64,000 bases of DNA, from the NCBI RefSeq assembly GCF_026248685.1, contig NZ_CP111037.1, positions 62,001 through 126,000 of the forward strand. The letters are read 5' to 3'. The notes beneath the pieces were generated by a model. The model searched no databases and was not told the origin of the DNA. It worked only from the letters and a program-made list of their open reading frames with translations. Both the position numbers and the translations under genes were made by a program. The DNA is from Haladaptatus caseinilyticus. GTDB taxonomy: Archaea; Halobacteriota; Halobacteria; Halobacteriales; Haladaptataceae. Shown piece by piece: positions 1 to 64,000 of this stretch (the stretch's first letter is position 1; each line of letters begins with the position of its first letter).

Positions 1-592
1 CGGCGTCCACGGATTCGGCGACTGATTCGGAATCAGTCGCCGAATCCGAATCAACGTCCAGTGCCGAAACGACCGCTCGAACCTGTCGATAGGCGTCCTC
101 CGGCCTTAGCGACCCGATTCCCGTGTTTGCTTCGATCCCTCGACCGTCCAATTCGACCACATCGAAGCCGGTCTCGTCCAGATACGACTCCTCCCGGTCG
201 TTCAGTTCGTCGGTGTAGGGGGTGACGACCACAATTCGCTCGGCACCGAGTGCCCGCAACGCGCGCTTGACCGACAGTGCGGTAGCCACGGCGGGAACAC
301 CCGCTGTTTCCGACAGCGACGCTTCGAGGTCGCTGTCGAAGCCCTTCCCGTGTAGGAGGCTTCCGGTCGTACAGGCGTAGGCGACGACATCGACGTTTGC
401 GTGGGACAGTCGGTCTGCACAGGAAACGGCGTCGTCCGCCATCGAATCCAGTTCTTCGACGGTAACCGATTCGAGCGGCATCCGTGCCGCGTGCAGACTC
501 GCCCCGTCGGATATCGTCTGCTCGAACTCGCCTTCGACCGTCGTGTTCGAGGACGGAACGATAACGCCGAGACGAGCGCGCCAACCGAACAT
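1..592 (-). CDS. Asp/Glu racemase / maleate isomerase family protein (3' end beyond window)
   Basis: Translated on the minus strand from ATG 592, the product begins MFGWRARLGVIVPSSNTTVE. This is the characteristic start of the maleate isomerase / arylmalonate decarboxylase / Asp-Glu racemase superfamily, with PSSNTTVE at residues 13-20 and a likely catalytic Cys74 in YACTTGS. The second half, with the partner Cys, lies beyond base 1. It starts 28 nt after the hyuB stop, with GAGGAAGG as ribosome-binding site; an in-frame GTG nine bases upstream is an alternative start. As last visible gene of the hydantoinase unit it could racemise hydantoins, isomerise a dicarboxylate or cleave an amide-derived acid; the exact reaction cannot be read. 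Oddly, the last visible residues are a Ser/Asp/Glu-rich stretch encoded by a perfect 39-bp palindrome (10-48). Confidence 0.8.
   Translation of the reverse strand, partial: MFGWRARLGVIVPSSNTTVEGEFEQTISDGASLHAARMPLESVTVEELDSMADDAVSCADRLSHANVDVVAYACTTGSLLHGKGFDSDLEASLSETAGVPAVATALSVKRALRALGAERIVVVTPYTDELNDREESYLDETGFDVVELDGRGIEANTGIGSLRPEDAYRQVRAVVSALDVDSDSATDSESVAESVDA
10..48. repeat. perfect 39-bp palindrome inside the racemase-family gene
   Basis: Left arm CGGATTCGGCGACTGATTC (10-28), one central G (29), right arm GAATCAGTCGCCGAATCCG (30-48). All 19 arm pairs match. On the coding (minus) strand it spells an acidic Ser/Asp/Glu stretch (SDSATDSESVAES) where family members normally run straight into the second half of the fold, so it looks like an in-frame insertion or expanded linker. 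Confidence 0.9.
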
Positions 593-620
593 CAGCGACA
601 CTCCGTTTTCGAATCCTTCC

Positions 621-2258
621 TCATTCGTCCCACTCCATCTTCCCGTCGGCGCGGTCACGTTCGATCTCCTCGGGGTCACGTTCGTCCGCGAGTCCGTGGC
701 CGCCACCACCAGGTGTGGCGACCGTAATCGTCGTTCCGGCGGGCACGTCGCGCGTCGTCTTCGCCGGAACGACCGTCCCCGCGATTCGGTTCTCGCCCGG
801 TTCGCCGTCGTCGCCCCCCGCGATTCCTCGCGGCGCGACACGGCGTCGCTCCGTCAGCAGCGACACCGTTGCGTCCGCTTCGACAGTAACCGAGCGAACG
901 ACGCCGAGACCACCCCGATGCTTGCCGCGTCCGCCGCTGTCTTCGCGGAGTCCGTACTCCTCCACGAACAGCGGGTACTCGGCTTCGAGGGCCTCGACCG
1001 GCGTGTTCAACGTGTTCGTCATCCCGACTTGTACGCCGTCCATTCCGTCCTTCGTCGGTCGTCCGCCGAACCCGCCCGCGATGGTCTCGTAGTAGGTAAA
1101 GCCGTCCTCGCCACCGTCTCGGCTCCCGATGGTGAGGTTGTTCATCGTCCCCTGTCCCTGTGCCGGGACCCGGTCCGGGGCGGCCTCCGCGAACGCGGTG
1201 AACACTACGTCCGTCACCCGTTGGCTGGTTTCGACGTTCCCCCCGACGACCGCTGCAGGAGGTCGCGGGTTCAACAGCGATCCATCCGGAACCGACACGG
1301 AAATCGGGTCGTAACAGCCTTGATTCGGTGGAATTTCGGGGTCTGTCACACACCGAATGACGAAGTAGACTGCGCTTTTCGCGACCGCGAGCGGCGCGTT
1401 CACGTTTCCGGCCACTTGTTCTGCGGTCCCGGCGAAATCGACCTCGATTCGCTCGCCATCGACCGTCACCGTCACCTCGATGGGTATCTCGTCATCGACG
1501 ACCCCGTCGCCTTCCATCACGTCTCGTGCGGTGTAGGTTCCATCCGGAAGGTCGGCCAGTTCGGCGCTGATGCGGTCGTGTGAATACTCCATCACGGCGT
1601 CGAAAGCGGCGACGACGCGTTCGTGTCCGTGTTCGCTCACGAGGTCGCCGAGTCGGTTCTCCGCCCGTTCGTTGGCCGCGATTTGTGCACGGATGTCCGC
1701 CCTGCGCTCGCCGGGGTTCCGGACGTTCGCGAGCAGGAGGTTCATCACGTCGTCGTTTACCTCCCCGCCGTTCACGAGTCTGACCGGCGGCAGTCGGATT
1801 CCCTCCTGATATATCTCACGCGCCCCGGCGGGCATGCTTCCGGGGGTCATCCCGCCGACGTCGGCGTGGTGTGCCCGGGAGACGGCGTAGCCAAGGATTT
1901 CATCGTCGATGGTGATGGGGGAAACCATCGTTACGTCGGGGAGGTGCGTGCCACCCTCGAACGGGTCGTTCAGCACGAACACGTCGCCCGGTTGAGGGTC
2001 GTATCGTAGTACCGTCGTCACTGCCGCGGGCATCGCGCCGAGGTGAACCGGAATGTGTTCCGCCTGCGCGACGAGTCTGCCCTCGGCATCGAACAACGCG
2101 GTCGAGCAGTCCCGTCGCTCCTTGATGTTCGGCGAGTACGACGAAGTGATGAGCACTTGTCCCATCTCCTCCGCGACGCTCTCGAACTGATTGCGCATGA
2201 TCTCGAGCGTCACAGGGTCGATGTCGTCCTCGAAACCGGTGTGGTTTTCGTCGCTCAT
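621..2258 (-). CDS. hyuB: hydantoinase B / 5-oxoprolinase, beta subunit
   Basis: This 545-aa protein is full length for the HyuB (hydantoinase_B) family. With HyuA it forms an ATP-dependent enzyme that opens cyclic amides such as hydantoins, N-methylhydantoin or 5-oxoproline; the acetone carboxylase subunits are relatives. Conserved blocks include DPVTLEIMRNQFESVAEEMG near the start, HIPVHLGAMP (about 68-77), NDPFEGGTHLPD (97-108) and SRAHHADVGGMTPGSM (127-142). Its ATG overlaps the hyuA stop by 4 nt (ATGA), so the two are translationally coupled. The substrate cannot be told from sequence. The family call is firm; hydantoin, oxoproline or another lactam remain open. Confidence 0.93.
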   Translation of the reverse strand: MSDENHTGFEDDIDPVTLEIMRNQFESVAEEMGQVLITSSYSPNIKERRDCSTALFDAEGRLVAQAEHIPVHLGAMPAAVTTVLRYDPQPGDVFVLNDPFEGGTHLPDVTMVSPITIDDEILGYAVSRAHHADVGGMTPGSMPAGAREIYQEGIRLPPVRLVNGGEVNDDVMNLLLANVRNPGERRADIRAQIAANERAENRLGDLVSEHGHERVVAAFDAVMEYSHDRISAELADLPDGTYTARDVMEGDGVVDDEIPIEVTVTVDGERIEVDFAGTAEQVAGNVNAPLAVAKSAVYFVIRCVTDPEIPPNQGCYDPISVSVPDGSLLNPRPPAAVVGGNVETSQRVTDVVFTAFAEAAPDRVPAQGQGTMNNLTIGSRDGGEDGFTYYETIAGGFGGRPTKDGMDGVQVGMTNTLNTPVEALEAEYPLFVEEYGLREDSGGRGKHRGGLGVVRSVTVEADATVSLLTERRRVAPRGIAGGDDGEPGENRIAGTVVPAKTTRDVPAGTTITVATPGGGGHGLADERDPEEIERDRADGKMEWDE

Positions 2259-4258
2259 TCGTCGTCACCTCCGGAGAGCGTGAGGGTTCCATCCACCTGT
2301 ACCGTGCCACTCCATGCTGGGGGAACGACGACGGTGCTCTCGTTCTGTTCGAGGATAGCGGGTCCCTCGACCGTCTGCCCCTCGTCGAGCCCGACGCGGT
2401 CGAACACGGGGGCCTCGTGGAACTGCTCGCCGAAGAAGACCTCGCGGGTTCCCTTTCTCGCACCGCCCGCGGTCCGATAGGAGACAGACAACGATTCGCG
2501 CTCGACGACTGCCGTCGCGCGGAGGTTCACGAGTTCTATTGGGTCGTCCATCGTGTAGCCGTACGTGTTCTCGTGCGCCTCGGCGAAGCGACCAGCGACG
2601 GCCTCCGCGTCGAACGATTCGCCGACCGGAACGGTGAGTTCGAAGCTCTGGCCCACGTATCGAAGGTCCGCGGCGCGACGAACGATGGCATCGTTCGGAT
2701 TCTCCACGTCCGCCAGCACGTCCTCCGTAAGGCCGTCGTACGTCGTTTCGATCGACTCCAGTGTGATTCCCGAGAGGTGGCTTCGGAGGGTTCGAACCGA
2801 GTCGTGTTTTTCGGCGGCGGCGAGCAGGCCGTAAGCCGACAGGACCCCGCAGGCGTGCGGGACGACGACTGAGTCCATATCCAACCCCTCCGCCAGCGCG
2901 GCGGCGTGCATCGGTCCTGCGCCGCCGAACGCGACGAGGCCGAATCCGCGGGGGTCGTGGCCTCGTTCGACCGTGACGGACCGAATCGCTCGCGTCATAT
3001 TCGCGTTGGCGACCCGGAAGACGCCGCGTGCGGCGTCGAGCGCGCTATCGAGTCCGGCTTCGTCGGCCAGTCGGGAGAGGGCATCGTGGGCCGCTTCCAC
3101 GTCGAGTTCGAGTTCGCCGCCGAGCGCCGAACTCCCGCCGATGTAGCCGAGGACGACGTTCGCGTCAGTGACCGTGGGCTTCGTTCCGCCCCGTCCGTAA
3201 CAGGCCGGGCCGGGGTTCGCCCCGGACGACTGCGGTCCGACTCGGAGCGCGCCTCCGGCGTCAACCCACGCGATCGACCCGCCACCTGCTCCGACTGTGT
3301 TCACGTCCACCATCGGGGTTTTGATGGGTCGGCCGTTGATCTCCGCGTTCGTCGTTCGTTCGACCTCGCCGTCACGAACGAGGCTCACGTCGCTCGACGT
3401 GCCACCCATGTCGAACGTGACCAGTCCGTCGAGGTCCCCGGTGGCGGTTTCCGCCGCGCCGACGACGCCCGCGGCGGGGCCGGACATCGTCGTGGTCACG
3501 GCATGTTCGCGCACGGTGCTGGCCGGGGCGATGCCGCCGTTGGCTTGCATGATTCGTGGGACGGGTACGCCGAGGGTTTCCGCACGCTCCTCCAACCGAC
3601 CGATGTAGGCGTCGATCGCTGGCGTGACGTAGGCATCGACGACCGTCGTCGATGTACGCTCGTATTCGCGAAACTCCGCGAGCACTTCGTGTGACGCGGA
3701 GACCGGAACGTCGAGTTCCTCGCGGAGGATTTCGGTAACGATCTGCTCGTTCTCTGGATGTTGATAGGCGTGCAGAAGCGCGACTGCGACGCTTTCCGCG
3801 TCGCAGTCGCGAACGTTACGTGCGATTTCGCGGATCTCGTCCTCGTCCGGGGCGACTCGGACGCCGACGATCGCGGTTCGCTCCTCCACTTCGAACCTGC
3901 GCCGTCGCGGAACGAGCGGTGCGGGTTTGTCCACGTTCACGTCGTAGAGGTCCGGTCGGGCCTGCCGCCCGATTTCGAGCACGTCGCGGAATCCCTCCGT
4001 GGTCACGAGGGCCGTCTCCGCGCCGTTCTCTTCGAGCAGCGCGTTGACGGAAACCGTCATCGCGTGGGTGAACACGTCCACGTCGCTCGGGTCGATTCCG
4101 GCCTCCTCGCAGGCTTTTTCGATGCCGGAGATGACGCCGACGCTCTGGTCGTCCGTGCTCGGGACTTTCGCCGTCACGAGCTCGTCGTCGGGCATGAGGA
4201 GAACCACGTCTGTGAAGGTGCCCCCCACATCGACACCGACGCGTGTATCGCCGCCCAT
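2255..4258 (-). CDS. hyuA: hydantoinase A / 5-oxoprolinase, alpha (ATPase) subunit
   Basis: 667 aa, the usual length for HyuA. The ASKHA-type phosphate-binding segment VDVGGTFTD is at residues 9-17, the second ATP block FDMGGTSSD at 282-290, with MSGPAAG at 258-264, VGAGGGSIAWVD at 322-333 and the family signature GPQSSGANPGPACYGRGG at 341-358. It activates the amide carbonyl with ATP before ring opening, acting with HyuB in the cytoplasm. It starts immediately after the stop codon of the NRAMP-like permease (TGA then ATG), showing that uptake and hydrolysis are expressed together. In the creatinine pathway the same family supplies N-methylhydantoinase, relevant because a creatininase-family gene lies 13 kb away. 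Confidence 0.93.
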   Translation of the reverse strand: MGGDTRVGVDVGGTFTDVVLLMPDDELVTAKVPSTDDQSVGVISGIEKACEEAGIDPSDVDVFTHAMTVSVNALLEENGAETALVTTEGFRDVLEIGRQARPDLYDVNVDKPAPLVPRRRRFEVEERTAIVGVRVAPDEDEIREIARNVRDCDAESVAVALLHAYQHPENEQIVTEILREELDVPVSASHEVLAEFREYERTSTTVVDAYVTPAIDAYIGRLEERAETLGVPVPRIMQANGGIAPASTVREHAVTTTMSGPAAGVVGAAETATGDLDGLVTFDMGGTSSDVSLVRDGEVERTTNAEINGRPIKTPMVDVNTVGAGGGSIAWVDAGGALRVGPQSSGANPGPACYGRGGTKPTVTDANVVLGYIGGSSALGGELELDVEAAHDALSRLADEAGLDSALDAARGVFRVANANMTRAIRSVTVERGHDPRGFGLVAFGGAGPMHAAALAEGLDMDSVVVPHACGVLSAYGLLAAAEKHDSVRTLRSHLSGITLESIETTYDGLTEDVLADVENPNDAIVRRAADLRYVGQSFELTVPVGESFDAEAVAGRFAEAHENTYGYTMDDPIELVNLRATAVVERESLSVSYRTAGGARKGTREVFFGEQFHEAPVFDRVGLDEGQTVEGPAILEQNESTVVVPPAWSGTVQVDGTLTLSGGDDE

Positions 4259-5476
4259 TCAGAGTACCCCCAAACTCTGTGCGACGCCGTAGAGCGAGCG
4301 AAGACCGAGCCAAACGACGATGAGCGTGACGACCACGCCGACGACGTTCTGTGCGGTGCTGTTTACGTACTTTCCGAGGATATCGCGGTCGTTCATCACG
4401 TAGATGAGGAAGAGGGCCACGATGGGAAGAAGGATACCGTTCGCGACTTGTGCGAAGACGATCGCCTGCACGGGACTGTAGCCGAGCCCGGAGAAGACGA
4501 TACCGATGAGTAGGATGGACCCCCAGACGGCGCGGAACTTCGTCGATTTGAGGTCGGTGTCCCAGCCGAGCGCACCAGCCGTGGCGTACGCACCGGCCAG
4601 CGGTGCCGTGGTCGCGCTCGTGAACCCGGCGGCGAAGAGACCGATCCCGAACAGGAAGGTCGCTTGTGGTCCGGCGAGCGGTTCTATCTGTTCCGCCATC
4701 TGGCTCACGTCGCTGATTTGGGTACCGACCGGGAACGCCGCCGCCGCGGTGACGAGGATGGCGATGGTGATGGCTCCCCCGATGAGAATTGAGAGTATCG
4801 TGTCGGCGCGCGATTCGCCCAGTTCGTCCGGCCCGGCCCACCGCTCTTGGACGCTACCGGCATGTAAGAAGAGGTTGTAGCCGACGACGGTGGTTCCGAT
4901 GAGGCCCGTGATGAGGAAGGTCGAGCCTTCGGGGACGCTCGGGACGAATCCCATCGCCAGGGAACCGAGGTCGGGACCGATGATTATCGCGTCGATGACG
5001 AACGAGACGGCCATGAGTCCGACGAGGAAAACGAGCGCTTTCTCGATGAGTTTGTAGCGCCCGGTCCACAACAGCGCGCCAGCACAGAGGCCCATCAATG
5101 GACCCCAGATGTTCGCGCTGATTCCCGTGACGCCTTCGAGTCCGGCGGCCCCGCCGAGGATGTTCCCGGTTTCGTAGGCCGCCGTCCCGATGCCGATCGC
5201 GCTCACGACGAGCGCGATGCTGATCGTGGAGAGTGCGGGGTTGTCGAACTGTTCTTTGAGCGCTTCGCCGAGACCTCTGCGCGAGACGACGCCCAAGCGG
5301 GCGCTCATCTCCTGGAGGACGATGGTGGCGATGATGGAGAACACGATGGTCCAGACGAGGGCGTAACCGAACTTCGCACCCGTCACGCTCGCAGTCGTTA
5401 CCGTTCCGGGGCCGATGAATGCCGCCGCGACCATCGCGCCCGGCCCGATGGATTGTAGCCTATCTATAATGTTCAT
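4259..5476 (-). CDS. NRAMP-like permease lacking metal-binding motifs
   Basis: A membrane protein with about 11 TM segments and the NRAMP/LeuT fold: ARLGVVSR after TM2 and a TM1 aligning with NRAMP. The metal site is gone. The TM1 motif DPGN is GPGT (FIGPGTVTTAS), and the TM6 motif MPHN is VGYN (GTTVVGYNLFLHAG). In characterised NRAMPs the TM1 Asp and Asn and TM6 Met bind Mn/Fe, so a metal role is doubtful. It is joined directly to hyuA. I infer import of the hydantoinase substrate (pyroglutamate, hydantoin or similar). Bacillus subtilis YcsG, an NRAMP-family protein, sits in the 5-oxoprolinase (pxp) locus, a parallel. ATG 5503 is also possible, but a TATA-like ATTTAAG at 5516-5522 on the minus strand would place transcription start downstream of it, favouring 5476. 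Confidence 0.88.
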   Translation of the reverse strand: MNIIDRLQSIGPGAMVAAAFIGPGTVTTASVTGAKFGYALVWTIVFSIIATIVLQEMSARLGVVSRRGLGEALKEQFDNPALSTISIALVVSAIGIGTAAYETGNILGGAAGLEGVTGISANIWGPLMGLCAGALLWTGRYKLIEKALVFLVGLMAVSFVIDAIIIGPDLGSLAMGFVPSVPEGSTFLITGLIGTTVVGYNLFLHAGSVQERWAGPDELGESRADTILSILIGGAITIAILVTAAAAFPVGTQISDVSQMAEQIEPLAGPQATFLFGIGLFAAGFTSATTAPLAGAYATAGALGWDTDLKSTKFRAVWGSILLIGIVFSGLGYSPVQAIVFAQVANGILLPIVALFLIYVMNDRDILGKYVNSTAQNVVGVVVTLIVVWLGLRSLYGVAQSLGVL

Positions 5477-5566
5477 GGTTCTTGTCGTGCTATGCTGTCT
5501 CAACCCACGATTTGAACTTAAATCCCCCCTAAGAACGGTGTGTACTGCTGTCTATGGGGAGTGACG

Positions 5567-5606
5567 ATCGTATGAACGAGTATGAAATCGTAAGAACCAC
5601 TCATAC
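5567..5606. promoter_or_regulatory. probable operator: phased GTATGA half-sites
   Basis: GTATGA occurs at 5570-5575 and 5580-5585, exactly one helical turn apart, followed by the inverted copy TCATAC at 5601-5606. The outer copies form an 8-bp inverted repeat TCGTATGA...TCATACGA, and ATCGTA repeats at 5567 and 5587. The cluster lies between the RHH regulator gene and the permease, upstream of the permease TATA-like box. Short, helically phased half-sites are what ribbon-helix-helix dimers bind, so the neighbouring RHH protein is the obvious candidate. Confidence 0.55.
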
Positions 5607-5640
5607 GACGCACCCTATTACCCCTTCGTTTATTTCTGCA

Positions 5641-6189
5641 TCAATCCTCCCGAACCTCCGTGATGAGCACCTTCGAAACGCCTTCCTCGATCTCGAGTTC
5701 GAACGGCAGTCTGGCCGTACTCAATTCGATGAATCGCATCATGAACCACTTCACCGATTCGGTCGGAAACACCACGTGGTAGGTGTTCCCTCGCGTCGCA
5801 CGAACGGTCAAAAACCCGCACAGCGACAGCCAATCGAGGAGTTCGCCGAGGGTATCGAATCGATGTTCGTACTCTCGGGCGTGATACTCGGAGACCTTGT
5901 CCGCCTGTTCCAGGAAGTCGGGGTTCGGTTCGCCCGTTTCGTTTTCGACGTAGTCCAGAAAGCAGTGAAGGAAATCCACGTCGAGCAGAACGTGTTCGCC
6001 GCTCGATAGCATCTGATGATACGCCTCGAGGTTTTCACCGGCATCCGCCGTCGCCGCGTCGTAGTTCGCGGCGTAGAAGGTGAGTGCCTGCCTGACGAGT
6101 TCGCTCTGGGGCTTGTCGGCCTGTCCGACGAGGTTGTCGAGTGCCGTCTGTGCGTCGTCGTCCAGCGACACCGTGATACGGTTCGTCAT
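5641..6189 (-). CDS. ribbon-helix-helix (CopG/MetJ/Arc-type) regulator with C-terminal domain
   Basis: 182 aa. Residues 3-45 (RITVSLDDDAQTALDNLVGQ, then SELVRQALTFYA) are a standard RHH DNA-binding domain: one beta strand pairing in the dimer, then two helices. Residues about 50-182 form a larger acidic domain of a kind seen in haloarchaeal CopG-like regulators and probably used for sensing; I see no recognisable ligand motif. It lies just upstream of, and in the same direction as, the permease-hyuA-hyuB-racemase unit, separated by 165 nt that carry phased GTATGA half-sites. I infer that it controls the cyclic-amide genes, perhaps autogenously. Confidence 0.8.
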   Translation of the reverse strand: MTNRITVSLDDDAQTALDNLVGQADKPQSELVRQALTFYAANYDAATADAGENLEAYHQMLSSGEHVLLDVDFLHCFLDYVENETGEPNPDFLEQADKVSEYHAREYEHRFDTLGELLDWLSLCGFLTVRATRGNTYHVVFPTESVKWFMMRFIELSTARLPFELEIEEGVSKVLITEVRED

Positions 6190-6442
6190 CTCGTGTGTTA
6201 CTACTGGTGAGGAAGGTTATCGTTCTGTCCCCGTGCGTTGTTCCGCTATCGCGACCATTTCCCGTCCCGCTCCGTGCTCATCCTCGCTTGTTCCGAGAGT
6301 GACGGTATCGGCGTCGAAATCGACGTAGTTCTTCCCCTCGATGACGGTTTTTCGCTTTCATTGAAGCGTAGCCACGGACGTGGGCAACCGAACGCCCCAT
6401 CTCACACTGCACATTTTACCCCTTGCCGAACGTACCCCCTTC

Positions 6443-7693
6443 ATGCTCGGAACGGAAACAACCAACGGGGAAACCACGCAACGGAACCGAAACGCACTGG
6501 TCGCGTGGTTTCTCGTGGCGGCGATGGGGGTCACAGTCCTCGTCAGCACGCTCCGCGGCGATTACCTGTGGGCCGTATTCGGCGTCGCGTCGATTCTCAT
6601 CGCGTCGGTTCCCGCGCTCGTTTTCCGCCGCCCGACGGCGATGGTTCCGTGGGAATCGCTCCTTGCGGTCGCGATTGGCCTTCTCAGCGTCCCGCTCGGG
6701 TCGTTGCTTCCACGCTCGGTTGCGACGTTCGTCGCCGTGGCCGGACTCGCGCTGGTGCTGGCCGTCGAGTTCGACGCCTTCACGGCGGTCGAACTCTCGC
6801 CGTTCTTCGCCGTGCTGTTCGTCGCCGTCGCGACCATGGCGAGCGCGGGAGTGTGGGCGGTCGTCCAGTGGGCCGGCGACCGATTTTTCGGGATGCAGAA
6901 CCTCCCGGGGCTCAACGCCGTGATGTGGTCCCTGTTCGCGGCGACCGGTGCGGGGGTCGTTGCCGGACTGCTGTTCGCGGCGTATTTTCGGCGCATCGAT
7001 ACAGCGCGCTTCGGGTTTGGTTCCGACGACGGACGCAAGCGAGGGGCGGAAACGACCGCCGTCGGTGCGACCGAGGGATGGGGGCTGTCCGAGACGCGCC
7101 AGCGTCAGGTCGTTCGAGGGTTTCAGCTCGTCCTCGTCGGCGTGCTGCTCTATGGCCTTTACGAGGTAAACGTCGGTATCATCGTCAACACGGCAGTTGC
7201 CCTCGCGCTGACAGAACTCCCCGCCCTGCTCGAACGAAACTATGGCCTTCCAATGGATACGCGACTGACGCTCTGGATCGTCGTCCCGGTGTTTCTCCAC
7301 GCAATCGGCACGGTCGGCCTCTACCAATCCATCGGATTGTGGGACCAGCTGACCCACGCACTTTCGTCCTCGCTCGTCGCGGCGGCGGGATATACCGTCG
7401 TTCGCGCTCTCGACGTCCACGCGGACTCCATCTATCTCCCGAAGAAGTTCATGTTCGTTTTCATCCTCCTCTTTACGCTCGCCTTCGGCGTTCTTTGGGA
7501 ACTGCTGGAGTTCGGACTCGACGGCATTGCGTCGATGACGGGAACCCAGAACGTGCTCGCACAGTACTCCCTCGAAAACACGATGCTGGATTTGGTGTTC
7601 GATACACTCGGCGGCGTCGTGGTCGCACTTTGGGGTGCGAGATATCTGTCGAACGTCGCCAACACACTCGCCTCCGACACTTTCGAACAGTGA
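6443..7693 (+). CDS. multi-spanning membrane protein with YjdF/DUF2238-like C-terminus
   Basis: 416 aa from ATG 6443; an in-frame start at 6380 would only add a non-hydrophobic leader. Hydrophobic segments run through most of the protein, with a charged Arg/Glu loop in the middle (about residues 195-225). The last 130 residues carry a WDQLTHALSS helix, FGVLWELLEFG and a closing SLENTMLDLVFDTLGGVV, resembling the DUF2238/YjdF family and distantly VanZ. Acidic and His residues inside the helices hint at an enzymatic or ion-handling role, but none is known. It stands alone, divergent from the RHH regulator. A long open frame on the opposite strand is a shadow of its codon use. Confidence 0.75.
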   Translation: MLGTETTNGETTQRNRNALVAWFLVAAMGVTVLVSTLRGDYLWAVFGVASILIASVPALVFRRPTAMVPWESLLAVAIGLLSVPLGSLLPRSVATFVAVAGLALVLAVEFDAFTAVELSPFFAVLFVAVATMASAGVWAVVQWAGDRFFGMQNLPGLNAVMWSLFAATGAGVVAGLLFAAYFRRIDTARFGFGSDDGRKRGAETTAVGATEGWGLSETRQRQVVRGFQLVLVGVLLYGLYEVNVGIIVNTAVALALTELPALLERNYGLPMDTRLTLWIVVPVFLHAIGTVGLYQSIGLWDQLTHALSSSLVAAAGYTVVRALDVHADSIYLPKKFMFVFILLFTLAFGVLWELLEFGLDGIASMTGTQNVLAQYSLENTMLDLVFDTLGGVVVALWGARYLSNVANTLASDTFEQ

Positions 7694-7870
7694 GAATGGT
7701 CGGGATTCGTGTCGTATCCGGTTTCGCATCTTTCCCGTGCGCTCGTTCGTCCCCTCTCGGCTCTACAGCAGGATGGGCAGGCCGCTGTCCTCCCCCAAAC
7801 CACAGTTGAGCGACCGGGCCGTCGTAAAAACGGTTGACGAGGCGAGGAATCCGAGGTAATCGACCTTCTT

Positions 7871-9412
7871 TTACGTTGGGAGGTTCTCCGCGAAGAAGTC
7901 GCGGTCTTCCTGCTCGATACCGAGCAAGTACAGCATTCCGGCGAACGCGGCGAGTCCAACGACACCACCGATTGCACCTTGCACGAGCGCGACGATCGCG
8001 TCGGATCCGATCCCCGAAACGTAGCCCGTGAGTATCGTTTTCGTGCCGAACATCACGACGGCCGAGACTGCCCCGGCGAACACGGGTTTGATGTACCGTC
8101 GGGAGTAGGGAAAGAGCCCTTCGGTATACCAGACCTCGTAAATCCGGAGGACGTTGATGGCGACGATGACCGTCGCCGACGCGAGCGCGGCGCCGATGAG
8201 CCCGAACTCCTTGATGAACAGATAGTTCATGATGACGTTACAGACGCCGAGTACCCACTGATTGACGAGTGCGAGATAGTGATGATCGGTCATCATCAGC
8301 ACGTAGCCCGACGGACCGACGCTCGCGTTCGCCAGTTGGGCGACGACCAACAACAGCAGAACCATTACCCCCTGCTGAGCGAACGATTCGCTGAACAGGA
8401 CGAGCAGTTCGTGCGCGTAGATGACGGCACCGATTGCCGGAAACAATCCCAGCGTGAACGTCCATCGGGTAATTCGACGGTACAACGTTTCGAGGTCCTT
8501 CATCTCCCCGTTGTTGTACAACCGGGATGCGATGGGCGGAAACAGTTGACTGAACGCGCTCAGCGGGAGGAGCAGTATTCCGGCGAGGACGACGGCGATT
8601 TTGTAGATACCGACGGCGTCCGGCGTACTAATATATGCCCCCGCGAGAAATCCGACCATCAGCAGGTCCACTTTGCTCGCGAGCACCTGTCCGGTATGGC
8701 TGGCGGTGAGCGGCAGCGAGAAGTCGTAGAACTCGATGAGTTCGTCGCGCGATGCGCCGAATTTCGGTTTGAGGTCGGCCTTCGTAACCACCAACCAGAT
8801 AGCGATACAGAACACGATGACAGCAGCGACGACGGTGGCGACGACCGTCTCTAGAAGGGCCAATCCGAGGAGAAGCGCGATGCTGACGCCGATGACGCGA
8901 AAGAGCGGCGTCAGGATGTTCCGGATGAACACCTGATACTCCGGCATTTCGAGACTCTTGAAGAGACTCCCGAAACAGCTAATGAGCGTGTCGAGGGGGA
9001 GGAGAAACGCGAAGACACGCAGTACATCCACGAACTGTTTTTGATACTCTGGGTCAGCGTACTGCGAAATCCACGGGGCGGCGACAAAGATGATTACGCC
9101 GACGGCGACACCGGCAACCAGCGAGGTCAGATAGGAGAGACCCAACATCCGACGGCGTTTCAGCGGATTGCCATCGTATTTGGGAATGAATTTCATGATG
9201 GCCTGATTCGTCCCGAGATTGGTGAACACCTGTGCGAACGTCAATACGACCAACCCAAGGGTGTACACACTGAACAACAGGCCACCGAGTCCCCGGACGA
9301 GCACCCAATTCAGGACGAATCGAAGTCCGTTGTCGAGACCCTTCCCGGCCATGAAAAAAGACGCACCGCGAGAAACGGATTTGAGCGATGAGTCCGACGA
9401 TTGGTCAGCCAT
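7871..9412 (-). CDS. polysaccharide flippase (Wzx/RfbX, MATE-like)
   Basis: 513 aa with 12-14 predicted TM segments, matching the oligosaccharide/polysaccharide flippase family in length and pattern. The N-terminus reads ASFFMAGKGLDNGLRFVLNW, then TNLGTNQAIMKFIPKY, a typical Wzx start. It would flip lipid-linked glycans across the membrane for surface polysaccharide or glycoprotein assembly. A TATA-like CGTATAGC sits about 20 bp upstream on the minus strand. The gene downstream of its promoter side is a sulfatase-fold enzyme in the same direction, so the pair probably serves one cell-surface pathway. No glycosyltransferases are nearby. Confidence 0.88.
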   Translation of the reverse strand: MADQSSDSSLKSVSRGASFFMAGKGLDNGLRFVLNWVLVRGLGGLLFSVYTLGLVVLTFAQVFTNLGTNQAIMKFIPKYDGNPLKRRRMLGLSYLTSLVAGVAVGVIIFVAAPWISQYADPEYQKQFVDVLRVFAFLLPLDTLISCFGSLFKSLEMPEYQVFIRNILTPLFRVIGVSIALLLGLALLETVVATVVAAVIVFCIAIWLVVTKADLKPKFGASRDELIEFYDFSLPLTASHTGQVLASKVDLLMVGFLAGAYISTPDAVGIYKIAVVLAGILLLPLSAFSQLFPPIASRLYNNGEMKDLETLYRRITRWTFTLGLFPAIGAVIYAHELLVLFSESFAQQGVMVLLLLVVAQLANASVGPSGYVLMMTDHHYLALVNQWVLGVCNVIMNYLFIKEFGLIGAALASATVIVAINVLRIYEVWYTEGLFPYSRRYIKPVFAGAVSAVVMFGTKTILTGYVSGIGSDAIVALVQGAIGGVVGLAAFAGMLYLLGIEQEDRDFFAENLPT

Positions 9413-9571
9413 TATCTTAGATTGGTGCTATACGATTAGAGCTGATTATCTCTTGCGCTTTCGCGTCCCGCGTGTGTGCGTCTGTTTCGCACAACGGCGG
9501 AAAATCCGAGTAGGTAACCGTTCGGGATGAACACCGCCGGTCGGAACATGCGTGAGTCAAACTGGTGCCGA

Positions 9572-11005
9572 TTACAGATATCCCAGTTCCTTGAGGCGCG
9601 ACTCGGTTGCCGAATCGACTGCCGCCTCGTCGGTCTTTTCGTCCTTCGCTGCCGTCTTTGCCTCCCCGATCGTCGTGTCGAAGAACTCGGACTCGCCTGT
9701 CGGAGTTCCTTCGTCCGTTTCCACTTTTTCCTGCCAGGATAGTCGGTCACGGTCGAGTTCGTATTCGGTGCGGTTTTCGAGCGAATCCCAGACCGTCTTC
9801 GTCGCACCGTCGTATACACACCGAATCATGCGGTCCCAATATTCCTGGTTTGACGGCGGTTCCGGTCCGGCACTCATACCGACCAGTTCGGCGGGCAGTC
9901 GGTCGCGGAACACGTCCGGTGTCTCCCCGTTCGCCAGTCCGAGAACGAGGTCACCGAGGTCGAGATGAGAGACGTATTCGTCCTCGACGCTTTCGTATCC
10001 ATCCGGTGGGTTGATGAGCAACAACGGGACGTGAAGTAGTCCCTCTGAGAGACTACTTTTGTGATTTGCGAGGAAGTCGTCGGCCTCGCGACCGTGGTTT
10101 TCCCCGTGGTCGGCCGTGACGACGATGGTCGTATTCGGTGCCGAGTCGAGAACGCGATGAGCGAAATCCGTGAGCACGCGGTCCATATACTCGATGGTTG
10201 CACCGTACACTTGCTCGCGGAGATGCCAGTATTCGTCGTGGCGTTCCGATTCGTCCATCAGCTCCCAAACGTCGTATTGACTGGAACTCCACGAGTTCGG
10301 CACTTGCTGGAGTGAGGAGTCGAACCATTGGCAGGGGTGTAGCGGTGTGTGGGCGTCCATGAGGTTACAAAACCCGAAGAACGGCACCGACGCATCCTCG
10401 ATATGCTGCTCTGCAGATCGAACCACGGCCGATGCACCGTCATCGACCTGTTTCCGAATCGGTCCTGTTTTCGTCGTCTCGTGAAGAAAGCCGAAGGCGG
10501 TGTTTTTCAGGCTCAACACCGGATGGTCGTGCTTCACGGCTCGTTTGAGATATTCGATGTACTTCGTTCCACCTGTCGCGTCGGTTCGTTGCCCGACTTC
10601 GTTAAGACTGGTCGCTTCCGGATAGCGATGTTTCGGTTCGATGGTGGATAGTTCGTCCAGCCACGAATCGAACCCGTAGGTCGGACTAACGAAGGCGTTC
10701 GCGCTCACGCCGAACGTAGTATACCCGTCGAGGTCGGTGAGAAACGTTTCCTCGCGGTCGATGCTATCGAATCGCCGATTATGGGTATGGACCCCGTGTT
10801 CCGAGGGGAGTTTCCCCGTAAACAAGCTCGCGTGGCTCGGAACGGTCCACGAACTCGCCGCACGACACTGCGTGAACGACACGTCCGCAAGCCGTTGGAG
10901 ACGTTTCGCGTATTCGGCAAAGAAATCCGCTCGTACCGTATCGAGACAGACGACGAGAACGTTTCGAGGCCTCGAAGCGTCTGTTGGATTCTTAGAGGGG
11001 ACCAT
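9572..11005 (-). CDS. sulfatase-fold (alkaline phosphatase superfamily) hydrolase/transferase
   Basis: About 477 aa from ATG 11005, chosen because the preceding 15 codons precede the family start MVPSKNPTDASRPRNVLVVCLDTVRAD. Metal ligands are visible: Asp in CLDTVRAD and Asp-His in VTADHGENHG. The active-site segment is WTVPSHASLFTG: Thr stands where sulfatases have the Cys/Ser that becomes formylglycine, and His replaces the Arg of CxPxR. A Thr nucleophile is typical of phospho-transferring relatives (LtaS, EptA), so cleaving sulfate esters should not be assumed. Its neighbour is a flippase, suggesting modification of surface glycans or lipids. Confidence 0.85.
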   Translation of the reverse strand: MVPSKNPTDASRPRNVLVVCLDTVRADFFAEYAKRLQRLADVSFTQCRAASSWTVPSHASLFTGKLPSEHGVHTHNRRFDSIDREETFLTDLDGYTTFGVSANAFVSPTYGFDSWLDELSTIEPKHRYPEATSLNEVGQRTDATGGTKYIEYLKRAVKHDHPVLSLKNTAFGFLHETTKTGPIRKQVDDGASAVVRSAEQHIEDASVPFFGFCNLMDAHTPLHPCQWFDSSLQQVPNSWSSSQYDVWELMDESERHDEYWHLREQVYGATIEYMDRVLTDFAHRVLDSAPNTTIVVTADHGENHGREADDFLANHKSSLSEGLLHVPLLLINPPDGYESVEDEYVSHLDLGDLVLGLANGETPDVFRDRLPAELVGMSAGPEPPSNQEYWDRMIRCVYDGATKTVWDSLENRTEYELDRDRLSWQEKVETDEGTPTGESEFFDTTIGEAKTAAKDEKTDEAAVDSATESRLKELGYL

Positions 11006-11153
11006 TGGTACAGCAAATACCAAACTGACGTAAAACGATGTCGGCCACATCTTTACAAAACGGAGTATCAGTAAAACCGAGTCCTCCGTGGTTAGTGATC
11101 TTAGCTCCCCGCGATTCCTTTTTTCTCACACTGTGCGCCCGCTCTCGGCTCTG

Positions 11154-11226
11154 GTGTTAAAATATATCACTGTATGGAACAGAGTCAAGTCGGCACCTCG
11201 CGTACAACCGTGTTAGTGGGGGAACG
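11154..11226 (+). promoter_or_regulatory. promoter region of the copper ATPase gene
   Basis: An AT-rich element TTAAAATATATCAC at 11157-11170 is a good haloarchaeal TATA box. GTGGGGGAACG just before ATG 11227 gives a purine-rich ribosome-binding site, so a leader of roughly 30-40 nt is expected. Confidence 0.5.
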
Positions 11227-13290
11227 ATGATAGACACACACGAAGAGGGGCACGAGAGCGTGAAACGAACGGTGACGGAGCGCGAGGATGACTTCGGGGG
11301 GACTCGTGCCAGCGTGGACCACCACGGACACGAATCGATGTTTCGACGACGGTTTTGGATTTGTTTGGCTCTCTCGGTTCCGGTCCTCTATTTCAGCCCG
11401 TTCGTCCAGTCAACGCTCGGATATACCGCGGTTCGGTTTCCCGGTAGCACGTGGGTAACGCCGGTTTTCGCGGTCATCGTCTTTGCCTATGGTGGGGTTC
11501 CGTTTCTCGGTATGGCTCGCGTGGAGGCGAAAAATCGCGAACCAGCGATGATGATGCTCATTTCGCTCGCCATCACCGTCGCGTTCGTCTACAGCCTCGC
11601 GGCGTTTCTCTTCCTTCCCGGGACGATGAGTTTCTTCTGGGAACTGGTGACGCTCATCGACATCATGCTTCTCGGTCACTGGCTGGAGATGCGAAGTGTC
11701 CGACAAGCCTCCGGTGCGTTGGACGAACTGGCGAAACTGATGCCCGATACCGCCGAACGAATCGCCGACGATGGGACGACCGAGGCGGTTCCGACCACCA
11801 CCCTCCGCGACGGTGACCGAATACTCGTCCGACCCGGTGCGAGCATTCCGGCGGATGGCGTCGTCGAAGACGGCGATTCGACCGCCGACGAGTCGATGAT
11901 TACCGGAGAATCACGTCCCGTTGATAAGGACGCTGGCGACGAGGTCATCGCCGGTACCATCAACTCCGGCGATGGAAGCCTGCGCGTTCGCGTGGCCGCG
12001 ACTGGTGACGAGACGACATTGGCCGGGATCATGCGCCTGGTCGAGGATGCACAAGGGAGTCGGTCCCGAACGCAGGTACTTGCCGACAGAGCCGCGGGAT
12101 GGCTGTTCTACGTCGCGCTCGCCGTTGCCACGATCACCGCGGTCGCATGGATTCTCGCAACCGGTTTCGACATCGCGGTCGTCGAGCGAGTCGTCACCGT
12201 TCTCGTCATCGCCTGTCCACACGCGCTCGGCTTGGCCGTTCCGCTGGTCGTCTCCATCAACACCTCGATGGCGGCGGGAAACGGCGTCCTCGTCCGCGAC
12301 CGAATCGCGATGGAGGATGCAAGACACCTCGATACCATCATGTTCGACAAGACAGGGACGCTCACGCGCGGCGAACAGGGTGTCGTGGGCATCGAAACCG
12401 TAGACGACTGGGACGACGACCGCGCACTCGCTCTCACAGCTAGCGTCGAGGGCGACTCGGAACACGTCATCGCGCGGGCGATTCGACAAAAAGCGGACGA
12501 AACCGGCGTCGAACTGCCCGAAGTCACCGAGTTCGAAGCCATCAAGGGTCGCGGCGTTCGAGCGACGGTCGAGGGTAGTGAACTGCTCGTCGGTGGACCG
12601 AACCTGCTGGAATCGTTCGATGTGACCCCTCCGACTGCCATCTCGGAATTCGCCCGGGAATCCGGCTCGAAGGGTCACACGGTCGTGTACCTCGTTTCCG
12701 ACGACGAAATCGTCGCCGCGTTCGCACTGGCCGACGTCATCCGCGAGGCGAGCGAGCGGGCGATCGACGCCCTTCACGCGATGGACATCGAAGTTGCCAT
12801 GCTGACCGGCGATAGCGAGCCAGTCGCTCGATTCGTCGCTGACGAACTCGACATCGACACCTACTTCGCCGAAGTACTTCCCGAGGAGAAAGACGAGACG
12901 GTCATGGAGCTTCAGGAGCAGGGCAAACTGGTTGCCATGGTCGGCGATGGCGTCAACGACGCTCCTGCGTTGACGCGCGCCGATGTCGGAATCGCTATCG
13001 GAAGCGGTACCGACGTCGCGATCGAGTCGGCGGATATCGTGCTCGTGGAAAACGACCCCCTCGACGTGGTAAAACTCGTCCGACTGAGCCGTGCGAGCTA
13101 TCGCAAGATGCAGGAAAACCTCGTCTGGGCGACCGGCTACAACGTGTTCGCGCTTCCACTGGCGGCCGGTCTCCTCGCACCCATCGGCGTCCTGCTCTCA
13201 CCGGCGGTCGGAGCGGTTTTTATGTCGGCGAGTACGGTTATCGTGGCGGTCAATGCCCAACGGCTTCGGAACACCGACCTCTCTGTGTGA
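11227..13290 (+). CDS. CopB-type (P1B-3) copper-translocating P-type ATPase
   Basis: 687 aa. Order: short His-bearing N-terminus (VDHHGHES), TM helices, actuator domain with TGES (about 225), TM6 with the metal motif CPH (about 329, IACPHALG), phosphorylation site DKTGT (about 375), nucleotide domain, hinge GDGVNDAP (about 573), and TM8 MSAST. CPH rather than CPC, together with MSxST, places it in the CopB/P1B-3 group, which exports Cu(II) or Ag(I) at the plasma membrane. There is no N-terminal CxxC metal-binding domain. No CopZ or copper regulator is adjacent. Family certain; ion inferred from motifs. Confidence 0.93.
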
Positions 13291-13362
13291 CTGGAGGGAA
13301 CCGGTGACATTGGTCGCCACCCACTCGTTTAACCTCCCGCCAGACGACCTTCGAGTCATCCG

Positions 13363-14631
13363 ATGTCGTCCAGTCCTCGTTCGCTCACTGTTCGTCTCCA
13401 AAACGCGGTTCGTGGGCTTCGCGGCGACGGCCGCGGCTGGATTCTCATCGCTGTGGCGCTTGGCTGGGCGTTCACCCTCGGCCTGCGATTTCTCGTTCCA
13501 GCGCTACTGCCCCAAATAAAAACGACGTTCGAGGTCACCAACGCCACCGCTGGACTCGCCATTACGACCCTCTGGGTTGGATACGCCCTGATGCAGTTTC
13601 CGGCCGGTATTCTTATCGACCGGATCGGCGAGCGAACGCTCCTAACGACGAGCCTCTGTCTATCAGGGGTGAGCCTGTGTCTGATCGGACTCTCACCGGT
13701 GTTCGTCGTTTTCTTCGCTGGAAGTACGGCGTTCGGGCTCGGGTCCGGACTGTACGGCCCGAGTCGGGGAACTGTTCTCTCGCGCACCTATACGCGAAAC
13801 GCCGGCGCGGCGTTCGGCGTCACGCTCGCCGTCGGGAGCATCGGTTCCGCAGTCCTTCCGAACGTGGCGACTACGATCGTCGGGGAGGTCGGATGGCGAT
13901 ACATCCTTGCCGGACTCTCGATTCCGTTTTTCGTCGTCGCAGCGTTGGCGTGGCGGGTCGTTCCCGAACGCTCGGGAACGACCGCTGGCGGATACGCCGA
14001 ATCGACGGATGGTGGAAGCCTCGATTCCGAACCCGCCGACACGACACTCTTCGACCGTCGCATGCTCCGCGACATCGTACGAACGCTCTCCGACCGCTCG
14101 ATTTTCCTCGCGGTCGTCGCTATGGCGCTCCTCCTGTTTGTCTTTCAGGGGTTGACGGCGTTTCTGCCGACGTATCTCCAAACCAAGGGAATGAGCCAGC
14201 AAACCGCTGCCCTGTTGTTCGGCGTCATGTTCATCGCGGGTGCGGTTTCACAGGTCGTCGCGGGCGGTGCCGCGGACCGAATCGGTGTCAAACCCGTCCT
14301 TCTCGCCGTCACTGCGATCGGTGTCGTAACGCCAGTGGCCCTCACGCTCGCGTCGGGAACGGCAGTTCTCGCGGTCGTCGTCTCCATCCTCGGCACTCGG
14401 ATGGCGATTGCACCCGTGAATAACGCATACGTCGTTCGGGCGCTCCCCGAACATATCGAGGGCTCCGCGTGGGGATTCCTCCGAACCGGGTTTTTTCTGG
14501 TCGGTTCGACCGGTTCGACGTTCGTCGGCTATTTCGCCGACGCGAACCGGTTTGACTTCGCGTTTCTCGTGTTAGCGGGGTTGTCGGCTGTCGCGCTGGG
14601 ATTGTACACGATGTTGCCCGACCCGGAATAG
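13363..14631 (+). CDS. MFS transporter
   Basis: 422 aa with 12 predicted TM helices in two halves separated by a hydrophilic loop (about residues 205-235, PERSGTTAGGYAESTDGGS). The motif A region reads FPAGILIDRIGERTL after TM2, and the second half repeats it as GAAADRIGVKP-like GGAADRIGVKP. This is the standard proton-coupled MFS pattern of the sugar-phosphate/nitrate-permease type. The substrate is not readable. It follows the copper ATPase by 72 nt in the same direction and may be co-transcribed, but there is no functional link. Confidence 0.88.
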   Translation: MSSSPRSLTVRLQNAVRGLRGDGRGWILIAVALGWAFTLGLRFLVPALLPQIKTTFEVTNATAGLAITTLWVGYALMQFPAGILIDRIGERTLLTTSLCLSGVSLCLIGLSPVFVVFFAGSTAFGLGSGLYGPSRGTVLSRTYTRNAGAAFGVTLAVGSIGSAVLPNVATTIVGEVGWRYILAGLSIPFFVVAALAWRVVPERSGTTAGGYAESTDGGSLDSEPADTTLFDRRMLRDIVRTLSDRSIFLAVVAMALLLFVFQGLTAFLPTYLQTKGMSQQTAALLFGVMFIAGAVSQVVAGGAADRIGVKPVLLAVTAIGVVTPVALTLASGTAVLAVVVSILGTRMAIAPVNNAYVVRALPEHIEGSAWGFLRTGFFLVGSTGSTFVGYFADANRFDFAFLVLAGLSAVALGLYTMLPDPE

Positions 14632-14823
14632 AAGACGACCGTCAGCTCGAAATACTCGTCGAGTGATGGGTGTCGGCGGGCTATCGCTATCATCGTGACT
14701 GATCGATACCGAACTCAACTGCTCAATGCAATCGTCGCCTTCACGATCTATCTGCCGGTTTCAGTAAGCCGTGATATCTCATCGAGGGGAACGATTTTGT
14801 ATCAGATTTCTATTCAATTCTGT

Positions 14824-15009
14824 ATGGACGAGTCCGCTCTCCGAAGCCAAATGTACCGAATCAGGCGACGGCAGTATCTCATTCTCATTCTGCTGATCGC
14901 CCCGATCTTTCGTCTCATCGCCGAACTGATCGGATTCTGGACTGCTGGAGTTCTCTGTACCGTGCTTGGCCTCGTCTCATTCGCGACGTTCGTCTTTCGT
15001 CGCAGATGA
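14824..15009 (+). CDS. small two-helix membrane protein
   Basis: 61 aa from ATG 14824: a basic N-terminal segment (RSQMYRIRRRQY) then two hydrophobic stretches (LILILLIAPIFRLIAELIGFW and TAGVLCTVLGLVSFATFVF) and a terminal RRR. A TATA-like TTTTGTATC about 25 bp upstream supports this start as leaderless; the longer frame from 14695 begins in non-coding-looking sequence. Function unknown. Confidence 0.45.
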   Translation: MDESALRSQMYRIRRRQYLILILLIAPIFRLIAELIGFWTAGVLCTVLGLVSFATFVFRRR

Positions 15010-15256
15010 AATCGGAACGCGACGGGACAGTAACCCGAAATCGGCGCTCGATTCGTGCGCCGATAGCAACTTCGATTATGATGGATTGCGGGGCATCCTC
15101 GTATCGGTTTTCGGGTCGATGATCGACGATTCAGCACCTCGCTCGGGGAGGATTCCAGCGTGAAAGAACATCCCCTCGTCCGAAAAGAGTCGGCGTTTGA
15201 GGTGCGCGAGAACGTGTGGCTCAGTCTGTTCCGACAAGTCCGCCGAAAGGCTGATT

Positions 15257-15487
15257 TTACTCCCCCAGTTCGGTTTCGACCGAGAGCCACCACAGATGAC
15301 CTCGGTTCCGTGCCTCCGTGTGTTCGAGAACGCCGTCCTCGACCAGTTCGTGAAGTCGGTCGAACATCGCATCAAGCGATACGTCGAACTCGTCCGCGAG
15401 ATACCGCGTGTTCACGACCGGTGCTGGCGCGTCTCGAATCGCGGCGACGATGTTCGCCGGTTCGAGGGACGCTTCCCCGGAGTCCAT
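15257..15487 (-). CDS. small winged-helix DNA-binding protein
   Basis: 76 aa, MDSGEASLEP start chosen because GGAGG sits 6 nt before ATG 15487 (the other ATG at 15493 directly abuts it). The sequence IVAAIRDAPAPVVNTRYLADEFDVSLDAMFDRLHELVEDGVLEHTE is a compact winged helix with the recognition helix at DVSLDAMFDRLHEL, ending in a wing (HLWWLSVE). Such tiny wHTH proteins are common in haloarchaea, mostly without known targets. It is divergent from the tryptophanyl-tRNA synthetase gene, with a perfect 14-bp inverted repeat 28 bp before its start, so autoregulation or control of the synthetase gene is plausible. Confidence 0.7.
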   Translation of the reverse strand: MDSGEASLEPANIVAAIRDAPAPVVNTRYLADEFDVSLDAMFDRLHELVEDGVLEHTEARNRGHLWWLSVETELGE

Positions 15488-15514
15488 ACGCATCCTCCGT
15501 CGCCGAATGGTATG

Positions 15515-15547
15515 TGCAGTTCGGCCGGATTGACCGGCCGAACTGCA
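15515..15547. promoter_or_regulatory. 14-bp perfect inverted repeat between wHTH gene and trpS
   Basis: TGCAGTTCGGCCGG (15515-15528), loop ATTGA, CCGGCCGAACTGCA (15534-15547). It lies in the upstream region of the small winged-helix gene. It could be a dimer operator or a leader hairpin; no T-run follows, so a terminator is less likely. Confidence 0.7.
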
Positions 15548-15646
15548 GGGGTTTAGACTCGAACGACTCCCGACTCGCTGTTGCGTGGACGAAACGTTTT
15601 TCCGCGCTACCGACGGAATGGAAACTGGCATGTATCCATCTGCCAC

Positions 15647-15677
15647 TGCCGGTGGTCGATTTTGGCCGACCACGGCA
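15647..15677. promoter_or_regulatory. inverted repeat in the trpS upstream region
   Basis: TGCCgGTGGTCG pairs with CGACCACGGCA around an 8-nt loop, with one bulged G. It lies 57-87 bp before the trpS start codon. Operator or leader hairpin; the sequence alone does not decide. Confidence 0.45.
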
Positions 15678-15733
15678 CACTGAAGCGACTTCTGCTGTAC
15701 CGATAGTGATACTCACAACCCGGGAGGAGAGCC

Positions 15734-16840
15734 ATGCCTGAAATCGATCCGTGGGGCGACGTCGAAATTACAGACTACGAGGCGACGATGGCGCAGTTCG
15801 GTATCGAACCGGTTGCGGAGCTTGCGGACCGGTTGCCCGATAACCGCCTCGTTCGACGAGGCATCGTTTTCGGGCACCGGGACCTCGACACCGTGCTTGA
15901 TGCCCGCGACGAAAGCGATCCGTTCGCCATGATGACCGGCATCATGCCCTCGGGTGTCTTCCACTTCGGCCACCTCGGCGTGGTCGAGCAGGTGCTCATG
16001 TTCCAGGAGATGGGCGCACAAGTCACCCTTTGCGCGGCGGACATCGAATCCTACACCACGCGGGACGTGTCGCTCGAAGACGCTCGCGAACTCGTGATAG
16101 AGGAGTATCTGCTGAACTACGTCGCGCTAGGACTGAACCTCGACGCGACGGACTTCTACTTCCAGTCGCAAGCGGGTAACGACCATCACGTCCGGAGCAA
16201 GCTGTTCGCTCGGCACGTCACACAAAACGAGTTCGAAGCGACGTACGGCAATGCCGATCCCGGAAAGATGGCGTCGGCGCTGACCCAATACGCCGACATC
16301 CTTCGTCCGCAATCGACCGAACACGGCGGCCCAAAACCGACCGTCGTTCCGGTCGGAATTGACCAAGACCCGCACGTCAGGCTGACGCGAGACGTTGCGT
16401 CTCGATATCGAGATACATCGTATCGAAAGCCTGCGAGTACGTACCACCGGTTCATGCGGGGATTGCAGGGTGGGAAGATGAGTTCGTCCGACCCGAAAAG
16501 CTACATCGCCCTCACCGATTCGATTCCGGACGCGAAACGAAAAATCGACGAGGCGAAAACCGGCGGCCGGGTCAGTATCGAGGAACACCGCGAAAAGGGC
16601 GCCGACGTCGAGGAAGACATGGTGTTCGAACTGCTCGCGTACCATCTCGTCGAGGACGACGACGAACTGAACCGGATTCGCACCGAGTACGAATCCGGGG
16701 CGATGCTTTCGGGCGAACTGAAAGCGATTGCCAAGGAACGGCTCGAAACGTTCCTCCGGGAACATCATCGGAAACGCGAGGAGGCTCGGCCGAAAGTCGA
16801 GCAGTACGTCGCGGACAACCTCCCCGGGGCAGTTCACTGA
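15734..16840 (+). CDS. trpS: tryptophanyl-tRNA synthetase
   Basis: 368 aa, class Ic synthetase that charges tRNA-Trp. The HIGH-type motif is SGVFHFGHLG at about residues 73-82 and the KMSKS-type motif is GGKMSSSDP at about 245-253. GGAGGAG before ATG 15734 is a clear ribosome-binding site. Length fits the ordinary archaeal enzyme. Haloarchaea often carry two trpS genes, the other longer; this is probably the shorter paralogue (trpS2), but I cannot see the rest of the genome. It is divergent from a small winged-helix gene, with two strong inverted repeats in between, suggesting regulation unusual for a housekeeping synthetase. Confidence 0.92.
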   Translation: MPEIDPWGDVEITDYEATMAQFGIEPVAELADRLPDNRLVRRGIVFGHRDLDTVLDARDESDPFAMMTGIMPSGVFHFGHLGVVEQVLMFQEMGAQVTLCAADIESYTTRDVSLEDARELVIEEYLLNYVALGLNLDATDFYFQSQAGNDHHVRSKLFARHVTQNEFEATYGNADPGKMASALTQYADILRPQSTEHGGPKPTVVPVGIDQDPHVRLTRDVASRYRDTSYRKPASTYHRFMRGLQGGKMSSSDPKSYIALTDSIPDAKRKIDEAKTGGRVSIEEHREKGADVEEDMVFELLAYHLVEDDDELNRIRTEYESGAMLSGELKAIAKERLETFLREHHRKREEARPKVEQYVADNLPGAVH

Positions 16841-16928
16841 TGCGAATCCGGTGCCTCCGTGCGACCGAACTCGTTCCGTTCGTGGACGAGAGCGGAATTT
16901 TATGCTCCCTCCCCACGGTTAGTTTAGC

Positions 16929-17735
16929 ATGTACCTCGCCGACAAGACGTGGCCGGAACTGGGCGACTACGTCGCCGAAGAATCCGTCGCAGTCGTGCCG
17001 CTGGGTTCGACCGAACAGCACGGTCCGCATCTGCCGCTCGCGACCGATCACCTCATCGCGGAAGCGCTAGCACGGGAGGCCGCGGACCGAACGGGCTACC
17101 TCTGCACGCCGACGATAAACGTCGGCGTCAGTCCCCATCACAAGCAGTTCCACGGAACGATGTGGGTCGATGCACGGGCGTTCCGAGAGTACGTTGAAAG
17201 CTTCACACGGAACCTCACATATCACGGTATCGACCGCGTCGTGTACGTCAACGCCCATGGCGGCAACATGCAGCACCTCCGTGAGGTCGGTCGGCGACTT
17301 CGCGAGGACGAAGTCGCCTTCGCCGTCGAATGGATGTGGGATGAGTCGATTCCCGACCTCGTGAGTGATCTGTTTGAATACAACGGCCCCCACGGTGGGC
17401 CAAAGGAGACGGCGATGATCATGCACATCGCGGGCGAGTTGGTCCGAACGGATCAACTCGCGAACGCGCGGGACGGTGGTTTGGCCGACCTCCGTGACGG
17501 AAACTTTACGATTCACGGTGCACGCAACTACTACGACGCGATCGACAACACGGAAAACGGGGTGCTCGGCGACCAGACCGACGCGACACCCGAGAAAGGT
17601 GAAAAAATCTTCGAGGCGGCGACGGAACAACTCGTCTCCCTCCTCGAGTGGTTGGACGGTGCGCGATTTTCGGATTTGATGGCGAAACCGCACGTCGAAC
17701 CGCAACCCGGCAGTCGGTGCGAGTATGCGCCGTGA
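16929..17735 (+). CDS. creatininase-family amidohydrolase
   Basis: 268 aa, usual family length. Metal ligands and core are visible: PLGSTEQHGPHLPLATDH (residues 24-41, with Glu29, His31, Asp40) and YVNAHGGNMQH (106-116, His110), then NGPHGGPKETAMIMH. The family includes creatinine amidohydrolase, MftE and the archaeal riboflavin/F420 deformylase ArfB. A TATA-like AATTTTATGC 27 bp before ATG 16929 indicates a leaderless transcript. Directly downstream is an NRAMP-like permease without metal motifs, parallel to the hydantoinase locus, which favours a catabolic cyclic-amide role. ArfB is the main alternative. Confidence 0.88.
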   Translation: MYLADKTWPELGDYVAEESVAVVPLGSTEQHGPHLPLATDHLIAEALAREAADRTGYLCTPTINVGVSPHHKQFHGTMWVDARAFREYVESFTRNLTYHGIDRVVYVNAHGGNMQHLREVGRRLREDEVAFAVEWMWDESIPDLVSDLFEYNGPHGGPKETAMIMHIAGELVRTDQLANARDGGLADLRDGNFTIHGARNYYDAIDNTENGVLGDQTDATPEKGEKIFEAATEQLVSLLEWLDGARFSDLMAKPHVEPQPGSRCEYAP

Positions 17736-17831
17736 TGTTCCGACGGTTGAACTGACACCGTTTCTTCGAACGTTCCCGCACTCCACACCGAAGTCAGTGG
17801 TGTCTCCAGAACTGCCACAACGTTTTTACAA

Positions 17832-17880
17832 TTACTCTCGCGCATAAAAGCGGCTTGCACAGACAGGCACACGAGAGTAA
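17832..17880. promoter_or_regulatory. 9-bp inverted repeat around the promoter of the second NRAMP-like gene
   Basis: TTACTCTCG (17832-17840) and CGAGAGTAA (17872-17880) match perfectly and enclose an AT-rich GCATAAAAGC at 17842-17851 that could be the TATA box. The arrangement suggests a regulator that controls access to the promoter. Confidence 0.55.
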
Positions 17881-17908
17881 CCGATGACGTGTGATGAGGC
17901 AACTATCA

Positions 17909-19198
17909 ATGGAAACGAAGCCAGGTCGGGAAACGAAGAGTTCCTATGGAAGTCGGTTCCGCGACGCAACGACTGGGTTTTTCCAGAAGTACGGACTCGG
18001 GTTCGTGATGGTGGCGAGCTACTTCGGCTCCGGTTCTGTATTCATCGCCAGTTCCGCCGGTGTTCGGTACGGATATGGCCTCCTTTGGGCCGTCGTCGGG
18101 GCGGTTCTGCTGGGATTCATGGCACAGGATATGAGTGCACGGCTGGGGATCTTCGGCGAACCGCTCATGGCGTTCGTCCGTCGAAAAATCGGTCCGACCG
18201 GTGCGACGGTGATCGCCGCCGTTCTATCCATCGGCTGTGTCGCGTGGACCCTCGAACTCACCGCAGCGGTCGGAAAAGGTGTCTCGATACTCCTCGGTGG
18301 TGCGGTCGGTTGGCAGCCCCTCGCGCTGGTGACGGGACTCCTCGCCATCCTCATCGGCGTGCTGAACTACGACGGGGTGGAGCGCATCATGACTGCCATG
18401 ATGCTCGCTTTGCTCGTCATTTACATGGGTGTCGCAGGCGTGAGCAGTCCCTCGATGGCGGACGTCGCGGGCGGATTCGTTCCCTCAGTTCCCGTCGGTG
18501 GAGCGTTGACGCTCGCGGCCGCTATCATCGGGACGACCGCGCTGTGGCCGAACTTCTTCCTCGAATCGAACCTCGTGGACAAAAAGGGTTGGGTCGGTGA
18601 GGAAGGCGTCTCTGAGATGCGTCGTGACCTCGGAATCGGCTATCTCGTTGGTGGCCTGACGACAGTGGCGATCGTGGTCGTCGCCGCGGCGGTTCTGCGT
18701 CCTGCTGGGTACACCGAACTGGAGACGTTCATCACGCCGGGCCGAGCGCTTGCCGACGTGTTCGGCGAGTGGGCGATGATCGTCTTTCTCCTCGGAACCC
18801 TCGCGGCGGCGTTCAACAGTATCGTGCCGATAATGTGGACGCCTGCCTATCTCCTCCAGAACGCACGCGGACGAGTCGCCGATAGCGCGACCCGCGAGTT
18901 CAAGATCATCTACGCGGTCGGCGTCGGTATCGGAAGCCTCTCCCCACTTGTACACCAGTTCGCGGGACTGAGTGTTATCGACATGATACTCTTGTTTCCG
19001 GCGTACAACGCCATCGTCGGTTTGCCAATCACGGCGATCTTGTTGTTCTGGGCGGTAAATGACCGGAACACGATGGGAGAACACCGAAACGGGATGGCGC
19101 TGACAGCGGTGAACTTCCTGCTCGTCCTCCTCTCGGCGTATCTCGCCGTGACGTCGCTCCCTGGATTCATCGACGCACTGACCTCGGGCGGTCTCTAA
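17909..19198 (+). CDS. second NRAMP-like permease lacking metal-binding motifs
   Basis: 429 aa from ATG 17909, which has GAGG about 10 nt upstream; GTG 17891 and ATG 17894 are in frame. About 11 TM helices. TM1 reads SYFGSGSVFIASS, so DPGN is GSGS (residues 40-43). TM6 reads GTTALWPNFFLES, so MPHN is LWPN. It shares MSARLG and GFVPSVP with the permease next to hyuA, so both belong to one metal-site-free branch. It follows the creatininase-family gene and precedes a TauE/SafE exporter, all rightward. I infer import of the amidohydrolase substrate; metal transport is unlikely. An inverted repeat at 17832-17880 may regulate it. Confidence 0.88.
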   Translation: METKPGRETKSSYGSRFRDATTGFFQKYGLGFVMVASYFGSGSVFIASSAGVRYGYGLLWAVVGAVLLGFMAQDMSARLGIFGEPLMAFVRRKIGPTGATVIAAVLSIGCVAWTLELTAAVGKGVSILLGGAVGWQPLALVTGLLAILIGVLNYDGVERIMTAMMLALLVIYMGVAGVSSPSMADVAGGFVPSVPVGGALTLAAAIIGTTALWPNFFLESNLVDKKGWVGEEGVSEMRRDLGIGYLVGGLTTVAIVVVAAAVLRPAGYTELETFITPGRALADVFGEWAMIVFLLGTLAAAFNSIVPIMWTPAYLLQNARGRVADSATREFKIIYAVGVGIGSLSPLVHQFAGLSVIDMILLFPAYNAIVGLPITAILLFWAVNDRNTMGEHRNGMALTAVNFLLVLLSAYLAVTSLPGFIDALTSGGL

Positions 19199-19210
19199 CG
19201 ACTGAGACGA

Positions 19211-19984
19211 ATGCTTCCCGACCCGACAACGCTGGCGGTCCTGGTCGTCATTGCGTTTCTGTCCGGTATCGGAATCACGGCCGTCGGACCAGGTGGTATT
19301 TTCATCACGGTCGCCCTGTTCGCACTGACGGACGTTTCGTCGTCGGTCGTCGCAGGAACTGCGATGACGACCTTTGTTTTCACGGGTGTGCTTGGAAGTC
19401 TTACGTACCTTCAGTCCGGTGAACTACGCTCTACGTCGGGGAGACGGCTCGCAGCCCTCGTAACGCTTCCGAGCGTAGTCGGCGCTATTGCCGGGGCGTT
19501 CGCCAACACGGTCCTTTCTGATGGCCTATTCGGAATCATGTTGACCGGATTTACCATGCTGGTTGGAACGAGTATCGTCTATCGGGAGCAACGGGGTCTG
19601 GATTCAAAATGGTCGTTTCGAACAGATTCGACACTCGGAATCCTCGTTTTCGGCGTTCTCGGCTTCTGTATCGGTTTCTTGGGTGGACTGCTCGGCGTCG
19701 GCGGGCCCGTCATCGCCGTTCCTGTCCTCGTCGTCCTCGGCGTTTCGATGCTCGACGCACTGGCAGCCGCGCAAGTGCAGTCTGTGTTCCTTTCTGCGTT
19801 TGCCGCCTCGACATACCTGATGGAGGGTGCTGTGTCGATTCCGTTGGCCGTCGCCATCGGTGTTCCCGAACTGGCAGGCGTCGTCGTCGGGTGGCGGGTC
19901 GCTCATTTCATCGACCCATCCCGTTTGAAACTTGCGCTCGGTGGTTCACTCGTCGCTGCCGGGTTCGCGCTCATTTTTTCGTAA
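19211..19984 (+). CDS. TauE/SafE family anion exporter
   Basis: 257 aa, eight predicted TM helices in two repeats, each with the family Gly-rich turn: GIGITAVGPGGIFITVALF near the start and FLGGLLGVGGPVIAVPVLVV in the middle. The family exports sulfite, sulfoacetate or related organic anions. It begins 12 nt after the second NRAMP-like gene and is likely co-transcribed with the creatininase-family gene. It may export a product (for example sulfite or a carboxylate), but no sulfonate-degrading gene is adjacent. It is convergent with the DHH gene. Confidence 0.88.
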   Translation: MLPDPTTLAVLVVIAFLSGIGITAVGPGGIFITVALFALTDVSSSVVAGTAMTTFVFTGVLGSLTYLQSGELRSTSGRRLAALVTLPSVVGAIAGAFANTVLSDGLFGIMLTGFTMLVGTSIVYREQRGLDSKWSFRTDSTLGILVFGVLGFCIGFLGGLLGVGGPVIAVPVLVVLGVSMLDALAAAQVQSVFLSAFAASTYLMEGAVSIPLAVAIGVPELAGVVVGWRVAHFIDPSRLKLALGGSLVAAGFALIFS

Positions 19985-20033
19985 TCTCGATACGGAGACC
20001 GGGAAGGTGGTGTCCGGCACACCCTGGCGCGTG

Positions 20034-21077
20034 TCAGCTAGACGTAGTGTTGGCGAAAAACCGTTCGGTGAGCGTGTCGGTAAGCAGGTCGATGAGTTCG
20101 GTGTCACAGTCGTCCAATTCCCCAAACACGCCGAGTGGGACGACTCCACCGGCCATATCGCGGTGGCCGCCCGCGCTCCCGACCCCGCCGAACGCCGCGG
20201 TCATCACCTCGCCGATGTGGACTCGTGGGTCGCGAGTTCTCGCGCTCAGATGGACGGTCCCATCGATGATTCCGAACACGAGTGTCGTGGTGATCCCCTC
20301 CAAATTGAGGAGGTAATCCGCGGCCTGTGGGAGAGTATCCCGTTCGTCCGTTCGTCCAGTGTGGGTGACCAGATACGATCCTCGAACCGCGCGGTTTTGA
20401 ATCGTCTCTCCGATGGAATCGAGCGTTTCGTGCGTGAACAGAGAATCGGACAACCGACGGAGCAGATTGATATCCGCGTGTGGATGCAGGAATCGAGCAC
20501 TCGTGTACTCCGCTCCCGTGGCACTACGCGTGAATGCGAGTGTCTCCCGGCGAATCCCGAACAACAACGCCGTTGCGAGTCGCTTGTCGAGTTCGATGTC
20601 GAGAAACGCGAGATACTCGGTTAGGATGGACGCTGTCGCGCCGACTTCGGCCCTGTGGTCGACGTACTTGGCATCGATTCCCGTGACTGAGTGGTGATCG
20701 ATGACGATATCCGGCATCGTCCCTTCCGGGACGGAGTTGTTGACACCGGGTTTTGCATGATCGACGAACGCGAGTAGGGACGATGAACGCAGGCAGTTCT
20801 CGGTCAATCGGTACAGTTCGATGTCGAGGGCGTTGACCATCGCACGGTTCTGTTGATGAGTGATTTCTCCACCGTAATACAGGGTAACGTCCTCGACACC
20901 GACGTGTTCCGCGACCGTCGAGAGGGCGAGCGCGCTACTGATACAGTCGGGGTCGGGGTCGTTGTGACAAAGGATGGCTAACGAGTCGTTCCCGTCCAGT
21001 AGTTGAAGCAAGGAATCGAGACGTATCTCCGTCCGGTTCGGACTCGACTTAGGGTTGACGTTGATCCCACTGCTCAA
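20034..21077 (-). CDS. DHH-family phosphoesterase (DHH-DHHA1)
   Basis: 347 aa. The N-terminal DHH domain shows the metal motifs HNDPDPDCISSA (about 39-50) and VIDHHS, with Asp in AFVDHAKPG. The C-terminal DHHA1 domain carries GSAGGHRDMAGG. This is the RecJ-like/NrnA group, which degrades short oligoribonucleotides, phosphoadenosine phosphate or cyclic dinucleotides with Mn. Haloarchaea have several such genes; which substrate this one uses is unknown. It stands alone, convergent with the TauE gene. Confidence 0.88.
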   Translation of the reverse strand: MSSGINVNPKSSPNRTEIRLDSLLQLLDGNDSLAILCHNDPDPDCISSALALSTVAEHVGVEDVTLYYGGEITHQQNRAMVNALDIELYRLTENCLRSSSLLAFVDHAKPGVNNSVPEGTMPDIVIDHHSVTGIDAKYVDHRAEVGATASILTEYLAFLDIELDKRLATALLFGIRRETLAFTRSATGAEYTSARFLHPHADINLLRRLSDSLFTHETLDSIGETIQNRAVRGSYLVTHTGRTDERDTLPQAADYLLNLEGITTTLVFGIIDGTVHLSARTRDPRVHIGEVMTAAFGGVGSAGGHRDMAGGVVPLGVFGELDDCDTELIDLLTDTLTERFFANTTSS

Positions 21078-21150
21078 AGTTGCTCTCCTGTCGGTTCTGC
21101 TATGAGTAATACATACCTCAACGAAAAAGACTTTCGGCCCCCGAATAATT

Positions 21151-21807
21151 CTATCGCCGACAACTCACGGCGATTCCTTCTCCGAGCGGGACTACCGACG
21201 TTTCGAACTCCTCGTCTTCCCGCATCGCTACTAGATACTCCGCGATACCGCGACTATCTTCGTCCATCTCCGGGTCGTTCCCTTCGAGTGCGTCGAGAAT
21301 CAAGTCGAACTCCTGTATTCCACTGACCATCGCATTGTCAGCAACGATGACGCCGCCCGATGCGACCTTGTCGCGCACGGCTTCCAAGGCCTCGGGGTAG
21401 CCGTCCTTGTTGTGGTCGATGAGAACGACATCGAACGGTCCATCGTGTCGTTCGATGGCATCCATGGCGTCGCCATTCTCGAAAACGGCACGGTCGGCGA
21501 ATCCGGCCGTTTCGAGAAACGCACGGGCTTCCCGAAGTTCGCTCGCGTCGTACTCCGTAAGGACGATTTCGCCGTCATCGGGAAGTGCCTCGGCGAACCA
21601 ATACGCCGAGTAGCCGAATCCCGACCCGAATTCGAAGATACGCTCCGCATTCGTAACGGAGGCGAGAAACCGAAGGAACTGACCGACTTCGCGTCCGACG
21701 GTCGGGAACCCTTGGCCACGCTCTTCCATCGCTTTCAGCGTCTCGTCCGGCTCGGGCAGTGCGGCACGAACGAATCGCTTCGTCTCTTCCGGTAGGATCT
21801 CAGTCAT
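21151..21807 (-). CDS. O-methyltransferase (class I SAM-dependent)
   Basis: 218 aa from ATG 21807. The SAM motif I is IFEFGSGFGYSAYWFAEALP, followed by VLTEYD (acidic residue for the SAM ribose) and DVVLIDHNKDGYPEALE, the catechol-O-methyltransferase-like metal/substrate segment. Family: methyltransferase_3. Substrate unknown. There is no operon partner. Confidence 0.88.
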   Translation of the reverse strand: MTEILPEETKRFVRAALPEPDETLKAMEERGQGFPTVGREVGQFLRFLASVTNAERIFEFGSGFGYSAYWFAEALPDDGEIVLTEYDASELREARAFLETAGFADRAVFENGDAMDAIERHDGPFDVVLIDHNKDGYPEALEAVRDKVASGGVIVADNAMVSGIQEFDLILDALEGNDPEMDEDSRGIAEYLVAMREDEEFETSVVPLGEGIAVSCRR

Positions 21808-21892
21808 ACGGCACAAAACGACTCCGATACGGTTAATACTCGGGGTATGCGGTCAGGTCCGATGTACCGTCCACCTGTTCGAACCATTCCGT

Positions 21893-22045
21893 CTATGTTG
21901 ATGAACTCGTCCCTCGTCGTCTTGTTATAATGAACAACGTGATCGTAACCAGAATCCAGAGTGCGACCATTTTGACGCCTGCTTCTCCCGTTTCGGTGGA
22001 TCCTTTTGTTTCACCCGTTCTGTCCCCCATTTTACCGTTCCCCAT
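21893..22045 (-). CDS. possible small C-terminally anchored protein
   Basis: About 50 aa (MGNGKMGDRTGETKGSTETG start; ATG 22045 or 22051): hydrophilic Gly/Thr-rich half, then one hydrophobic segment VKMVALWILVTITLFII and a basic tail RRRGTSSST. The layout resembles a tail-anchored mini-protein. Its start overlaps the end of another short frame (22032-22127). Unrecognised, and short enough to be chance. Confidence 0.3.
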   Translation of the reverse strand: MGNGKMGDRTGETKGSTETGEAGVKMVALWILVTITLFIITRRRGTSSST

Positions 22046-22127
22046 CCTCATAGACACGGAAGACGATGAGGACGAGAATAAAGATGATGGCGATTCCGTC
22101 GTTCTCACGCCGATGCCGAACCGGCAT
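22032..22127 (-). CDS. possible small membrane protein
   Basis: 31 aa from ATG 22127 (MPVRHRREND then IAIIFILVLIVFRVY); the frame stays open upstream with RYYFGNERRYF, so a TTG start farther left of the protein is possible. One basic flank plus one TM. It overlaps the following small frame like a coupled pair. Low certainty. Confidence 0.25.
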   Translation of the reverse strand: MPVRHRRENDGIAIIFILVLIVFRVYEDGER

Positions 22128-22515
22128 TCGAAAATAGCGACGCTCATTTCCGAAGTAGTATCGCTGGACGAAGGACGTGGCATTTTCAGTAGTACGCAAA
22201 ATGAACAGAGCCGAACGTGTTACCCGACCCGGTACCGTCCCCGACCGAAATCGATGAGAAAAATCGCAACTGCGGAAACGGGAGTGTTGCCCTCATTCGT
22301 ACATTGTTCATTTATCAATCCAACTTCAAATGGTGGCCACATCTCCGAATATCGACGCGTAGGTGGTGACTACTCCAGGGAAGGCTAGTCATACCAAAGT
22401 GGGTTTCGAGCGTCATTCCTTCTGAAGAAACGACCATGTCTGCTCCGAATCACACCCCATACGGAACAGGGAACCGCTCCGAAACGACCACCCGCCGTCT
22501 CTGTGAGGGTGTCTG
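22128..22515. other. intergenic stretch without a supported gene
   Basis: About 390 bp. Only broken, low-quality frames; the last part holds GTGAGGGTG, the ribosome-binding site of the next mini-gene. No RNA gene or repeat seen. Confidence 0.4.
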
Positions 22516-22638
22516 ATGGCTGGAAAGCCAACCTGCGAGATGGTGGTTTGCGAGACCGGGTGGATAGAGCTTCGAAATCCGGACGAAAGCGACGAGCAGT
22601 GGTTGCTATCGGATACTGCCGCCGAAATCCGTCAGTGA
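22516..22638 (+). CDS. DUF7331-like haloarchaeal mini-protein
   Basis: 40 aa: MAGKPTCEMVVCETGWIELR, then DEQWLLSDTAAEIRQ. The ending with W(I/L)xSDTAxExRx is the signature of a widespread haloarchaeal mini-protein family (DUF7331 type) of unknown function. GAGGG sits about 9 nt before the ATG. Two Cys residues four apart (Cys7, Cys12) are unlikely to bind metal alone. Confidence 0.65.
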   Translation: MAGKPTCEMVVCETGWIELRNPDESDEQWLLSDTAAEIRQ

Positions 22639-22737
22639 TCGATTCTCTCCGGGATATTCATAACAACGTGTTATGGACGACATCGTCAGACACCCGCCTG
22701 ACTGAACTTCTTGTAGATGCCCGCTGTTGGATCGTGA

Positions 22738-22813
22738 TATGGCATTCGTGACTGTCGCATCCATCTACGGAACCACCAACACAAACGCGACAGTCGACGG
22801 TGAGGCTGTATGA
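22738..22813 (+). CDS. possible 24-residue leader ORF
   Basis: ATG 22738 opens a short frame (MAFVTVASIYGTTNTNATVDGEAV) whose stop overlaps the ATG of the next gene as ATGA, a classic coupling arrangement. It could be a leader peptide or chance. Confidence 0.2.
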
Positions 22814-23100
22814 GCGGCCAATGTGTTCGGATAGAGGTGTTGGTCGCGGATTCACCAGAGGACGCCCCACTAGTCGAATCCGACTCTCGCGTCGATGTTT
22901 CGGTAAACGGTCAGATGTATCCGACCGCGAAACTCACCGACGGTCGATATGTGGCGTGGTGGTTCGAACCGACTGCACCGGCGGTCGATTCCAGCATCAC
23001 GACCGAGTGGGTCGCTGCACCGACCCGATATTTGGCGGCCGTGACGTTGGGTGAACTCTGGGAGAACCCGGCGACGTTCGAGACGCTTACCAAGGCGTAG
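22810..23100 (+). CDS. hypothetical 96-aa protein, HalOD1-like small acidic domain
   Basis: 96 aa, acidic, mostly beta-strand pattern: VRIEVLVADSPEDAPLVESD, VDVSVNGQMYPTAKLTDGRYVAWW, ending WENPATFETLTKA. The NG-turn and alternating pattern suggest a small Ig-like or sandwich domain. I do not recognise the family and give no function; the HalOD1 resemblance is only in size and acidity. No signal peptide. It may be coupled to a 24-codon ORF upstream. Confidence 0.5.
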   Translation: MSGQCVRIEVLVADSPEDAPLVESDSRVDVSVNGQMYPTAKLTDGRYVAWWFEPTAPAVDSSITTEWVAAPTRYLAAVTLGELWENPATFETLTKA

Positions 23101-23141
23101 TTGAAAGGACGAACAAGTCCATTCCGTATCCCTCCTCCCCA

Positions 23142-23450
23142 TTACAGGCGGTCGATACCCGTCTTCGACTGGTGGGTGCTTCGATGGAGGGTTCGTCTTT
23201 GCGTTGGGCGCGACTGGCCGTTCCGCATTCCCCGCTGACGACGGTCACGTGGATGGAGTGTAATCGACGAAAGGAGCAACCGACCCACCAGAGCAGTCAC
23301 GCTGAGGTTAAACAGAACCACGAAAAGAACTTCCGAGGTTACGAACGTCACGAACAACCCAGTCAGCAATACACGGACGCTGAGTCCCATCGCACCGACG
23401 GCGAGGAGGCTGGTGAGGAGGGCTTTGGTCCACCCATAATCCCGTCGCAT
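23142..23450 (-). CDS. hypothetical two-TM membrane protein
   Basis: About 102 aa from ATG 23450. MRRDYGWTKALLTSLLAVGAMGL, then SVRVLLTGLFVTFVTSEVLFVVLFNLSVTALVGRLLL gives two or three hydrophobic helices; the tail (RQRGMRNGQSRPTQRR) is strongly basic and unlike haloarchaeal coding sequence, so the reading frame may have shifted late in the gene. Longer starts up to 23600 only add low-quality sequence. Function unknown. Confidence 0.4.
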   Translation of the reverse strand: MRRDYGWTKALLTSLLAVGAMGLSVRVLLTGLFVTFVTSEVLFVVLFNLSVTALVGRLLLSSITLHPRDRRQRGMRNGQSRPTQRRTLHRSTHQSKTGIDRL

Positions 23451-23690
23451 ATCTCCATGCTCGTAATGAACGGGAGACAGCGCGACGAAGCTTGCTGACA
23501 ACTGATCGATTCCTACCCGCGGGCGTGCCGGAAACGGTACTCGTGATGACCCGTAGCACTGTGCTAACGACTCCCTCGACCGACGAGTACGTTTCTCCAT
23601 CGTGTACGCGTTCGACTGGGTCCGTATTTAAACTGCGTCAGTCCATTGTCTGACGCTGATTTTTCTGTAAAAAAGTCTTCGCCGTTCGAA

Positions 23691-23981
23691 TCACGACAGT
23701 CGCTCGACCTTGATATACTGGTTCGAAGCGGGAGACTCGTCCTCGAACAGCGTTTTGAACGACACGTTCGGGTCCGCGCGAAACCGTGCCAAGCAGTCCT
23801 GACACAGAGCAGAGGCGGAAGGCGAGGGCTTTTGGATCGGATGCGAGGAACCGTCTATCGCCGTCCGAATGACTCTGATAATGGCGTCGTCTAAACAGCG
23901 ATCACAGGAGTATCGGTCGTTGCGTGAGTTGGCTCCGTTTTTGTGTGTATTTCGATTCATCGAACTCCGAATTCGATTCAC
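23691..23981 (-). CDS. small zinc-finger-like protein (2 x CxxC)
   Basis: 96 aa with CDRC near residue 26 and CQDC near residue 60, separated by about 30 residues (a zinc-ribbon-like spacing), then LARFRADPNVSFKTLF and a basic end. The start is uncertain: two ATGs lie within the first eight codons. Haloarchaea have many such small CPxCG-type proteins, often regulatory. No target is known. Confidence 0.5.
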   Translation of the reverse strand: MNRIRSSMNRNTHKNGANSRNDRYSCDRCLDDAIIRVIRTAIDGSSHPIQKPSPSASALCQDCLARFRADPNVSFKTLFEDESPASNQYIKVERLS

Positions 23982-24553
23982 GTCTTTTTACTGCAAGAGT
24001 ATGAGCGACGTGCGGGCGAGCGGTCGATTCGTAATCACTCCGTACCGGGTTCGTGTCCGTCGTTGTTGCTCTACTGATGCCAAATCCAAGCCTCGTCGCG
24101 AGACGACGAATTTTGCGGAGCAAAGGTTGCTACGACAGAAAGCTATCCAGATTCCAACGATTATCGGTACTCGCGATGCATCAGTCGCACTCGGTACCTC
24201 TTCCCGCCATCCCGACGCTTGGGCACGAAGTCGAACCGTCTCACCCGAATCGATGGGCCGGTTTTATCGTGCAGTGGCCGTCCTGATTCCATGTGCTCCC
24301 CATCACCGCGCTCGCCGAAAATTACCCGGAAAAGCGTTGCTCCAAGTGGTCGATTGCGTTCTCCTCGATTTTCGAACAGATACATCGTCCGTTCAGTTGT
24401 TGGATGGACGGTTGGAGTAGACCGTTCGTACTTTCAACTAACCATTGCCTGGCCGATGTCTCGATTCCGATGAAAGGAGGTGTTCGAAACTGAGTCACCG
24501 GACAGCACAACCGATTTCGAGGGAATCTATGCGCAGTAGTCGAATGGGTATGT
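23982..24553. other. degenerate stretch without a supported gene
   Basis: About 570 bp next to a frameshifted DsrE gene. All frames are short and show no conserved motif on either strand. It may be decayed coding sequence, but I cannot name an ancestor. Confidence 0.4.
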
Positions 24554-24905
24554 ATGGCGAAAGCCGCAATCGTTGTTCTGGCCGCGACTGAATCGCACGC
24601 GGATTGGGCCGGTTGACCAACGCACTGCAGGCCGCAAAGGAGTTCCAAGAGGCCGGTGACGAGTTAGAATAATCTTCGACGGTGCCGGTACCCATTGGGT
24701 AGACGAACTTGCCGACGAGGACCACCCCGAACACGTGTTGTACGCGTCCCTCGAAGCGCACGTCAGTGTCTGTGAGTACTGTGCCGGTGCCTTTGAAGTG
24801 GAGGAGGAAGCGGCGGAGAGTGAGGTTGAAGTGGTCGGCAAGTTCGAGGGTCACCCGAGTATTCGACAGTTGGTCGGAGACGATTACGAAGTCATCACAT
24901 ACTGA
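24554..24905 (+). pseudogene. DsrE-family protein, broken by two single-base deletions
   Basis: Frame 1 from ATG 24554 reads MAKAAIVVLAATESHAD and then hits a stop. Shifting frame recovers GRLTNALQAAKEFQEAGDELE, and a second shift at about 24668 recovers IFDGAGTHWVDELADEDHPE, continuing through a CEYCAGAF motif to GHPSIRQLVGDDYEVITY and TGA 24903-24905. Joined, this is a normal-length haloarchaeal DsrE/DsrF-like protein (sulfur-relay/peroxiredoxin-like fold, CxxC). Both breaks fit loss of one base at short runs: GAT(T)TGGGC near 24606 and GAA(T)TAATC near 24668. It is either a true pseudogene or an assembly artefact. The HxlR regulator downstream is intact. Confidence 0.75.
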
Positions 24906-25041
24906 GGACGCGTTCACACTGCCCCGGAATCGCTCCTTCCTCCGCTTGTTTGGCGCGGATACTGTTGGAATTAGGAGAGTAATCGTCGTTTCGCAATCGG
25001 TAGTGTCCTTCGTGCCGACGTATCGGATTACTATCCAAAAC

Positions 25042-25085
25042 CTAGTTACTAGCGGTAACCCTATACTCGTCGGGGCTCTAGTAAC
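25042..25085. promoter_or_regulatory. probable operator/promoter of the HxlR gene
   Basis: GTTAC-TAGCG-GTAAC at 25045-25059 is a perfect 5-bp inverted repeat with 5-bp spacer, and a third half-site GTAAC is at 25081-25085. GTTACTAG (25045-25052) and CTAGTAAC (25078-25085) also pair over 8 bp and enclose CTATAC (25061-25066), a TATA candidate about 30 bp before ATG 25095. This fits autorepression by the HxlR protein. Confidence 0.6.
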
Positions 25086-25094
25086 GAAGTAAGG

Positions 25095-25469
25095 ATGACC
25101 GAGCAATTGAATCAACTCGAAATTTGGTGTGAGGGGGAGGAGTGGTGTCCAATTACCTCCACGACCACACTTATCGGGAAGAAATGGCACCCAGTAATCA
25201 TACACCGTCTGCTCGAATACGGTCCAAGTGGGTTCAACGAACTGAAGCGGGCCGTGGATGGTATCTCCAGCAAAGTACTCTCCGATAGTCTCGAAGATCT
25301 CGAAACCAAACAGCTCGTTTCGCGTGAGATCGTCAATCAGAAACCGGTCCGTGTCGAATACTCGCTTACTGGCCACGGCGAGTCGCTCCGTCCAGTTATC
25401 ACCTCGATGCGAGACTGGGGGATGGGGTATCTCACTCCGGCAAAGGATGTGGACTCATCGATCGCGTAG
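25095..25469 (+). CDS. HxlR-family winged-helix transcriptional regulator
   Basis: 124 aa. WCPITSTTTLIGKKWHPVIIHRLLEYGPSGFNELKRAVDGISSKVLSDSL is the classic HxlR block: an N-terminal Cys followed by IGxKW, helix-turn-helix at FNELKRAV-GISSKVLSDSL, and a wing (REIVNQKPVRVEYSLT). HxlR proteins often sense electrophiles or redox through the N-terminal Cys (here two, Cys13 and Cys18). The promoter carries GTTAC half-sites around a TATA-like box. The broken DsrE gene just upstream in the same direction may have been its redox-linked partner. Confidence 0.92.
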   Translation: MTEQLNQLEIWCEGEEWCPITSTTTLIGKKWHPVIIHRLLEYGPSGFNELKRAVDGISSKVLSDSLEDLETKQLVSREIVNQKPVRVEYSLTGHGESLRPVITSMRDWGMGYLTPAKDVDSSIA

Positions 25470-25689
25470 GTATCATCATCCGCTCAAATTTTCCCGTTCG
25501 TCTCTCGATTTCTTCTTCCTCCCCGATACCACGACCACTCGGTAGGGAGCGTGCGGACGTCCTCGAACTATGAATTCGGCGGTTCGTTTCCACCATCCGT
25601 TCCGGATGCGTTCGTTGACCGCAGCTGACATTCCCTCCCGAACGAATTATCAACTTCTCAACCGTCTAGACCGATAGCGAGGGGAGAGG

Positions 25690-26889
25690 GTGAAAATTTG
25701 GAGTGAACGGGACTCTGACGGTATCGCGATTGGATGGTGGCTATTTGGAATCGCCATCGCCATCGTCCTCGTCGTCTCGCTCGATACGTACCTCGGATGG
25801 GTGGTATTCGGGCTGTTCCTGTACTACGTCGCTCGGCCGATTTCTCGATGGCTTCAACGTCGGGGATTGTCCGCTAGTCTCGCGTCGCTTCTCACGCTGG
25901 CTCTCATCATTTTGCCCTTCGTTGGATTACTCGGCGCTATCGTCGTCATCTCTTTCGGACAGCTCTCGACGATACGACCAGAAGATATCGAGCAACTCGC
26001 TCGAACGCTTTTCCCGGGCCTCGATATCAAAACGATACCGACCGAACCGACGCAGTTGTACGATTCCGCCACACAACTCCTGCGCGAACCGTCGGTGCAA
26101 AACCTGCTCAGTCAGTTCGGTGGCTTCGTCGGGACGTTTGCGACACAGGTGTACAACCTGTTTCTCGCGCTCGTTTTTGTTTTCTTCCTGATCCGGGACG
26201 AGAGCAGTATCGCGGACTGGTTCCGGAGGACGGTTGCCGACGAGGAGACCACGACGTACGAGTATCTGGATGCGGTTGACCGCGGATTGAACTCGGTCTT
26301 CTTCGGTTACACACTGACTATCTTCGTCATCATCGTCGTCTCCGCGATAATTTACAACGGCTTTAATCTCATCTCGCCGCCGAGGATGGCGATTCCACAG
26401 ACCATGCTCGTCGCCGTTGCAACCGGACTCGCAACCCTCATTCCGCTTGTTGGGCGCTCCATCGTGTACTTGACCGTCGTCCTCTATCTCGCTATCATTG
26501 CGATCGAAACCAACCTGACCCGGCTTTGGTTCCCTATTCTCTTTTACGCATTTATGGCGTTCGTGTTCGACAACGTCATCCGAACGTACGTGCGACCGTA
26601 CCTCTCCGGTCGGATGTTCCACACCGGACTTATCATGTTCGCATATCTCCTCGGCCCACCGATCTTTGGCTGGTACGGTATCTTCCTCGGACCACTGATA
26701 ATGGTCATCGCCGTCCAATTCCTGTGGAAGGTATTTCCGAACATTCTCCCCGGTACGTCGTCTGCAACCGATGTATCAACGGTGAACGAGGAAGCTCAGT
26801 CGCCGGACGGACCGATACCACCGGGCCACGGAGGTGATCGGACGGGGGCAAAACCGGACGACCAAGACCGTGGGGACTCTACGCCGTGA
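25690..26889 (+). CDS. AI-2E family transporter (PerM/YhhT-like)
   Basis: 399 aa from GTG 25690, with GGGGAGAGG as ribosome-binding site. About eight TM helices with a soluble segment after TM3 (RPEDIEQLARTLFPGLDIK) typical of the AI-2E/UPF0118 family, and a closing FGWYGIFLGPLIMVIAVQ motif. Members export small molecules or act as Na+/H+ antiporters; the AI-2 name is historical. The hydrophilic C-terminal tail (about 45 aa, Asp/Pro/Gly-rich) is specific to this protein. Neighbours on both sides are in unrelated pathways. Confidence 0.88.
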   Translation: MKIWSERDSDGIAIGWWLFGIAIAIVLVVSLDTYLGWVVFGLFLYYVARPISRWLQRRGLSASLASLLTLALIILPFVGLLGAIVVISFGQLSTIRPEDIEQLARTLFPGLDIKTIPTEPTQLYDSATQLLREPSVQNLLSQFGGFVGTFATQVYNLFLALVFVFFLIRDESSIADWFRRTVADEETTTYEYLDAVDRGLNSVFFGYTLTIFVIIVVSAIIYNGFNLISPPRMAIPQTMLVAVATGLATLIPLVGRSIVYLTVVLYLAIIAIETNLTRLWFPILFYAFMAFVFDNVIRTYVRPYLSGRMFHTGLIMFAYLLGPPIFGWYGIFLGPLIMVIAVQFLWKVFPNILPGTSSATDVSTVNEEAQSPDGPIPPGHGGDRTGAKPDDQDRGDSTP

Positions 26890-27558
26890 CTACCGTAGTT
26901 CGTTTTCGCCGACGACGAGCGCGTTCGAAATCAGGTTTTTATACGCTCGACGGAGACGCTCCGATAGCGCCTGATGTGAGATTCCGAGGCTGTCGGACAG
27001 CTCTTCACCCGATATTTCCCGCGGGATGTCGTAGTAGCCCGCTTCGAGCGCGGCCATGAGCGTTTCGTACTGTTCTTCGGTGAGTCCGTACTGCCCCCGC
27101 CGTGGTGATTCGTCTATCTGATATATCTGCTCGATTTCGAGGGGGATATCGTTCTCTTCGCAGAACTCGTACGTCGCCGACAGCGAGTCCCGGTCGGGGA
27201 ACAGAATCCTGAGTTGCCAGCCATCGTCCTTCCCGTTCGCATCGATGATGGTGCCACTCTCCTCGACGAGGATGTGAATCGCGAACTTAGTTCTGCCAAC
27301 CCACGACATCCGGTACAGCCTTTCTTCCTCCAAATCCACGAGCAGTTCGACGTTGTCCGTCGTCGGGTCGTCTTCGAGCGCCGCTTGGAGCGCTTCGAAC
27401 TGGTCCGGCTCCGCCGACGCCCAGATGTATGGCATGACCCGTTCGGGTTCGGTGGCGACGACGCGCTCGACTTCGAACTCGACTTCCGGAACTCGCTCGA
27501 GTGTCGTCTGCAGTGCGAACCCTGAGGCTGGAATTCCCACGATGGCGATAGTACTCAT
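26890..27558 (-). CDS. Bat-type HTH regulator (bacterio-opsin activator family)
   Basis: 222 aa. The N-terminal about 150 residues are a sensor domain of the haloarchaeal Bat type (MSTIAIVGIPASGFALQTTL start, FPDRDSLSATYEFCEENDIPLEI before the HTH). The C-terminal HTH_10 domain reads GLTEEQYETLMAALEAGYYDIPRE, then SGEELSDSLGISHQALSERLRRAYKNLI. There is no PAS or GAF domain. These are the commonest haloarchaeal regulators; the target is unknown. It is convergent with the AI-2E-type gene, stop to stop with no gap. Confidence 0.9.
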   Translation of the reverse strand: MSTIAIVGIPASGFALQTTLERVPEVEFEVERVVATEPERVMPYIWASAEPDQFEALQAALEDDPTTDNVELLVDLEEERLYRMSWVGRTKFAIHILVEESGTIIDANGKDDGWQLRILFPDRDSLSATYEFCEENDIPLEIEQIYQIDESPRRGQYGLTEEQYETLMAALEAGYYDIPREISGEELSDSLGISHQALSERLRRAYKNLISNALVVGENELR

Positions 27559-27669
27559 ACCACTCTCTAGGCACCTCGGGGGAATGACTCTGCTGGCGGA
27601 TGTGTGCTATTTTGTCTCTACTGGAATGTGCAGGCGGTACGCTCTTTATGGCGCGTCAGAGTTCACCGT

Positions 27670-28380
27670 ATGATGGACGATTCCGAAAATCTGTCTCCAC
27701 TAGAAGTTTTACGTGAAGCGGCACTCACCGGCGTGACCGTCGTCGTTCCGCTGCTCATCACTGTGTACGTTCTCGTTGTCCTGCTCACTTTCGTTGCGGA
27801 CATCCTTCGACCGCTGCTCGAGTTCGTTTCCCTCTCTTCGATTTACGTTCTGGGTGGCGTTACTGCGGCAACCGTTTCCGCGCTGATTTTGGTTATCGGA
27901 TTCATCGCACATTCGCCGATGGGCGAGCGTGCAATCGACAACTTCGACGAAGCCATCAGCCGCGTACCGGGGCTCGGCACCGTCTACCGGAGCTTTCGAC
28001 GGATGGGCGATGCCATGATAGAGAGCGATGCCGACCACTTTCGTGACGTCAAACTCCTCGAATTTCCCACTGACGGAGCCTACACGTTCGCGTTCGTAAC
28101 GGCGGAAACCCCGGAGGGAATCGAAAGAGCGGTCGGTGAAGGCTCCATGACGACCGTCTTTCTCCCGATGGCTCCAAATCCAGTCATGGGTGGGTTCGTC
28201 GTCAACGTCCCCGACGATCAACTCGTGGATATCGATCTAACGCTCGAAGAAGCGTTCCGGGGAATCGTTACCAGTGGCGTCGGAATCGACGAAATGGACG
28301 CCGGTGGGAACGGCCTTTCCGAAGAGGAACTTCGCCAGCTGACCGGATATGACGTCGCAAAACGGCAGAAACGAACTTAG
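27670..28380 (+). CDS. DUF502 family membrane protein
   Basis: 236 aa. A cytoplasmic N-terminus, then two TM helices (TGVTVVVPLLITVYVLVVLL and VLGGVTAATVSALILVIGF) and the family motif RVPGLGTVYRSFRRMGDAM, followed by a soluble beta-rich domain with TVFLPMAPNPVMGGFVVNVP. This is the standard DUF502 layout. Function is unproven; plant COV relatives affect trafficking. ATG 27670 chosen over upstream in-frame codons, which precede the conserved region. It overlaps the end of the convergent M20 gene by 4 nt. Confidence 0.88.
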   Translation: MMDDSENLSPLEVLREAALTGVTVVVPLLITVYVLVVLLTFVADILRPLLEFVSLSSIYVLGGVTAATVSALILVIGFIAHSPMGERAIDNFDEAISRVPGLGTVYRSFRRMGDAMIESDADHFRDVKLLEFPTDGAYTFAFVTAETPEGIERAVGEGSMTTVFLPMAPNPVMGGFVVNVPDDQLVDIDLTLEEAFRGIVTSGVGIDEMDAGGNGLSEEELRQLTGYDVAKRQKRT

Positions 28381-29606
28381 CGGGCCAACGACGCAAGCGC
28401 GCCAGCGAGTATCCGTGTCGCTGCGGCACAGTCGTCCCATTCAGTCCATTCGGCGGGATTGTGTGAGATCCCGTCTCGCGACCGGGCGAAAAGCATCGCC
28501 GTATCGGTTTCTTTCGCGATATGCATCGTGTCGTGGGCGGCCCCGGAATGAAGGTCGAGAAGTTCGATATCGGCTTCGTCACCTGCATCGTGCACTGCTC
28601 GCCGACAGCGGTCGCTCATCACTATCGGTTCGACATCGAACTCCCGGACGAATCCGGTTTCCACACCTCGCTCCGACTCGAGACGGTCCAGCGAATCCTG
28701 CGCCAGCGAGACAAGTTCATTCATCGCATCATAGGAAACGTCTCGAATATCGACACCCATTTCGACCGCTCCGGGAACGACGTTTGTCGCGTTCGGACGA
28801 ACGTCTAGTTTACCGACCGTGCCGACCGTCGTCTCTCCGATCTCGTCGGCACCTCGTTCCACATCCTGTACGAACTCGCTCGCGGCGACGAGCGCATCGG
28901 TTCGTTCGTCCATTGGAGTCGCCCCGGCGTGATTCGCCTCCCCGAAGACTTCTACATGGCAGTGTGTGATCCCGGTAATCGTCGTTACGACGCCGACCGG
29001 CAAGTCGGCGCGTTCGAGGCGTTTACTCTGTTCGACGTGGAGTTCGAGCCACGAATCCCACTCGCTTGCGTCGATCCTCCCTTCGCCACGGAATCCCATC
29101 GTTTCGAGCGCATCTTCCAGCGTTGTCTGCCCGTCCTGCAGCGCGAGGGCCTCCTCGACCGATCGCTCGCCAACTGCGACCGACGACCCGAGCAGTCCGT
29201 CGGCGAATCGTTGACCTTCCTCCTCGGTGAAGGAGACAACTTCGACCGGTCGACTCGGTTCGATACCCGCATCCTGCATCGCCCGTACCGCTTCCAGTGC
29301 GGCGTAGACGCCGAGTGGCCCATCGAAGACACCTCCCTCCGGAACCGAATCGAGGTGGCTCCCTGCCGCGACGGCGTCCGCATCCGGGGCCGCAGTTTCG
29401 GGCGTCCACCGCCCGACGATGGTGCCGACCGCGTCCACTCGCACATCCAGTCCGGCGTCTTCGAGTCGCTCGACGAAGTACTCACGTACTTGGCGATTTG
29501 CTTCGGTTCCAGTGAGAACGGTTCGTCCGTGACCGTCTACATCGAGCGCGCCGAACTCGGCGTTCGTTTCGATATCGTTCCTGAGTCGTTGGCTATCGAT
29601 TTTCAT
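28377..29606 (-). CDS. M20-family amidohydrolase (N-carbamoyl-L-amino-acid / allantoate type)
   Basis: 409 aa from ATG 29606 (MKIDSQRLRNDIE). Zinc ligands are recognisable: AAGSHLDSVPEGGVFDG (His, Asp), FTEEEGQRF (Glu), and the dimerisation-domain motif ELHVEQSKRLE. This matches N-carbamoyl-L-amino acid hydrolase, beta-ureidopropionase and allantoate amidohydrolase. The reaction releases ammonia and CO2 from a carbamoyl or ureido group, the step after hydantoin ring opening. It is unlinked to the hyu genes (about 23 kb away), so any joint pathway is inference. Confidence 0.9.
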   Translation of the reverse strand: MKIDSQRLRNDIETNAEFGALDVDGHGRTVLTGTEANRQVREYFVERLEDAGLDVRVDAVGTIVGRWTPETAAPDADAVAAGSHLDSVPEGGVFDGPLGVYAALEAVRAMQDAGIEPSRPVEVVSFTEEEGQRFADGLLGSSVAVGERSVEEALALQDGQTTLEDALETMGFRGEGRIDASEWDSWLELHVEQSKRLERADLPVGVVTTITGITHCHVEVFGEANHAGATPMDERTDALVAASEFVQDVERGADEIGETTVGTVGKLDVRPNATNVVPGAVEMGVDIRDVSYDAMNELVSLAQDSLDRLESERGVETGFVREFDVEPIVMSDRCRRAVHDAGDEADIELLDLHSGAAHDTMHIAKETDTAMLFARSRDGISHNPAEWTEWDDCAAATRILAGALASLAR

Positions 29607-29763
29607 GACTCTGGGAAGGGTTTCGACGGGTAATAAGAGAGGGGATGTCTGGCATGCTCTGCCGGAAAGAGTATCCCACAACTGTCTCCTCCCGGTGAAT
29701 GTTTCGATAGATGATGTTATTTTCCGCCATCCGCTTCCCGTGAGATGGGGCAGGGTTTAGACG

Positions 29764-30534
29764 ATGGGGATGGTATCAGTGGATATGGCCGCCAGCCACT
29801 CGGTGACGGAGTCCGACGAGGGGCCGAGAGACGCCGTGACGCTGACCGACGTTCGGAGGACGTACCACCTCGGAGAACCGGTTCACGCGCTGGACGGCGT
29901 CTCGTTGTCGATTCCACGGGGCTCGTACACCGCAGTCATGGGACCGAGTGGGTCGGGAAAAAGTACCCTCCTCAATCTCATCGGCTGTCTCGACACCCCG
30001 ACGGAGGGGATGGTTCACGTCAACGGGCGAAAAGTGACGGGACTCTCCGATGGCGAACGGACGGACGTTCGTGGAGAGGAGATTGGCTTCGTTTTCCAGA
30101 CCTTCAACTTGATGCCGCGATTGACTGCTCGCGAGAACATCGCGCTTCCCCTCGTTTTTCAGGGGATTTCCCGCTCTGAACGACAGGAACGCGCCGACGA
30201 CCTGCTCTACAAAGTCGGGCTTCGCGGGAGGGGCGACCACCGTCCGAACGAACTGTCGGGTGGGCAACGCCAACGTGTCGCCATCGCTCGCGCGCTGGCG
30301 AACGACCCTGCGATTATTCTGGCCGACGAACCGACCGGCAACCTCGACAGCGAGACGGGCCAACAGATCATGGGTCTCTTCGAGGAACTCAACGACGACG
30401 GCCACACCGTTTTGATGGTGACTCACGAGCGCAATATCGCGGAACACGCGGAACGTATCGTTCACATTCTGGACGGCACCATCGAGCGCGTGGAAGAAAT
30501 CGAGGTTCCGCGCCGGGTCGAAGAGACACACTAG
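29764..30534 (+). CDS. ABC transporter ATP-binding protein (MacB/LolD type), orphan
   Basis: 256 aa. Walker [10 protein letters not shown] (about 60-68), Q-loop [18 protein letters not shown], signature [15 protein letters not shown] (about 164), Walker [16 protein letters not shown], and H-loop VTHERN. The NLMPRLTA Q-loop and TGNLDS are typical of the MacB/LolD group, which drives export of peptides, lipoproteins or antibiotics with FtsX-like permeases. No permease is adjacent on either side, so it must act with one encoded elsewhere or be a remnant. Confidence 0.92.
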
Positions 30535-30583
30535 ATCGACTGCCACACGAACAATCAAGCAGTCCCCCCGCCAACTCGGTTCC

Positions 30584-31135
30584 ATGCATATTGCGTTCGT
30601 CGCATACGACGGCATGACCGTGCTCGATTTCGTCGGCATCTACGATCCACTAACTCGGCTCGATACGATGGGATTTCGGAACGACGTGTCGTGGGACGTT
30701 TGCGCCCGAACCGACCGCGTCACCGCGAATGCGGGCCTCGAAATCGTTCCCGACGTCGTGGACGAACCACTCTCGGGGTACGACATGCTGGTGGTGCCGG
30801 GCGGATTCGTCGCCCGTGACCTAGCCGAGAACGACGAGTTCACCTCGTGGTTGGCGACCGCGGATGCGGAGTGGATCGCCTCGGTCTGCACGGGGTCGCT
30901 CCCCCTCGGGGCCGCGGGATTTCTGGAGGGAAAACGCGCGACCACGCACCCCGACGCCTACGATCGACTAGCCGAGTACTGTGAGGTTGTCGAAGAACGC
31001 GTCGTTCGGGACGGACGGGTCGTGACGGCGGGCGGTGTTACGTCCGGTATCGACCTCGGTCTGTGGCTCTGTGCCGAATTGACCGACGAGTCGATCCGTG
31101 ACGAAATCAAGACACAGATGGACTATCCGTATTAG
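30584..31135 (+). CDS. DJ-1/PfpI family protein (isonitrile hydratase-like)
   Basis: 183 aa. The nucleophile-elbow Cys is in IASVCTGSLPLGAAG (about Cys103), preceded by MLVVPGGF and followed by ATTHPDAYDRL, which supplies a His. The N-terminal Asp of AYDGMTVLDFVG fits the isonitrile hydratase / ThiJ subgroup rather than protease PfpI. Alternatives are glyoxalase III-like or deglycase activity. It follows the ABC ATPase gene by 50 nt in the same direction. Confidence 0.88.
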   Translation: MHIAFVAYDGMTVLDFVGIYDPLTRLDTMGFRNDVSWDVCARTDRVTANAGLEIVPDVVDEPLSGYDMLVVPGGFVARDLAENDEFTSWLATADAEWIASVCTGSLPLGAAGFLEGKRATTHPDAYDRLAEYCEVVEERVVRDGRVVTAGGVTSGIDLGLWLCAELTDESIRDEIKTQMDYPY

Positions 31136-31244
31136 CAGGTCGTCATTCCGGATGGCGGTACCGCGGTCCTATAGTGCGGTTCTCGGCCACGCCGGGGGAG
31201 AGCAGGGGAACGGTTATACGTCCTGTACGTGTCGCTGTTGGTGA

Positions 31245-31583
31245 ATGATGGACGAGATCGACGACGTGGGCTTCGTTGCGATGAGCGTCCTTCCGGTGCT
31301 CGCGGTCATGGGACTCGCCAGTTTCGATATCGTACTCGGGGTGTTCCTGTTCGTTGGCGTCGTTACCGGAATCGTCCGCTATCGTCAGGGGCAGAAGTGG
31401 CTAGCGTTCGGGTGTGTGCTTTTGTCAGCTTCGGTCTCCTCGCTTCCGTTCATCAGCAGCAGGCCGCTCGTCATCGTCGTCTTTTTTGGCGGCGTTGTCG
31501 TCTCGCTGGTCATTCTCGTTTTCGGTCAGTTGGGCCTCATCGAACGACTTTCCCTTCCGTCGCTTCACGGTCGGCGTCGCTGA
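31245..31583 (+). CDS. hypothetical four-TM membrane protein
   Basis: 112 aa: four hydrophobic stretches (VGFVAMSVLPVLAVMGLASF, IVLGVFLFVGVVTGIV, WLAFGCVLLSASVSSL, LVIVVFFGGVVVSLVILVF), short loops and a basic tail. TTATACG about 27 bp upstream of ATG 31245 is a TATA-like box for a leaderless transcript. No family recognised. Confidence 0.6.
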   Translation: MMDEIDDVGFVAMSVLPVLAVMGLASFDIVLGVFLFVGVVTGIVRYRQGQKWLAFGCVLLSASVSSLPFISSRPLVIVVFFGGVVVSLVILVFGQLGLIERLSLPSLHGRRR

Positions 31584-31716
31584 AGGGAACGAACCCACCG
31601 GTAGCACGAACTCACGAGTGCTATTGAGTTCTCCCCAGAACGACTGATATTTTGCTCGAAAAACATTTTATCTTCGTGACGGACTCTCAAGTAGCGGAGC
31701 CACCGCGACCGAAAGC

Positions 31717-33099
31717 ATGAGTGCAAACGACACGGCCGTGACTGTCCTGTTCACCGTCGATTCGCTTCGTTCCGACGCCCTTCCAACGGATGGCGTCGTT
31801 TCTGCGCTGGGTGAACGAGGGACCGTCTTCGAACACGCGTTCGCTCAGGGGAACTGGACGCCGTTTTCGTTCCCGTCGATTCTCGGTGCCGAACAGGTGT
31901 TCAACGATTCGGGGGATATCGGTGTCGCCGATGCGCCGACGCTAGCCGAGACGCTGTCCGATGCCGGAGTATCGACCGCGGGATTCAACGGTGCGAACGG
32001 CTTCCTGACCGAACACTGGGGATACGACCGCGGATTCGATGACTTCGAATCGTTCACCTCCGGAACGGGGGACAGCCTCTACAGCAAGTATCTCACGGCC
32101 CATCCGACCGTTCAAGCGTGGCTCCAAGTCGCTGCCTCACCGATTCGGCGACTGTTCGGAAAAAGGGGTGGGGCGCGAAACGTTTCTCGAATGCTCGACG
32201 TGGAGCACCGAGCTATCGACTTCGTCGAAGAGGCTGAACCGCCGTTCTTCCTCTGGGTCCATTACATGGACGTTCATACGCCGTACGTCCCTGCCCCGAA
32301 GTTTGTCCGCGACGAGACTGGCACGAAGGTCGGCTCGCTCAAAATGCTTCGAGCACATGCGAGGGCAGGGTTGGGTCGTGAAGTGAGTGACGATTCCCTC
32401 GCCGATCTCGAATCGCTCTATCGGGCCGCAAGCAGGCAGGTAGACGCCAGCGTTGGTCGGGTGCTATCGGCACTCGACCGACGAGGAGTACGCGACGACG
32501 CTTGCATCGTTCTTACAGGTGACCACGGCGAGGAGTTCATGGAACACGGCCATCTCGCCCATTATCCGAAACTCTACGAGGAATTAGTTCACGTGCCACT
32601 CATCGTCCGAACCCCGGACGACGGGCCGAAATCCAAGCGTGGAAACGAGGATACAGTCGAGTGTGCGGTCGGTCTCGACTCGATTCCGGCCACCATCTGT
32701 GACACGATGGGCGTCGAACACGACTTTTCGAGCGGCAGTTTGCTCGGCGACGCCTCTGATCGAGTGCCGGTTACTTCCGTAGCGGTACGTGGCACCCACG
32801 TAACACAACAGCCGATTCCACGTCGGTTGAAGGACGGTGAACTTCTCGTGAGTGCACGAACCGCTGACTGGTCGTACATTTACCATACGGAATCGGGGAA
32901 CCGCGAGTTGTACGACCGACGCCGCGATCCGACCGAACAGGAGAACAGCTGGGACGAACACGAGGGGTCGGAGTTCGCTGGTCGCCTCCACGATGCGGTT
33001 GAAAATCGAATCGACGATATCGAGACCGACGGGCGAAGCGAGTCGGTCGAACTGCCGTCCGACGTGACGAATCGGTTAGAGGCGCTCGGCTATCAGTGA
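31717..33099 (+). CDS. sulfatase-fold (alkaline phosphatase superfamily) enzyme
   Basis: 460 aa. The metal Asp is in FTVDSLRSDAL, and TGDHGEEFMEHGH carries the Asp-His pair. The nucleophile segment is NWTPFSFPSILGA: Thr again at the formylglycine position and no CxPxR Arg. As with the 9572-11005 gene, sulfatase chemistry is doubtful and a Thr-nucleophile phospho- or glycan-transferase is more likely. It ends VTNRLEALGYQ, the kind of tail (RLxxLGYx) seen in many haloarchaeal sulfatase-like proteins and also in the first copy. TATA-like ATTTTATC lies about 45 bp before the start. Confidence 0.87.
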   Translation: MSANDTAVTVLFTVDSLRSDALPTDGVVSALGERGTVFEHAFAQGNWTPFSFPSILGAEQVFNDSGDIGVADAPTLAETLSDAGVSTAGFNGANGFLTEHWGYDRGFDDFESFTSGTGDSLYSKYLTAHPTVQAWLQVAASPIRRLFGKRGGARNVSRMLDVEHRAIDFVEEAEPPFFLWVHYMDVHTPYVPAPKFVRDETGTKVGSLKMLRAHARAGLGREVSDDSLADLESLYRAASRQVDASVGRVLSALDRRGVRDDACIVLTGDHGEEFMEHGHLAHYPKLYEELVHVPLIVRTPDDGPKSKRGNEDTVECAVGLDSIPATICDTMGVEHDFSSGSLLGDASDRVPVTSVAVRGTHVTQQPIPRRLKDGELLVSARTADWSYIYHTESGNRELYDRRRDPTEQENSWDEHEGSEFAGRLHDAVENRIDDIETDGRSESVELPSDVTNRLEALGYQ

Positions 33100-33221
33100 C
33101 CTCGTTGGTTTCCACCGACTGTCCGAGCGATGGTCGTTTTGGTTGTCGGTGTCTAACGTTTGCTGGGGGAGAGAATACTGATGAGAGAGAGCGCAAAAAC
33201 CCGATTCGTGGAGGGTGGATG

Positions 33222-33761
33222 ATGGCACGAGTGCTCGTTGTTTTCGGTACATCTGAGGGGCAGACAGCCACGATTGCCGAGCGGATTGCGGACGTGCTCG
33301 AATCGGAAGACCACTACACGACGTTGGTTCACGGACGACACGTCTCCGAGGAGTTTCGACTTCGCGACTACGACGCCGTCATCGTCGGTGCGTCGATTCA
33401 CATGGGAAAACATCAACGGTACCTGACTCGATTCGTTCGGGAACACGCAGCGGAGTTGAACGAACTCCCCTCGGCGTTTTTCTCGGTCAGTCTCACGGCC
33501 GCAGCGGGGACCGACGAGTCACAGGCTACGGCACAAGGGCTGGTTGACGAGTTTCTCGCGACAACGGGGTGGCATCCGGACGAGACGATGACCGTTCCCG
33601 GCGCGCTTACATACAGTCGATATGGCTGGATCAAGCGGTTCGTGATGAAACAAATCGCGAGGCAAGAGGGTGGAGGTACGGACACGACACGGGATTACGA
33701 GTACACTGACTGGGATGAAATCAGCTCGTTCGCCATCCGTTTCGCCCGCTCGTTAGAATGA
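33222..33761 (+). CDS. hemG: flavodoxin-domain protein, HemG-like protoporphyrinogen oxidase
   Basis: 179 aa. FMN-binding start VVFGTSEGQTATIAERIAD, central GASIHMGKHQRYLTRFV, then AFFSVSLTAA and a C-terminal IKRFVMKQIARQEGGGTDTTRDYEYTDW loop. The QIAxxxGGxTDTxxDYEYTDW signature is that of menaquinone-dependent protoporphyrinogen IX dehydrogenase (HemG). It would oxidise protoporphyrinogen in heme synthesis. GGAGG lies 7 nt before ATG 33222; the preceding ATG at 33219 is also in frame. Confidence 0.82.
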   Translation: MARVLVVFGTSEGQTATIAERIADVLESEDHYTTLVHGRHVSEEFRLRDYDAVIVGASIHMGKHQRYLTRFVREHAAELNELPSAFFSVSLTAAAGTDESQATAQGLVDEFLATTGWHPDETMTVPGALTYSRYGWIKRFVMKQIARQEGGGTDTTRDYEYTDWDEISSFAIRFARSLE

Positions 33762-33782
33762 ACGATGTCGAAAAACGTCCGC

Positions 33783-33809
33783 CTCGTCCGTCCACAACGG
33801 GCGGACGAG
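33783..33809. terminator. hairpin between convergent hemG-like and Tat-protein genes
   Basis: CTCGTCCG (33783-33790) pairs with CGGACGAG (33802-33809) around an 11-nt loop, in the 73-nt gap between two convergent stop codons. No T-run, so it may be a boundary hairpin rather than a typical archaeal terminator. Confidence 0.35.
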
Positions 33810-33834
33810 AGTGGACTTCCCACTTCCGTCGTTC

Positions 33835-34314
33835 TCAGAAGGTGCGCCGTGCCGTAGTACTCAGTAGGTTGAGTTCGCTACTGAAGATGGTCGCGTCCCC
33901 CGAGAATCGGTATCGTTCACCCCGGCTGAAGTTCGCGTCACGTGCGAACATCAGTGCCGTGAGCGCGGCGTTCGGACCGCCGAGGTCGTACCGGATGACC
34001 CAGCCACTGTATTCGTCCGGCTGACTGATTTCTGCCACGTCGCCACCGCCCGGTCGCCGAAGCAATCGAACGACTGTCGATGCCTCGAGTGCGTTCGTGA
34101 TGCGGAACGGAACGTTCGGGTGATACGCGTACGTGTACACCAACACGTTCTCCCTCCGTTGTGCGGTAGCGGTTCCGGCACTGCCGAGACCCAGCGCGAG
34201 CGCACCCGTCGCGAGTGCACCCTTTTTCATAAATGTTCGCCGTGACTCGTCCGAAAGGACGTCCCCTGCGTTCTCTCCTGCACTTTTTGTGTCTATACTC
34301 TCACTCTCTGCCAT
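33835..34314 (-). CDS. Tat-exported protein of unknown function
   Basis: 159 aa. Residues about 21-52 are a Tat signal: SRRTFMKKGALATGALALGLGSAGTATA. The mature about 108 residues (VLVYTYAYHPNVPFRITNALEASTVVRLLRRP, YSGWVIRYDLGG) look like a small beta-sandwich. The promoter has a clear TATATATGA on the minus strand at about 34343-34352. It is probably secreted or cell-surface; no family recognised. Confidence 0.75.
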   Translation of the reverse strand: MAESESIDTKSAGENAGDVLSDESRRTFMKKGALATGALALGLGSAGTATAQRRENVLVYTYAYHPNVPFRITNALEASTVVRLLRRPGGGDVAEISQPDEYSGWVIRYDLGGPNAALTALMFARDANFSRGERYRFSGDATIFSSELNLLSTTARRTF

Positions 34315-34449
34315 ACTTAACCCCCGTTAGAATATTGGACACTCTCATATATAAGGAAGTATTATTGTTATCTTTGGGGACATTTCCCCTCTTCCCTCCA
34401 CACCTCCCAACTCCTCTTCCCTCGTGTCTCTTGCGGTACCGTGGAATTA

Positions 34450-34845
34450 CTATTTATCAGCAAGCGTTTCGAGGACGCGGTCGAACCGGGTCCGAACATC
34501 CGACGCGATGTCTTCCATTTCCGGATTGTCCACGACCGAGAGCATGGCTTCTGGGTCCACTGCGCTGACGACGACACTGTCATCCGTTTCGTAGATGACG
34601 ACGTTGCAGGGAAGCAGCACGCCGAGATCTCGCTCCGTGTCCAGCCCCTGTTTCGCGAGCGGTGGGTTACACGCGCCGAGAATCCGGTACTCGGGATAAT
34701 CCTCGATACCAAGCTTTTTCTCGAACGCGTTGCTCACGTCGATGTCGCTCAGGATGCCGAAACCTTCGTCGCTCAGGGCATCCGTGGTTTTGCCGATGAC
34801 CTCCTCGAATTCGCCCTCGACGTGTAGCTTGTCGTAATACGTCAT
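34450..34845 (-). CDS. DUF302 family protein
   Basis: 131 aa from ATG 34845 (MTYYDKLHVEGEFEEVIGKT). The typical DUF302 core is FGILSDIDVSNAFEKKLGIEDYPEYRILGACNPPLAKQGL, then LLPCNVVIYETDDS. The Cys-Asn-Pro and LPCNVVIY motifs are conserved across this family, found next to redox and metal genes. Function unproven. A few bases downstream GGGGACATTTCCCC may form a small hairpin. The DUF318-type permease starts about 1.5 kb to the right in the same direction. Confidence 0.9.
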   Translation of the reverse strand: MTYYDKLHVEGEFEEVIGKTTDALSDEGFGILSDIDVSNAFEKKLGIEDYPEYRILGACNPPLAKQGLDTERDLGVLLPCNVVIYETDDSVVVSAVDPEAMLSVVDNPEMEDIASDVRTRFDRVLETLADK

Positions 34846-35106
34846 CGATTCCCAGTACAAGAGACGGGAAGTTAGTAATTGAGGTTTCACAATGCGATTT
34901 CGCTCAGTTACTTTATTTTCAGTACAGAATTCCGAGTATGATTCCATTGAACCCCTGTCGGATGATATCGCTGAAATCAAACGATACGGTTCGGGGGAAC
35001 ACTTGCCCACTTACTACCCGTTTCGACGAGAAAGGTGGTAGCAACGCAGGATCGGAATACGATTTCTCGCCACCGTAGGAGTACGAGCGTGCGATTAAAG
35101 CTCCGT

Positions 35107-36342
35107 TCAGTCCGCGTGAGCGGCTGATTCTTCCTGGCCCCCGCTCGATTCGAAGTACGTCACGTACATTTGTGCGACGAAGACGGCAGTGAAGACCACG
35201 TTGAGAACCGTCGTGTATGTATGAGGAACTGATCCACCAGTCCCCGCTCGTTTCGGAATCAGACCGACTGCACCCCATGCATAGTGAGTCACGATGCCCG
35301 TTAGAGTGGCGACCGCGAAGATGGAGAGGAACAGTACCGCTGCCAGACGTTTGCCGTAGTATTTGCGATACATGTCGACGATGTGGGGAACGATTAGGTC
35401 AGCGTAGATGAACGACATCACGCCTCCAAACGGGATTCCGGACGACCATAGCACTAGTGCGAAGGGAACGTTCGCCACTGAACAGACGAACGTAAGGACG
35501 CCGACGAGGACGCCGATCGCTGACCCGAGTACGACCCACGCGACAGTCCCTTCGGGTGCGAGCGTGAATAGCTGTGCCCACCACGATCGTGGTACGAACG
35601 CGGCGAGAAGCGAGGCGATAATGAATCCTGCGACGAGATCGTCCCACAACATTTCCCACTCCCCGATGGCATTTCTGAAGGCGTTTTTCCATCCCGAGAC
35701 GGTGAACAGTTTCTCCCTCCACGTCGCGGGTTTCTGCTGATTTACGAAGGTCTCTTTGCACGACTCCGAGCAGAAATACGCCGTTCCATCGTCCGTCTCG
35801 ATGTACACGCTATCGTCGTCGTTCGGGTCGACTTCCATTCCACACACCGGGTCACGGACGGTTCCGTTTTCCTCGTCGCCCGAGCGAGCGTGGTCGCGCG
35901 CGGCTTCGAACCACGAATCGGGGACGATGTACTTCGTAATGCCCGCCAGCAGAAGGATCATCAGGATACCGCCGAATACGTCGGCGGCGACGAACTGCCA
36001 GCCGAGCAAAATCCACATCACGAGTCCGATTTCGATGACAAGGTTTGTGCTGGCGAACTGAAACCCGGCGAAGGACGATTCCGGCGAAGCTCCCTTCTTG
36101 AATAGTGATTTCGCCGTGGCGACGGCTCCGAACGAGCAACTCGACGAGAGAAACCCGAAGAGGCTGCCGAGCCCGATCTCACGTAGACCCCTTCCGCCGA
36201 GCACGTCGGTCATACGGTCCTCGCTGACGAACGCCTGCACTGCCCCCGCGATGGTAAATCCGAGTACTAGCGCCCACCACGTTTTCCACGTCATGTCGCC
36301 GAGGAACGTCGCAGCATCCACGAGGTTTTGAGCGATGTTCAT
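35107..36342 (-). CDS. DUF318/ArsP-like permease with internal YHS metal-binding domain
   Basis: 411 aa from ATG 36342; GTG 36360 is also possible. Two bundles of four TM helices flank a soluble YHS domain (about residues 163-210): DPVCGMEVDPND and TAYFCSESCKETF give the Cys ligands. The first bundle has FLSSSCSFGAVATAKSLFKKG, with the conserved Cys of the PF03773 permease family; the second has VCSVANVPFALVLWSSGIPFGG. The family moves organoarsenicals or, in YHS-fused forms, probably copper or other soft metals. Substrate unproven. A Cys-rich YHS in the central loop suggests metal delivery to the pore. Confidence 0.85.
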   Translation of the reverse strand: MNIAQNLVDAATFLGDMTWKTWWALVLGFTIAGAVQAFVSEDRMTDVLGGRGLREIGLGSLFGFLSSSCSFGAVATAKSLFKKGASPESSFAGFQFASTNLVIEIGLVMWILLGWQFVAADVFGGILMILLLAGITKYIVPDSWFEAARDHARSGDEENGTVRDPVCGMEVDPNDDDSVYIETDDGTAYFCSESCKETFVNQQKPATWREKLFTVSGWKNAFRNAIGEWEMLWDDLVAGFIIASLLAAFVPRSWWAQLFTLAPEGTVAWVVLGSAIGVLVGVLTFVCSVANVPFALVLWSSGIPFGGVMSFIYADLIVPHIVDMYRKYYGKRLAAVLFLSIFAVATLTGIVTHYAWGAVGLIPKRAGTGGSVPHTYTTVLNVVFTAVFVAQMYVTYFESSGGQEESAAHAD

Positions 36343-36750
36343 GGATGGAACTAGGGACACGATGTTTTCGGTCGTTGTGGTTAATGGAACGGTAATTCGA
36401 ACGTCGGTCTGCGAACGGATACTCCCGGAAAATCGCGTAAATCAACCGATTAGAAACCAGCCACATCAAAAACTCATTTATTAGTTCGGCCATTCACCCT
36501 AATCGTCTTGCCTTTCTAAAAAATACCGCTTCAAAGCTTGATCAAATAAGGTGGCGTAGCTTCCGGCACCGAATGCCAGCAAACGCTACGAAAGTGTTTG
36601 GGAACAGTAAGTCTCTATCGAGAACCGTCGGAAATGGCGCTCGAACTCTGACGGCGAGGTGCATACTCGGTACGACAGAAATGGGGCGAAAACCGGGGAA
36701 ACACGCACCCCAGCCGAATCCTTTTGCCGTCTCCGTTCTTCGACCGTACC
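36343..36750. other. AT-richer intergenic region
   Basis: About 400 bp between divergent genes. The middle (36440-36550) is markedly AT-rich, with runs such as TTTCTAAAAAATA. No convincing ORF or RNA gene; it presumably contains both promoters. Confidence 0.4.
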
Positions 36751-38550
36751 ATGTCATCACCACGGTACTCTGTCGCACGCTATCTGAGCATCGATAGCGC
36801 CGAGTCGCCGACGATTTCGGTCGACGGCGAAATCGTCTATCTCACCGATACGACCGGAACGCCGCAGGTCTGGTCCCTCGACGCACCGAACACGTATCCG
36901 ACTCGACTCACCGCGTACGACGAACGAGTTTCGTTCGTCTCGGCTTCGCCATCCCGTCCGGAGGTGATTTTCGGCATGGACGAAGGAAGCAACGAACACG
37001 ATCAGCTATTCCGGTACAACCTGCGAGACGGTACCGAAACTCCACTAACTGACGACCCTGGATCGATACACCTGTGGGGCGGATGGAGTCCTGACGGCGA
37101 TCAGTTCGCGTTCACGGCGAATCGTCGTGAACGCGATACCTTCGACGTGTATGTACAGACTCGGGACGAGTTGGAGCCAACACTCGTCCACGAGGGTACG
37201 GGTGGTTTCCTCGGTATCGAAACGTGGGGGGAACCCGGTATCGTGCTTTCGAAAGCACACGCCAGCTTCGACTACGACCTGTTCCTGCTCGACCCCGAAA
37301 CGGGTGACCACCGAAGGTTGAGCGACGACACTGAAACACGGTACGGAAACGTGCAATTCGGCCCCGATGACGGACTCTACTGCGTGACGAACTACGGTTC
37401 CGATACGGCAGACATCGTCCGAATCGACCTCGACGACGGAACGCACGAGACGATACAGTCGGGTGACAACTGGAACGTCGAAGGGTTCACGCTGCACGTG
37501 GGAACGGACCGTATCGTCTGGAGTCGAAACGTCGATGGCTACTCCGACGTCCAAGCTGGCACTCTCGTAGGCGATGATATCGAGTCATTGGCTGAACCGG
37601 ACCTCCCTGAAGGTGTCGTGTACGACCTCGGTTTGGGACCGGATGGCGAGCAGTGTGTCCTCTCACTCAGCCGGAGCGATGACCCGAGAAGCGTCGTTAC
37701 GTTCGACCTGGGGACGGGAGACTCGGAGCGATGGACGAACTCCGGAACACTCGGCATACCCCGTGAGAGCCTCTTCGAACCGGAAACGATTCGATACGAG
37801 ACGTTCGACGGGCGGGAGATTCCGGCCTACTGGACGCTTCCCGAGAACGTCGAATCGGACGGCTCGTCCGGAACGGTCCCCGTCATCGTCGACATCCACG
37901 GGGGTCCGGAGCATCAACGACGGCCGTGGTTCTATCCAACGAAACAATACTTCCTCCAACAGGGATACGCGATCTTCGAACCGAACGTTCGCGGGTCGTC
38001 AGGGTACGGCACGGAATACACGCACCTCGATGACGTCGAAAAACGAATGGATTCGGTTGCGGATATCGAATCGGCAGTCGAGTGGCTCCACGACCACGAA
38101 GCCGTCGATTCTACCCGTATCGTCGCCTACGGGCGCTCCTATGGCGGATTTATGGTTCTCGCGGCAATAACGGAGTATCCTGACCTCTGGGCCGCGGCGG
38201 TCGATTTCGTCGGCATCGCCGACTTCGAAACGTTCCTCGAAAACACCGGCGAGTGGCGGCGCTCCCATCGTGCACGGGAGTACGGCTCGTTGGACGATCC
38301 CGAACATCTCGAATCCATCAGCCCGATTCACAAGGTCGACCGAATCGCCTGTCCGCTGTTTATTCAGCACGGTGCAAACGACCCCCGTGTGCCGGTCGGT
38401 GAAGCCGAGCAGATCGCCGAAAAGGTTCGAGACCGAGGCGTTCCGGTCGAAACCTGTATTTTCGAAGACGAGGGTCACCACACGACCTCACGCGAGAACT
38501 TGATCGAGGAATTCGAACGCATCGCCGAGTTCTTGGACGAACACGTCTAA
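36751..38550 (+). CDS. S9 family prolyl oligopeptidase-like peptidase
   Basis: 599 aa from ATG 36751. An N-terminal beta-propeller of about 350 residues (repeats such as YLTDTTGTPQVWSLD and LWGGWSPDGDQFAFTANR), then an alpha/beta hydrolase domain: oxyanion HGGPEHQ, nucleophile AYGRSYGGFM (Ser about 461), Asp in HGANDPRVPV (about 543), His in EDEGHH (about 576). It hydrolyses short peptides, or possibly acyl-peptides, in the cytoplasm; there is no signal peptide. Alternatives within S9 are dipeptidyl and acylaminoacyl peptidase. Confidence 0.92.
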   Translation: MSSPRYSVARYLSIDSAESPTISVDGEIVYLTDTTGTPQVWSLDAPNTYPTRLTAYDERVSFVSASPSRPEVIFGMDEGSNEHDQLFRYNLRDGTETPLTDDPGSIHLWGGWSPDGDQFAFTANRRERDTFDVYVQTRDELEPTLVHEGTGGFLGIETWGEPGIVLSKAHASFDYDLFLLDPETGDHRRLSDDTETRYGNVQFGPDDGLYCVTNYGSDTADIVRIDLDDGTHETIQSGDNWNVEGFTLHVGTDRIVWSRNVDGYSDVQAGTLVGDDIESLAEPDLPEGVVYDLGLGPDGEQCVLSLSRSDDPRSVVTFDLGTGDSERWTNSGTLGIPRESLFEPETIRYETFDGREIPAYWTLPENVESDGSSGTVPVIVDIHGGPEHQRRPWFYPTKQYFLQQGYAIFEPNVRGSSGYGTEYTHLDDVEKRMDSVADIESAVEWLHDHEAVDSTRIVAYGRSYGGFMVLAAITEYPDLWAAAVDFVGIADFETFLENTGEWRRSHRAREYGSLDDPEHLESISPIHKVDRIACPLFIQHGANDPRVPVGEAEQIAEKVRDRGVPVETCIFEDEGHHTTSRENLIEEFERIAEFLDEHV

Positions 38551-38684
38551 GTAGGGTGTCCGCCCATTTCCCGAGAGACTCGTTCGTCGTCGAACCGGTC
38601 GATTTGGTGGGTTGGAATGGCTGTACCTAGGTTTGGTGTCCGGTAACCAACACGTCGATAAGTGGTGCTCGCTGCAATCGACTT

Positions 38685-39368
38685 CTACACCCCTAACTCG
38701 TCGGCTAAGTCGTAAATCGATTCGATAACGAGGTCCGGCTCGTCGCCGAATGGCTCCCACGGCTTTCCTTTTCTGTCCAACCACACGCCCTGCATTCCGG
38801 CGTGTTTCGAACCCTGTACGTCGAACCATCCGGCGGTGATATGTGCGATTTCCTCGATCGGGGTCCCGGTTCGTCCCGCAGCATGGCGGTAGATCTCCGT
38901 GTCGGGTTTGAACGTCTCCACTTCGTCGGCGCTGATGGTGTCTACGAGGAGGTCGCCGATGTCGGCGTGTTCGACCATCGAATCCAACATTTCCGGGTTT
39001 CCATTGGAGACGACGTAGCAGTCGTAGCCACCGTCGCGGAGTCGCTCGATTCCGTCTCGCACGTCGTCGAATACATCGAGTTCGTGATAGACGGCGAGGA
39101 TTTCGTCGCGCTCGTCCGCGGTAATGTCGGCATCGTGGGCGGAGAGAGCGTACTGAAGCGCATCCCGGTTCATCTCATAAAACGGTTGGTACGAATCGGT
39201 GTGGTTGGCGACGAACGTGTATTCGAGCGACCGTGCACGCCAGAGATCGGAGACGGGTTCCGGATCTTCGACGCGCTCGGCGAGCGCTTTTTCCGCGGCA
39301 TCGACATCGACCAGCGTGCTGTAGGAGTCGAACGTAACGGTCGTAACTCGGTCGGACTCGAAGGACAT
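38685..39368 (-). CDS. haloacid dehalogenase, type II (HAD superfamily)
   Basis: 227 aa. Nucleophile Asp in VTFDSYSTLVD (about 14), cap domain, then VSNGNPEMLDSM, LLVDTISADEVETFKPDTEIYRHA (Lys), and AGWFDVQGSKHAGMQGVWLDRKG. This is the 2-haloacid dehalogenase type II pattern, including the KPDxxIY block. It may release halide from haloacids, or act as a phosphatase; many haloarchaeal copies are untested. No partner gene. Confidence 0.87.
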   Translation of the reverse strand: MSFESDRVTTVTFDSYSTLVDVDAAEKALAERVEDPEPVSDLWRARSLEYTFVANHTDSYQPFYEMNRDALQYALSAHDADITADERDEILAVYHELDVFDDVRDGIERLRDGGYDCYVVSNGNPEMLDSMVEHADIGDLLVDTISADEVETFKPDTEIYRHAAGRTGTPIEEIAHITAGWFDVQGSKHAGMQGVWLDRKGKPWEPFGDEPDLVIESIYDLADELGV

Positions 39369-39477
39369 GGACGGTGTTCGCTCGGAACGGAGTTAGTCGT
39401 AGGGGCAAAAGCAGGGATTTCCGGTACTCCTTGCTCCTCGATCGTGCAGCGATCAAAACGGGAGTGACGTTCAGTTC

Positions 39478-40182
39478 CTACAACCGGACCGTATGTTGTT
39501 TCGCCGAACCGACCCCGTCGAACTCGGAGAGTTGGCCGCCGCACGAACTCCGTGTTTCGGACGGACTGAGATACACCTCGAACTGGGAACTACAGCCGAT
39601 GGTTCCCCAGGTCTCGATAACTGTCGTCGCTCCCGTCGCTTTCGGTTGTAGCGTGTAGAGCAGTTCCCCCCTTTCTGGGACGTTTCGGAACTGAAACACG
39701 TGTTCTGAACCCGGTTCGAGGGTGTACGCCTGGTCGAAAACGACGTTATCCTTTGGGCGAATTCGCGTCGCCTGCATCGTAAACTGGAATTCGCCGTCAT
39801 CGCGTTCCTCCTTCCCCGTATTTTCGTCCTCGTCCCCGACTACGTCGTCGACCATGTCCTGAACGTCGATTTCGCCCTCGTCCTTTACCGTTTCCGTTTT
39901 CCCGTTCTTGTCGGTTATACGGTACGCCGAAATCGGCTGACTCGAAACGGAAAGCGTGAACAGTTGTGGATTGTCGGTCGGATTCTTTACCAAGAGCCGG
40001 TTTCCGGTCGATGACTGTGACTGGTTTTCGGTACGTGATTGACTTCCGATCGAGGATTGTGATTCGTCACCGCTGGAACTTTCCGTCTGTTTTGCAACAA
40101 CCGAAGCCATCGTCCCGGTGAGAAGTACTGTCCCCCCTGCGAGTAAACGTCGTCGTGATATGTGATCGGAGAACTTACCCAT
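39478..40182 (-). CDS. Tat-exported hypothetical protein
   Basis: 234 aa from ATG 40182. Tat signal with three arginines: SRRRLLAGGTVLLTGTMASVV. A Ser/Gln/Asn-rich linker follows (SSIGSQSRTENQSQSSTG), then a beta-rich domain with an internal Asp/Glu-rich loop (DDVVGDEDENTGKEERDD). Three Cys near the end may form a disulfide. Probably secreted; no family recognised. Confidence 0.7.
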   Translation of the reverse strand: MGKFSDHISRRRLLAGGTVLLTGTMASVVAKQTESSSGDESQSSIGSQSRTENQSQSSTGNRLLVKNPTDNPQLFTLSVSSQPISAYRITDKNGKTETVKDEGEIDVQDMVDDVVGDEDENTGKEERDDGEFQFTMQATRIRPKDNVVFDQAYTLEPGSEHVFQFRNVPERGELLYTLQPKATGATTVIETWGTIGCSSQFEVYLSPSETRSSCGGQLSEFDGVGSAKQHTVRL

Positions 40183-40272
40183 GATACCCCACAGAACGGT
40201 GTCGCTCTTCAGCCCTTTCAAGGCTGTGGCACTCACGTGACACTATCGTCCCCTGATGGGGTGGTCGGTATC

Positions 40273-41247
40273 TCACTCGTGGCCCGACACGTGAACTGCT
40301 GAGTACGGCTCTTCGAGATACGCTAAATCGCCGGACGAGAGGTCGATATCGAGCGCTTCGACAGCGTCTTCTAGATGTTCAACGCTAGTCGTCCCGACGA
40401 TCGGCGCGTCCACCCATTGTTTGTGGAAGAGCCACGCGAGCGAAATTTGCGCCATCGTCACGCCTTTTTGGGCGGCAAGTTCCTGCACTCGTTCGTTGAT
40501 TTCCGCGCCGCCGTTATCCGCGTAGGGATGCTGGTGTGCGTAATCGTCGGATTGTCCTCGAGTCGTATCCTCGAACGCTTCGTGTGGCCGGGTGAGATAG
40601 CCACGTGCGAGGGGACTCCACGGAATGACACCGATCCCCTCTTTTTTACAGAAAGGAAGCATCTCGCGTTCTTCCTCGCGGTACACCAGATTGTAATGAT
40701 TTTGCATCGTCACGAATCGGTCGAGGCCGAGTCGCTCACTCGTGTGAAGGGCCTCGGCGAACTGGTGTGTCCACATCGAACTCGCGCCGAAGTAGCGAAC
40801 TTTTTCCCGTCGAACCGCATCGTCGAGTGCCCGTAGGGTAACGTCTATGGGCGTCCTCTCGTCCCACCGGTGAGTCTGATAGAGGTCGATCGTATCCATG
40901 CCGAGTCGGGAGCGGGAGTTGTCGAGTTCCTGTTCGATAGCCTTCCGTGAGAGCCCTCCCGAGTTCGGGTCGTTCTCGTTCATCTGGAAGTAGCCCTTCG
41001 TGGCTACCACCATCTCGTCGCGCCGACCATCCAGCGCCTTTCCGAGGATTCGTTCACTTTCGCCGCGTGAGTACATGTTCGCCGTGTCGAAGAAGTTGAT
41101 ACCGAGCTCGATGGCTCGTTCGATGATCGGCATACTCTCTTTCTCGTCTAGCACCCACTCGCGCCAGTCACTCGACCCGAAGCTCATACAGCCGAGGCAG
41201 ATGCGACTTACCTCCATACCCGTATCGCCGAGCGTCGTGTACTCCAT
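40273..41247 (-). CDS. aldo/keto reductase
   Basis: 324 aa from ATG 41247. NADPH-dependent TIM barrel. The catalytic tetrad region is FDTANMYSRGESE (Asp, Tyr) with KGYFQMNEND (Lys) and YQTHRWDE (His). The closing FVDAPIVGTTSVEHLEDAVEALDI is the usual cofactor-binding end. It resembles the YajO/voltage-channel-beta-like AKR subgroup. The substrate is unknown. TATATATC on the gene's upstream side is a probable TATA element. Confidence 0.92.
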   Translation of the reverse strand: MEYTTLGDTGMEVSRICLGCMSFGSSDWREWVLDEKESMPIIERAIELGINFFDTANMYSRGESERILGKALDGRRDEMVVATKGYFQMNENDPNSGGLSRKAIEQELDNSRSRLGMDTIDLYQTHRWDERTPIDVTLRALDDAVRREKVRYFGASSMWTHQFAEALHTSERLGLDRFVTMQNHYNLVYREEEREMLPFCKKEGIGVIPWSPLARGYLTRPHEAFEDTTRGQSDDYAHQHPYADNGGAEINERVQELAAQKGVTMAQISLAWLFHKQWVDAPIVGTTSVEHLEDAVEALDIDLSSGDLAYLEEPYSAVHVSGHE

Positions 41248-41530
41248 ATCGAGAATCTCGCTTGCGGGTGGCAAAAAGCTACGCCACCCCGGAGAGTAAC
41301 GTGCTCACACGATTATATATCTGAATAGATTTCTCAGAAGCTATCTAGAAAGCTATCTCACTTGGATTCCTTTGGAGCACGGAACGGTAGCGCAACTGAA
41401 TCACACGCGGAAAATAGCGATTCGACGGTTCCGTTCATCACTCATTGCGTCACTCTTCTAGCAATTAGTGAACAGAACAAATAATATTAGTTTTTAGGAA
41501 TAAATACCTATCGTAAAGAAAGGCGATAGT

Positions 41531-41887
41531 ATGAAAACGAATATTTGGGTGCTACCAATCGACCCGCCGCAGACACGGGTGTTGTTCCTGCCGATTTGGA
41601 ACGCAATGTACCAGGACTAACGATCCATACTGTCGACGACGTACAGGATGTTCTCAACGGTATCGAGGAGTGGAACGTCGATTGCGTCGTCAGTGCCTAC
41701 GTGTTTCCGAGGTGGGACGGGATCACACTGTCCGAACGAGGCCGCGACCGCTTTCCATACGACCACGGATAGTGGATCGGGACTGGGTCTGTCCATCGTG
41801 AAAGGAACCGCCGAGGCCCACGGGTGGTCGATTTCCGTTCGTGACGGAACGGACGGCGGTGCGTGTTTTCGGATTCTGCTGGAGTAA
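41531..41887 (+). pseudogene. remnant of a receiver-histidine kinase
   Basis: A frame ending near 41772 holds a receiver-like piece (ADLERNVPGLTIHT, VDCVVSAYVFPRWDGI), where the phospho-acceptor SDYxMPxMDG motif has become SAYVFPRWDG. A second frame from about 41770 to TAA/TAG at 41887 supplies the G2-box end of a kinase ATPase domain: TTTDSGSGLGLSIVKGTAEA, then HGWSISVRD, GGACFRILLE. Receiver and ATPase ends are fused directly, so PAS, DHp and most of the ATPase are gone. A deletion plus frameshift made it non-functional. Confidence 0.7.
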
Positions 41888-41888
41888 C

Positions 41889-42929
41889 CTACGGTCGCCG
41901 AAACCCTTCGACAGTGGGAGCGTCCAACGGACTCGTCGGAAGACCGTCCGTTGGCTCGGGGTCGTTGTATCCGCGTGGCGCGACGTCGTTCGGCGAATTC
42001 GGGTAGAACAACGACGCGAGCAGTTGGATCTGTTCACGGCCGACGCTCAGTTCGAACTGGCCACCACCATACAGTCGTATTTCGTGACGATCACAGTATT
42101 CGAGCGTGTCGAACAGCGACTCGACGCTTCCGAAGCGCGATGGCTTGATGTTCAACCACTTCGGCTCGAACGGAAGCGACTCGACACTTTCGACGCTTGT
42201 AATCGGGACGTCCCACGAAATTCTGTTCCGAGCAGAGTCGAGAATCGGTGCGGTTTCGTTGGTGTACGCCGGGTCTTCGATAACTACGTCGGGAAGGCCG
42301 TCCCGAACACGACAATACAGGTCCGGTTCAGCCGATTGTCCGACGGCTGCATCTTCGTACTGTGATTTCAGATCGACGATTCGAACGTTACCGGTGGCGG
42401 CCAGTTCCGAGACGAGTTCGGATGACCACTCAGGCGTGGCGTCGAGCTTGAACGATAGGTGAGGATCGATATCCAACCACCGTCGAACGCGCTCAGCACT
42501 CGGAGGGTCACCCAATCGCGTGCTCACCACGAACTCCACTGGAAGGGCAGTTCGTCCGAGAACGGTCGGGAGATCGGTGCCTGCCTGTCGAAGCGCCAAA
42601 TCCAGTGCTGAACTCTCGAACCCCCACCGTCTGTACTGGCGGAAGTCGTCGCGGGACGGTCCAGCGGGAAACAAATCGAGGTCGCTCAGCGTCGCCGAAA
42701 ACTCATCGAGCGTGTATTTACCGGACAGATCGAACGTCGCGTCTGCCAGTGCGTACTGATCGTCCGCCTCGTAGGTTACGTCTTCGCCCCGGCCGGTTTC
42801 GCCAGCACCCTGCAGGACGATTTCAGTCGTAACGCGCGTGAAATCGCTGGAGGTGTCTCGTTCGTGTGTTTCGAACTCGCATGCTTCGATTTCGAGCGGG
42901 AGATCCGCGATTTCGTCGTAAAGGCCCAT
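41889..42929 (-). CDS. enolase-superfamily protein (MLE/OSBS-like), haloarchaeal type
   Basis: 346 aa from ATG 42929 (MGLYDEIADLP). The barrel carries the acid-base residues expected of the superfamily: FKLD (Lys), VDLK (Asp), VIEDP (Glu), WDVP (Asp), and NIKPSRFGS (Lys). That set resembles o-succinylbenzoate synthase or Ala-Glu epimerase, yet the N-terminal capping domain (IEACEFETHERD) is unusual and I cannot assign a substrate. It is divergent from the FeS-photolyase gene with about 100 nt between starts. Confidence 0.78.
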   Translation of the reverse strand: MGLYDEIADLPLEIEACEFETHERDTSSDFTRVTTEIVLQGAGETGRGEDVTYEADDQYALADATFDLSGKYTLDEFSATLSDLDLFPAGPSRDDFRQYRRWGFESSALDLALRQAGTDLPTVLGRTALPVEFVVSTRLGDPPSAERVRRWLDIDPHLSFKLDATPEWSSELVSELAATGNVRIVDLKSQYEDAAVGQSAEPDLYCRVRDGLPDVVIEDPAYTNETAPILDSARNRISWDVPITSVESVESLPFEPKWLNIKPSRFGSVESLFDTLEYCDRHEIRLYGGGQFELSVGREQIQLLASLFYPNSPNDVAPRGYNDPEPTDGLPTSPLDAPTVEGFRRP

Positions 42930-43027
42930 AGGTGAGAAACGACGGGGGTGGGAATAACTGTCTGGTGGTGTCGACGAGATCATTCGTTGGGAGATGAACT
43001 TTTGGCACTGCCTCCCGACTCACACCT

Positions 43028-44530
43028 ATGACCGTCTGGGTACTCGGCGACCAACTGACGACAGCGACCGGGCCACTCACGAACGCCGGGGATGAGCGAA
43101 TCCTTCTCGTGGAAGCACACGACTTCGCCCGACGAATGCCATACCACCCGCAGAAACTCACACTGCTGTTCAGCGCGATGCGCCACTTCAGGGATGAACG
43201 CCGGAACGATGGACGGGAAGTCGTCTACCGGCAGTCGGAGACTTTTCTCGAAGCACTGAAAGCACACTTCGAGGTGTTTCCCGGCGACGAACTGCGACTG
43301 ATGGAACCGGCCAGTCACGGTGCTGGAAACCGACTGCGAGAAATAGCCACGGAAGCGGGCGGAACGCTCGAACTCGTGCCGAACGACCTGTTTCTCGTTT
43401 CACCGCAGGCGTTCGACGAGTGGGCCGGTGAGGATACCACCCGATTCCGCCACGAACAGTTTTATCGATGGATACGCATGCAAACCGGTTATCTGATGGA
43501 CGGGGACGACCCGGAGGGTGGCGAGTGGAACTACGACGATGCGAATCGTGAATCGCCGCCGCCGGAGTACGAGTTCCCCGACCCGCCATCGTTCGACCCC
43601 GACGAACTGACCCGTGAGACGCTGGCGTGGGTCGAACGGGAGTTCGAGACGTGGGGCACCGCTGACGAATTCCACTGGCCAGTCACACGGGAAGGGACGC
43701 TCGACGCGCTCGACCAGTTTATCCAGCACCGACTCGCCGATTTCGGGCCGTATCAGGACGCGATGGTAGGGTCTGAGTGGGCGCTGAACCACTCCATCCT
43801 TTCCTCGTCGGTCAACCTCGGATTACTCCATCCCCGTGAACTCATCGAACGGGCTATCGCGGCCTACGAGAGCGACGAAGCGCCTCTCAACAGCGTTGAA
43901 GGCTTCGTCAGGCAGGTGCTCGGCTGGCGGGAGTTCATGCGACACGTCTATCGCCGACGAATGGACGAGATGGCGGCCGCAAATCAGCTCGAAGCGCACC
44001 GAGAACTGTCGCCCCTGTACTACTTCGGCGACACCGAGATGAACTGTCTATCCATCGCAGTTGACCGCGTGTGGAAACGTGGTTACAGTCATCACATCGA
44101 ACGATTGATGGTTCTCTCGAATTTCGCACTTCTCATCGGGGCCAGTCCACGGGAACTCAATCGATGGTTTCACTTCGCCTACGTCGATGCCTACCATTGG
44201 GTGACGACGCCGAACGTCGTCGGGATGGGTGTCTTCGCGACGGACGCACTCTCGACCAAACCCTACGCGTCCAGCGGACGATATATCGACCGAATGAGCG
44301 ACTTTTGTGGGAATTGTCGATACAACGTCAACGAGACGACTGGACCGGATGCCTGTCCGTTCAACGCCCTTTACTGGGATTTCCTCGTCGAAAACGAGGG
44401 ACAACTGCGAGATAATCACCGAATGGCACTGGTCTACAGCAACCTCGACCGAAAGGACGAGGACGAAATCGATGCGATCCGTGAACGGGCACGAACGGTT
44501 CGTGAAATGGCCGAGCGTGAAACGCTCTAA
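43028..44530 (+). CDS. FeS-BCP cryptochrome/photolyase family protein (PhrB-like)
   Basis: 500 aa. The N-terminus MTVWVLGDQLTT (rather than VWFRxDLR) and the length fit the iron-sulfur bacterial/archaeal photolyase group (PF04244), which repairs (6-4) photoproducts. FAD-binding region WREFMRHVYRRRM; 4Fe-4S Cys ligands at about 339 (MNCLS) and in CGNCRYN (about 427 and 430) with DACPFN (about 443). Flavin plus a deazaflavin or lumazine antenna is likely. It is convergent with, and overlaps by 4 nt, the DASH-type photolyase gene. Confidence 0.9.
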   Translation: MTVWVLGDQLTTATGPLTNAGDERILLVEAHDFARRMPYHPQKLTLLFSAMRHFRDERRNDGREVVYRQSETFLEALKAHFEVFPGDELRLMEPASHGAGNRLREIATEAGGTLELVPNDLFLVSPQAFDEWAGEDTTRFRHEQFYRWIRMQTGYLMDGDDPEGGEWNYDDANRESPPPEYEFPDPPSFDPDELTRETLAWVEREFETWGTADEFHWPVTREGTLDALDQFIQHRLADFGPYQDAMVGSEWALNHSILSSSVNLGLLHPRELIERAIAAYESDEAPLNSVEGFVRQVLGWREFMRHVYRRRMDEMAAANQLEAHRELSPLYYFGDTEMNCLSIAVDRVWKRGYSHHIERLMVLSNFALLIGASPRELNRWFHFAYVDAYHWVTTPNVVGMGVFATDALSTKPYASSGRYIDRMSDFCGNCRYNVNETTGPDACPFNALYWDFLVENEGQLRDNHRMALVYSNLDRKDEDEIDAIRERARTVREMAERETL

Positions 44531-46005
44531 TCGGTCTTCTCCGACGGCCGAACGATCGGTTTCGGATAGTCCTCACCGATAACGACCCCGTACCGATTCT
44601 GCTCGGCGGGGCTGAGATTCCACGGTTCATGTGCTTGTTCAGGCGGGATGCCGTCCAGTTCCGGTAGCCAGTATTTGACGTATGCTGCGTCGGGGTCGTA
44701 CCGTTCCGCCTGCCAGACGATATCGAACGAACGGTTCCGCGAATCGTTTCCGACACCCGCGATGTACGCCCAGTTGCCGTAGTTGCTGGCCGGATCGTAA
44801 TCTACGAGGTGGGTTTCGAAATACGCCGCGCCCCTTCGCCAATCGATTCCGAGGTCGTTCGCAAGAAAGCTGGCGACGTTCTGGCGACCGCGATTCGACA
44901 TGAAACCCGATTCGTTCAGTTCTCGCATGTTCGCATCCACGAACGGAATCCCGGTTCCACCGCGCTTCCATCGTTCGAGCGCGCTTTCCGCATCTTCGTC
45001 GCCGCCTTCTCGATCATCCCTCCAGTCGATATCCCGCCGTCGAATCCCCCCCTGCTCGAACAGCTTGCTCCCGTGTTTTGCGAACTGAAACTGAAAGAAA
45101 TCCCGCCATAGTAGCTCGAAGAAGAGCCAGTAGGTCGATTCGTTTTCGACTCGTTCACGTTCGTACCGTTTGACGGCTTCGTACACCGTCCGGGGGGACA
45201 AACAGCCCAAATTGAGCCACGGCGATAGTTTCGAGGAATAGTCCGAACCCAACAGTCCGTTCCGTGTTTTCTTATATTCCCTAAGGCGGTCGCGTTCCCA
45301 GACGTACCGTTCGAGTCGATCGAGTCCCGCCGTCTCCCCGCCCTCGAAATCGAGGACCGCGCGCTCGTCCGGCGTCGAACTATCGACACCGAGGTCGGTA
45401 AGCGTCGGGATCGTGCCCGTTTCGAGGCCCCCCGAGGGAAACGTCGGGCTCGGTGGAAGTGTCGGCGGTTCGACCGTCGGTCGAACCGCCGCGTTCGAAC
45501 CCTCGACCCCCTTTCGAAAGGCCGTAAACGTGTCCTCGATTTCGTTGACTGCGACCGGCAAGTCATCGGGGTGGTAGAGCGTGTGTCCCGGAAACGATTC
45601 GATCTCGATGCCTGGTGTCGCCTCGCTCGCCCGATCGGCTACAGCTCGTTCGACGGCGATTTCCTCTACCGTCGGATAGGTGTGGAAATACACCGCGCTC
45701 GCGTCGATTTCGGCGGCCAGCGTCGGTACGACCGATTCCGGCGTTCCGTGACGGACGACCAATTCCGACCCCATCTCGCGGAGTGAAGTTCGAAGGTCCT
45801 CAACGCTCTCCCGAATGAATCGCGCGCGGTGGTGCCCGGTTTTCTCGTAGCGAAACGATCGCTTCCCGCCATACTCGCGTGAACTGAACGACCGAGGGTC
45901 GAAACAGAACACACAGAGCAGTTGCTCGCTTTCGCTCGCAACTGTCAACGCGTGGTTGTCACGGAAACGAAGGTCGTTCCGAAACCAGACGATGGCCGTT
46001 TTCAT
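44527..46005 (-). CDS. cryptochrome-DASH / class I photolyase family protein
   Basis: 492 aa. N-terminal antenna domain VWFRNDLRFRDNHAL, then FAD domain: WLFFELLWRDFFQFQFAKHG, VDANMRELNESGFMSNRGRQNVASFLANDLGIDWR, NYGNWAYIAGVGND. The SRGRQxxASFLxxDLxxDWR block and the NYGNWxYxAGVGND segment mark the DASH group, which repairs CPDs in single-stranded DNA or loops. A Pro-rich linker (PTVEPPTLPPSP) joins the domains and its coding DNA contains a 13-bp inverted repeat. Its stop overlaps that of the opposite photolyase. Confidence 0.92.
   Translation of the reverse strand: MKTAIVWFRNDLRFRDNHALTVASESEQLLCVFCFDPRSFSSREYGGKRSFRYEKTGHHRARFIRESVEDLRTSLREMGSELVVRHGTPESVVPTLAAEIDASAVYFHTYPTVEEIAVERAVADRASEATPGIEIESFPGHTLYHPDDLPVAVNEIEDTFTAFRKGVEGSNAAVRPTVEPPTLPPSPTFPSGGLETGTIPTLTDLGVDSSTPDERAVLDFEGGETAGLDRLERYVWERDRLREYKKTRNGLLGSDYSSKLSPWLNLGCLSPRTVYEAVKRYERERVENESTYWLFFELLWRDFFQFQFAKHGSKLFEQGGIRRRDIDWRDDREGGDEDAESALERWKRGGTGIPFVDANMRELNESGFMSNRGRQNVASFLANDLGIDWRRGAAYFETHLVDYDPASNYGNWAYIAGVGNDSRNRSFDIVWQAERYDPDAAYVKYWLPELDGIPPEQAHEPWNLSPAEQNRYGVVIGEDYPKPIVRPSEKTD
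45463..45491. repeat. 13-bp perfect inverted repeat inside the DASH photolyase gene
   Basis: CGGCGGTTCGACC (45463-45475), loop GTC, GGTCGAACCGCCG (45479-45491). It encodes the start of the Pro-rich interdomain linker. Structural only as far as can be seen. Confidence 0.75.
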
Positions 46006-46008
46006 ACA

Positions 46009-46800
46009 TCAAACTCGGTCCCCGAGCACTTCCCCTATCTGCCCAACAGAGTCGAGGATATAGTCCGGTCGAATCTCGGAATCTTCGAGATCGTCCGGTG
46101 TCGCCACTCCCGAGTGGACGAGCACGGTCGTCGCGCCGATGTGTTCGCCGAGCGCGATGTCCGTATCCAGTCGGTCGCCGATGACGAGGCAGTCTTCCGC
46201 CTGAACCCCCAGGCGTTCAAGCGCAGCTGCTCCTGCTTCCGGTGCTGGCTTGCCCAGTACGTGGTCGGGGTCTCTCCCGGCGACACCTGCGATGGCGTTA
46301 ATGATCGCTCCGGAACCCGGAACGAGACGTTCGGGGGTTGGAATCGTCACGTCCGGGTCAGTGCCGACGAACGGGGACCCATCTTCGAGCGCCCAGAGCG
46401 CGCGAGTGAGTTCCTCGTAATCGAACTCGCGGTCGATAGAGCCGACGACGACCTCCCCTACGTCGGGGTCGTCCCGAACCGTGAACCCGCGTTCGCACAG
46501 GAGGTCGCGAAGATACGGCTCGCCGACGACGAACAGGTCGCGCTCCTCGTATTCGGTTTCGAGGAACTCCGCCGTGACAAGTGCCGAGGTAAGTACCTGT
46601 TCGGCATCGATTCCGATATCGTGCGCACCGAGTCGCTCGACGTAGTGTTCGGGGGGACGTGTCGGATTGTTCGAAAAGAAGAGGAGGTCGATTTCGTTTT
46701 CGCGAAGCGTGTTTACTCCGTCCTTCGCTCCGGGCAGGAGGTCGTCACCCCGAACGAGTGTTCCGTCCACGTCCACGATTGCACCGCGACAGATGCTCAT
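46009..46800 (-). CDS. HAD-IIA family phosphatase (NagD/AraL-like)
   Basis: 263 aa from ATG 46800 (MSICRGAIVDVDGTLVRGDD). Motif I DVDGTL (about 10-15), motif II FFSNNPTR, C2 cap, Lys in LGKPAPE, and motif IV IGDRLDTDIALG. This is the NagD / 4-nitrophenylphosphatase subgroup, a cytoplasmic sugar- or nucleotide-phosphate phosphatase. Longer in-frame starts run into unrelated upstream sequence. It is adjacent to the DASH photolyase (3-nt gap, same direction), so they may be co-transcribed. Confidence 0.9.
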   Translation of the reverse strand: MSICRGAIVDVDGTLVRGDDLLPGAKDGVNTLRENEIDLLFFSNNPTRPPEHYVERLGAHDIGIDAEQVLTSALVTAEFLETEYEERDLFVVGEPYLRDLLCERGFTVRDDPDVGEVVVGSIDREFDYEELTRALWALEDGSPFVGTDPDVTIPTPERLVPGSGAIINAIAGVAGRDPDHVLGKPAPEAGAAALERLGVQAEDCLVIGDRLDTDIALGEHIGATTVLVHSGVATPDDLEDSEIRPDYILDSVGQIGEVLGDRV

Positions 46801-46955
46801 AGCCGAACCAACGAACCGGAACGTGTTCAATCGACCGTCCGAACGTCGAACGTTCCAAAACGGTAGCATTTCGAGAGAGCGGGTCGCTGCTGCTGGGGAC
46901 GACCACCCTCTCATTGATGCTTGCTCCGAGAGTACTCTGTCATGGGGGAACACAA

Positions 46956-48419
46956 ATGGGATCACGTGACACAATCTGTGACGATAGTCCGACATCCACC
47001 GTGACGCGGCGGGAATTCGCTCGACGGGCGGGTGCACTCGGTGGAATCGGCGCGGTCGGTGGCTACACATCCATCGATCGTGCTCGGGGCGGGACGACGG
47101 TTCAGTGGGCCTCGAACAGTGATTTCTGGGAACTCACGGAGACGTTTCAGCACGCGCTTTGGGAGGCTGGGTTAGATCGAAACATCTCGCTCGAAATCAT
47201 CCCCGGGCCGGCAGAAACGAACGAGGTTCAACAACAGTACACGCGGTGGCTGTCGGCCAATCTGTCCGAGCCGGACCTCCTCATGACCGATAGCGGGTGG
47301 ACGCTCGACTTCATCATCCAGCGACAACTGCTCAACCTAACTGAACACCTTCCTGAGGAACTGTTACGACGGATCGAGTCGACGTATTTCCGAACGAGCT
47401 TATCGACGGCCGAGGGACCAAGCGGTGATCTCTACGCTGTGCCACTCTACCCCGACTTTCCGACGATCCTGTATCGAAAAGACCTGGTCGAAGAGGCAGG
47501 GTACGACCCCGACGGGGAGGACTGGGCGACGGATACGATCGAATGGAAGCGGTTTTCCAGGGTGACACGGAACGTACTCGACCGAAATGCGGACGTTCCG
47601 TATGGATTTACGTTCCAAGGAAGCCAATACGAGGGTCTCCCGTGTTGTGACTTCAACGAATTCATGACGAGTTGGGGCGGTGCGTATTTCGGTGGCCGAA
47701 AATATCTCTTCGGACCAGTCGGAAAGCGCCCGGTTACGGTGAATTCACAACCCACGGTGGATTCGATTCGAATGATTCGGACGTTCCTGTACGGCCAGGA
47801 CGACGAATCGGCTCTCGACGGATACGCGGGCGAAATCGTACCTCGAGCGGTTTTATCCTGGATAGAGGATACATCCCTCGCACCGTTTCTCAACGGTGAT
47901 GCAGTGATGCACCGAAATTGGCCGTACGCGATCCTCAGTGCCGGTGCCGATAGCGCGTTCGGTACCGACTTGGGTGTCATGCCGATTCCGTATGCCGTAA
48001 CCGCACAACAGGCGAAATACCCCGGAACAGGTGGACCGACTGCCTCGCTCGGGGGATGGCACGTCGCCGTCAACCCAAACACGAACAAGTTAGACGAGAC
48101 ACTACAGGTGCTCGAAGCGATGACGCAGGAGTCGTTTCAGCTGACTCTCCTTCGGAATTTGGGGTTGTTACCGCCAAACCGGACGCTCTTTGACTCCTCG
48201 CGGGCGAAACAGGTGCCGGTGATGGGACGGTATTTGGATTCGCTTCGCGTCGCGGGCGAAAACGCGATACCACGCCCTGTAACGATCGCGTGGGTCCAGG
48301 AGTCGGAGAAGATCGCCCAGAACGTCTTCTCCGCGTATTCCGGCGTCCTCTCCCCGGAACGGGCGATGTCGGAGCTAGAATCCCAAATCCGACTCATCGA
48401 GAATTACAACGAACTATAA
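46956..48419 (+). CDS. Tat-exported extracellular solute-binding protein, orphan
   Basis: 487 aa from ATG 46956. Tat signal TRREFARRAGALGGIGAVGG; no lipobox Cys follows. The body is an ABC family-1 (sugar-type) binding protein: LLMTDSGWTLDFIIQRQLLNLTEHL, GDLYAVPLYPDFPTILYRKDLVEEAGYD, AVMHRNWPYAILSAG, GGWHVAVNPNTNKLDETLQVLEAM. Permeases and ATPase are not adjacent; the next gene is a potassium channel. It captures a sugar or glycoside outside the cell and must use a transporter encoded elsewhere. Confidence 0.85.
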   Translation: MGSRDTICDDSPTSTVTRREFARRAGALGGIGAVGGYTSIDRARGGTTVQWASNSDFWELTETFQHALWEAGLDRNISLEIIPGPAETNEVQQQYTRWLSANLSEPDLLMTDSGWTLDFIIQRQLLNLTEHLPEELLRRIESTYFRTSLSTAEGPSGDLYAVPLYPDFPTILYRKDLVEEAGYDPDGEDWATDTIEWKRFSRVTRNVLDRNADVPYGFTFQGSQYEGLPCCDFNEFMTSWGGAYFGGRKYLFGPVGKRPVTVNSQPTVDSIRMIRTFLYGQDDESALDGYAGEIVPRAVLSWIEDTSLAPFLNGDAVMHRNWPYAILSAGADSAFGTDLGVMPIPYAVTAQQAKYPGTGGPTASLGGWHVAVNPNTNKLDETLQVLEAMTQESFQLTLLRNLGLLPPNRTLFDSSRAKQVPVMGRYLDSLRVAGENAIPRPVTIAWVQESEKIAQNVFSAYSGVLSPERAMSELESQIRLIENYNEL

Positions 48420-48550
48420 ATATTGCTCACCTTTTGAGTCCGGGACGGCCGAGCGGGACTGAATGTGCTCGACACTCCTACCGACGTTCTTTTCGAGATT
48501 GCTCGCGGACGGCAGAATAAAGACGACAGGATGACAGAGGAAAAACGAGG

Positions 48551-50185
48551 ATGAAACGACAACGACGGCGAGCGCTGCTCTATATTGCTGCATTCATCAC
48601 GGTTCTCGTCGTGTACACGTTCGTCTACTCGTGGGCGATGCAGACGTTCGAAGGCGTTGACCGGAGCTTTCTCGAAGCGTTCGGTATCGTCATCGAGACG
48701 TTTACCACGACCGGATACGGGACGGACTCGATCTACTGGGATTCGATGGAGATGCAGATTCTCGTCATCATCATGCAGATGACGGGCGTCGTGCTCATCT
48801 TCATGGCTTTACCCCTGTTCGTGGCCCCATGGATTCAGGAAGCGATACGTGCGAGTCCACCCACGTCGATGGACGAATTGGACGGTCACGTCGTCATCTG
48901 TGGTTACTCGCCGCGGGCGGAGACGCTCATCGACGAACTTCGGTCGTGGGATCGAAACTACGTCGTCGTCGTCAGCGACCGTGAGGAAGCACTCGACCTG
49001 TACGAGGCGAACGTCAACGTCGTTCACGGTGACCCGGAATCGGCGGAGGTTCTGGAAAAAGTACACGTAGGCAGTGCGGACACCATCATCGCGGACGCGA
49101 CCGACGAACAGAACGCCAGTATCGCGCTCGCTGTTCGGGAAGTTTCGAACGACGTACAAGTTATCAGTCTCGTCGAAGATGCCGACCTGACGAACTACCT
49201 TAAATACGCCGGCGCGGATCAAGTGTTTTCGCCACGGCGTCTTCTCGGTCACAGTCTCGCCGAAAAAGTGACCGCGTCAGTGACGACCGACCTCGGCGAA
49301 ACGGTCACTATCGGTGAGGATTTCGAAATCGTCGAGCTGTCCATCCAAGACGGGAGCAAGGTCGCAGGCGCAAAACTCGCGGAGAGCGGTATTCGGGAGC
49401 GAACCGGAGCGAGTATCATCGGTCTCTGGCGGCGTGGGGAGTTTCAGAGTTCGCCATCTCCGGACACCACCTTGGACGAGAGCACGATCCTGCTCGTTGC
49501 AGGCCGGGAGAAACAACTGGAACGGCTAAAGGAGATGACGCTCTCGGACGGACACGGGTCCGCTCGCAGGTCGGTCATCGTCGCGGGATACGGGGAGGTC
49601 GGCTCGACGGTAGAAGAGGAGATGCAATCGACAGCTATGGGTACTGTCGTCGTCGATATCGAAGATAAGCCCGGCGTTAACGTCGTCGGCGACGTAACTG
49701 ACGAGGGGGTTTTACGCGAGGCTGGTGTCGAGCACGCGAACGCACTCATTCTCGCACTCGGTGACGATACGACGACGATCTTTGCGACCCTCGTCGCGCG
49801 CGAACTCGCACCCGGTGTCGAAATCGTCGCACGGGCGAACGAGACCGACAACATCGGCAAACTGTACAGTGCAGGTGCCGATTACGTTCTCGCGCTCGAA
49901 ACTGTTAGTGGTCGGATGCTCGCTTCGACGATCTTAGACGAGGAGGAAGTCATTTCGCCGGACAAACAGGTCGAAATCGTTCGAACGACCGCACCTCGAC
50001 TCTCGGGACAGGACCTCAAGGATGCAGCAATCCGTTCACGAACGGGATGTACCGTTATCGCAGTCGAACGAAACGGCGATGTTATCACCGACCTCGGTCC
50101 TGAGTTCACGATTCGACGAGACGACCAACTCATCATCGCCGGAACCGACGACGACACGAACGAGTTCGCCGAGATCGCTCAGTAG
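48551..50185 (+). CDS. potassium channel with two RCK domains
   Basis: 544 aa. Two TM helices flank a pore with the filter TTTGYGTD (about 52-59). RCK/TrkA-N 1 starts at GHVVICGYSPRAETLIDEL (about 113), with TrkA-C near 240; a second TrkA-N starts at SVIVAGYGEVGSTVEEEM (about 340), with TrkA-C to the end. Two in-frame RCK units per subunit means a tetramer would hold eight, like a ready-made gating ring. This is a K+ channel gated by NAD(H), nucleotides or Ca. GAGG before the ATG is a good ribosome site. Confidence 0.9.
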   Translation: MKRQRRRALLYIAAFITVLVVYTFVYSWAMQTFEGVDRSFLEAFGIVIETFTTTGYGTDSIYWDSMEMQILVIIMQMTGVVLIFMALPLFVAPWIQEAIRASPPTSMDELDGHVVICGYSPRAETLIDELRSWDRNYVVVVSDREEALDLYEANVNVVHGDPESAEVLEKVHVGSADTIIADATDEQNASIALAVREVSNDVQVISLVEDADLTNYLKYAGADQVFSPRRLLGHSLAEKVTASVTTDLGETVTIGEDFEIVELSIQDGSKVAGAKLAESGIRERTGASIIGLWRRGEFQSSPSPDTTLDESTILLVAGREKQLERLKEMTLSDGHGSARRSVIVAGYGEVGSTVEEEMQSTAMGTVVVDIEDKPGVNVVGDVTDEGVLREAGVEHANALILALGDDTTTIFATLVARELAPGVEIVARANETDNIGKLYSAGADYVLALETVSGRMLASTILDEEEVISPDKQVEIVRTTAPRLSGQDLKDAAIRSRTGCTVIAVERNGDVITDLGPEFTIRRDDQLIIAGTDDDTNEFAEIAQ

Positions 50186-50255
50186 GGGTGCGCCGACTTT
50201 CTACTTCGTTCCGGCTCACCGCTGACTTGTTTTCGACTCCGATCCGACTTCGTCT

Positions 50256-51725
50256 TTATACGAACGAGGTGGCCACCCACCACGTTAGGAACGCCTCGAT
50301 AAACGCCGCGACGATGAACACCGGGAGTAGTCCCAGCAGGATGTAGTACGCCCGAACGAGTTCCGCTGCGAGACCAGGTGCTCCCGTGGAGCCGCGAACG
50401 TACGACCATGAGACGCCGCCGAGGTGAAGGCCGAGCGCGCCCGCGACCGCTAACGCGGGTATTTCGATGATCCCGTGTGGTGCGATGAGGGCGATTGCAA
50501 GCGTCGTGTCGGGAAGCAACCCGACGACACCGCCGACGATGAGACCGTTGAACAGAAGCGTGACGACGGCTGGGATACCGAATACGAGCCCGGCAAACGC
50601 CGCTGAGATGGCGACTAACCAATTGTTGACCGTCAACGTGACGAACGCTCCGAAGGGGACCGACCCGAACACGTTTTTTGAAACATCTGTCTGAAGGGTG
50701 GTGAGCGCAAACGGACTTGTCGTCACCCAGCCGCCGACGATTCCGCCCGCGAAGAGACCGCTCGCGATAAGGACGAGTTCGAACCGACCGAATACGAACG
50801 ACGTAAGCTCGGTGAGTCCACGGCCGAATGCGCCCCGAATCGACCCGCGTGGTTCGGGTTCGAGCGGCGAATCGTCGAGATAGAGCGCCGTTTTCAGGAG
50901 GCTGAGGGTCGGAAACAGGCCGAACGCGAGAACGATTCCGAGAACCCGACTGACGCCGAGGAATTGGAAGAGGACCGAAACGAACCCGAGCATCCCGAAG
51001 AGACCGATGACGACGACGAGATACGCCGCGACACGGGCCTTGTTGTTCCAGCCGAAACGCGCACTTCGGCGGATTCCAGCGCGTACTCCCACGCCATCGA
51101 TGACGATTGCCTGCGGGACGAACAAAAAGAGGAGATTGACGACCAACAACACCGGGGTTAGCAACAGAAATACGAGAAGTGACAATAGAACAGTCGCCGG
51201 TGTGAACTCCCCGGCGAGGATTGCTGGGAGAGCGCTCGGAAGCAACAGTAGAAGGGTGGCGGTCATACGAACCATGGACAGTTTGAGGAACGTCCACGAG
51301 TCCTCGCGGGCACCGGTAACTCCTGCTGCAATCGCAGTCTCGTTTCGGAGGGCGGCCGTCGCCGTGTGGACCTGCGCCGCTTCCGCGATGGCGCGAGCGA
51401 CGAAGAAAACGACGATAGCACCGACTACCGAGAGGAGAAGGGTCAGGGTTATTTCGGGCGTGAACAGCTTTGTCATCGCGTCCCCGAGCCGTTCCATTTC
51501 GGCGTTGCTCAAGTCCGATTGGCTGAAATCGATACTCCGAATCGTACTAAAGATGGATCGGATTCGAGCCGTTCCGAGGAGTATGTAGGCCACTACGACC
51601 CCGACGATCGGTACCGTTTGTGCAACCATGCCAACGCTCGTTCCGGCGAGATAGATCGGAAGCACCGTCGCGGGGCGAGAGCGGAGCACCGACCATACCG
51701 ACGAACCGGCGTTGCCGAACTTCAT
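50256..51725 (-). CDS. SpoIIM-like (DUF95) multi-spanning membrane protein
   Basis: 489 aa with about 12 TM helices. The C-terminal third is SpoIIM-like: NNWLVAISAAFAGLVFGIPAVVTLLFNGLIVGGVVG, then APHGIIEIPALAVAGALGLHLG, the family's conserved H-G-x-x-E segment. The N-terminal two thirds form an extra membrane domain, as in other haloarchaeal members. SpoIIM works in engulfment in spore-formers; in archaea the role is unknown, possibly membrane remodelling. Confidence 0.85.
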   Translation of the reverse strand: MKFGNAGSSVWSVLRSRPATVLPIYLAGTSVGMVAQTVPIVGVVVAYILLGTARIRSIFSTIRSIDFSQSDLSNAEMERLGDAMTKLFTPEITLTLLLSVVGAIVVFFVARAIAEAAQVHTATAALRNETAIAAGVTGAREDSWTFLKLSMVRMTATLLLLLPSALPAILAGEFTPATVLLSLLVFLLLTPVLLVVNLLFLFVPQAIVIDGVGVRAGIRRSARFGWNNKARVAAYLVVVIGLFGMLGFVSVLFQFLGVSRVLGIVLAFGLFPTLSLLKTALYLDDSPLEPEPRGSIRGAFGRGLTELTSFVFGRFELVLIASGLFAGGIVGGWVTTSPFALTTLQTDVSKNVFGSVPFGAFVTLTVNNWLVAISAAFAGLVFGIPAVVTLLFNGLIVGGVVGLLPDTTLAIALIAPHGIIEIPALAVAGALGLHLGGVSWSYVRGSTGAPGLAAELVRAYYILLGLLPVFIVAAFIEAFLTWWVATSFV

Positions 51726-51766
51726 ACCACTACCGTTTCATTCGAGTAATATACATGTAGTGGCGC

Positions 51767-52594
51767 TCAGTCGTGTGATCGGTATTCGATAGTGAGAAAC
51801 TGCCGGCCGAACAGCCACATTTCGTGGCATGCCCTGATTCCATCGCCATCCGGAACGACACGAAACGTCTGCTGCATCGGGAGTGTGACGGAACCGATCG
51901 GTGTGACAAAATAGAGCCCTTCGTCACCCGTCTTCGTTTTCGTCGTCAGTTCGATCCCGTCCGACTCCCCGCCAAAATCGTACTGTCGAACGTGGAGAAC
52001 GGTGCTCAGGTTCGACCACGGGAGAGGTGCTGCGATGTTGACGTAGCGAGTTTCGTTCCGGACGTGACTCGCATAGGTGGCAACAAAAACGGCGGTATCC
52101 GACTCGTCCGTTCGAATCCACGCCCGTGTTTCGTCTCGCGGGTCGTCATCCACACTCACCGAAACGATTCGACTGCTGAGGGTACCTGTCGATGGTTCCG
52201 AGGGACTTGGAAGGTTGAACTGTTCGATGTGCCTCATGAGTCGAAGCGCAAGGGTCGCCCCGAGTCGAAATCCGCGATGCCATCGGACATGATAGCTGAG
52301 GTCGTACTCACCTGTTCGTTCGTAAAACCGCCGAACCGCTCGATGGACTGATTCGGGGTAAAAATCGTCTCGTGCATAAGCAGCCATATCGTCCATCTCA
52401 CCGGACGGATTTGCACCGGTCGTAACGTCGTGTTGTTCGAGATAATTCGCACCTACTCGACCGCGTGCGACGAGTGGGCTGAGCGGGACTTCACGAGTGT
52501 GTGCTACTGACTGTCTCAGTCGCCGGATTCCGACGATGAGCAGTACGAGCAATCCGACACTGCGCCATCGAAACTGACCCGTCGGAACGTGCAT
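51767..52594 (-). CDS. conserved haloarchaeal hypothetical protein
   Basis: 275 aa. One N-terminal hydrophobic helix (WRSVGLLVLLIVGIRRL), a helical region (FYPESVHRAVRRFYERTGEYDLSYHVRWHRGFRLGATLALRLMRHIEQFNLP), then a beta-rich half (TRAWIRTDESDTAVFVATYASH, YVNIAAPLPWSNLSTVLHVRQYDF) ending EYRSHD. Anchored in the membrane, most of it cytoplasmic or external. I recognise no family. Confidence 0.75.
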   Translation of the reverse strand: MHVPTGQFRWRSVGLLVLLIVGIRRLRQSVAHTREVPLSPLVARGRVGANYLEQHDVTTGANPSGEMDDMAAYARDDFYPESVHRAVRRFYERTGEYDLSYHVRWHRGFRLGATLALRLMRHIEQFNLPSPSEPSTGTLSSRIVSVSVDDDPRDETRAWIRTDESDTAVFVATYASHVRNETRYVNIAAPLPWSNLSTVLHVRQYDFGGESDGIELTTKTKTGDEGLYFVTPIGSVTLPMQQTFRVVPDGDGIRACHEMWLFGRQFLTIEYRSHD

Positions 52595-52683
52595 ACTACC
52601 CGATTAGTCAGCTCCGTATTTCAATTCATGCCTGTCCTTCCGGAGGGTTATTCGGGTCATAATAAAGTAATATGAGGTGTTTT

Positions 52684-52830
52684 ATGGAATTGATGATCGC
52701 CACAGAAACGAACGGGAACGAGCCGACCACGACCACGGTAACTCACGAGACCGAGGAGGAAACGCCGCGTCGTCGGTCGTTTTCCCTTCGCGCTCTCCTC
52801 CCCGGCCCGTACGTCCGGTACCCGAAATAA
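52684..52830 (+). CDS. small hydrophilic protein (48 aa)
   Basis: ATG 52684 opens MELMIATETNGNEPTTTT, then VTHETEEETPRRRSFSLRALLPGPYVRYPK and TAA at 52828-52830. Codon use is haloarchaeal and a TATA-like CATAATAAAG lies about 25 bp upstream. An in-frame ATG at 52672 would add four residues. Acidic first half, basic Pro-rich end; unknown. Confidence 0.45.
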   Translation: MELMIATETNGNEPTTTTVTHETEEETPRRRSFSLRALLPGPYVRYPK

Positions 52831-52886
52831 CGAACCTCCCGAGATTCTCCCTCGATCTTTTATATTATCCTACGGAACGACCGAAC

Positions 52887-53837
52887 ATGAACGTGAGACA
52901 GGTCATTCCCCGGGATGCTATTCCGAGTGTGAACGGCCCGGAATTCGGGTCGGCGTACGACGGAAACCCGGACGACCGAGTCGTCGTCTTCGAACCCGAA
53001 TCGGGGCCGGTGCGCGCCTATCCGGTTCGGTATCTACACTATCACGAAATCGTCAACGACGAACCGAACGGCCAACCGATCGCCGTGACGTGGTGTCCGC
53101 TTTGTGGCAGTGCCATCGTCTATTCGCGCGAAGCCAGCCAGGGAACGCTCGAGTTCGGGGTATCGGGAAAGCTCGCCGCCGACGACCTCGTCATGTACGA
53201 CCGCGAAACGGAAACGGAGTGGAAACAGTCGAGTGGCGAGGCGATCGCGGGTGAACTCCGTGGCGAATCGCTCGCCGTCCTCCCCGCCGCACTCATCACG
53301 TGGAACGAGTTCCGCGAGCGACACTCGGACGGTCTCGTTCTTCAGCCGCCCGGTGGCGAGAGCGAAGCGAGCGGTCCGGGCGACGACCCGGCACCCATCG
53401 ACTACGATGCTGAACCGTATCGGGCGTACTTCGAGCACGACGGATTCGGATTAGATGCCCATCGCGGCGGCGACTCCCGAGCGTGGAAGCGCGACGACAT
53501 CGACCCGAAAGCCGTCGTTCTCGGCCTCGAATCCGACGGCGATGCACTTGGGTTCCCACTGCCCCGTGTCGAAGATGCGGGTAACGTCGTGACGGCGAGT
53601 ATCGGTGAAATCGACGTCGTTGTATTTGCGGCGGATGGGATTCATGCCTTCGAACATCTCGGTTTCAATTTCGAGTACGAAGATGAGTTGTTCTTTCGTG
53701 CCGATGGGGTGCGCTGGCACGGTGCAAGTGGCGAGAGCGGCGGCGGCCGCCAGTTGACGAGACTCCCCGCGCGCCGACTGTTCGCGTTCGCATGGCAGGA
53801 CGACCACGGTGAGGACGGATTCTGGTCGCCCGAGTAA
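52887..53837 (+). CDS. DUF3179 domain-containing protein
   Basis: 316 aa from ATG 52887, where the family homology begins (VIPRDAIPSVNGPEFG). Typical blocks: VVVFEPESGPVRAYPVRYLHYHEIVNDEPNG, VTWCPLCGSAIVYSRE, FGVSGKLAADDLVMYDRETETEWKQ, and RRLFAFAWQDDHG. The CPLCGS motif, with two Cys, is the family's hallmark and may bind metal. No enzymatic function is established. It lies just upstream of MmgE/PrpD in the same direction. Confidence 0.9.
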   Translation: MNVRQVIPRDAIPSVNGPEFGSAYDGNPDDRVVVFEPESGPVRAYPVRYLHYHEIVNDEPNGQPIAVTWCPLCGSAIVYSREASQGTLEFGVSGKLAADDLVMYDRETETEWKQSSGEAIAGELRGESLAVLPAALITWNEFRERHSDGLVLQPPGGESEASGPGDDPAPIDYDAEPYRAYFEHDGFGLDAHRGGDSRAWKRDDIDPKAVVLGLESDGDALGFPLPRVEDAGNVVTASIGEIDVVVFAADGIHAFEHLGFNFEYEDELFFRADGVRWHGASGESGGGRQLTRLPARRLFAFAWQDDHGEDGFWSPE

Positions 53838-53911
53838 CGCCGACTTTCCGCGTCGAAACGCGATGAACGCCCGGGGGTGCTTTTGGTCGTGCCCGTCGTT
53901 ACCATCCCTGT

Positions 53912-55255
53912 ATGACCACGACCGCCGAGATAGCGGATTTCGTCACCGAAACGGCGTTCGACGACCTCTCCGAGGAGACCGTGGACGAACTAAAAAAACG
54001 AATCCTCGATTCGTTGGGCATCGCAGTCGGTGCGATGGGCGAAAAGCCAGTCGAAGACGTCCGGGCGACAGTCGAAGAGATGAACGGTCAAGGATGTACC
54101 CTCTGGGGAGGTGGAACGGCATCACCTCCGGACGCCACCATGCTGAACACGGCCGCCGTGCGCTACCTGGATTACATGGACTCGTTTCTTGCACCGGGCG
54201 AGACGCCCCACCCCAGCGACAACATCGCGGGACTAATCGCCGCCGGGGAGTATGCGGGGCGATCGGGGGAGGCACTCCTCACTGCGGTCGGAATCGCCTA
54301 CGAGGTACAAGGCGAACTCGCGTGGAACGCGCCGGTTCGTGACCGGGGATGGGACCACGTCACACATACCGTTATTTCCGCGGCCGCCGGGGGCGCGAAA
54401 CTCCTCGACCTCGACCGTGAAGCGACCCGTTCTGCACTCGGCATCGCGGGCACCGCACACAACGCCCTTCGGGTAACCCGGACCGAGGGGATTTCAGAAT
54501 GGAAGGGGTTGGCATCCGCGAACGCAGCCAGAAACGGGGTATATGCAGCCATGCTCGCGAAAAACGACGTCGAAGGACCGACGAACCTCTTCGAGGGCCA
54601 GAAAGGGTGGAAGCATATCATCTCCGGAGATTTCGAAGTCGATCTGTCCCCGGTAGAGCGCGTCCACGACGTGATGACGAAGAAGTTCGTCGCTGAAACC
54701 TACGCCCAGTCCGCCGTGGAGGGAATCATCGAACTGGCAACGCAGAACCATATCGACCCCAACGATGTGGATTCGATCCATCTCGACACGTTTGCAGGTG
54801 CGAAACTCATCATCGGCGGCGGTGAGGGAAGCCGATACGATGTCGAGACGAAAGCACAGGCCGACCACTCGCTCCCGTATATGTTGGCTGCCGCGCTCAT
54901 CGACCGCGAAATGACGAACGCCCAGTACGATCCGGAACGAATTCGCCGCGACGACGTGCAGGAACTCCTTCGAACCGTCGAGGTGGAAGCAGACGAAACG
55001 TTGACTGACCGCTTCGAAGCGGGTGAGATGCCCGCAATCATCACCGTGACGATGGACGACGGGACGACTCACCGTATCGAAAAGACCGACTTCGAAGGTC
55101 ACCCGAACAACTCGATGTCGTGGGAGCAGATCGAAACGAAGTTCGGGCGGATGACCAAAGATCGATACGACCAGCCTCGGCGGGAGCGAATCGTCGAAAC
55201 GGTGCTTCAGCTAGAAAACCACGATGTCGTTGACCTCGTCTCGTTGCTCGACTGA
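53912..55255 (+). CDS. MmgE/PrpD family protein (2-methylcitrate dehydratase-like)
   Basis: 447 aa. The family start AEIADFVTETAFDDLSEETVDELKKRILDSLGIAVGA, the motif YMDSFLAPGETPHPSDNIAGLIAAGEY (active-site His/Asp region), and HTVISAAAGGAKLL. It dehydrates 2-methylcitrate in propionate use, or aconitate/itaconate-type acids; some members act on other hydroxy acids. No PrpB, PrpC or PrpE is adjacent. Follows the DUF3179 gene after 74 nt. Confidence 0.88.
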   Translation: MTTTAEIADFVTETAFDDLSEETVDELKKRILDSLGIAVGAMGEKPVEDVRATVEEMNGQGCTLWGGGTASPPDATMLNTAAVRYLDYMDSFLAPGETPHPSDNIAGLIAAGEYAGRSGEALLTAVGIAYEVQGELAWNAPVRDRGWDHVTHTVISAAAGGAKLLDLDREATRSALGIAGTAHNALRVTRTEGISEWKGLASANAARNGVYAAMLAKNDVEGPTNLFEGQKGWKHIISGDFEVDLSPVERVHDVMTKKFVAETYAQSAVEGIIELATQNHIDPNDVDSIHLDTFAGAKLIIGGGEGSRYDVETKAQADHSLPYMLAAALIDREMTNAQYDPERIRRDDVQELLRTVEVEADETLTDRFEAGEMPAIITVTMDDGTTHRIEKTDFEGHPNNSMSWEQIETKFGRMTKDRYDQPRRERIVETVLQLENHDVVDLVSLLD

Positions 55256-55586
55256 TTTTGAGCTATCAGCCCGCCGCTAACGAGGTTATTCTTTGCACTC
55301 TGTCACCATATCGCATTGTAGAAGGAGTAACGATTTCCATCTTCGAATGATGTTACTATGACAGTTGGCTCGACGAAATCGGTTAAGCATCTTCCATAGA
55401 AAGTTCTCGTAACACCTGATCTCTGGCGTTTTAGCCGTTTGAAGGGCTTATATGCAGTTAGCCATAACCGTCAGTCCTGACGGTCGGGTTGAACGGTACT
55501 GGGCATTGAAATACAGTCGCGGCAACACGAATAACTGGCTGACGCAGGGCATGCTGCTTGCCCGAACGCGTCGCCAGGTGTATACG
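55256..55586 (+). promoter_or_regulatory. regulatory region of the small secreted Q/N-repeat protein
   Basis: CTTATATGC at 55447-55455 is a strong TATA box. About 22 bp further, the perfect inverted repeat ACCGTCAG-TC-CTGACGGT spans 55467-55484, over the expected transcription start. That leaves a leader of roughly 110 nt before ATG 55587. A weak AGTAAC...GTTACT pair (55326/55352) lies further upstream. Nothing else is coded here. Confidence 0.6.
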
Positions 55587-55892
55587 ATGAAGAAAGCAAT
55601 CAGGCTACTACTCGCAATGTCTATCGTCGGCGCGCTGTTCGCCGCAGGTGCCGCAGGAACCGCCGCTGCAGACGACCACCACAAGAAGAAATGGTGGAAC
55701 GATAAGCAGGAAGTCGATCAAGAGGCCACGGCGGTTGTCTATCAGGACCAGTACGTCGCGCAAGGTAACTCAAACGTGCAAGGTGCTGCAGTCGCCGTTG
55801 GTGTTCTTGGTGACGCGGACGCAGTCCAGTACAGCGAGCAAGAAAACAACAACCTGCAGTACGGCGAAGCGGAAGCCGAAAACGAAGCGTAA
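55587..55892 (+). CDS. small secreted protein with curlin-like Q/N repeats
   Basis: 101 aa. A Sec signal (MKKAIRLLLAMSIVGALFAAGAAGTAAA) is followed by a charged stretch (DDHHKKKWWNDKQEVDQEA) and two related segments rich in Gln and Asn: VYQDQYVAQGNSNVQGAAVAV, then VQYSEQENNNLQYGEAEAENEA. The spacing Q-x-N-x-N-x-Q echoes curlin repeats (QxGxxNxAxxxQ), suggesting cross-beta assembly outside the cell. Secretion is likely; amyloid behaviour is inference. It is expressed from a promoter with a palindrome over the start site. Confidence 0.75.
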   Translation: MKKAIRLLLAMSIVGALFAAGAAGTAAADDHHKKKWWNDKQEVDQEATAVVYQDQYVAQGNSNVQGAAVAVGVLGDADAVQYSEQENNNLQYGEAEAENEA

Positions 55893-56237
55893 AAAACCAT
55901 CAGGATGGGCGCCGAGAAGCGAGCGGATTGAACCCAGTATCGACGCCTAACTGAATAATGGGGGAACTCTCCCCCGACGAACCGCATTTTCCGCCTTTTT
56001 CGCGTTCTCACGTTGAAACTCGAATTCGTTACTTACAGTACCAAATCGAGCACGACGCTCGACAGTGTTCGACCGATGAGCGACGGCGAACTCCGTACTG
56101 CCAGCTGTGTGCTCAGTATCCTTGTCCCTGTATACCAAAATCAGTCTATCAGAGCGGAATCGGTGACACTCAGTAATCGAGAATTCGCCGTCAGTGAGCG
56201 CCGAATAACAAAGGGTGAGTGTCCCATTCGAACGAAT
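55893..56237. other. intergenic stretch without a supported gene
   Basis: About 345 bp. Short frames only; CGTAAAAAACC right after the preceding stop may help end transcription. No other structure seen. Confidence 0.35.
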
Positions 56238-56600
56238 ATGGTCGAACGTGGGACTCAATCAGAATTCCGGGGTACAACGCCCAATAAAAGCGAAAGCTCC
56301 GTGACCAGTCGTTCTGTCGTTTTCTTGTCGTTCACCTTGGTATTCGGTGTTGGTTTGGGTGTGTCCTTGATATCGGTCGGTTCCCCCGCGGATGGGGTCG
56401 TCGAGAATTCGGCCGGGACCGCTGTCGATGGCCCAACAGGTGCGCCAGCAAGTGGCGTTTCCGGAGTGCCAGGGGGACCAACCAAGACGGCGGACTCCTG
56501 TGTTCCCGAATCAGGAAATACCCTCGCGTGGCATCTCCAACGATACGGGTCGGGATGCGCGGATGAGAGACACGTTGGGTTTTCTGAAAGCGACGAATAA
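56238..56600 (+). CDS. possible single-TM membrane protein
   Basis: 120 aa from ATG 56238: hydrophilic start, one TM segment (SVVFLSFTLVFGVGLGVSLISVG), then a Gly/Ala/Pro/Thr-rich run (GTAVDGPTGAPASGVSGVPG) and a Cys-bearing end (CVPESGNTLAW, SGCADE). It looks like a membrane protein with an exposed flexible domain. No homologue recognised; composition is somewhat unlike its neighbours. Confidence 0.4.
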   Translation: MVERGTQSEFRGTTPNKSESSVTSRSVVFLSFTLVFGVGLGVSLISVGSPADGVVENSAGTAVDGPTGAPASGVSGVPGGPTKTADSCVPESGNTLAWHLQRYGSGCADERHVGFSESDE

Positions 56601-56988
56601 ACAGACCTGGCGACCACCGAGTTTTCGGCTTGGTGTGGCGAGGACGATGAGTCCCTCGACGGGAGGTGTCATGAATCACGAGCGATAGGGATGGACGTCC
56701 GCTATCGTCGAGGTACTGCACGCCTGTCGCAGGTCAAACCATCCCTACACAAGATTGTTCGGCGGACGACCGATTCCCAGCAGCGCACGGGGTACTGACG
56801 TGATCGATTCCGTGTCGAACGTTCCACTGCCATCTTTCGCTCTTTCAGACACGGTCGTCGTTTCCGGCGACGAACGTACCCCCCGCCAGCCATGTTCGAG
56901 AGAACGGAGGGAGAATTTCACCGCTGGAAACGCTTCTGTCTGCCCAACTGCTTTTGTAGGTGCTCGTCGTACCGCGTTCGGGGGTTTC
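56601..56988. other. intergenic stretch upstream of comA
   Basis: About 390 bp with no convincing gene. Frames extending comA upstream from 56755 are not homologous to the family and are rejected. Presumably holds the comA promoter. Confidence 0.4.
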
Positions 56989-57813
56989 ATGACCGATAGA
57001 GCATTCGACTTCCTGCACACGAACGAGCGCGAATCGAAACCACGCGAGAAGGGAATCACGGAGATGCGGGGGCCGTACTACGACCCGATGGGGCCACGCG
57101 AACTTCAAGACATCCTCGATACCATGGGCGAGTACGTGGACATCTACAAGTTCTCCGGCGGGTCGTTCGCTCTGATGCCCGAGGATGTCGTTGAAGAACT
57201 CATCGCTGTATGCCACGAATACGACGTTCAGGTCTCGACGGGTGGATTCATCGAGAACGTCCTCGTCCGCGACAACGATAAGGTAGAACAGTACGTCGAG
57301 GAGGCTGGCAATCTCGGTTTCGATATCGTGGAAATCTCGTCGGGCTTTATCGCGATCGGGACCGACGACCTCGTGGCGTTGACCGAACTGGTCCAAGACC
57401 ACGGCCTGAAAGCGAAGCCGGAAATCAACGTCCAGTTCGGTGCTGGCGGTGCCTCGGCTGTCGAGGAGCTGGAGAGCGAGGAAGCTATCGATCCGGCGAG
57501 TGCGATTCGGGAGGCAAAGCGACACCTCGATGCGGGTGCGTACAAGATCATGGTCGAATCGGAAGGTATCACGGAACAAGTGCGCGAGTGGCGAACCGAT
57601 GTCGCCTTCGCAATCGCCAACGAGGTCGGTATCGAGAACTGCGTGTTCGAGGCCGCGGACCCCGAAGTGTTCGAGTGGTACATCAAAAACTTCGGTCCCG
57701 AAGTGAACTTGTTCGTGGACAACTCCCAAATCGTGGAGTTGGAATGTATGCGCTCCGGACTGTGGGGCAAGAAGAGTTCATGGGGACGAGTGGTGTCGTA
57801 CGACGGACACTGA
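56989..57813 (+). CDS. comA: phosphosulfolactate synthase (ComA family)
   Basis: 274 aa. The TIM-barrel ComA family adds sulfite to phosphoenolpyruvate, giving (R)-2-phospho-3-sulfolactate. The family blocks are present: MGEYVDIYKFSGGSFALMP, VSTGGFIENVLVR, FDIVEISSGFIAI (with the catalytic Glu), GLKAKPEINVQFGAGG (Lys, Glu) and GAYKIMVESEGI. In methanogens this starts coenzyme M synthesis; haloarchaea do not make methane, so a sulfolactate osmolyte or sulfonated surface compound is more plausible. ComB/ComC are not adjacent. Confidence 0.88.
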   Translation: MTDRAFDFLHTNERESKPREKGITEMRGPYYDPMGPRELQDILDTMGEYVDIYKFSGGSFALMPEDVVEELIAVCHEYDVQVSTGGFIENVLVRDNDKVEQYVEEAGNLGFDIVEISSGFIAIGTDDLVALTELVQDHGLKAKPEINVQFGAGGASAVEELESEEAIDPASAIREAKRHLDAGAYKIMVESEGITEQVREWRTDVAFAIANEVGIENCVFEAADPEVFEWYIKNFGPEVNLFVDNSQIVELECMRSGLWGKKSSWGRVVSYDGH

Positions 57814-57952
57814 CTGGACACTATACTTTTTCGCCACTTCTAACCGGGGGAGGGTCGTATCGACTAACCCACCGAATCCATTGTTTGGGCTCGATTTCCT
57901 CACCCCATCAGTCTGGCACTGCATATTTACTCCCTGGTAGTCTTTAGCAGTT

Positions 57953-58771
57953 ATGGAATACGAGACGATAGCGGGCGAAGACGTTCCGAAAATCGGTCTC
58001 GGAACGTGGCGATTGACTGGTTCAGCCTGCCGGGATACGGTCGCGACCGCCCTCGATTTGGGTTATCGCCATATTGATACGGCACAGGGCTACGGGAACG
58101 AGCGACAGGTCGGGCAAGCCGTCCAACAGTCGGACGTCGCCCGTGAAGATGTGTTTCTGACGACGAAAGTGTGGCCGATGAACCGGAAATACGACGATAT
58201 CGTGGAGTCAGTTCACGAAAGTATGGCGCGACTCGGGATGGAATACGTCGATTTACTGCTGATCCATTGGCCGAATCCCGCCGCCCACACCCGCGAAGTG
58301 ATGCGTGCGTTGTCTGACGTGCGAAGCGATGGGCTAACCACCCACATTGGCGTAAGCAACTTCGACGTGAAACAACTCGAATCTGCGCAAAGGGACGCCG
58401 AAGCACCGATTTTCACCGACCAAGTGCAGTTTCACCCCTACAACCCGCAGACAGAACTGCTCGACTACTGCCGACGAAACGACGTCCTGTTGACGGCCTA
58501 CAGTCCGCTGGCGCACGGCGGCGTCATGCGCGACCAAATCCTCACGACGCTCGCAAAAATGTACGGTAAGACCCCTGCACAGGTCGCGCTTCGCTAGGTC
58601 GTTCAGCACGACGGCGTCGTGACCATCCCCAAATCGACGAGCAAGGAGCATCTGCGGGAGAACCTCGACATTTTCGATTTCGAGTTGACGGAGACGGAGA
58701 TGGAACTCGTTGGCCGTCCCTCCCGCATTCGCACCGGAGTATCGATGCTTCGCGGTCGATTGGGGGTCTGA
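57953..58771 (+). pseudogene. aldo/keto reductase interrupted by one amber codon
   Basis: The frame runs from ATG 57953 to TAG 58595-58597 (214 codons), then continues open in the same frame for 58 codons to TGA 58769-58771. Joined, it is a complete AKR: DTAQGYGNE (Asp, Tyr), TTKVWP (Lys), LIHWPNP (His), and after the TAG, VVQHDGVVTIPKSTSKEHLRENL. In AKRs the residue at that position is Trp (ALRW); TGG to TAG is one substitution. Everything downstream stays intact, so the change is recent or is read through. TATA-like GCATATTTAC lies 26 bp before the ATG. Confidence 0.8.
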
Positions 58772-58772
58772 A

Positions 58773-59162
58773 ATGGGTGCCACGAGCCAACTCCGCAACT
58801 GGCTTCCACTCGTTTTACGGATCCTCATCGCCGCCACCCTCGCGCTCCCGGCCACTGGTAAGTTCCTGGACTACGGTGGGCAGGTCGAATTCTTCGCGAG
58901 TCTCGGTATTCCCGCTCCCGGAATTTTGGTCCTCCTCGTTGGCGTGGCCGAACTAGCGTCCGTCATCATGCTCCTCTTCGGCATCGCCGGGCGAGTTGCT
59001 GCGCTCGGGCTGATTGGTATCATGCTCGTCGCCATCATCATTGCGGGAGCGAATCCACTCAATCTCACGATACTCCTCGCATCGGTCGGCATTCTCGCTC
59101 TCGGCACGGGACCGTATTCGCTTTGGGAACTGGAAACTAAATCATCCGACATAAGCGGGTGA
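58773..59162 (+). CDS. DoxX family membrane protein
   Basis: 129 aa from ATG 58773, one base after the AKR stop. Four TM helices: LPLVLRILIAATLALPATGKFLDYGG, GILVLLVGVAELASVIMLLFGIAGR, AALGLIGIMLVAIIIAG, LTILLASVGILALG. Typical DoxX architecture; such proteins often sit with oxidoreductases and may act as quinone-linked or thiosulfate-related membrane subunits. Translationally coupled to the broken AKR gene. Confidence 0.85.
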   Translation: MGATSQLRNWLPLVLRILIAATLALPATGKFLDYGGQVEFFASLGIPAPGILVLLVGVAELASVIMLLFGIAGRVAALGLIGIMLVAIIIAGANPLNLTILLASVGILALGTGPYSLWELETKSSDISG

Positions 59163-59171
59163 TACGGCCGC

Positions 59172-60080
59172 TCACCGTTTTTTGAGTCCTTCGACGACTC
59201 GCGAACCGACTCGGAAGGTGTTTTCCATCCCGAGTTCGACCGCCGGTTTCCCGAGGTCCGTTGCGAGACTCTCCCGTACTGTCTGGCGTTCGTGTGGTCT
59301 ATCGAAATTCACGACGCTGCGGATGCTCAGATAGCGGTGCAGGAGACCGAACCGATCGAGTGCGGTCGCGGTTCCATACTCCTCCATCTCCGTCGTCGCG
59401 TAGGTTCCAGCATCGTACTGTTCGACGAGCCACTGAGCGTCCTCGGCAACGGTCTTTCCATGCCAGAACTCGTCACCACACAGTGTCGCCCCGACCCCGA
59501 CGCTTGGCGGTTCGCGTGCCGCCGGTTGTGAGTATCGGTTTCGGAGACGTTCTACTGGCTTCGAATCACGAAGTGTAACGTCTCTTGCCCTGTCGTACGC
59601 ATCCTCCACGAGGGCTTCGTTCAGTCGATAGACGTAGTCTCGGGGGCGGTAGGGAAGTAGCTGTACGGTTCTATCGTCATCAGGGTCGTCGCGCTCGGCC
59701 CAGCGCTGTTTACAGTCCCAATCGACGACAGCGTCGGCGATGAAGACGGACCCGAGTGTTCCGACTTCGGGTGTCGTGCCCGCGACGCCGACCGTCAGAA
59801 AGTACGCGTTCGAACAGTCGATCTTGGGAGACGCGAGTATCGCGGCTACGGTCGTCGCGGATTCGGATTTTCCCATTCCGGTAGCCGTGATTCCGATCCC
59901 ATCGTCCGTATGGAAAACCGGCATGTTCGCGCCGGAAACATCGATCTCGCTCGAAAAGTCGTAAGCGTCGAACCAACGTTCGATTTCGTTCGGAAGGGCT
60001 TCGTCGGAGACGAAATCGTCGTCCGCAAAAGCTGGGAGGAGGAGGATTTGCAGTTCGGTCGAGGACACGTTTTTCGTCAT
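59172..60080 (-). CDS. purine nucleoside permease (NUP family)
   Basis: 302 aa, in the usual size range for PF06516. FHTDDGIGITATGMGKSESATTVAAIL, YFLTVGVAGTTPEVGTLGSVFIADAVVDWD and TTEMEEYGTATAL are the family blocks; the fold is phosphorylase-like despite the name permease. Expected to act on purine nucleosides. There is no TM segment, so it may be a soluble nucleoside-binding or processing protein. Confidence 0.85.
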   Translation of the reverse strand: MTKNVSSTELQILLLPAFADDDFVSDEALPNEIERWFDAYDFSSEIDVSGANMPVFHTDDGIGITATGMGKSESATTVAAILASPKIDCSNAYFLTVGVAGTTPEVGTLGSVFIADAVVDWDCKQRWAERDDPDDDRTVQLLPYRPRDYVYRLNEALVEDAYDRARDVTLRDSKPVERLRNRYSQPAAREPPSVGVGATLCGDEFWHGKTVAEDAQWLVEQYDAGTYATTEMEEYGTATALDRFGLLHRYLSIRSVVNFDRPHERQTVRESLATDLGKPAVELGMENTFRVGSRVVEGLKKR

Positions 60081-60129
60081 TTAGTGCATGATTATGTCGG
60101 CCGATATTCCATAGACGTTCCGCTGGTAT

Positions 60130-61707
60130 TCACTCCATCGGGATTTCGACCACTGTCATCCCGTCACTTTCGACCGCCGATCGGAGCGCTTCGCTGATTT
60201 CGTCCCAAGTCGTTGCACGGACCGCATCGATACCGAAACTCTCCGCAAACGCCACGAAATCGGGGTTCGTCAGTTCGGTTCCGTAATGCTCGCTGCGGTC
60301 TGCTTCCTGATTCTCGGTGATGAGTCGGTACTCGGAGTCGTTAAAAACGATGATAGTGTAGCTACAGCCCAGCCGTGTCGCCGTCTCGATTTCCGCTGCA
60401 TTCATCATGAACCCGCCGTCGCCGGTCGCAACGACGACATTTGCGTCGAGCGCGAGGTCTGCGGCAATCCCGCCCGGAACCGCGATGCCCATGCTCGCAA
60501 GCCCGTTCGAGATGATGACTGAGTTCGGTTCGTAGGTCGGGAACTCCTGTGCGATAGCCATCTTATGACTCCCGACGTCGGAGATGAGTACGTCCTCGTC
60601 GGCCATCACGTCGCGCAGGACGGGGAGGACGTTTCGAACCGTCACAGGGTCGTCTTCGTCCGGCGTGCTTATCATCCGTTCGACGAGCGACTCCCGCTGG
60701 TCCCGGTACCACGCTTCTGGACACGTTACGTCCACGTCTTCGAGGAGGGCCTCGAGCCCTGCGGAGATGTCACAGACGAGTTCGACGTCCGGATTATAAT
60801 GTTCGTACACCTCGGCGGATTCGTGGTCCAAATGGATGATTTGTTTATCGAGTTCCGGGTTCCATTTTTCGGGGTCGTGTTCGGCGATATCGTAGCCGAC
60901 CGCGAGGACACAATCCGCCCGCGAAATCGCATCCGCGGATTCGCCGTTTTCGCCCGAATCGAGCGTGAACAGTGAGTGATCGTCGTCGTCCGAGAGCGCC
61001 CCTTTTCCCATGTACGTTCCGACGACTGGAACCGCCGTTTCGGAAACGAACTCCCGGAGTCCTTCCGCCGTCCGCGTCCGAACGGCACCGTTTCCGGCGA
61101 TGACCAACGGACGCTCCGCATTTTCGAGCAGTTCTGCGGCGCGTTCGACCGATATGTCGTCGGGATCGGGTCGCCGAACTCGTTCTCTCACTTCCAACGG
61201 CTCGGCGTCCGTTTCCTCCCCCGCGACGTCTTCGGGGAACTCGAGATGCGTCGCACCTGGTTTTTCGTATTCGGCGAGCTTGAACGCCTTCCGAACCGAT
61301 TCGTTGATGATCTCCGGGTCACTCAACTGCGTGTTCCACTTCGTCACCGAGCGATACGTGTGGACGATATCGAGCGCCTGATGGCTCTCCTTGTGAAGCC
61401 GTTCGAGTCCGGCCTGTCCCGTGATAGCAACGAGTGGACTTTTGTCGAGATGGGCGTCCGCAACCCCGGTGAGGAGGTTCGTCGCACCCGGCCCGAGCGT
61501 CGAGAGGCACACTCCCGCGCGTCCGGTGACGCGCCCGTGAACGTCGGCCATGAACGCCGCGCCCTGTTCGTGACGAACTGGAATAAACTCGATGTCGGAG
61601 TCGCGGATCGAGAACAGTACGTCTTCGAGTTCCTCGCCCGGTAGGCCGAATACGTATTCTACCCCTTCTGCTTCGAGACACTCGACGAGCAGGTCAGATG
61701 CTTTCAT
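60130..61707 (-). CDS. acetolactate synthase large-subunit-like ThDP enzyme
   Basis: 525 aa from ATG 61707. N-terminal YVFGLPGEELEDVLFSIR, catalytic Glu in VRHEQGAAFMADVHGR, middle domain ITGQAGLERLHKESHQALDIV, and the ThDP/Mg motif GDGGFMMNAAEIETATRLG, then NDSEYRLI. It joins two pyruvates, or pyruvate and 2-oxobutyrate. The KESHQALD region is closer to the catabolic AlsS type than to IlvB, and no IlvN follows. It is divergent from the SdhB gene. Confidence 0.88.
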   Translation of the reverse strand: MKASDLLVECLEAEGVEYVFGLPGEELEDVLFSIRDSDIEFIPVRHEQGAAFMADVHGRVTGRAGVCLSTLGPGATNLLTGVADAHLDKSPLVAITGQAGLERLHKESHQALDIVHTYRSVTKWNTQLSDPEIINESVRKAFKLAEYEKPGATHLEFPEDVAGEETDAEPLEVRERVRRPDPDDISVERAAELLENAERPLVIAGNGAVRTRTAEGLREFVSETAVPVVGTYMGKGALSDDDDHSLFTLDSGENGESADAISRADCVLAVGYDIAEHDPEKWNPELDKQIIHLDHESAEVYEHYNPDVELVCDISAGLEALLEDVDVTCPEAWYRDQRESLVERMISTPDEDDPVTVRNVLPVLRDVMADEDVLISDVGSHKMAIAQEFPTYEPNSVIISNGLASMGIAVPGGIAADLALDANVVVATGDGGFMMNAAEIETATRLGCSYTIIVFNDSEYRLITENQEADRSEHYGTELTNPDFVAFAESFGIDAVRATTWDEISEALRSAVESDGMTVVEIPME

Positions 61708-61850
61708 CACTTCGATTAGGACGACAGAGGGTTAGTTCTTGTTGGCATACTAAACGACTCCCCACACCGAATGGCCGATTTCGACACATCGATTCGACGG
61801 CGAGGTTTATTGCCGTCGAACCCGAGGTACGGTTCGGAAAGGGGTTTCCA

Positions 61851-62765
61851 GTGAGCCAACAGGAAGAGGAAGCGGCGCAGTCGGAAGGACAGATGCGTGC
61901 GGATGAACCGATGGAGGATACGCAGGCGGAGGAGTTTCGGGCCAGTCGCTCGCCGCAGGAGCGTCGGATGGCCGACAAACGGCAACGTCGCCGCGAGGAG
62001 CGAGAAGCCGAGGTTCGGAACAAAGAAGAGACGTCGGCCGATACGGTCCATCTCAAAGTGTTTCGGTACGATCCAGGCGTCCCGGAGAAGGAGAAACCGC
62101 GATTCGATCACTTTCACGTTCCGTACACACGTGGACTAACGGTTTTGGACGCACTCCTCTACGCTCGTGACCACTTCGATTCGACGCTGACGGTGCGTCA
62201 CTCCTGCCGGCAAGCAATCTGTGGGAGCGACGCCGTCTTCGTCAACGGCCGTCAGAAACTCGCCTGCAAGACACAGATCTCGGAGTTAGATGAACCGATA
62301 CAGGTCGAACCGCTTCCGCATCAGGAGGTTATCAAGGATCTCGTCGTAGAGATGGAACACTTCTACGACCAGATGAACGCGGTCGAACCATTCTTTCAGA
62401 CCGATTCGCTCCCCGACGAGGAACTGATAGAACAACGCCATTCACGGGAAAATCGCGAGGAGATAAAGATGGCGACGCGCTGTATCTGGTGTGGCGCGTG
62501 CATGTCCTCATGCAACATCGCGGCGGGGGACAACCAGTACCTCGGTCCGGCGGCGATCAGCACCGCCTATCGGTTCATCATGGACGAACGCGAGGATGAG
62601 GCGACGACCGAACATCGACTGAACATCATGGATCAAGAACACGGCGTCTATCGCTGCCAGACGCAGTTTTCCTGTACGGAAGTGTGTCCGAAGGACATTC
62701 CGCTGACGGAACACATTCAGGAACTCAAGCGGGAGGCGGTGAAGCGAAACCTCAAATTTTGGTAG
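61851..62765 (+). CDS. sdhB: succinate dehydrogenase iron-sulfur subunit, solitary copy
   Basis: 304 aa from GTG 61851, after an acidic, charged leader (SQQEEEAAQSEGQ). [2Fe-2S] site CRQAICGSD...LAC: the third ligand is Asp, as in E. coli SdhB; [4Fe-4S] CIWCGACMSSC; [3Fe-4S] CQTQFSCTEVC. It carries electrons from flavin to quinone. SdhA, C and D are absent here; coxA follows instead. Either a moved second copy or a separated subunit. Confidence 0.9.
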   Translation: MSQQEEEAAQSEGQMRADEPMEDTQAEEFRASRSPQERRMADKRQRRREEREAEVRNKEETSADTVHLKVFRYDPGVPEKEKPRFDHFHVPYTRGLTVLDALLYARDHFDSTLTVRHSCRQAICGSDAVFVNGRQKLACKTQISELDEPIQVEPLPHQEVIKDLVVEMEHFYDQMNAVEPFFQTDSLPDEELIEQRHSRENREEIKMATRCIWCGACMSSCNIAAGDNQYLGPAAISTAYRFIMDEREDEATTEHRLNIMDQEHGVYRCQTQFSCTEVCPKDIPLTEHIQELKREAVKRNLKFW

Positions 62766-63041
62766 TCGACCGGAGTCGGATTTTTATATGTGCTCGAAAT
62801 AGGAGCGAACGTGAATCGCGTGCTGTTCTCCCGTTGACCGATTCACGACGGTCCGTTCGTCGGTATCGGTGACCGATCGTCGGATGTGGTTGTCGGATCG
62901 GGTTTTCGCCGTTTCCAATCCATCAGTGTTCTCGAACCGTGTCGTCACAATCAATTCAGGTAATATATTGAACATAAGCCACTCCGAAACAATTGTCATT
63001 TTACCGAAAGGAATTACCCTCTTCCAACCAACTACTGTACG

Positions 63042-64000
63042 ATGGCTGCGCTATCAACGGACTTGGCGCTCACCATCCTGATGGGTGGGTTCCTCCTGGC
63101 CGTTCTGTTCTTCGTCCTTCGGGTCGAAGATTGGCGGTCGTACACACCCGCAGGTGGGGGGATGGGACAAGTCGAAGAGCGACGGGTCGAGTACGCCGAA
63201 AAACCGGGCGGAATCCTTCGATGGCTGACGACGGTTGACCACAAGGATATCGGTATGCTGTATGGTGTCTATGCACTTATCGCCCTCGTTTGGGGCGGTA
63301 TCGGCGTGACTCTCATGCGCATCGAACTGGTCGCACCCGATATAGACCTCATGCAAGCCGGGTTTTACAACTCCCTGCTTACCACGCACGGGATCACGAT
63401 GCTGTTCCTATTCGCGACGCCGATGATTGCGGCGTTCGGGAACTACTTCATCCCGCTCCTCATCGGGGCGGACGACATGGCGTTCCCGCGTATCAACGCC
63501 ATCGCGTTCTGGCTTCTACCACCCGCTGCAATCCTCATCTGGATCGGCTTTCCGCTGGCGGCACTGGGAACTGGCATCGAACCCTCTCAAACGAGTTGGA
63601 CGATGTACACGCCGCTTTCGGCGCAGCAACCGAGTCCGGCGACCGATCTGATGCTGCTCGGTTTGCATCTTTCCGGTATCAGCGCGACGATGGGAGCGAT
63701 AAACTTCATCGCGACCATCTTCACCGAGCGGAACATCGACTGGCCCGAACTCGACCTGTTCTCGTGGACAATGCTCACGCAATCGGGGCTCATCCTGTTT
63801 GCGTTCCCGCTTTTGGGGAGCGCGCTCATCATGCTCCTGCTCGACCGCAATTTCGGGACCACGTTCTTCGGAGTGGAGGGTGGTGGCGGGCCCATCCTCT
63901 GGCAACACCTGTTCTGGTTCTTCGGCCACCCCGAAGTGTACATCATCGTCCTTCCACCGATGGGTCTGGTTAGCCTCATCCTCCCCCGATTTTCCGGACG
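63042..64000 (+). CDS. coxA: cytochrome c oxidase subunit I (3' end beyond window)
   Basis: Open from ATG 63042 to the window edge (about 319 codons). One N-terminal TM helix ([20 protein letters not shown]) precedes the catalytic subunit, which starts at [21 protein letters not shown]. Visible ligands: the low-spin heme His in TTHGITMLF, and the CuB His and cross-linked Tyr in [13 protein letters not shown]. The remainder, with the second CuB His-His pair, is cut off. The leader helix is a usual haloarchaeal addition. Confidence 0.9.

Follow-up and report, generated by a model that had tools for sequence, protein, structure and literature searches.

Does a permease of the NRAMP family that lacks the residues of the metal site still move metals, or does its place beside lactamase genes point to an organic substrate? 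The question arises in the window, i.e. the 64,000 nucleotides of Haladaptatus caseinilyticus that we analysed (contig NZ_CP111037.1, positions 62,001 to 126,000), where the gene of such a permease directly precedes genes of the hydantoinase/oxoprolinase type. Published claims on the NRAMP proteins of 5-oxoprolinase (pxp) operons are in conflict, since one is of manganese import (PMC10448178) and the other of 5-oxoproline import (PMC13274462). The clade of the window permease is a second, independent one in which the enzyme is swapped and the residue signature is sharp, so that the choice between manganese and 5-oxoproline can be tested directly. From sequence and gene context, we predict that the permease of the window imports 5-oxoproline (pyroglutamate), whose ring would then be opened to glutamate, and we give this reading a probability of roughly 60%.

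The permease gene and its altered site

The cluster lies on the minus strand. Its first gene encodes an RHH/CopG-type regulator of 182 residues (5641..6189; PF01402, E = 6.4e-7). The permease gene follows (4259..5476; 405 residues, PF01566), from an ATG at 5476 to a TGA at 4259-4261; the frame is open further upstream to a TTG at 5503, and the ATG is the sensible start. Then come hyuA, for the ATP-binding (alpha) subunit of the ATP-dependent lactamase family (2255..4258; 667 residues; PF05378, PF01968 and PF19278), hyuB, for the metal-binding, ring-opening (beta) subunit (621..2258; 545 residues; PF02538, E = 4e-211), and a gene for an Amdase/Asp-Glu-hydantoin-racemase-like protein of 253 residues (1..592 and a further 169 bases past the left window edge, C2:61831-62592 in whole-genome coordinates; PF17645, E = 2.5e-35, and PF01177, E = 9e-9). 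The genes are tightly packed. As the original prediction stated, the permease stop is followed at once by the hyuA start, whose ATG begins at 4258 (TGAATG), and hyuA and hyuB share 4 bp at the hyuA stop. The expression 'fused by position' is apt for adjoining genes of an operon, but there is no fusion of the proteins.

The two substitutions that singled out this gene were read correctly. TM1 (FIGPGTVTT) has GPGT instead of DPGN at residues 22-25 (5402..5413), and TM6 (GTTVVGYNLFLH) has VGYN instead of MPHN at residues 198-201 (4874..4885). The NRAMP frame is otherwise kept, as the permease matches PF01566 over the full profile (E = 1.6e-97). It falls below the NCBIfam cut-off for MntH (187.7 bits versus 430, NF001923) and below that of the Nramp subfamily (102.5 versus 272.5 bits, TIGR01197); the only NCBIfam cut-off that it passes is that of the broad NF037982 ('Nramp_1'). 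Its AlphaFold model, built from 49 window and locus sequences, has a mean pLDDT of 90.5 and a pTM of 0.89. In this model, TM1 is broken at the motif (helices 12-20 and 23-36), and TM6 is split into helices 186-196 and 199-212. The nearest solved folds are those of DraNramp, EleNRMT and BfraNramp (TM 0.79-0.84, 25-29% identity), and the next matches, within the same superfold, are carriers of amino acids and hydantoins, e.g. LAT1, ApcT and Mhp1. The modelled fold is not enough to settle the substrate. The protein thus has the PF01566 homology and the LeuT/Nramp fold of a canonical NRAMP/SLC11 transporter, but neither the TM1 ligands of DPGN nor the TM6 A..MPH, which reads T..V.Y. It also differs from the NRMT magnesium transporters (DxxG in TM1, TxxA/T in TM6) by its GxxT-TxxV pattern, and falls in a separate branch.

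We then compared 122 relatives of the permease with 38 canonical NRAMPs, using DraNramp as the alignment reference. Residues D56, N59, A227, M230, H232 and E134 of DraNramp become G, T, T, V, Y and N, respectively, in essentially all clade members, and the Gly and Thr of TM1 and the Val and Tyr of TM6 are present in 122 out of 122. The TM1 Asp and the TM6 Met and His occur in none of the 122 relatives and in all 38 canonical proteins. The aligned members have no conserved acidic residue at the pocket, while the TM10 Gln (Q378) and the TM6 His237 are retained. Since these substitutions are found in essentially the whole clade and the gene neighbourhood is kept across haloarchaeal genera, what we observe in the window is not due to chance.

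Gene neighbourhoods in haloarchaea and bacteria

Orthologues of the permease (E ≤ 1e-60) are present in 85 of 292 haloarchaeal genomes and in 29 of 77 genera. We took 40 loci across the identity range of 55-90%, one of which ends at a contig end, leaving 39 informative ones. In 36 of these, hyuA and then hyuB lie 3' of the permease on the same strand, and gaps between the operon genes range from overlaps to 156 bp. Co-transcription of the permease and hyuAB seems probable. In Haloferax mediterranei ATCC 33500, the permease (E6P09_RS16855), hyuA (RS16860) and hyuB (RS16865) are encoded on pHME505. The Amdase/Asp-Glu-racemase-like gene is present in 30 of the 39. Three loci depart from the pattern. 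In L047, hyuAB is about 3 kb away on the opposite strand. In L080 (Natrononativus), the RHH gene and the permease stand alone, with pxpA elsewhere in the genome. In L079, which has a divergent orthologue, hyuAB is missing; the locus has a racemase-like and a creatininase-family gene, and genes of the M20 and arginase families lie close by, a possible case of enzyme replacement. The glutamate dehydrogenases that flank the operon in Haloarcula hispanica are not a general feature, as such genes do not turn up in as many as four of the haloarchaeal loci.

The operon was predicted to be regulated, and this looks to be the case. An RHH gene lies within 37 of the 40 haloarchaeal loci. The motif TTCAYAC (tandem unit TTCAYACNNN) is present in 36 of 43 haloarchaeal intergenic regions between the RHH gene and the permease, with 64 sites in the 43 regions against 1.6 in shuffles, and 18 neighbouring pairs are spaced by exactly 10 bp. 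In the window, the tandem repeat of 10-bp period is at 5570..5599; its units read gtatgaacga, gtatgaaatc and gtaagaacca on the plus strand, which is TTCATACNNN in the direction of transcription. These repeats look like an operator, for which the RHH protein is the candidate ligand.

We also scanned about 85,000 species genomes with patterns based on the motifs only, i.e. neighbour genes played no part in the choice. This yielded 80 relatives with 45-71% identity to the query; low-salt bacterial members with GPGT occur in Kangiella, Microbulbifer and Alkalihalobacillus. By far the commonest neighbours, encoded on the permease strand, are pxpA, pxpB and pxpC, with 30 loci each. One or more of the three adjoin the permease in 31 of the 80 loci, including one in Streptomyces, and the pxp-linked loci span Bacteroidota, Gammaproteobacteria, Bacillota and Actinomycetota. 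Gene order differs between these phyla (permease-A-B-C, permease-B-A-C, B-C-A-permease and A-x-permease-B-C), which suggests repeated assembly. In two Bacteroidota (L105 and L107), the permease is beside a fused HyuAB of 1252 residues, and pxpA was not found in either genome. Three more loci are haloarchaeal hyu loci, and 44, mostly from Alteromonadales and relatives, have no lactamase neighbour. Lactamase neighbours occur in 75 of the 122 clade loci and in none of the 38 canonical DPGN/MPH loci (Fisher exact test, 2.6e-13), a test that ignores shared descent and in which several canonical loci cover just about 1.5 kb per side. Hence, the expectation that homologues without the motifs neighbour amide hydrolases holds for the clade when set against canonical NRAMPs, but not for the 44 loci without such a neighbour.

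We also considered the co-occurrence of solitary permeases with pxpA. The latter is present in 34 of 35 genomes with a solitary permease, compared with 15 of 185 for the class. We rejected this as strong evidence because it largely results from shared ancestry: 116 of 129 Alteromonadaceae encode pxpA. Within this family, pxpA is found in 68 of 71 genomes with the permease and in 48 of 58 without it (p = 0.019), which is weakly informative.

Creatininase genes had also been proposed as neighbours of the motif-lacking homologues, and this did not generalize. The window has a creatininase-family gene (16930-17733, plus strand) directly upstream of another NRAMP-related permease (17892-19199, plus strand; FGSGS in TM1, ALWPN in TM6), and a TauE-like gene comes next (19212-19985). 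Among 25 loci of this paralogue family, we saw the creatininase pair in the two Haladaptatus genomes alone, and a TauE-like neighbour more often. Contig C6 carries two more NRAMP-related genes without DPGN (L008 and L009): one has GPAT in TM1 and lies beside a probable sodium:solute symporter gene, and the other, of the GSGS type, has a TauE-like gene after it. DPGN is absent from all four full-length PF01566 proteins that the genome encodes.

The GPGT/VxYN proteins group in a single clade, separate from the canonical and the NRMT-like ones (support of 98 in a first tree). In a more careful tree, the node of the wider clade with L232 has support of 84/57, and the rest of the clade 95/93. The haloarchaeal hyu group (100/99) has as its sister Natroniella, a halophilic member of Bacillota with pxp genes (100/82), and Alkalihalobacillus, also with pxp genes, branches next (99/86). 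Because the haloarchaeal group is nested beside pxp-linked Bacillota, haloarchaea seem to have obtained the permease from salt-adapted Bacillota, with a change of partner from PxpABC to HyuAB; the direction and the date of this transfer are what we infer from the branching.

Candidate substrates

Two unrelated ATP-dependent lactamases, PxpABC and HyuAB, accompany a single permease clade. The substrate common to the two families is 5-oxoproline, which makes it the likeliest one for the permease, so that the cyclic amides of the original prediction are better narrowed, if provisionally, to this compound. Both the substrate and the direction of transport are proposals. The permease would be a LeuT-fold secondary carrier for the uptake of 5-oxo-L-proline, from an NRAMP-related clade that does not move metals. 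HyuAB, presumably co-transcribed, would use ATP to open the ring and yield glutamate, the racemase-like product of the fourth gene may handle stereoisomers, and the RHH protein would bind the tandem TTCAYACNNN sites to regulate the operon. In amino acid carriers of the APC superfamily, the backbone amides of a G-x-G in TM1 hold the carboxylate of the substrate. The GPG of the permease resembles this element and, by analogy, we hypothesize that the TM1 break G-P-G-T, where metal NRAMPs offer Asp and Asn, would hold the carboxylate of 5-oxoproline. The Asn of TM3 (position of E134) and the Thr and Tyr of TM6 (positions of A227 and H232) would touch the lactam ring. There is a probable precedent for the enzyme in archaea: Sulfolobus acidocaldarius grows on pyroglutamate, extracts of Sulfolobaceae have 5-oxoprolinase activity, and HyuAB homologues with two subunits are the candidates for this activity (PMC6507225).

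On another contig (L246, contig C5, ~394-398 kb), the same genome encodes a separate pxpABC set, accompanied by a biotin-carboxylase-like gene but by no NRAMP-related permease. HyuAB would consequently be a second 5-oxoprolinase, and this redundancy is one of the reasons to consider that the permease imports another cyclic amide, e.g. a hydantoin, another lactam or an imide, whose ring HyuAB opens with the fourth gene as an analogue of hydantoin racemase. The best matches of HyuA in the PDB are N-methylhydantoinase (467 bits) and the caprolactamase subunit CapA (387 bits), and HyuB too matches N-methylhydantoinase, its best hit, and caprolactamase better than other solved relatives, in a compared set that holds no 5-oxoprolinase. 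The fourth gene belongs to the Asp/Glu/hydantoin-racemase and Amdase families, and locus L079 has creatininase-family, M20 hydrolase and arginase-family genes in place of hyuAB. We nevertheless regard this alternative as unlikely. The usual haloarchaeal operon has no N-carbamoylase gene, though hydantoin breakdown would need one; in bacteria, members of the clade are partnered with pxpABC, which is known to act on 5-oxoproline; and hydantoins would offer no carboxylate for a G-x-G in TM1 to hold.

It is less probable still that the permease imports divalent metals through its altered site and feeds Mn, Zn or Mg to the metal-dependent hydrolase. Such a role has been claimed for two proteins with comparable neighbours. 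Overexpression of YcsG raised cellular Mn and a triple mutant mntH mntA ycsG could not be made, and the protein was called a Mn importer and renamed MntG in 2023 (PMC10448178); MumT, from an operon with allophanate-hydrolase-like genes, was also reported to import Mn (PMC5050338). The enzyme partnership does not by itself exclude metal transport, as these reports show. NRMTs, including EleNRMT, move Mg and Mn through sites without the canonical motif (PMC8806188). Moreover, all four metal ligands of CapB (Asp41, His99, Asp102 and His124) are conserved in the aligned HyuB, and the permease retains Q378 and His237. Yet all characterized metal-moving branches keep the TM1 Asp, whether DxxN-AxxM, the aluminium-moving DxxN-AxxT (NRAT) or the magnesium-moving DxxG-TxxA/T (PMC8806188), and this residue is Gly in every one of the 122 clade members, with the Met, the His and the TM3 Glu replaced as well. 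No canonical metal NRAMP among the 38 sampled has neighbours of this kind. In Corynebacterium glutamicum, PxpT is required for growth on 5-oxoproline, with complementation of the mutant, and cells without it fail to grow on this compound despite intact enzyme genes (PMC13274462, 2026). The original prediction of cyclic amides rather than metals is thus favoured by the clade-wide motif loss and by the links to hyuAB and pxpABC, while its exclusion of metals is not established in view of the YcsG report and the NRMTs. The label 'Nramp family divalent metal transporter', carried by clade members in public plasmid records, is probably wrong.

Finally, it is very improbable that the permease works as an exporter or moves the amino acid product (e.g. 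glutamate) instead of the cyclic substrate: context alone does not give the direction and many Alteromonadales have a clade member without an adjacent lactamase, but operons that start with a permease and combine a local regulator with enzymes of catabolism usually serve uptake, and deletion of PxpT blocks growth on external 5-oxoproline (PMC13274462).

Relation to known transporters and lactamases

The original report of a role for ycsG is said to be that of Niehaus in 2017. YcsG had been taken to belong to the same branch as the window permease, which our analysis contradicts. We searched for its sequence among solved chains and did not find it there. The integrative model of YcsG (PDB 9a52) is 21% identical to the window permease, whereas members of the permease's clade are at least 43% identical, which places YcsG outside. 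A second, distant NRAMP-related clade is present in Bacilli (L199-L218), with GPGF or GPAF in TM1, FNIGN in TM3 and GTVGGYI in TM6, and scores about 80 bits against PF01566. Thirteen of its classified sequences sit with pxpABC, and in L211 the order pxpA-permease-gap-pxpB-pxpC is that of B. subtilis. Based on this gene order and on the identity of the 9a52 model, YcsG most likely belongs to the GPGF clade, and hence probably so does PxpT, which is 50% identical to YcsG (PMC13274462). One Alkalihalobacillus genome carries both permease types, each next to its own pxp set. The G-P of TM1, the Asn of TM3 and the Tyr of TM6 are common to the GPGT and GPGF clades. The TM10 Asn (N346), which the window permease's clade shares with the YcsG-type clade, was discarded as a substrate signature, because it also occurs in NRMT-like proteins.

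The closest description of the permease's own clade is that of the Slc11 'orphan' outgroup, or 'Nramp-related proteins'. The YETGN of TM3 and the TTVVGYN of TM6 match, by description, the substitutions given for this outgroup (PMC10606218), i.e. Tyr and Asn in TM3 and Thr, Val and Tyr in TM6, in the portions available of PMC10606218, PMC9606685 and PMC12873925; the same portions give neither a substrate nor an operon context. If our reading is true, this outgroup would gain a substrate. Nramp-related proteins are reported to be paraphyletic to canonical NRAMPs (PMC12873925), so the metal selectivity of NRAMPs may stem from an APC carrier of organic solutes (lactam or amino acid). We tentatively suggest, as an idea that may well prove wrong, that one branch of the NRAMP fold, widespread and not concerned with metals, carries a carboxylated lactam via G-P-G and swaps its enzymatic partner, PxpABC in bacteria and HyuAB in haloarchaea. 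The locus bears on the evolution of metal selectivity from organic-solute transport, and on the use of pyroglutamate by haloarchaea.

Compared with known systems, the permease has the fold of the canonical NRAMP/MntH proteins DraNramp and BfraNramp (TM 0.79-0.84, ~25-28% identity) and, across its clade, their TM10 Gln and TM6 His237, but none of their TM1 and TM6 metal ligands nor the acidic residue of the TM3 proton path. EleNRMT also has a non-canonical site and a similar fold (29% identity), but keeps the TM1 Asp (DAGG) and belongs to a separate clade. A close parallel is offered by PxpT of C. glutamicum and YcsG of B. subtilis, which also have the PF01566 fold, have a 5-oxoprolinase as neighbour and, in the YcsG-type clade, lack DPGN/MPH. 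Their partner is PxpABC, which bacterial members of the window permease's clade also have, whereas the window permease is beside HyuAB, of a 5-oxoprolinase-type family. NRAMP-family uptake of 5-oxoproline has already been reported, in 2026, for another clade; here, the permease clade and the enzyme are different and the regulator is archaeal. The enzyme itself resembles the HyuAB/CapAB ATP-dependent lactamases in its two subunits, its Pfam domains and the Asp-His-Asp-His metal site of the B subunit. Our literature search found no paper on both NRAMP and hydantoinase, and what sets the haloarchaeal version apart is its pairing with an NRAMP-related permease.
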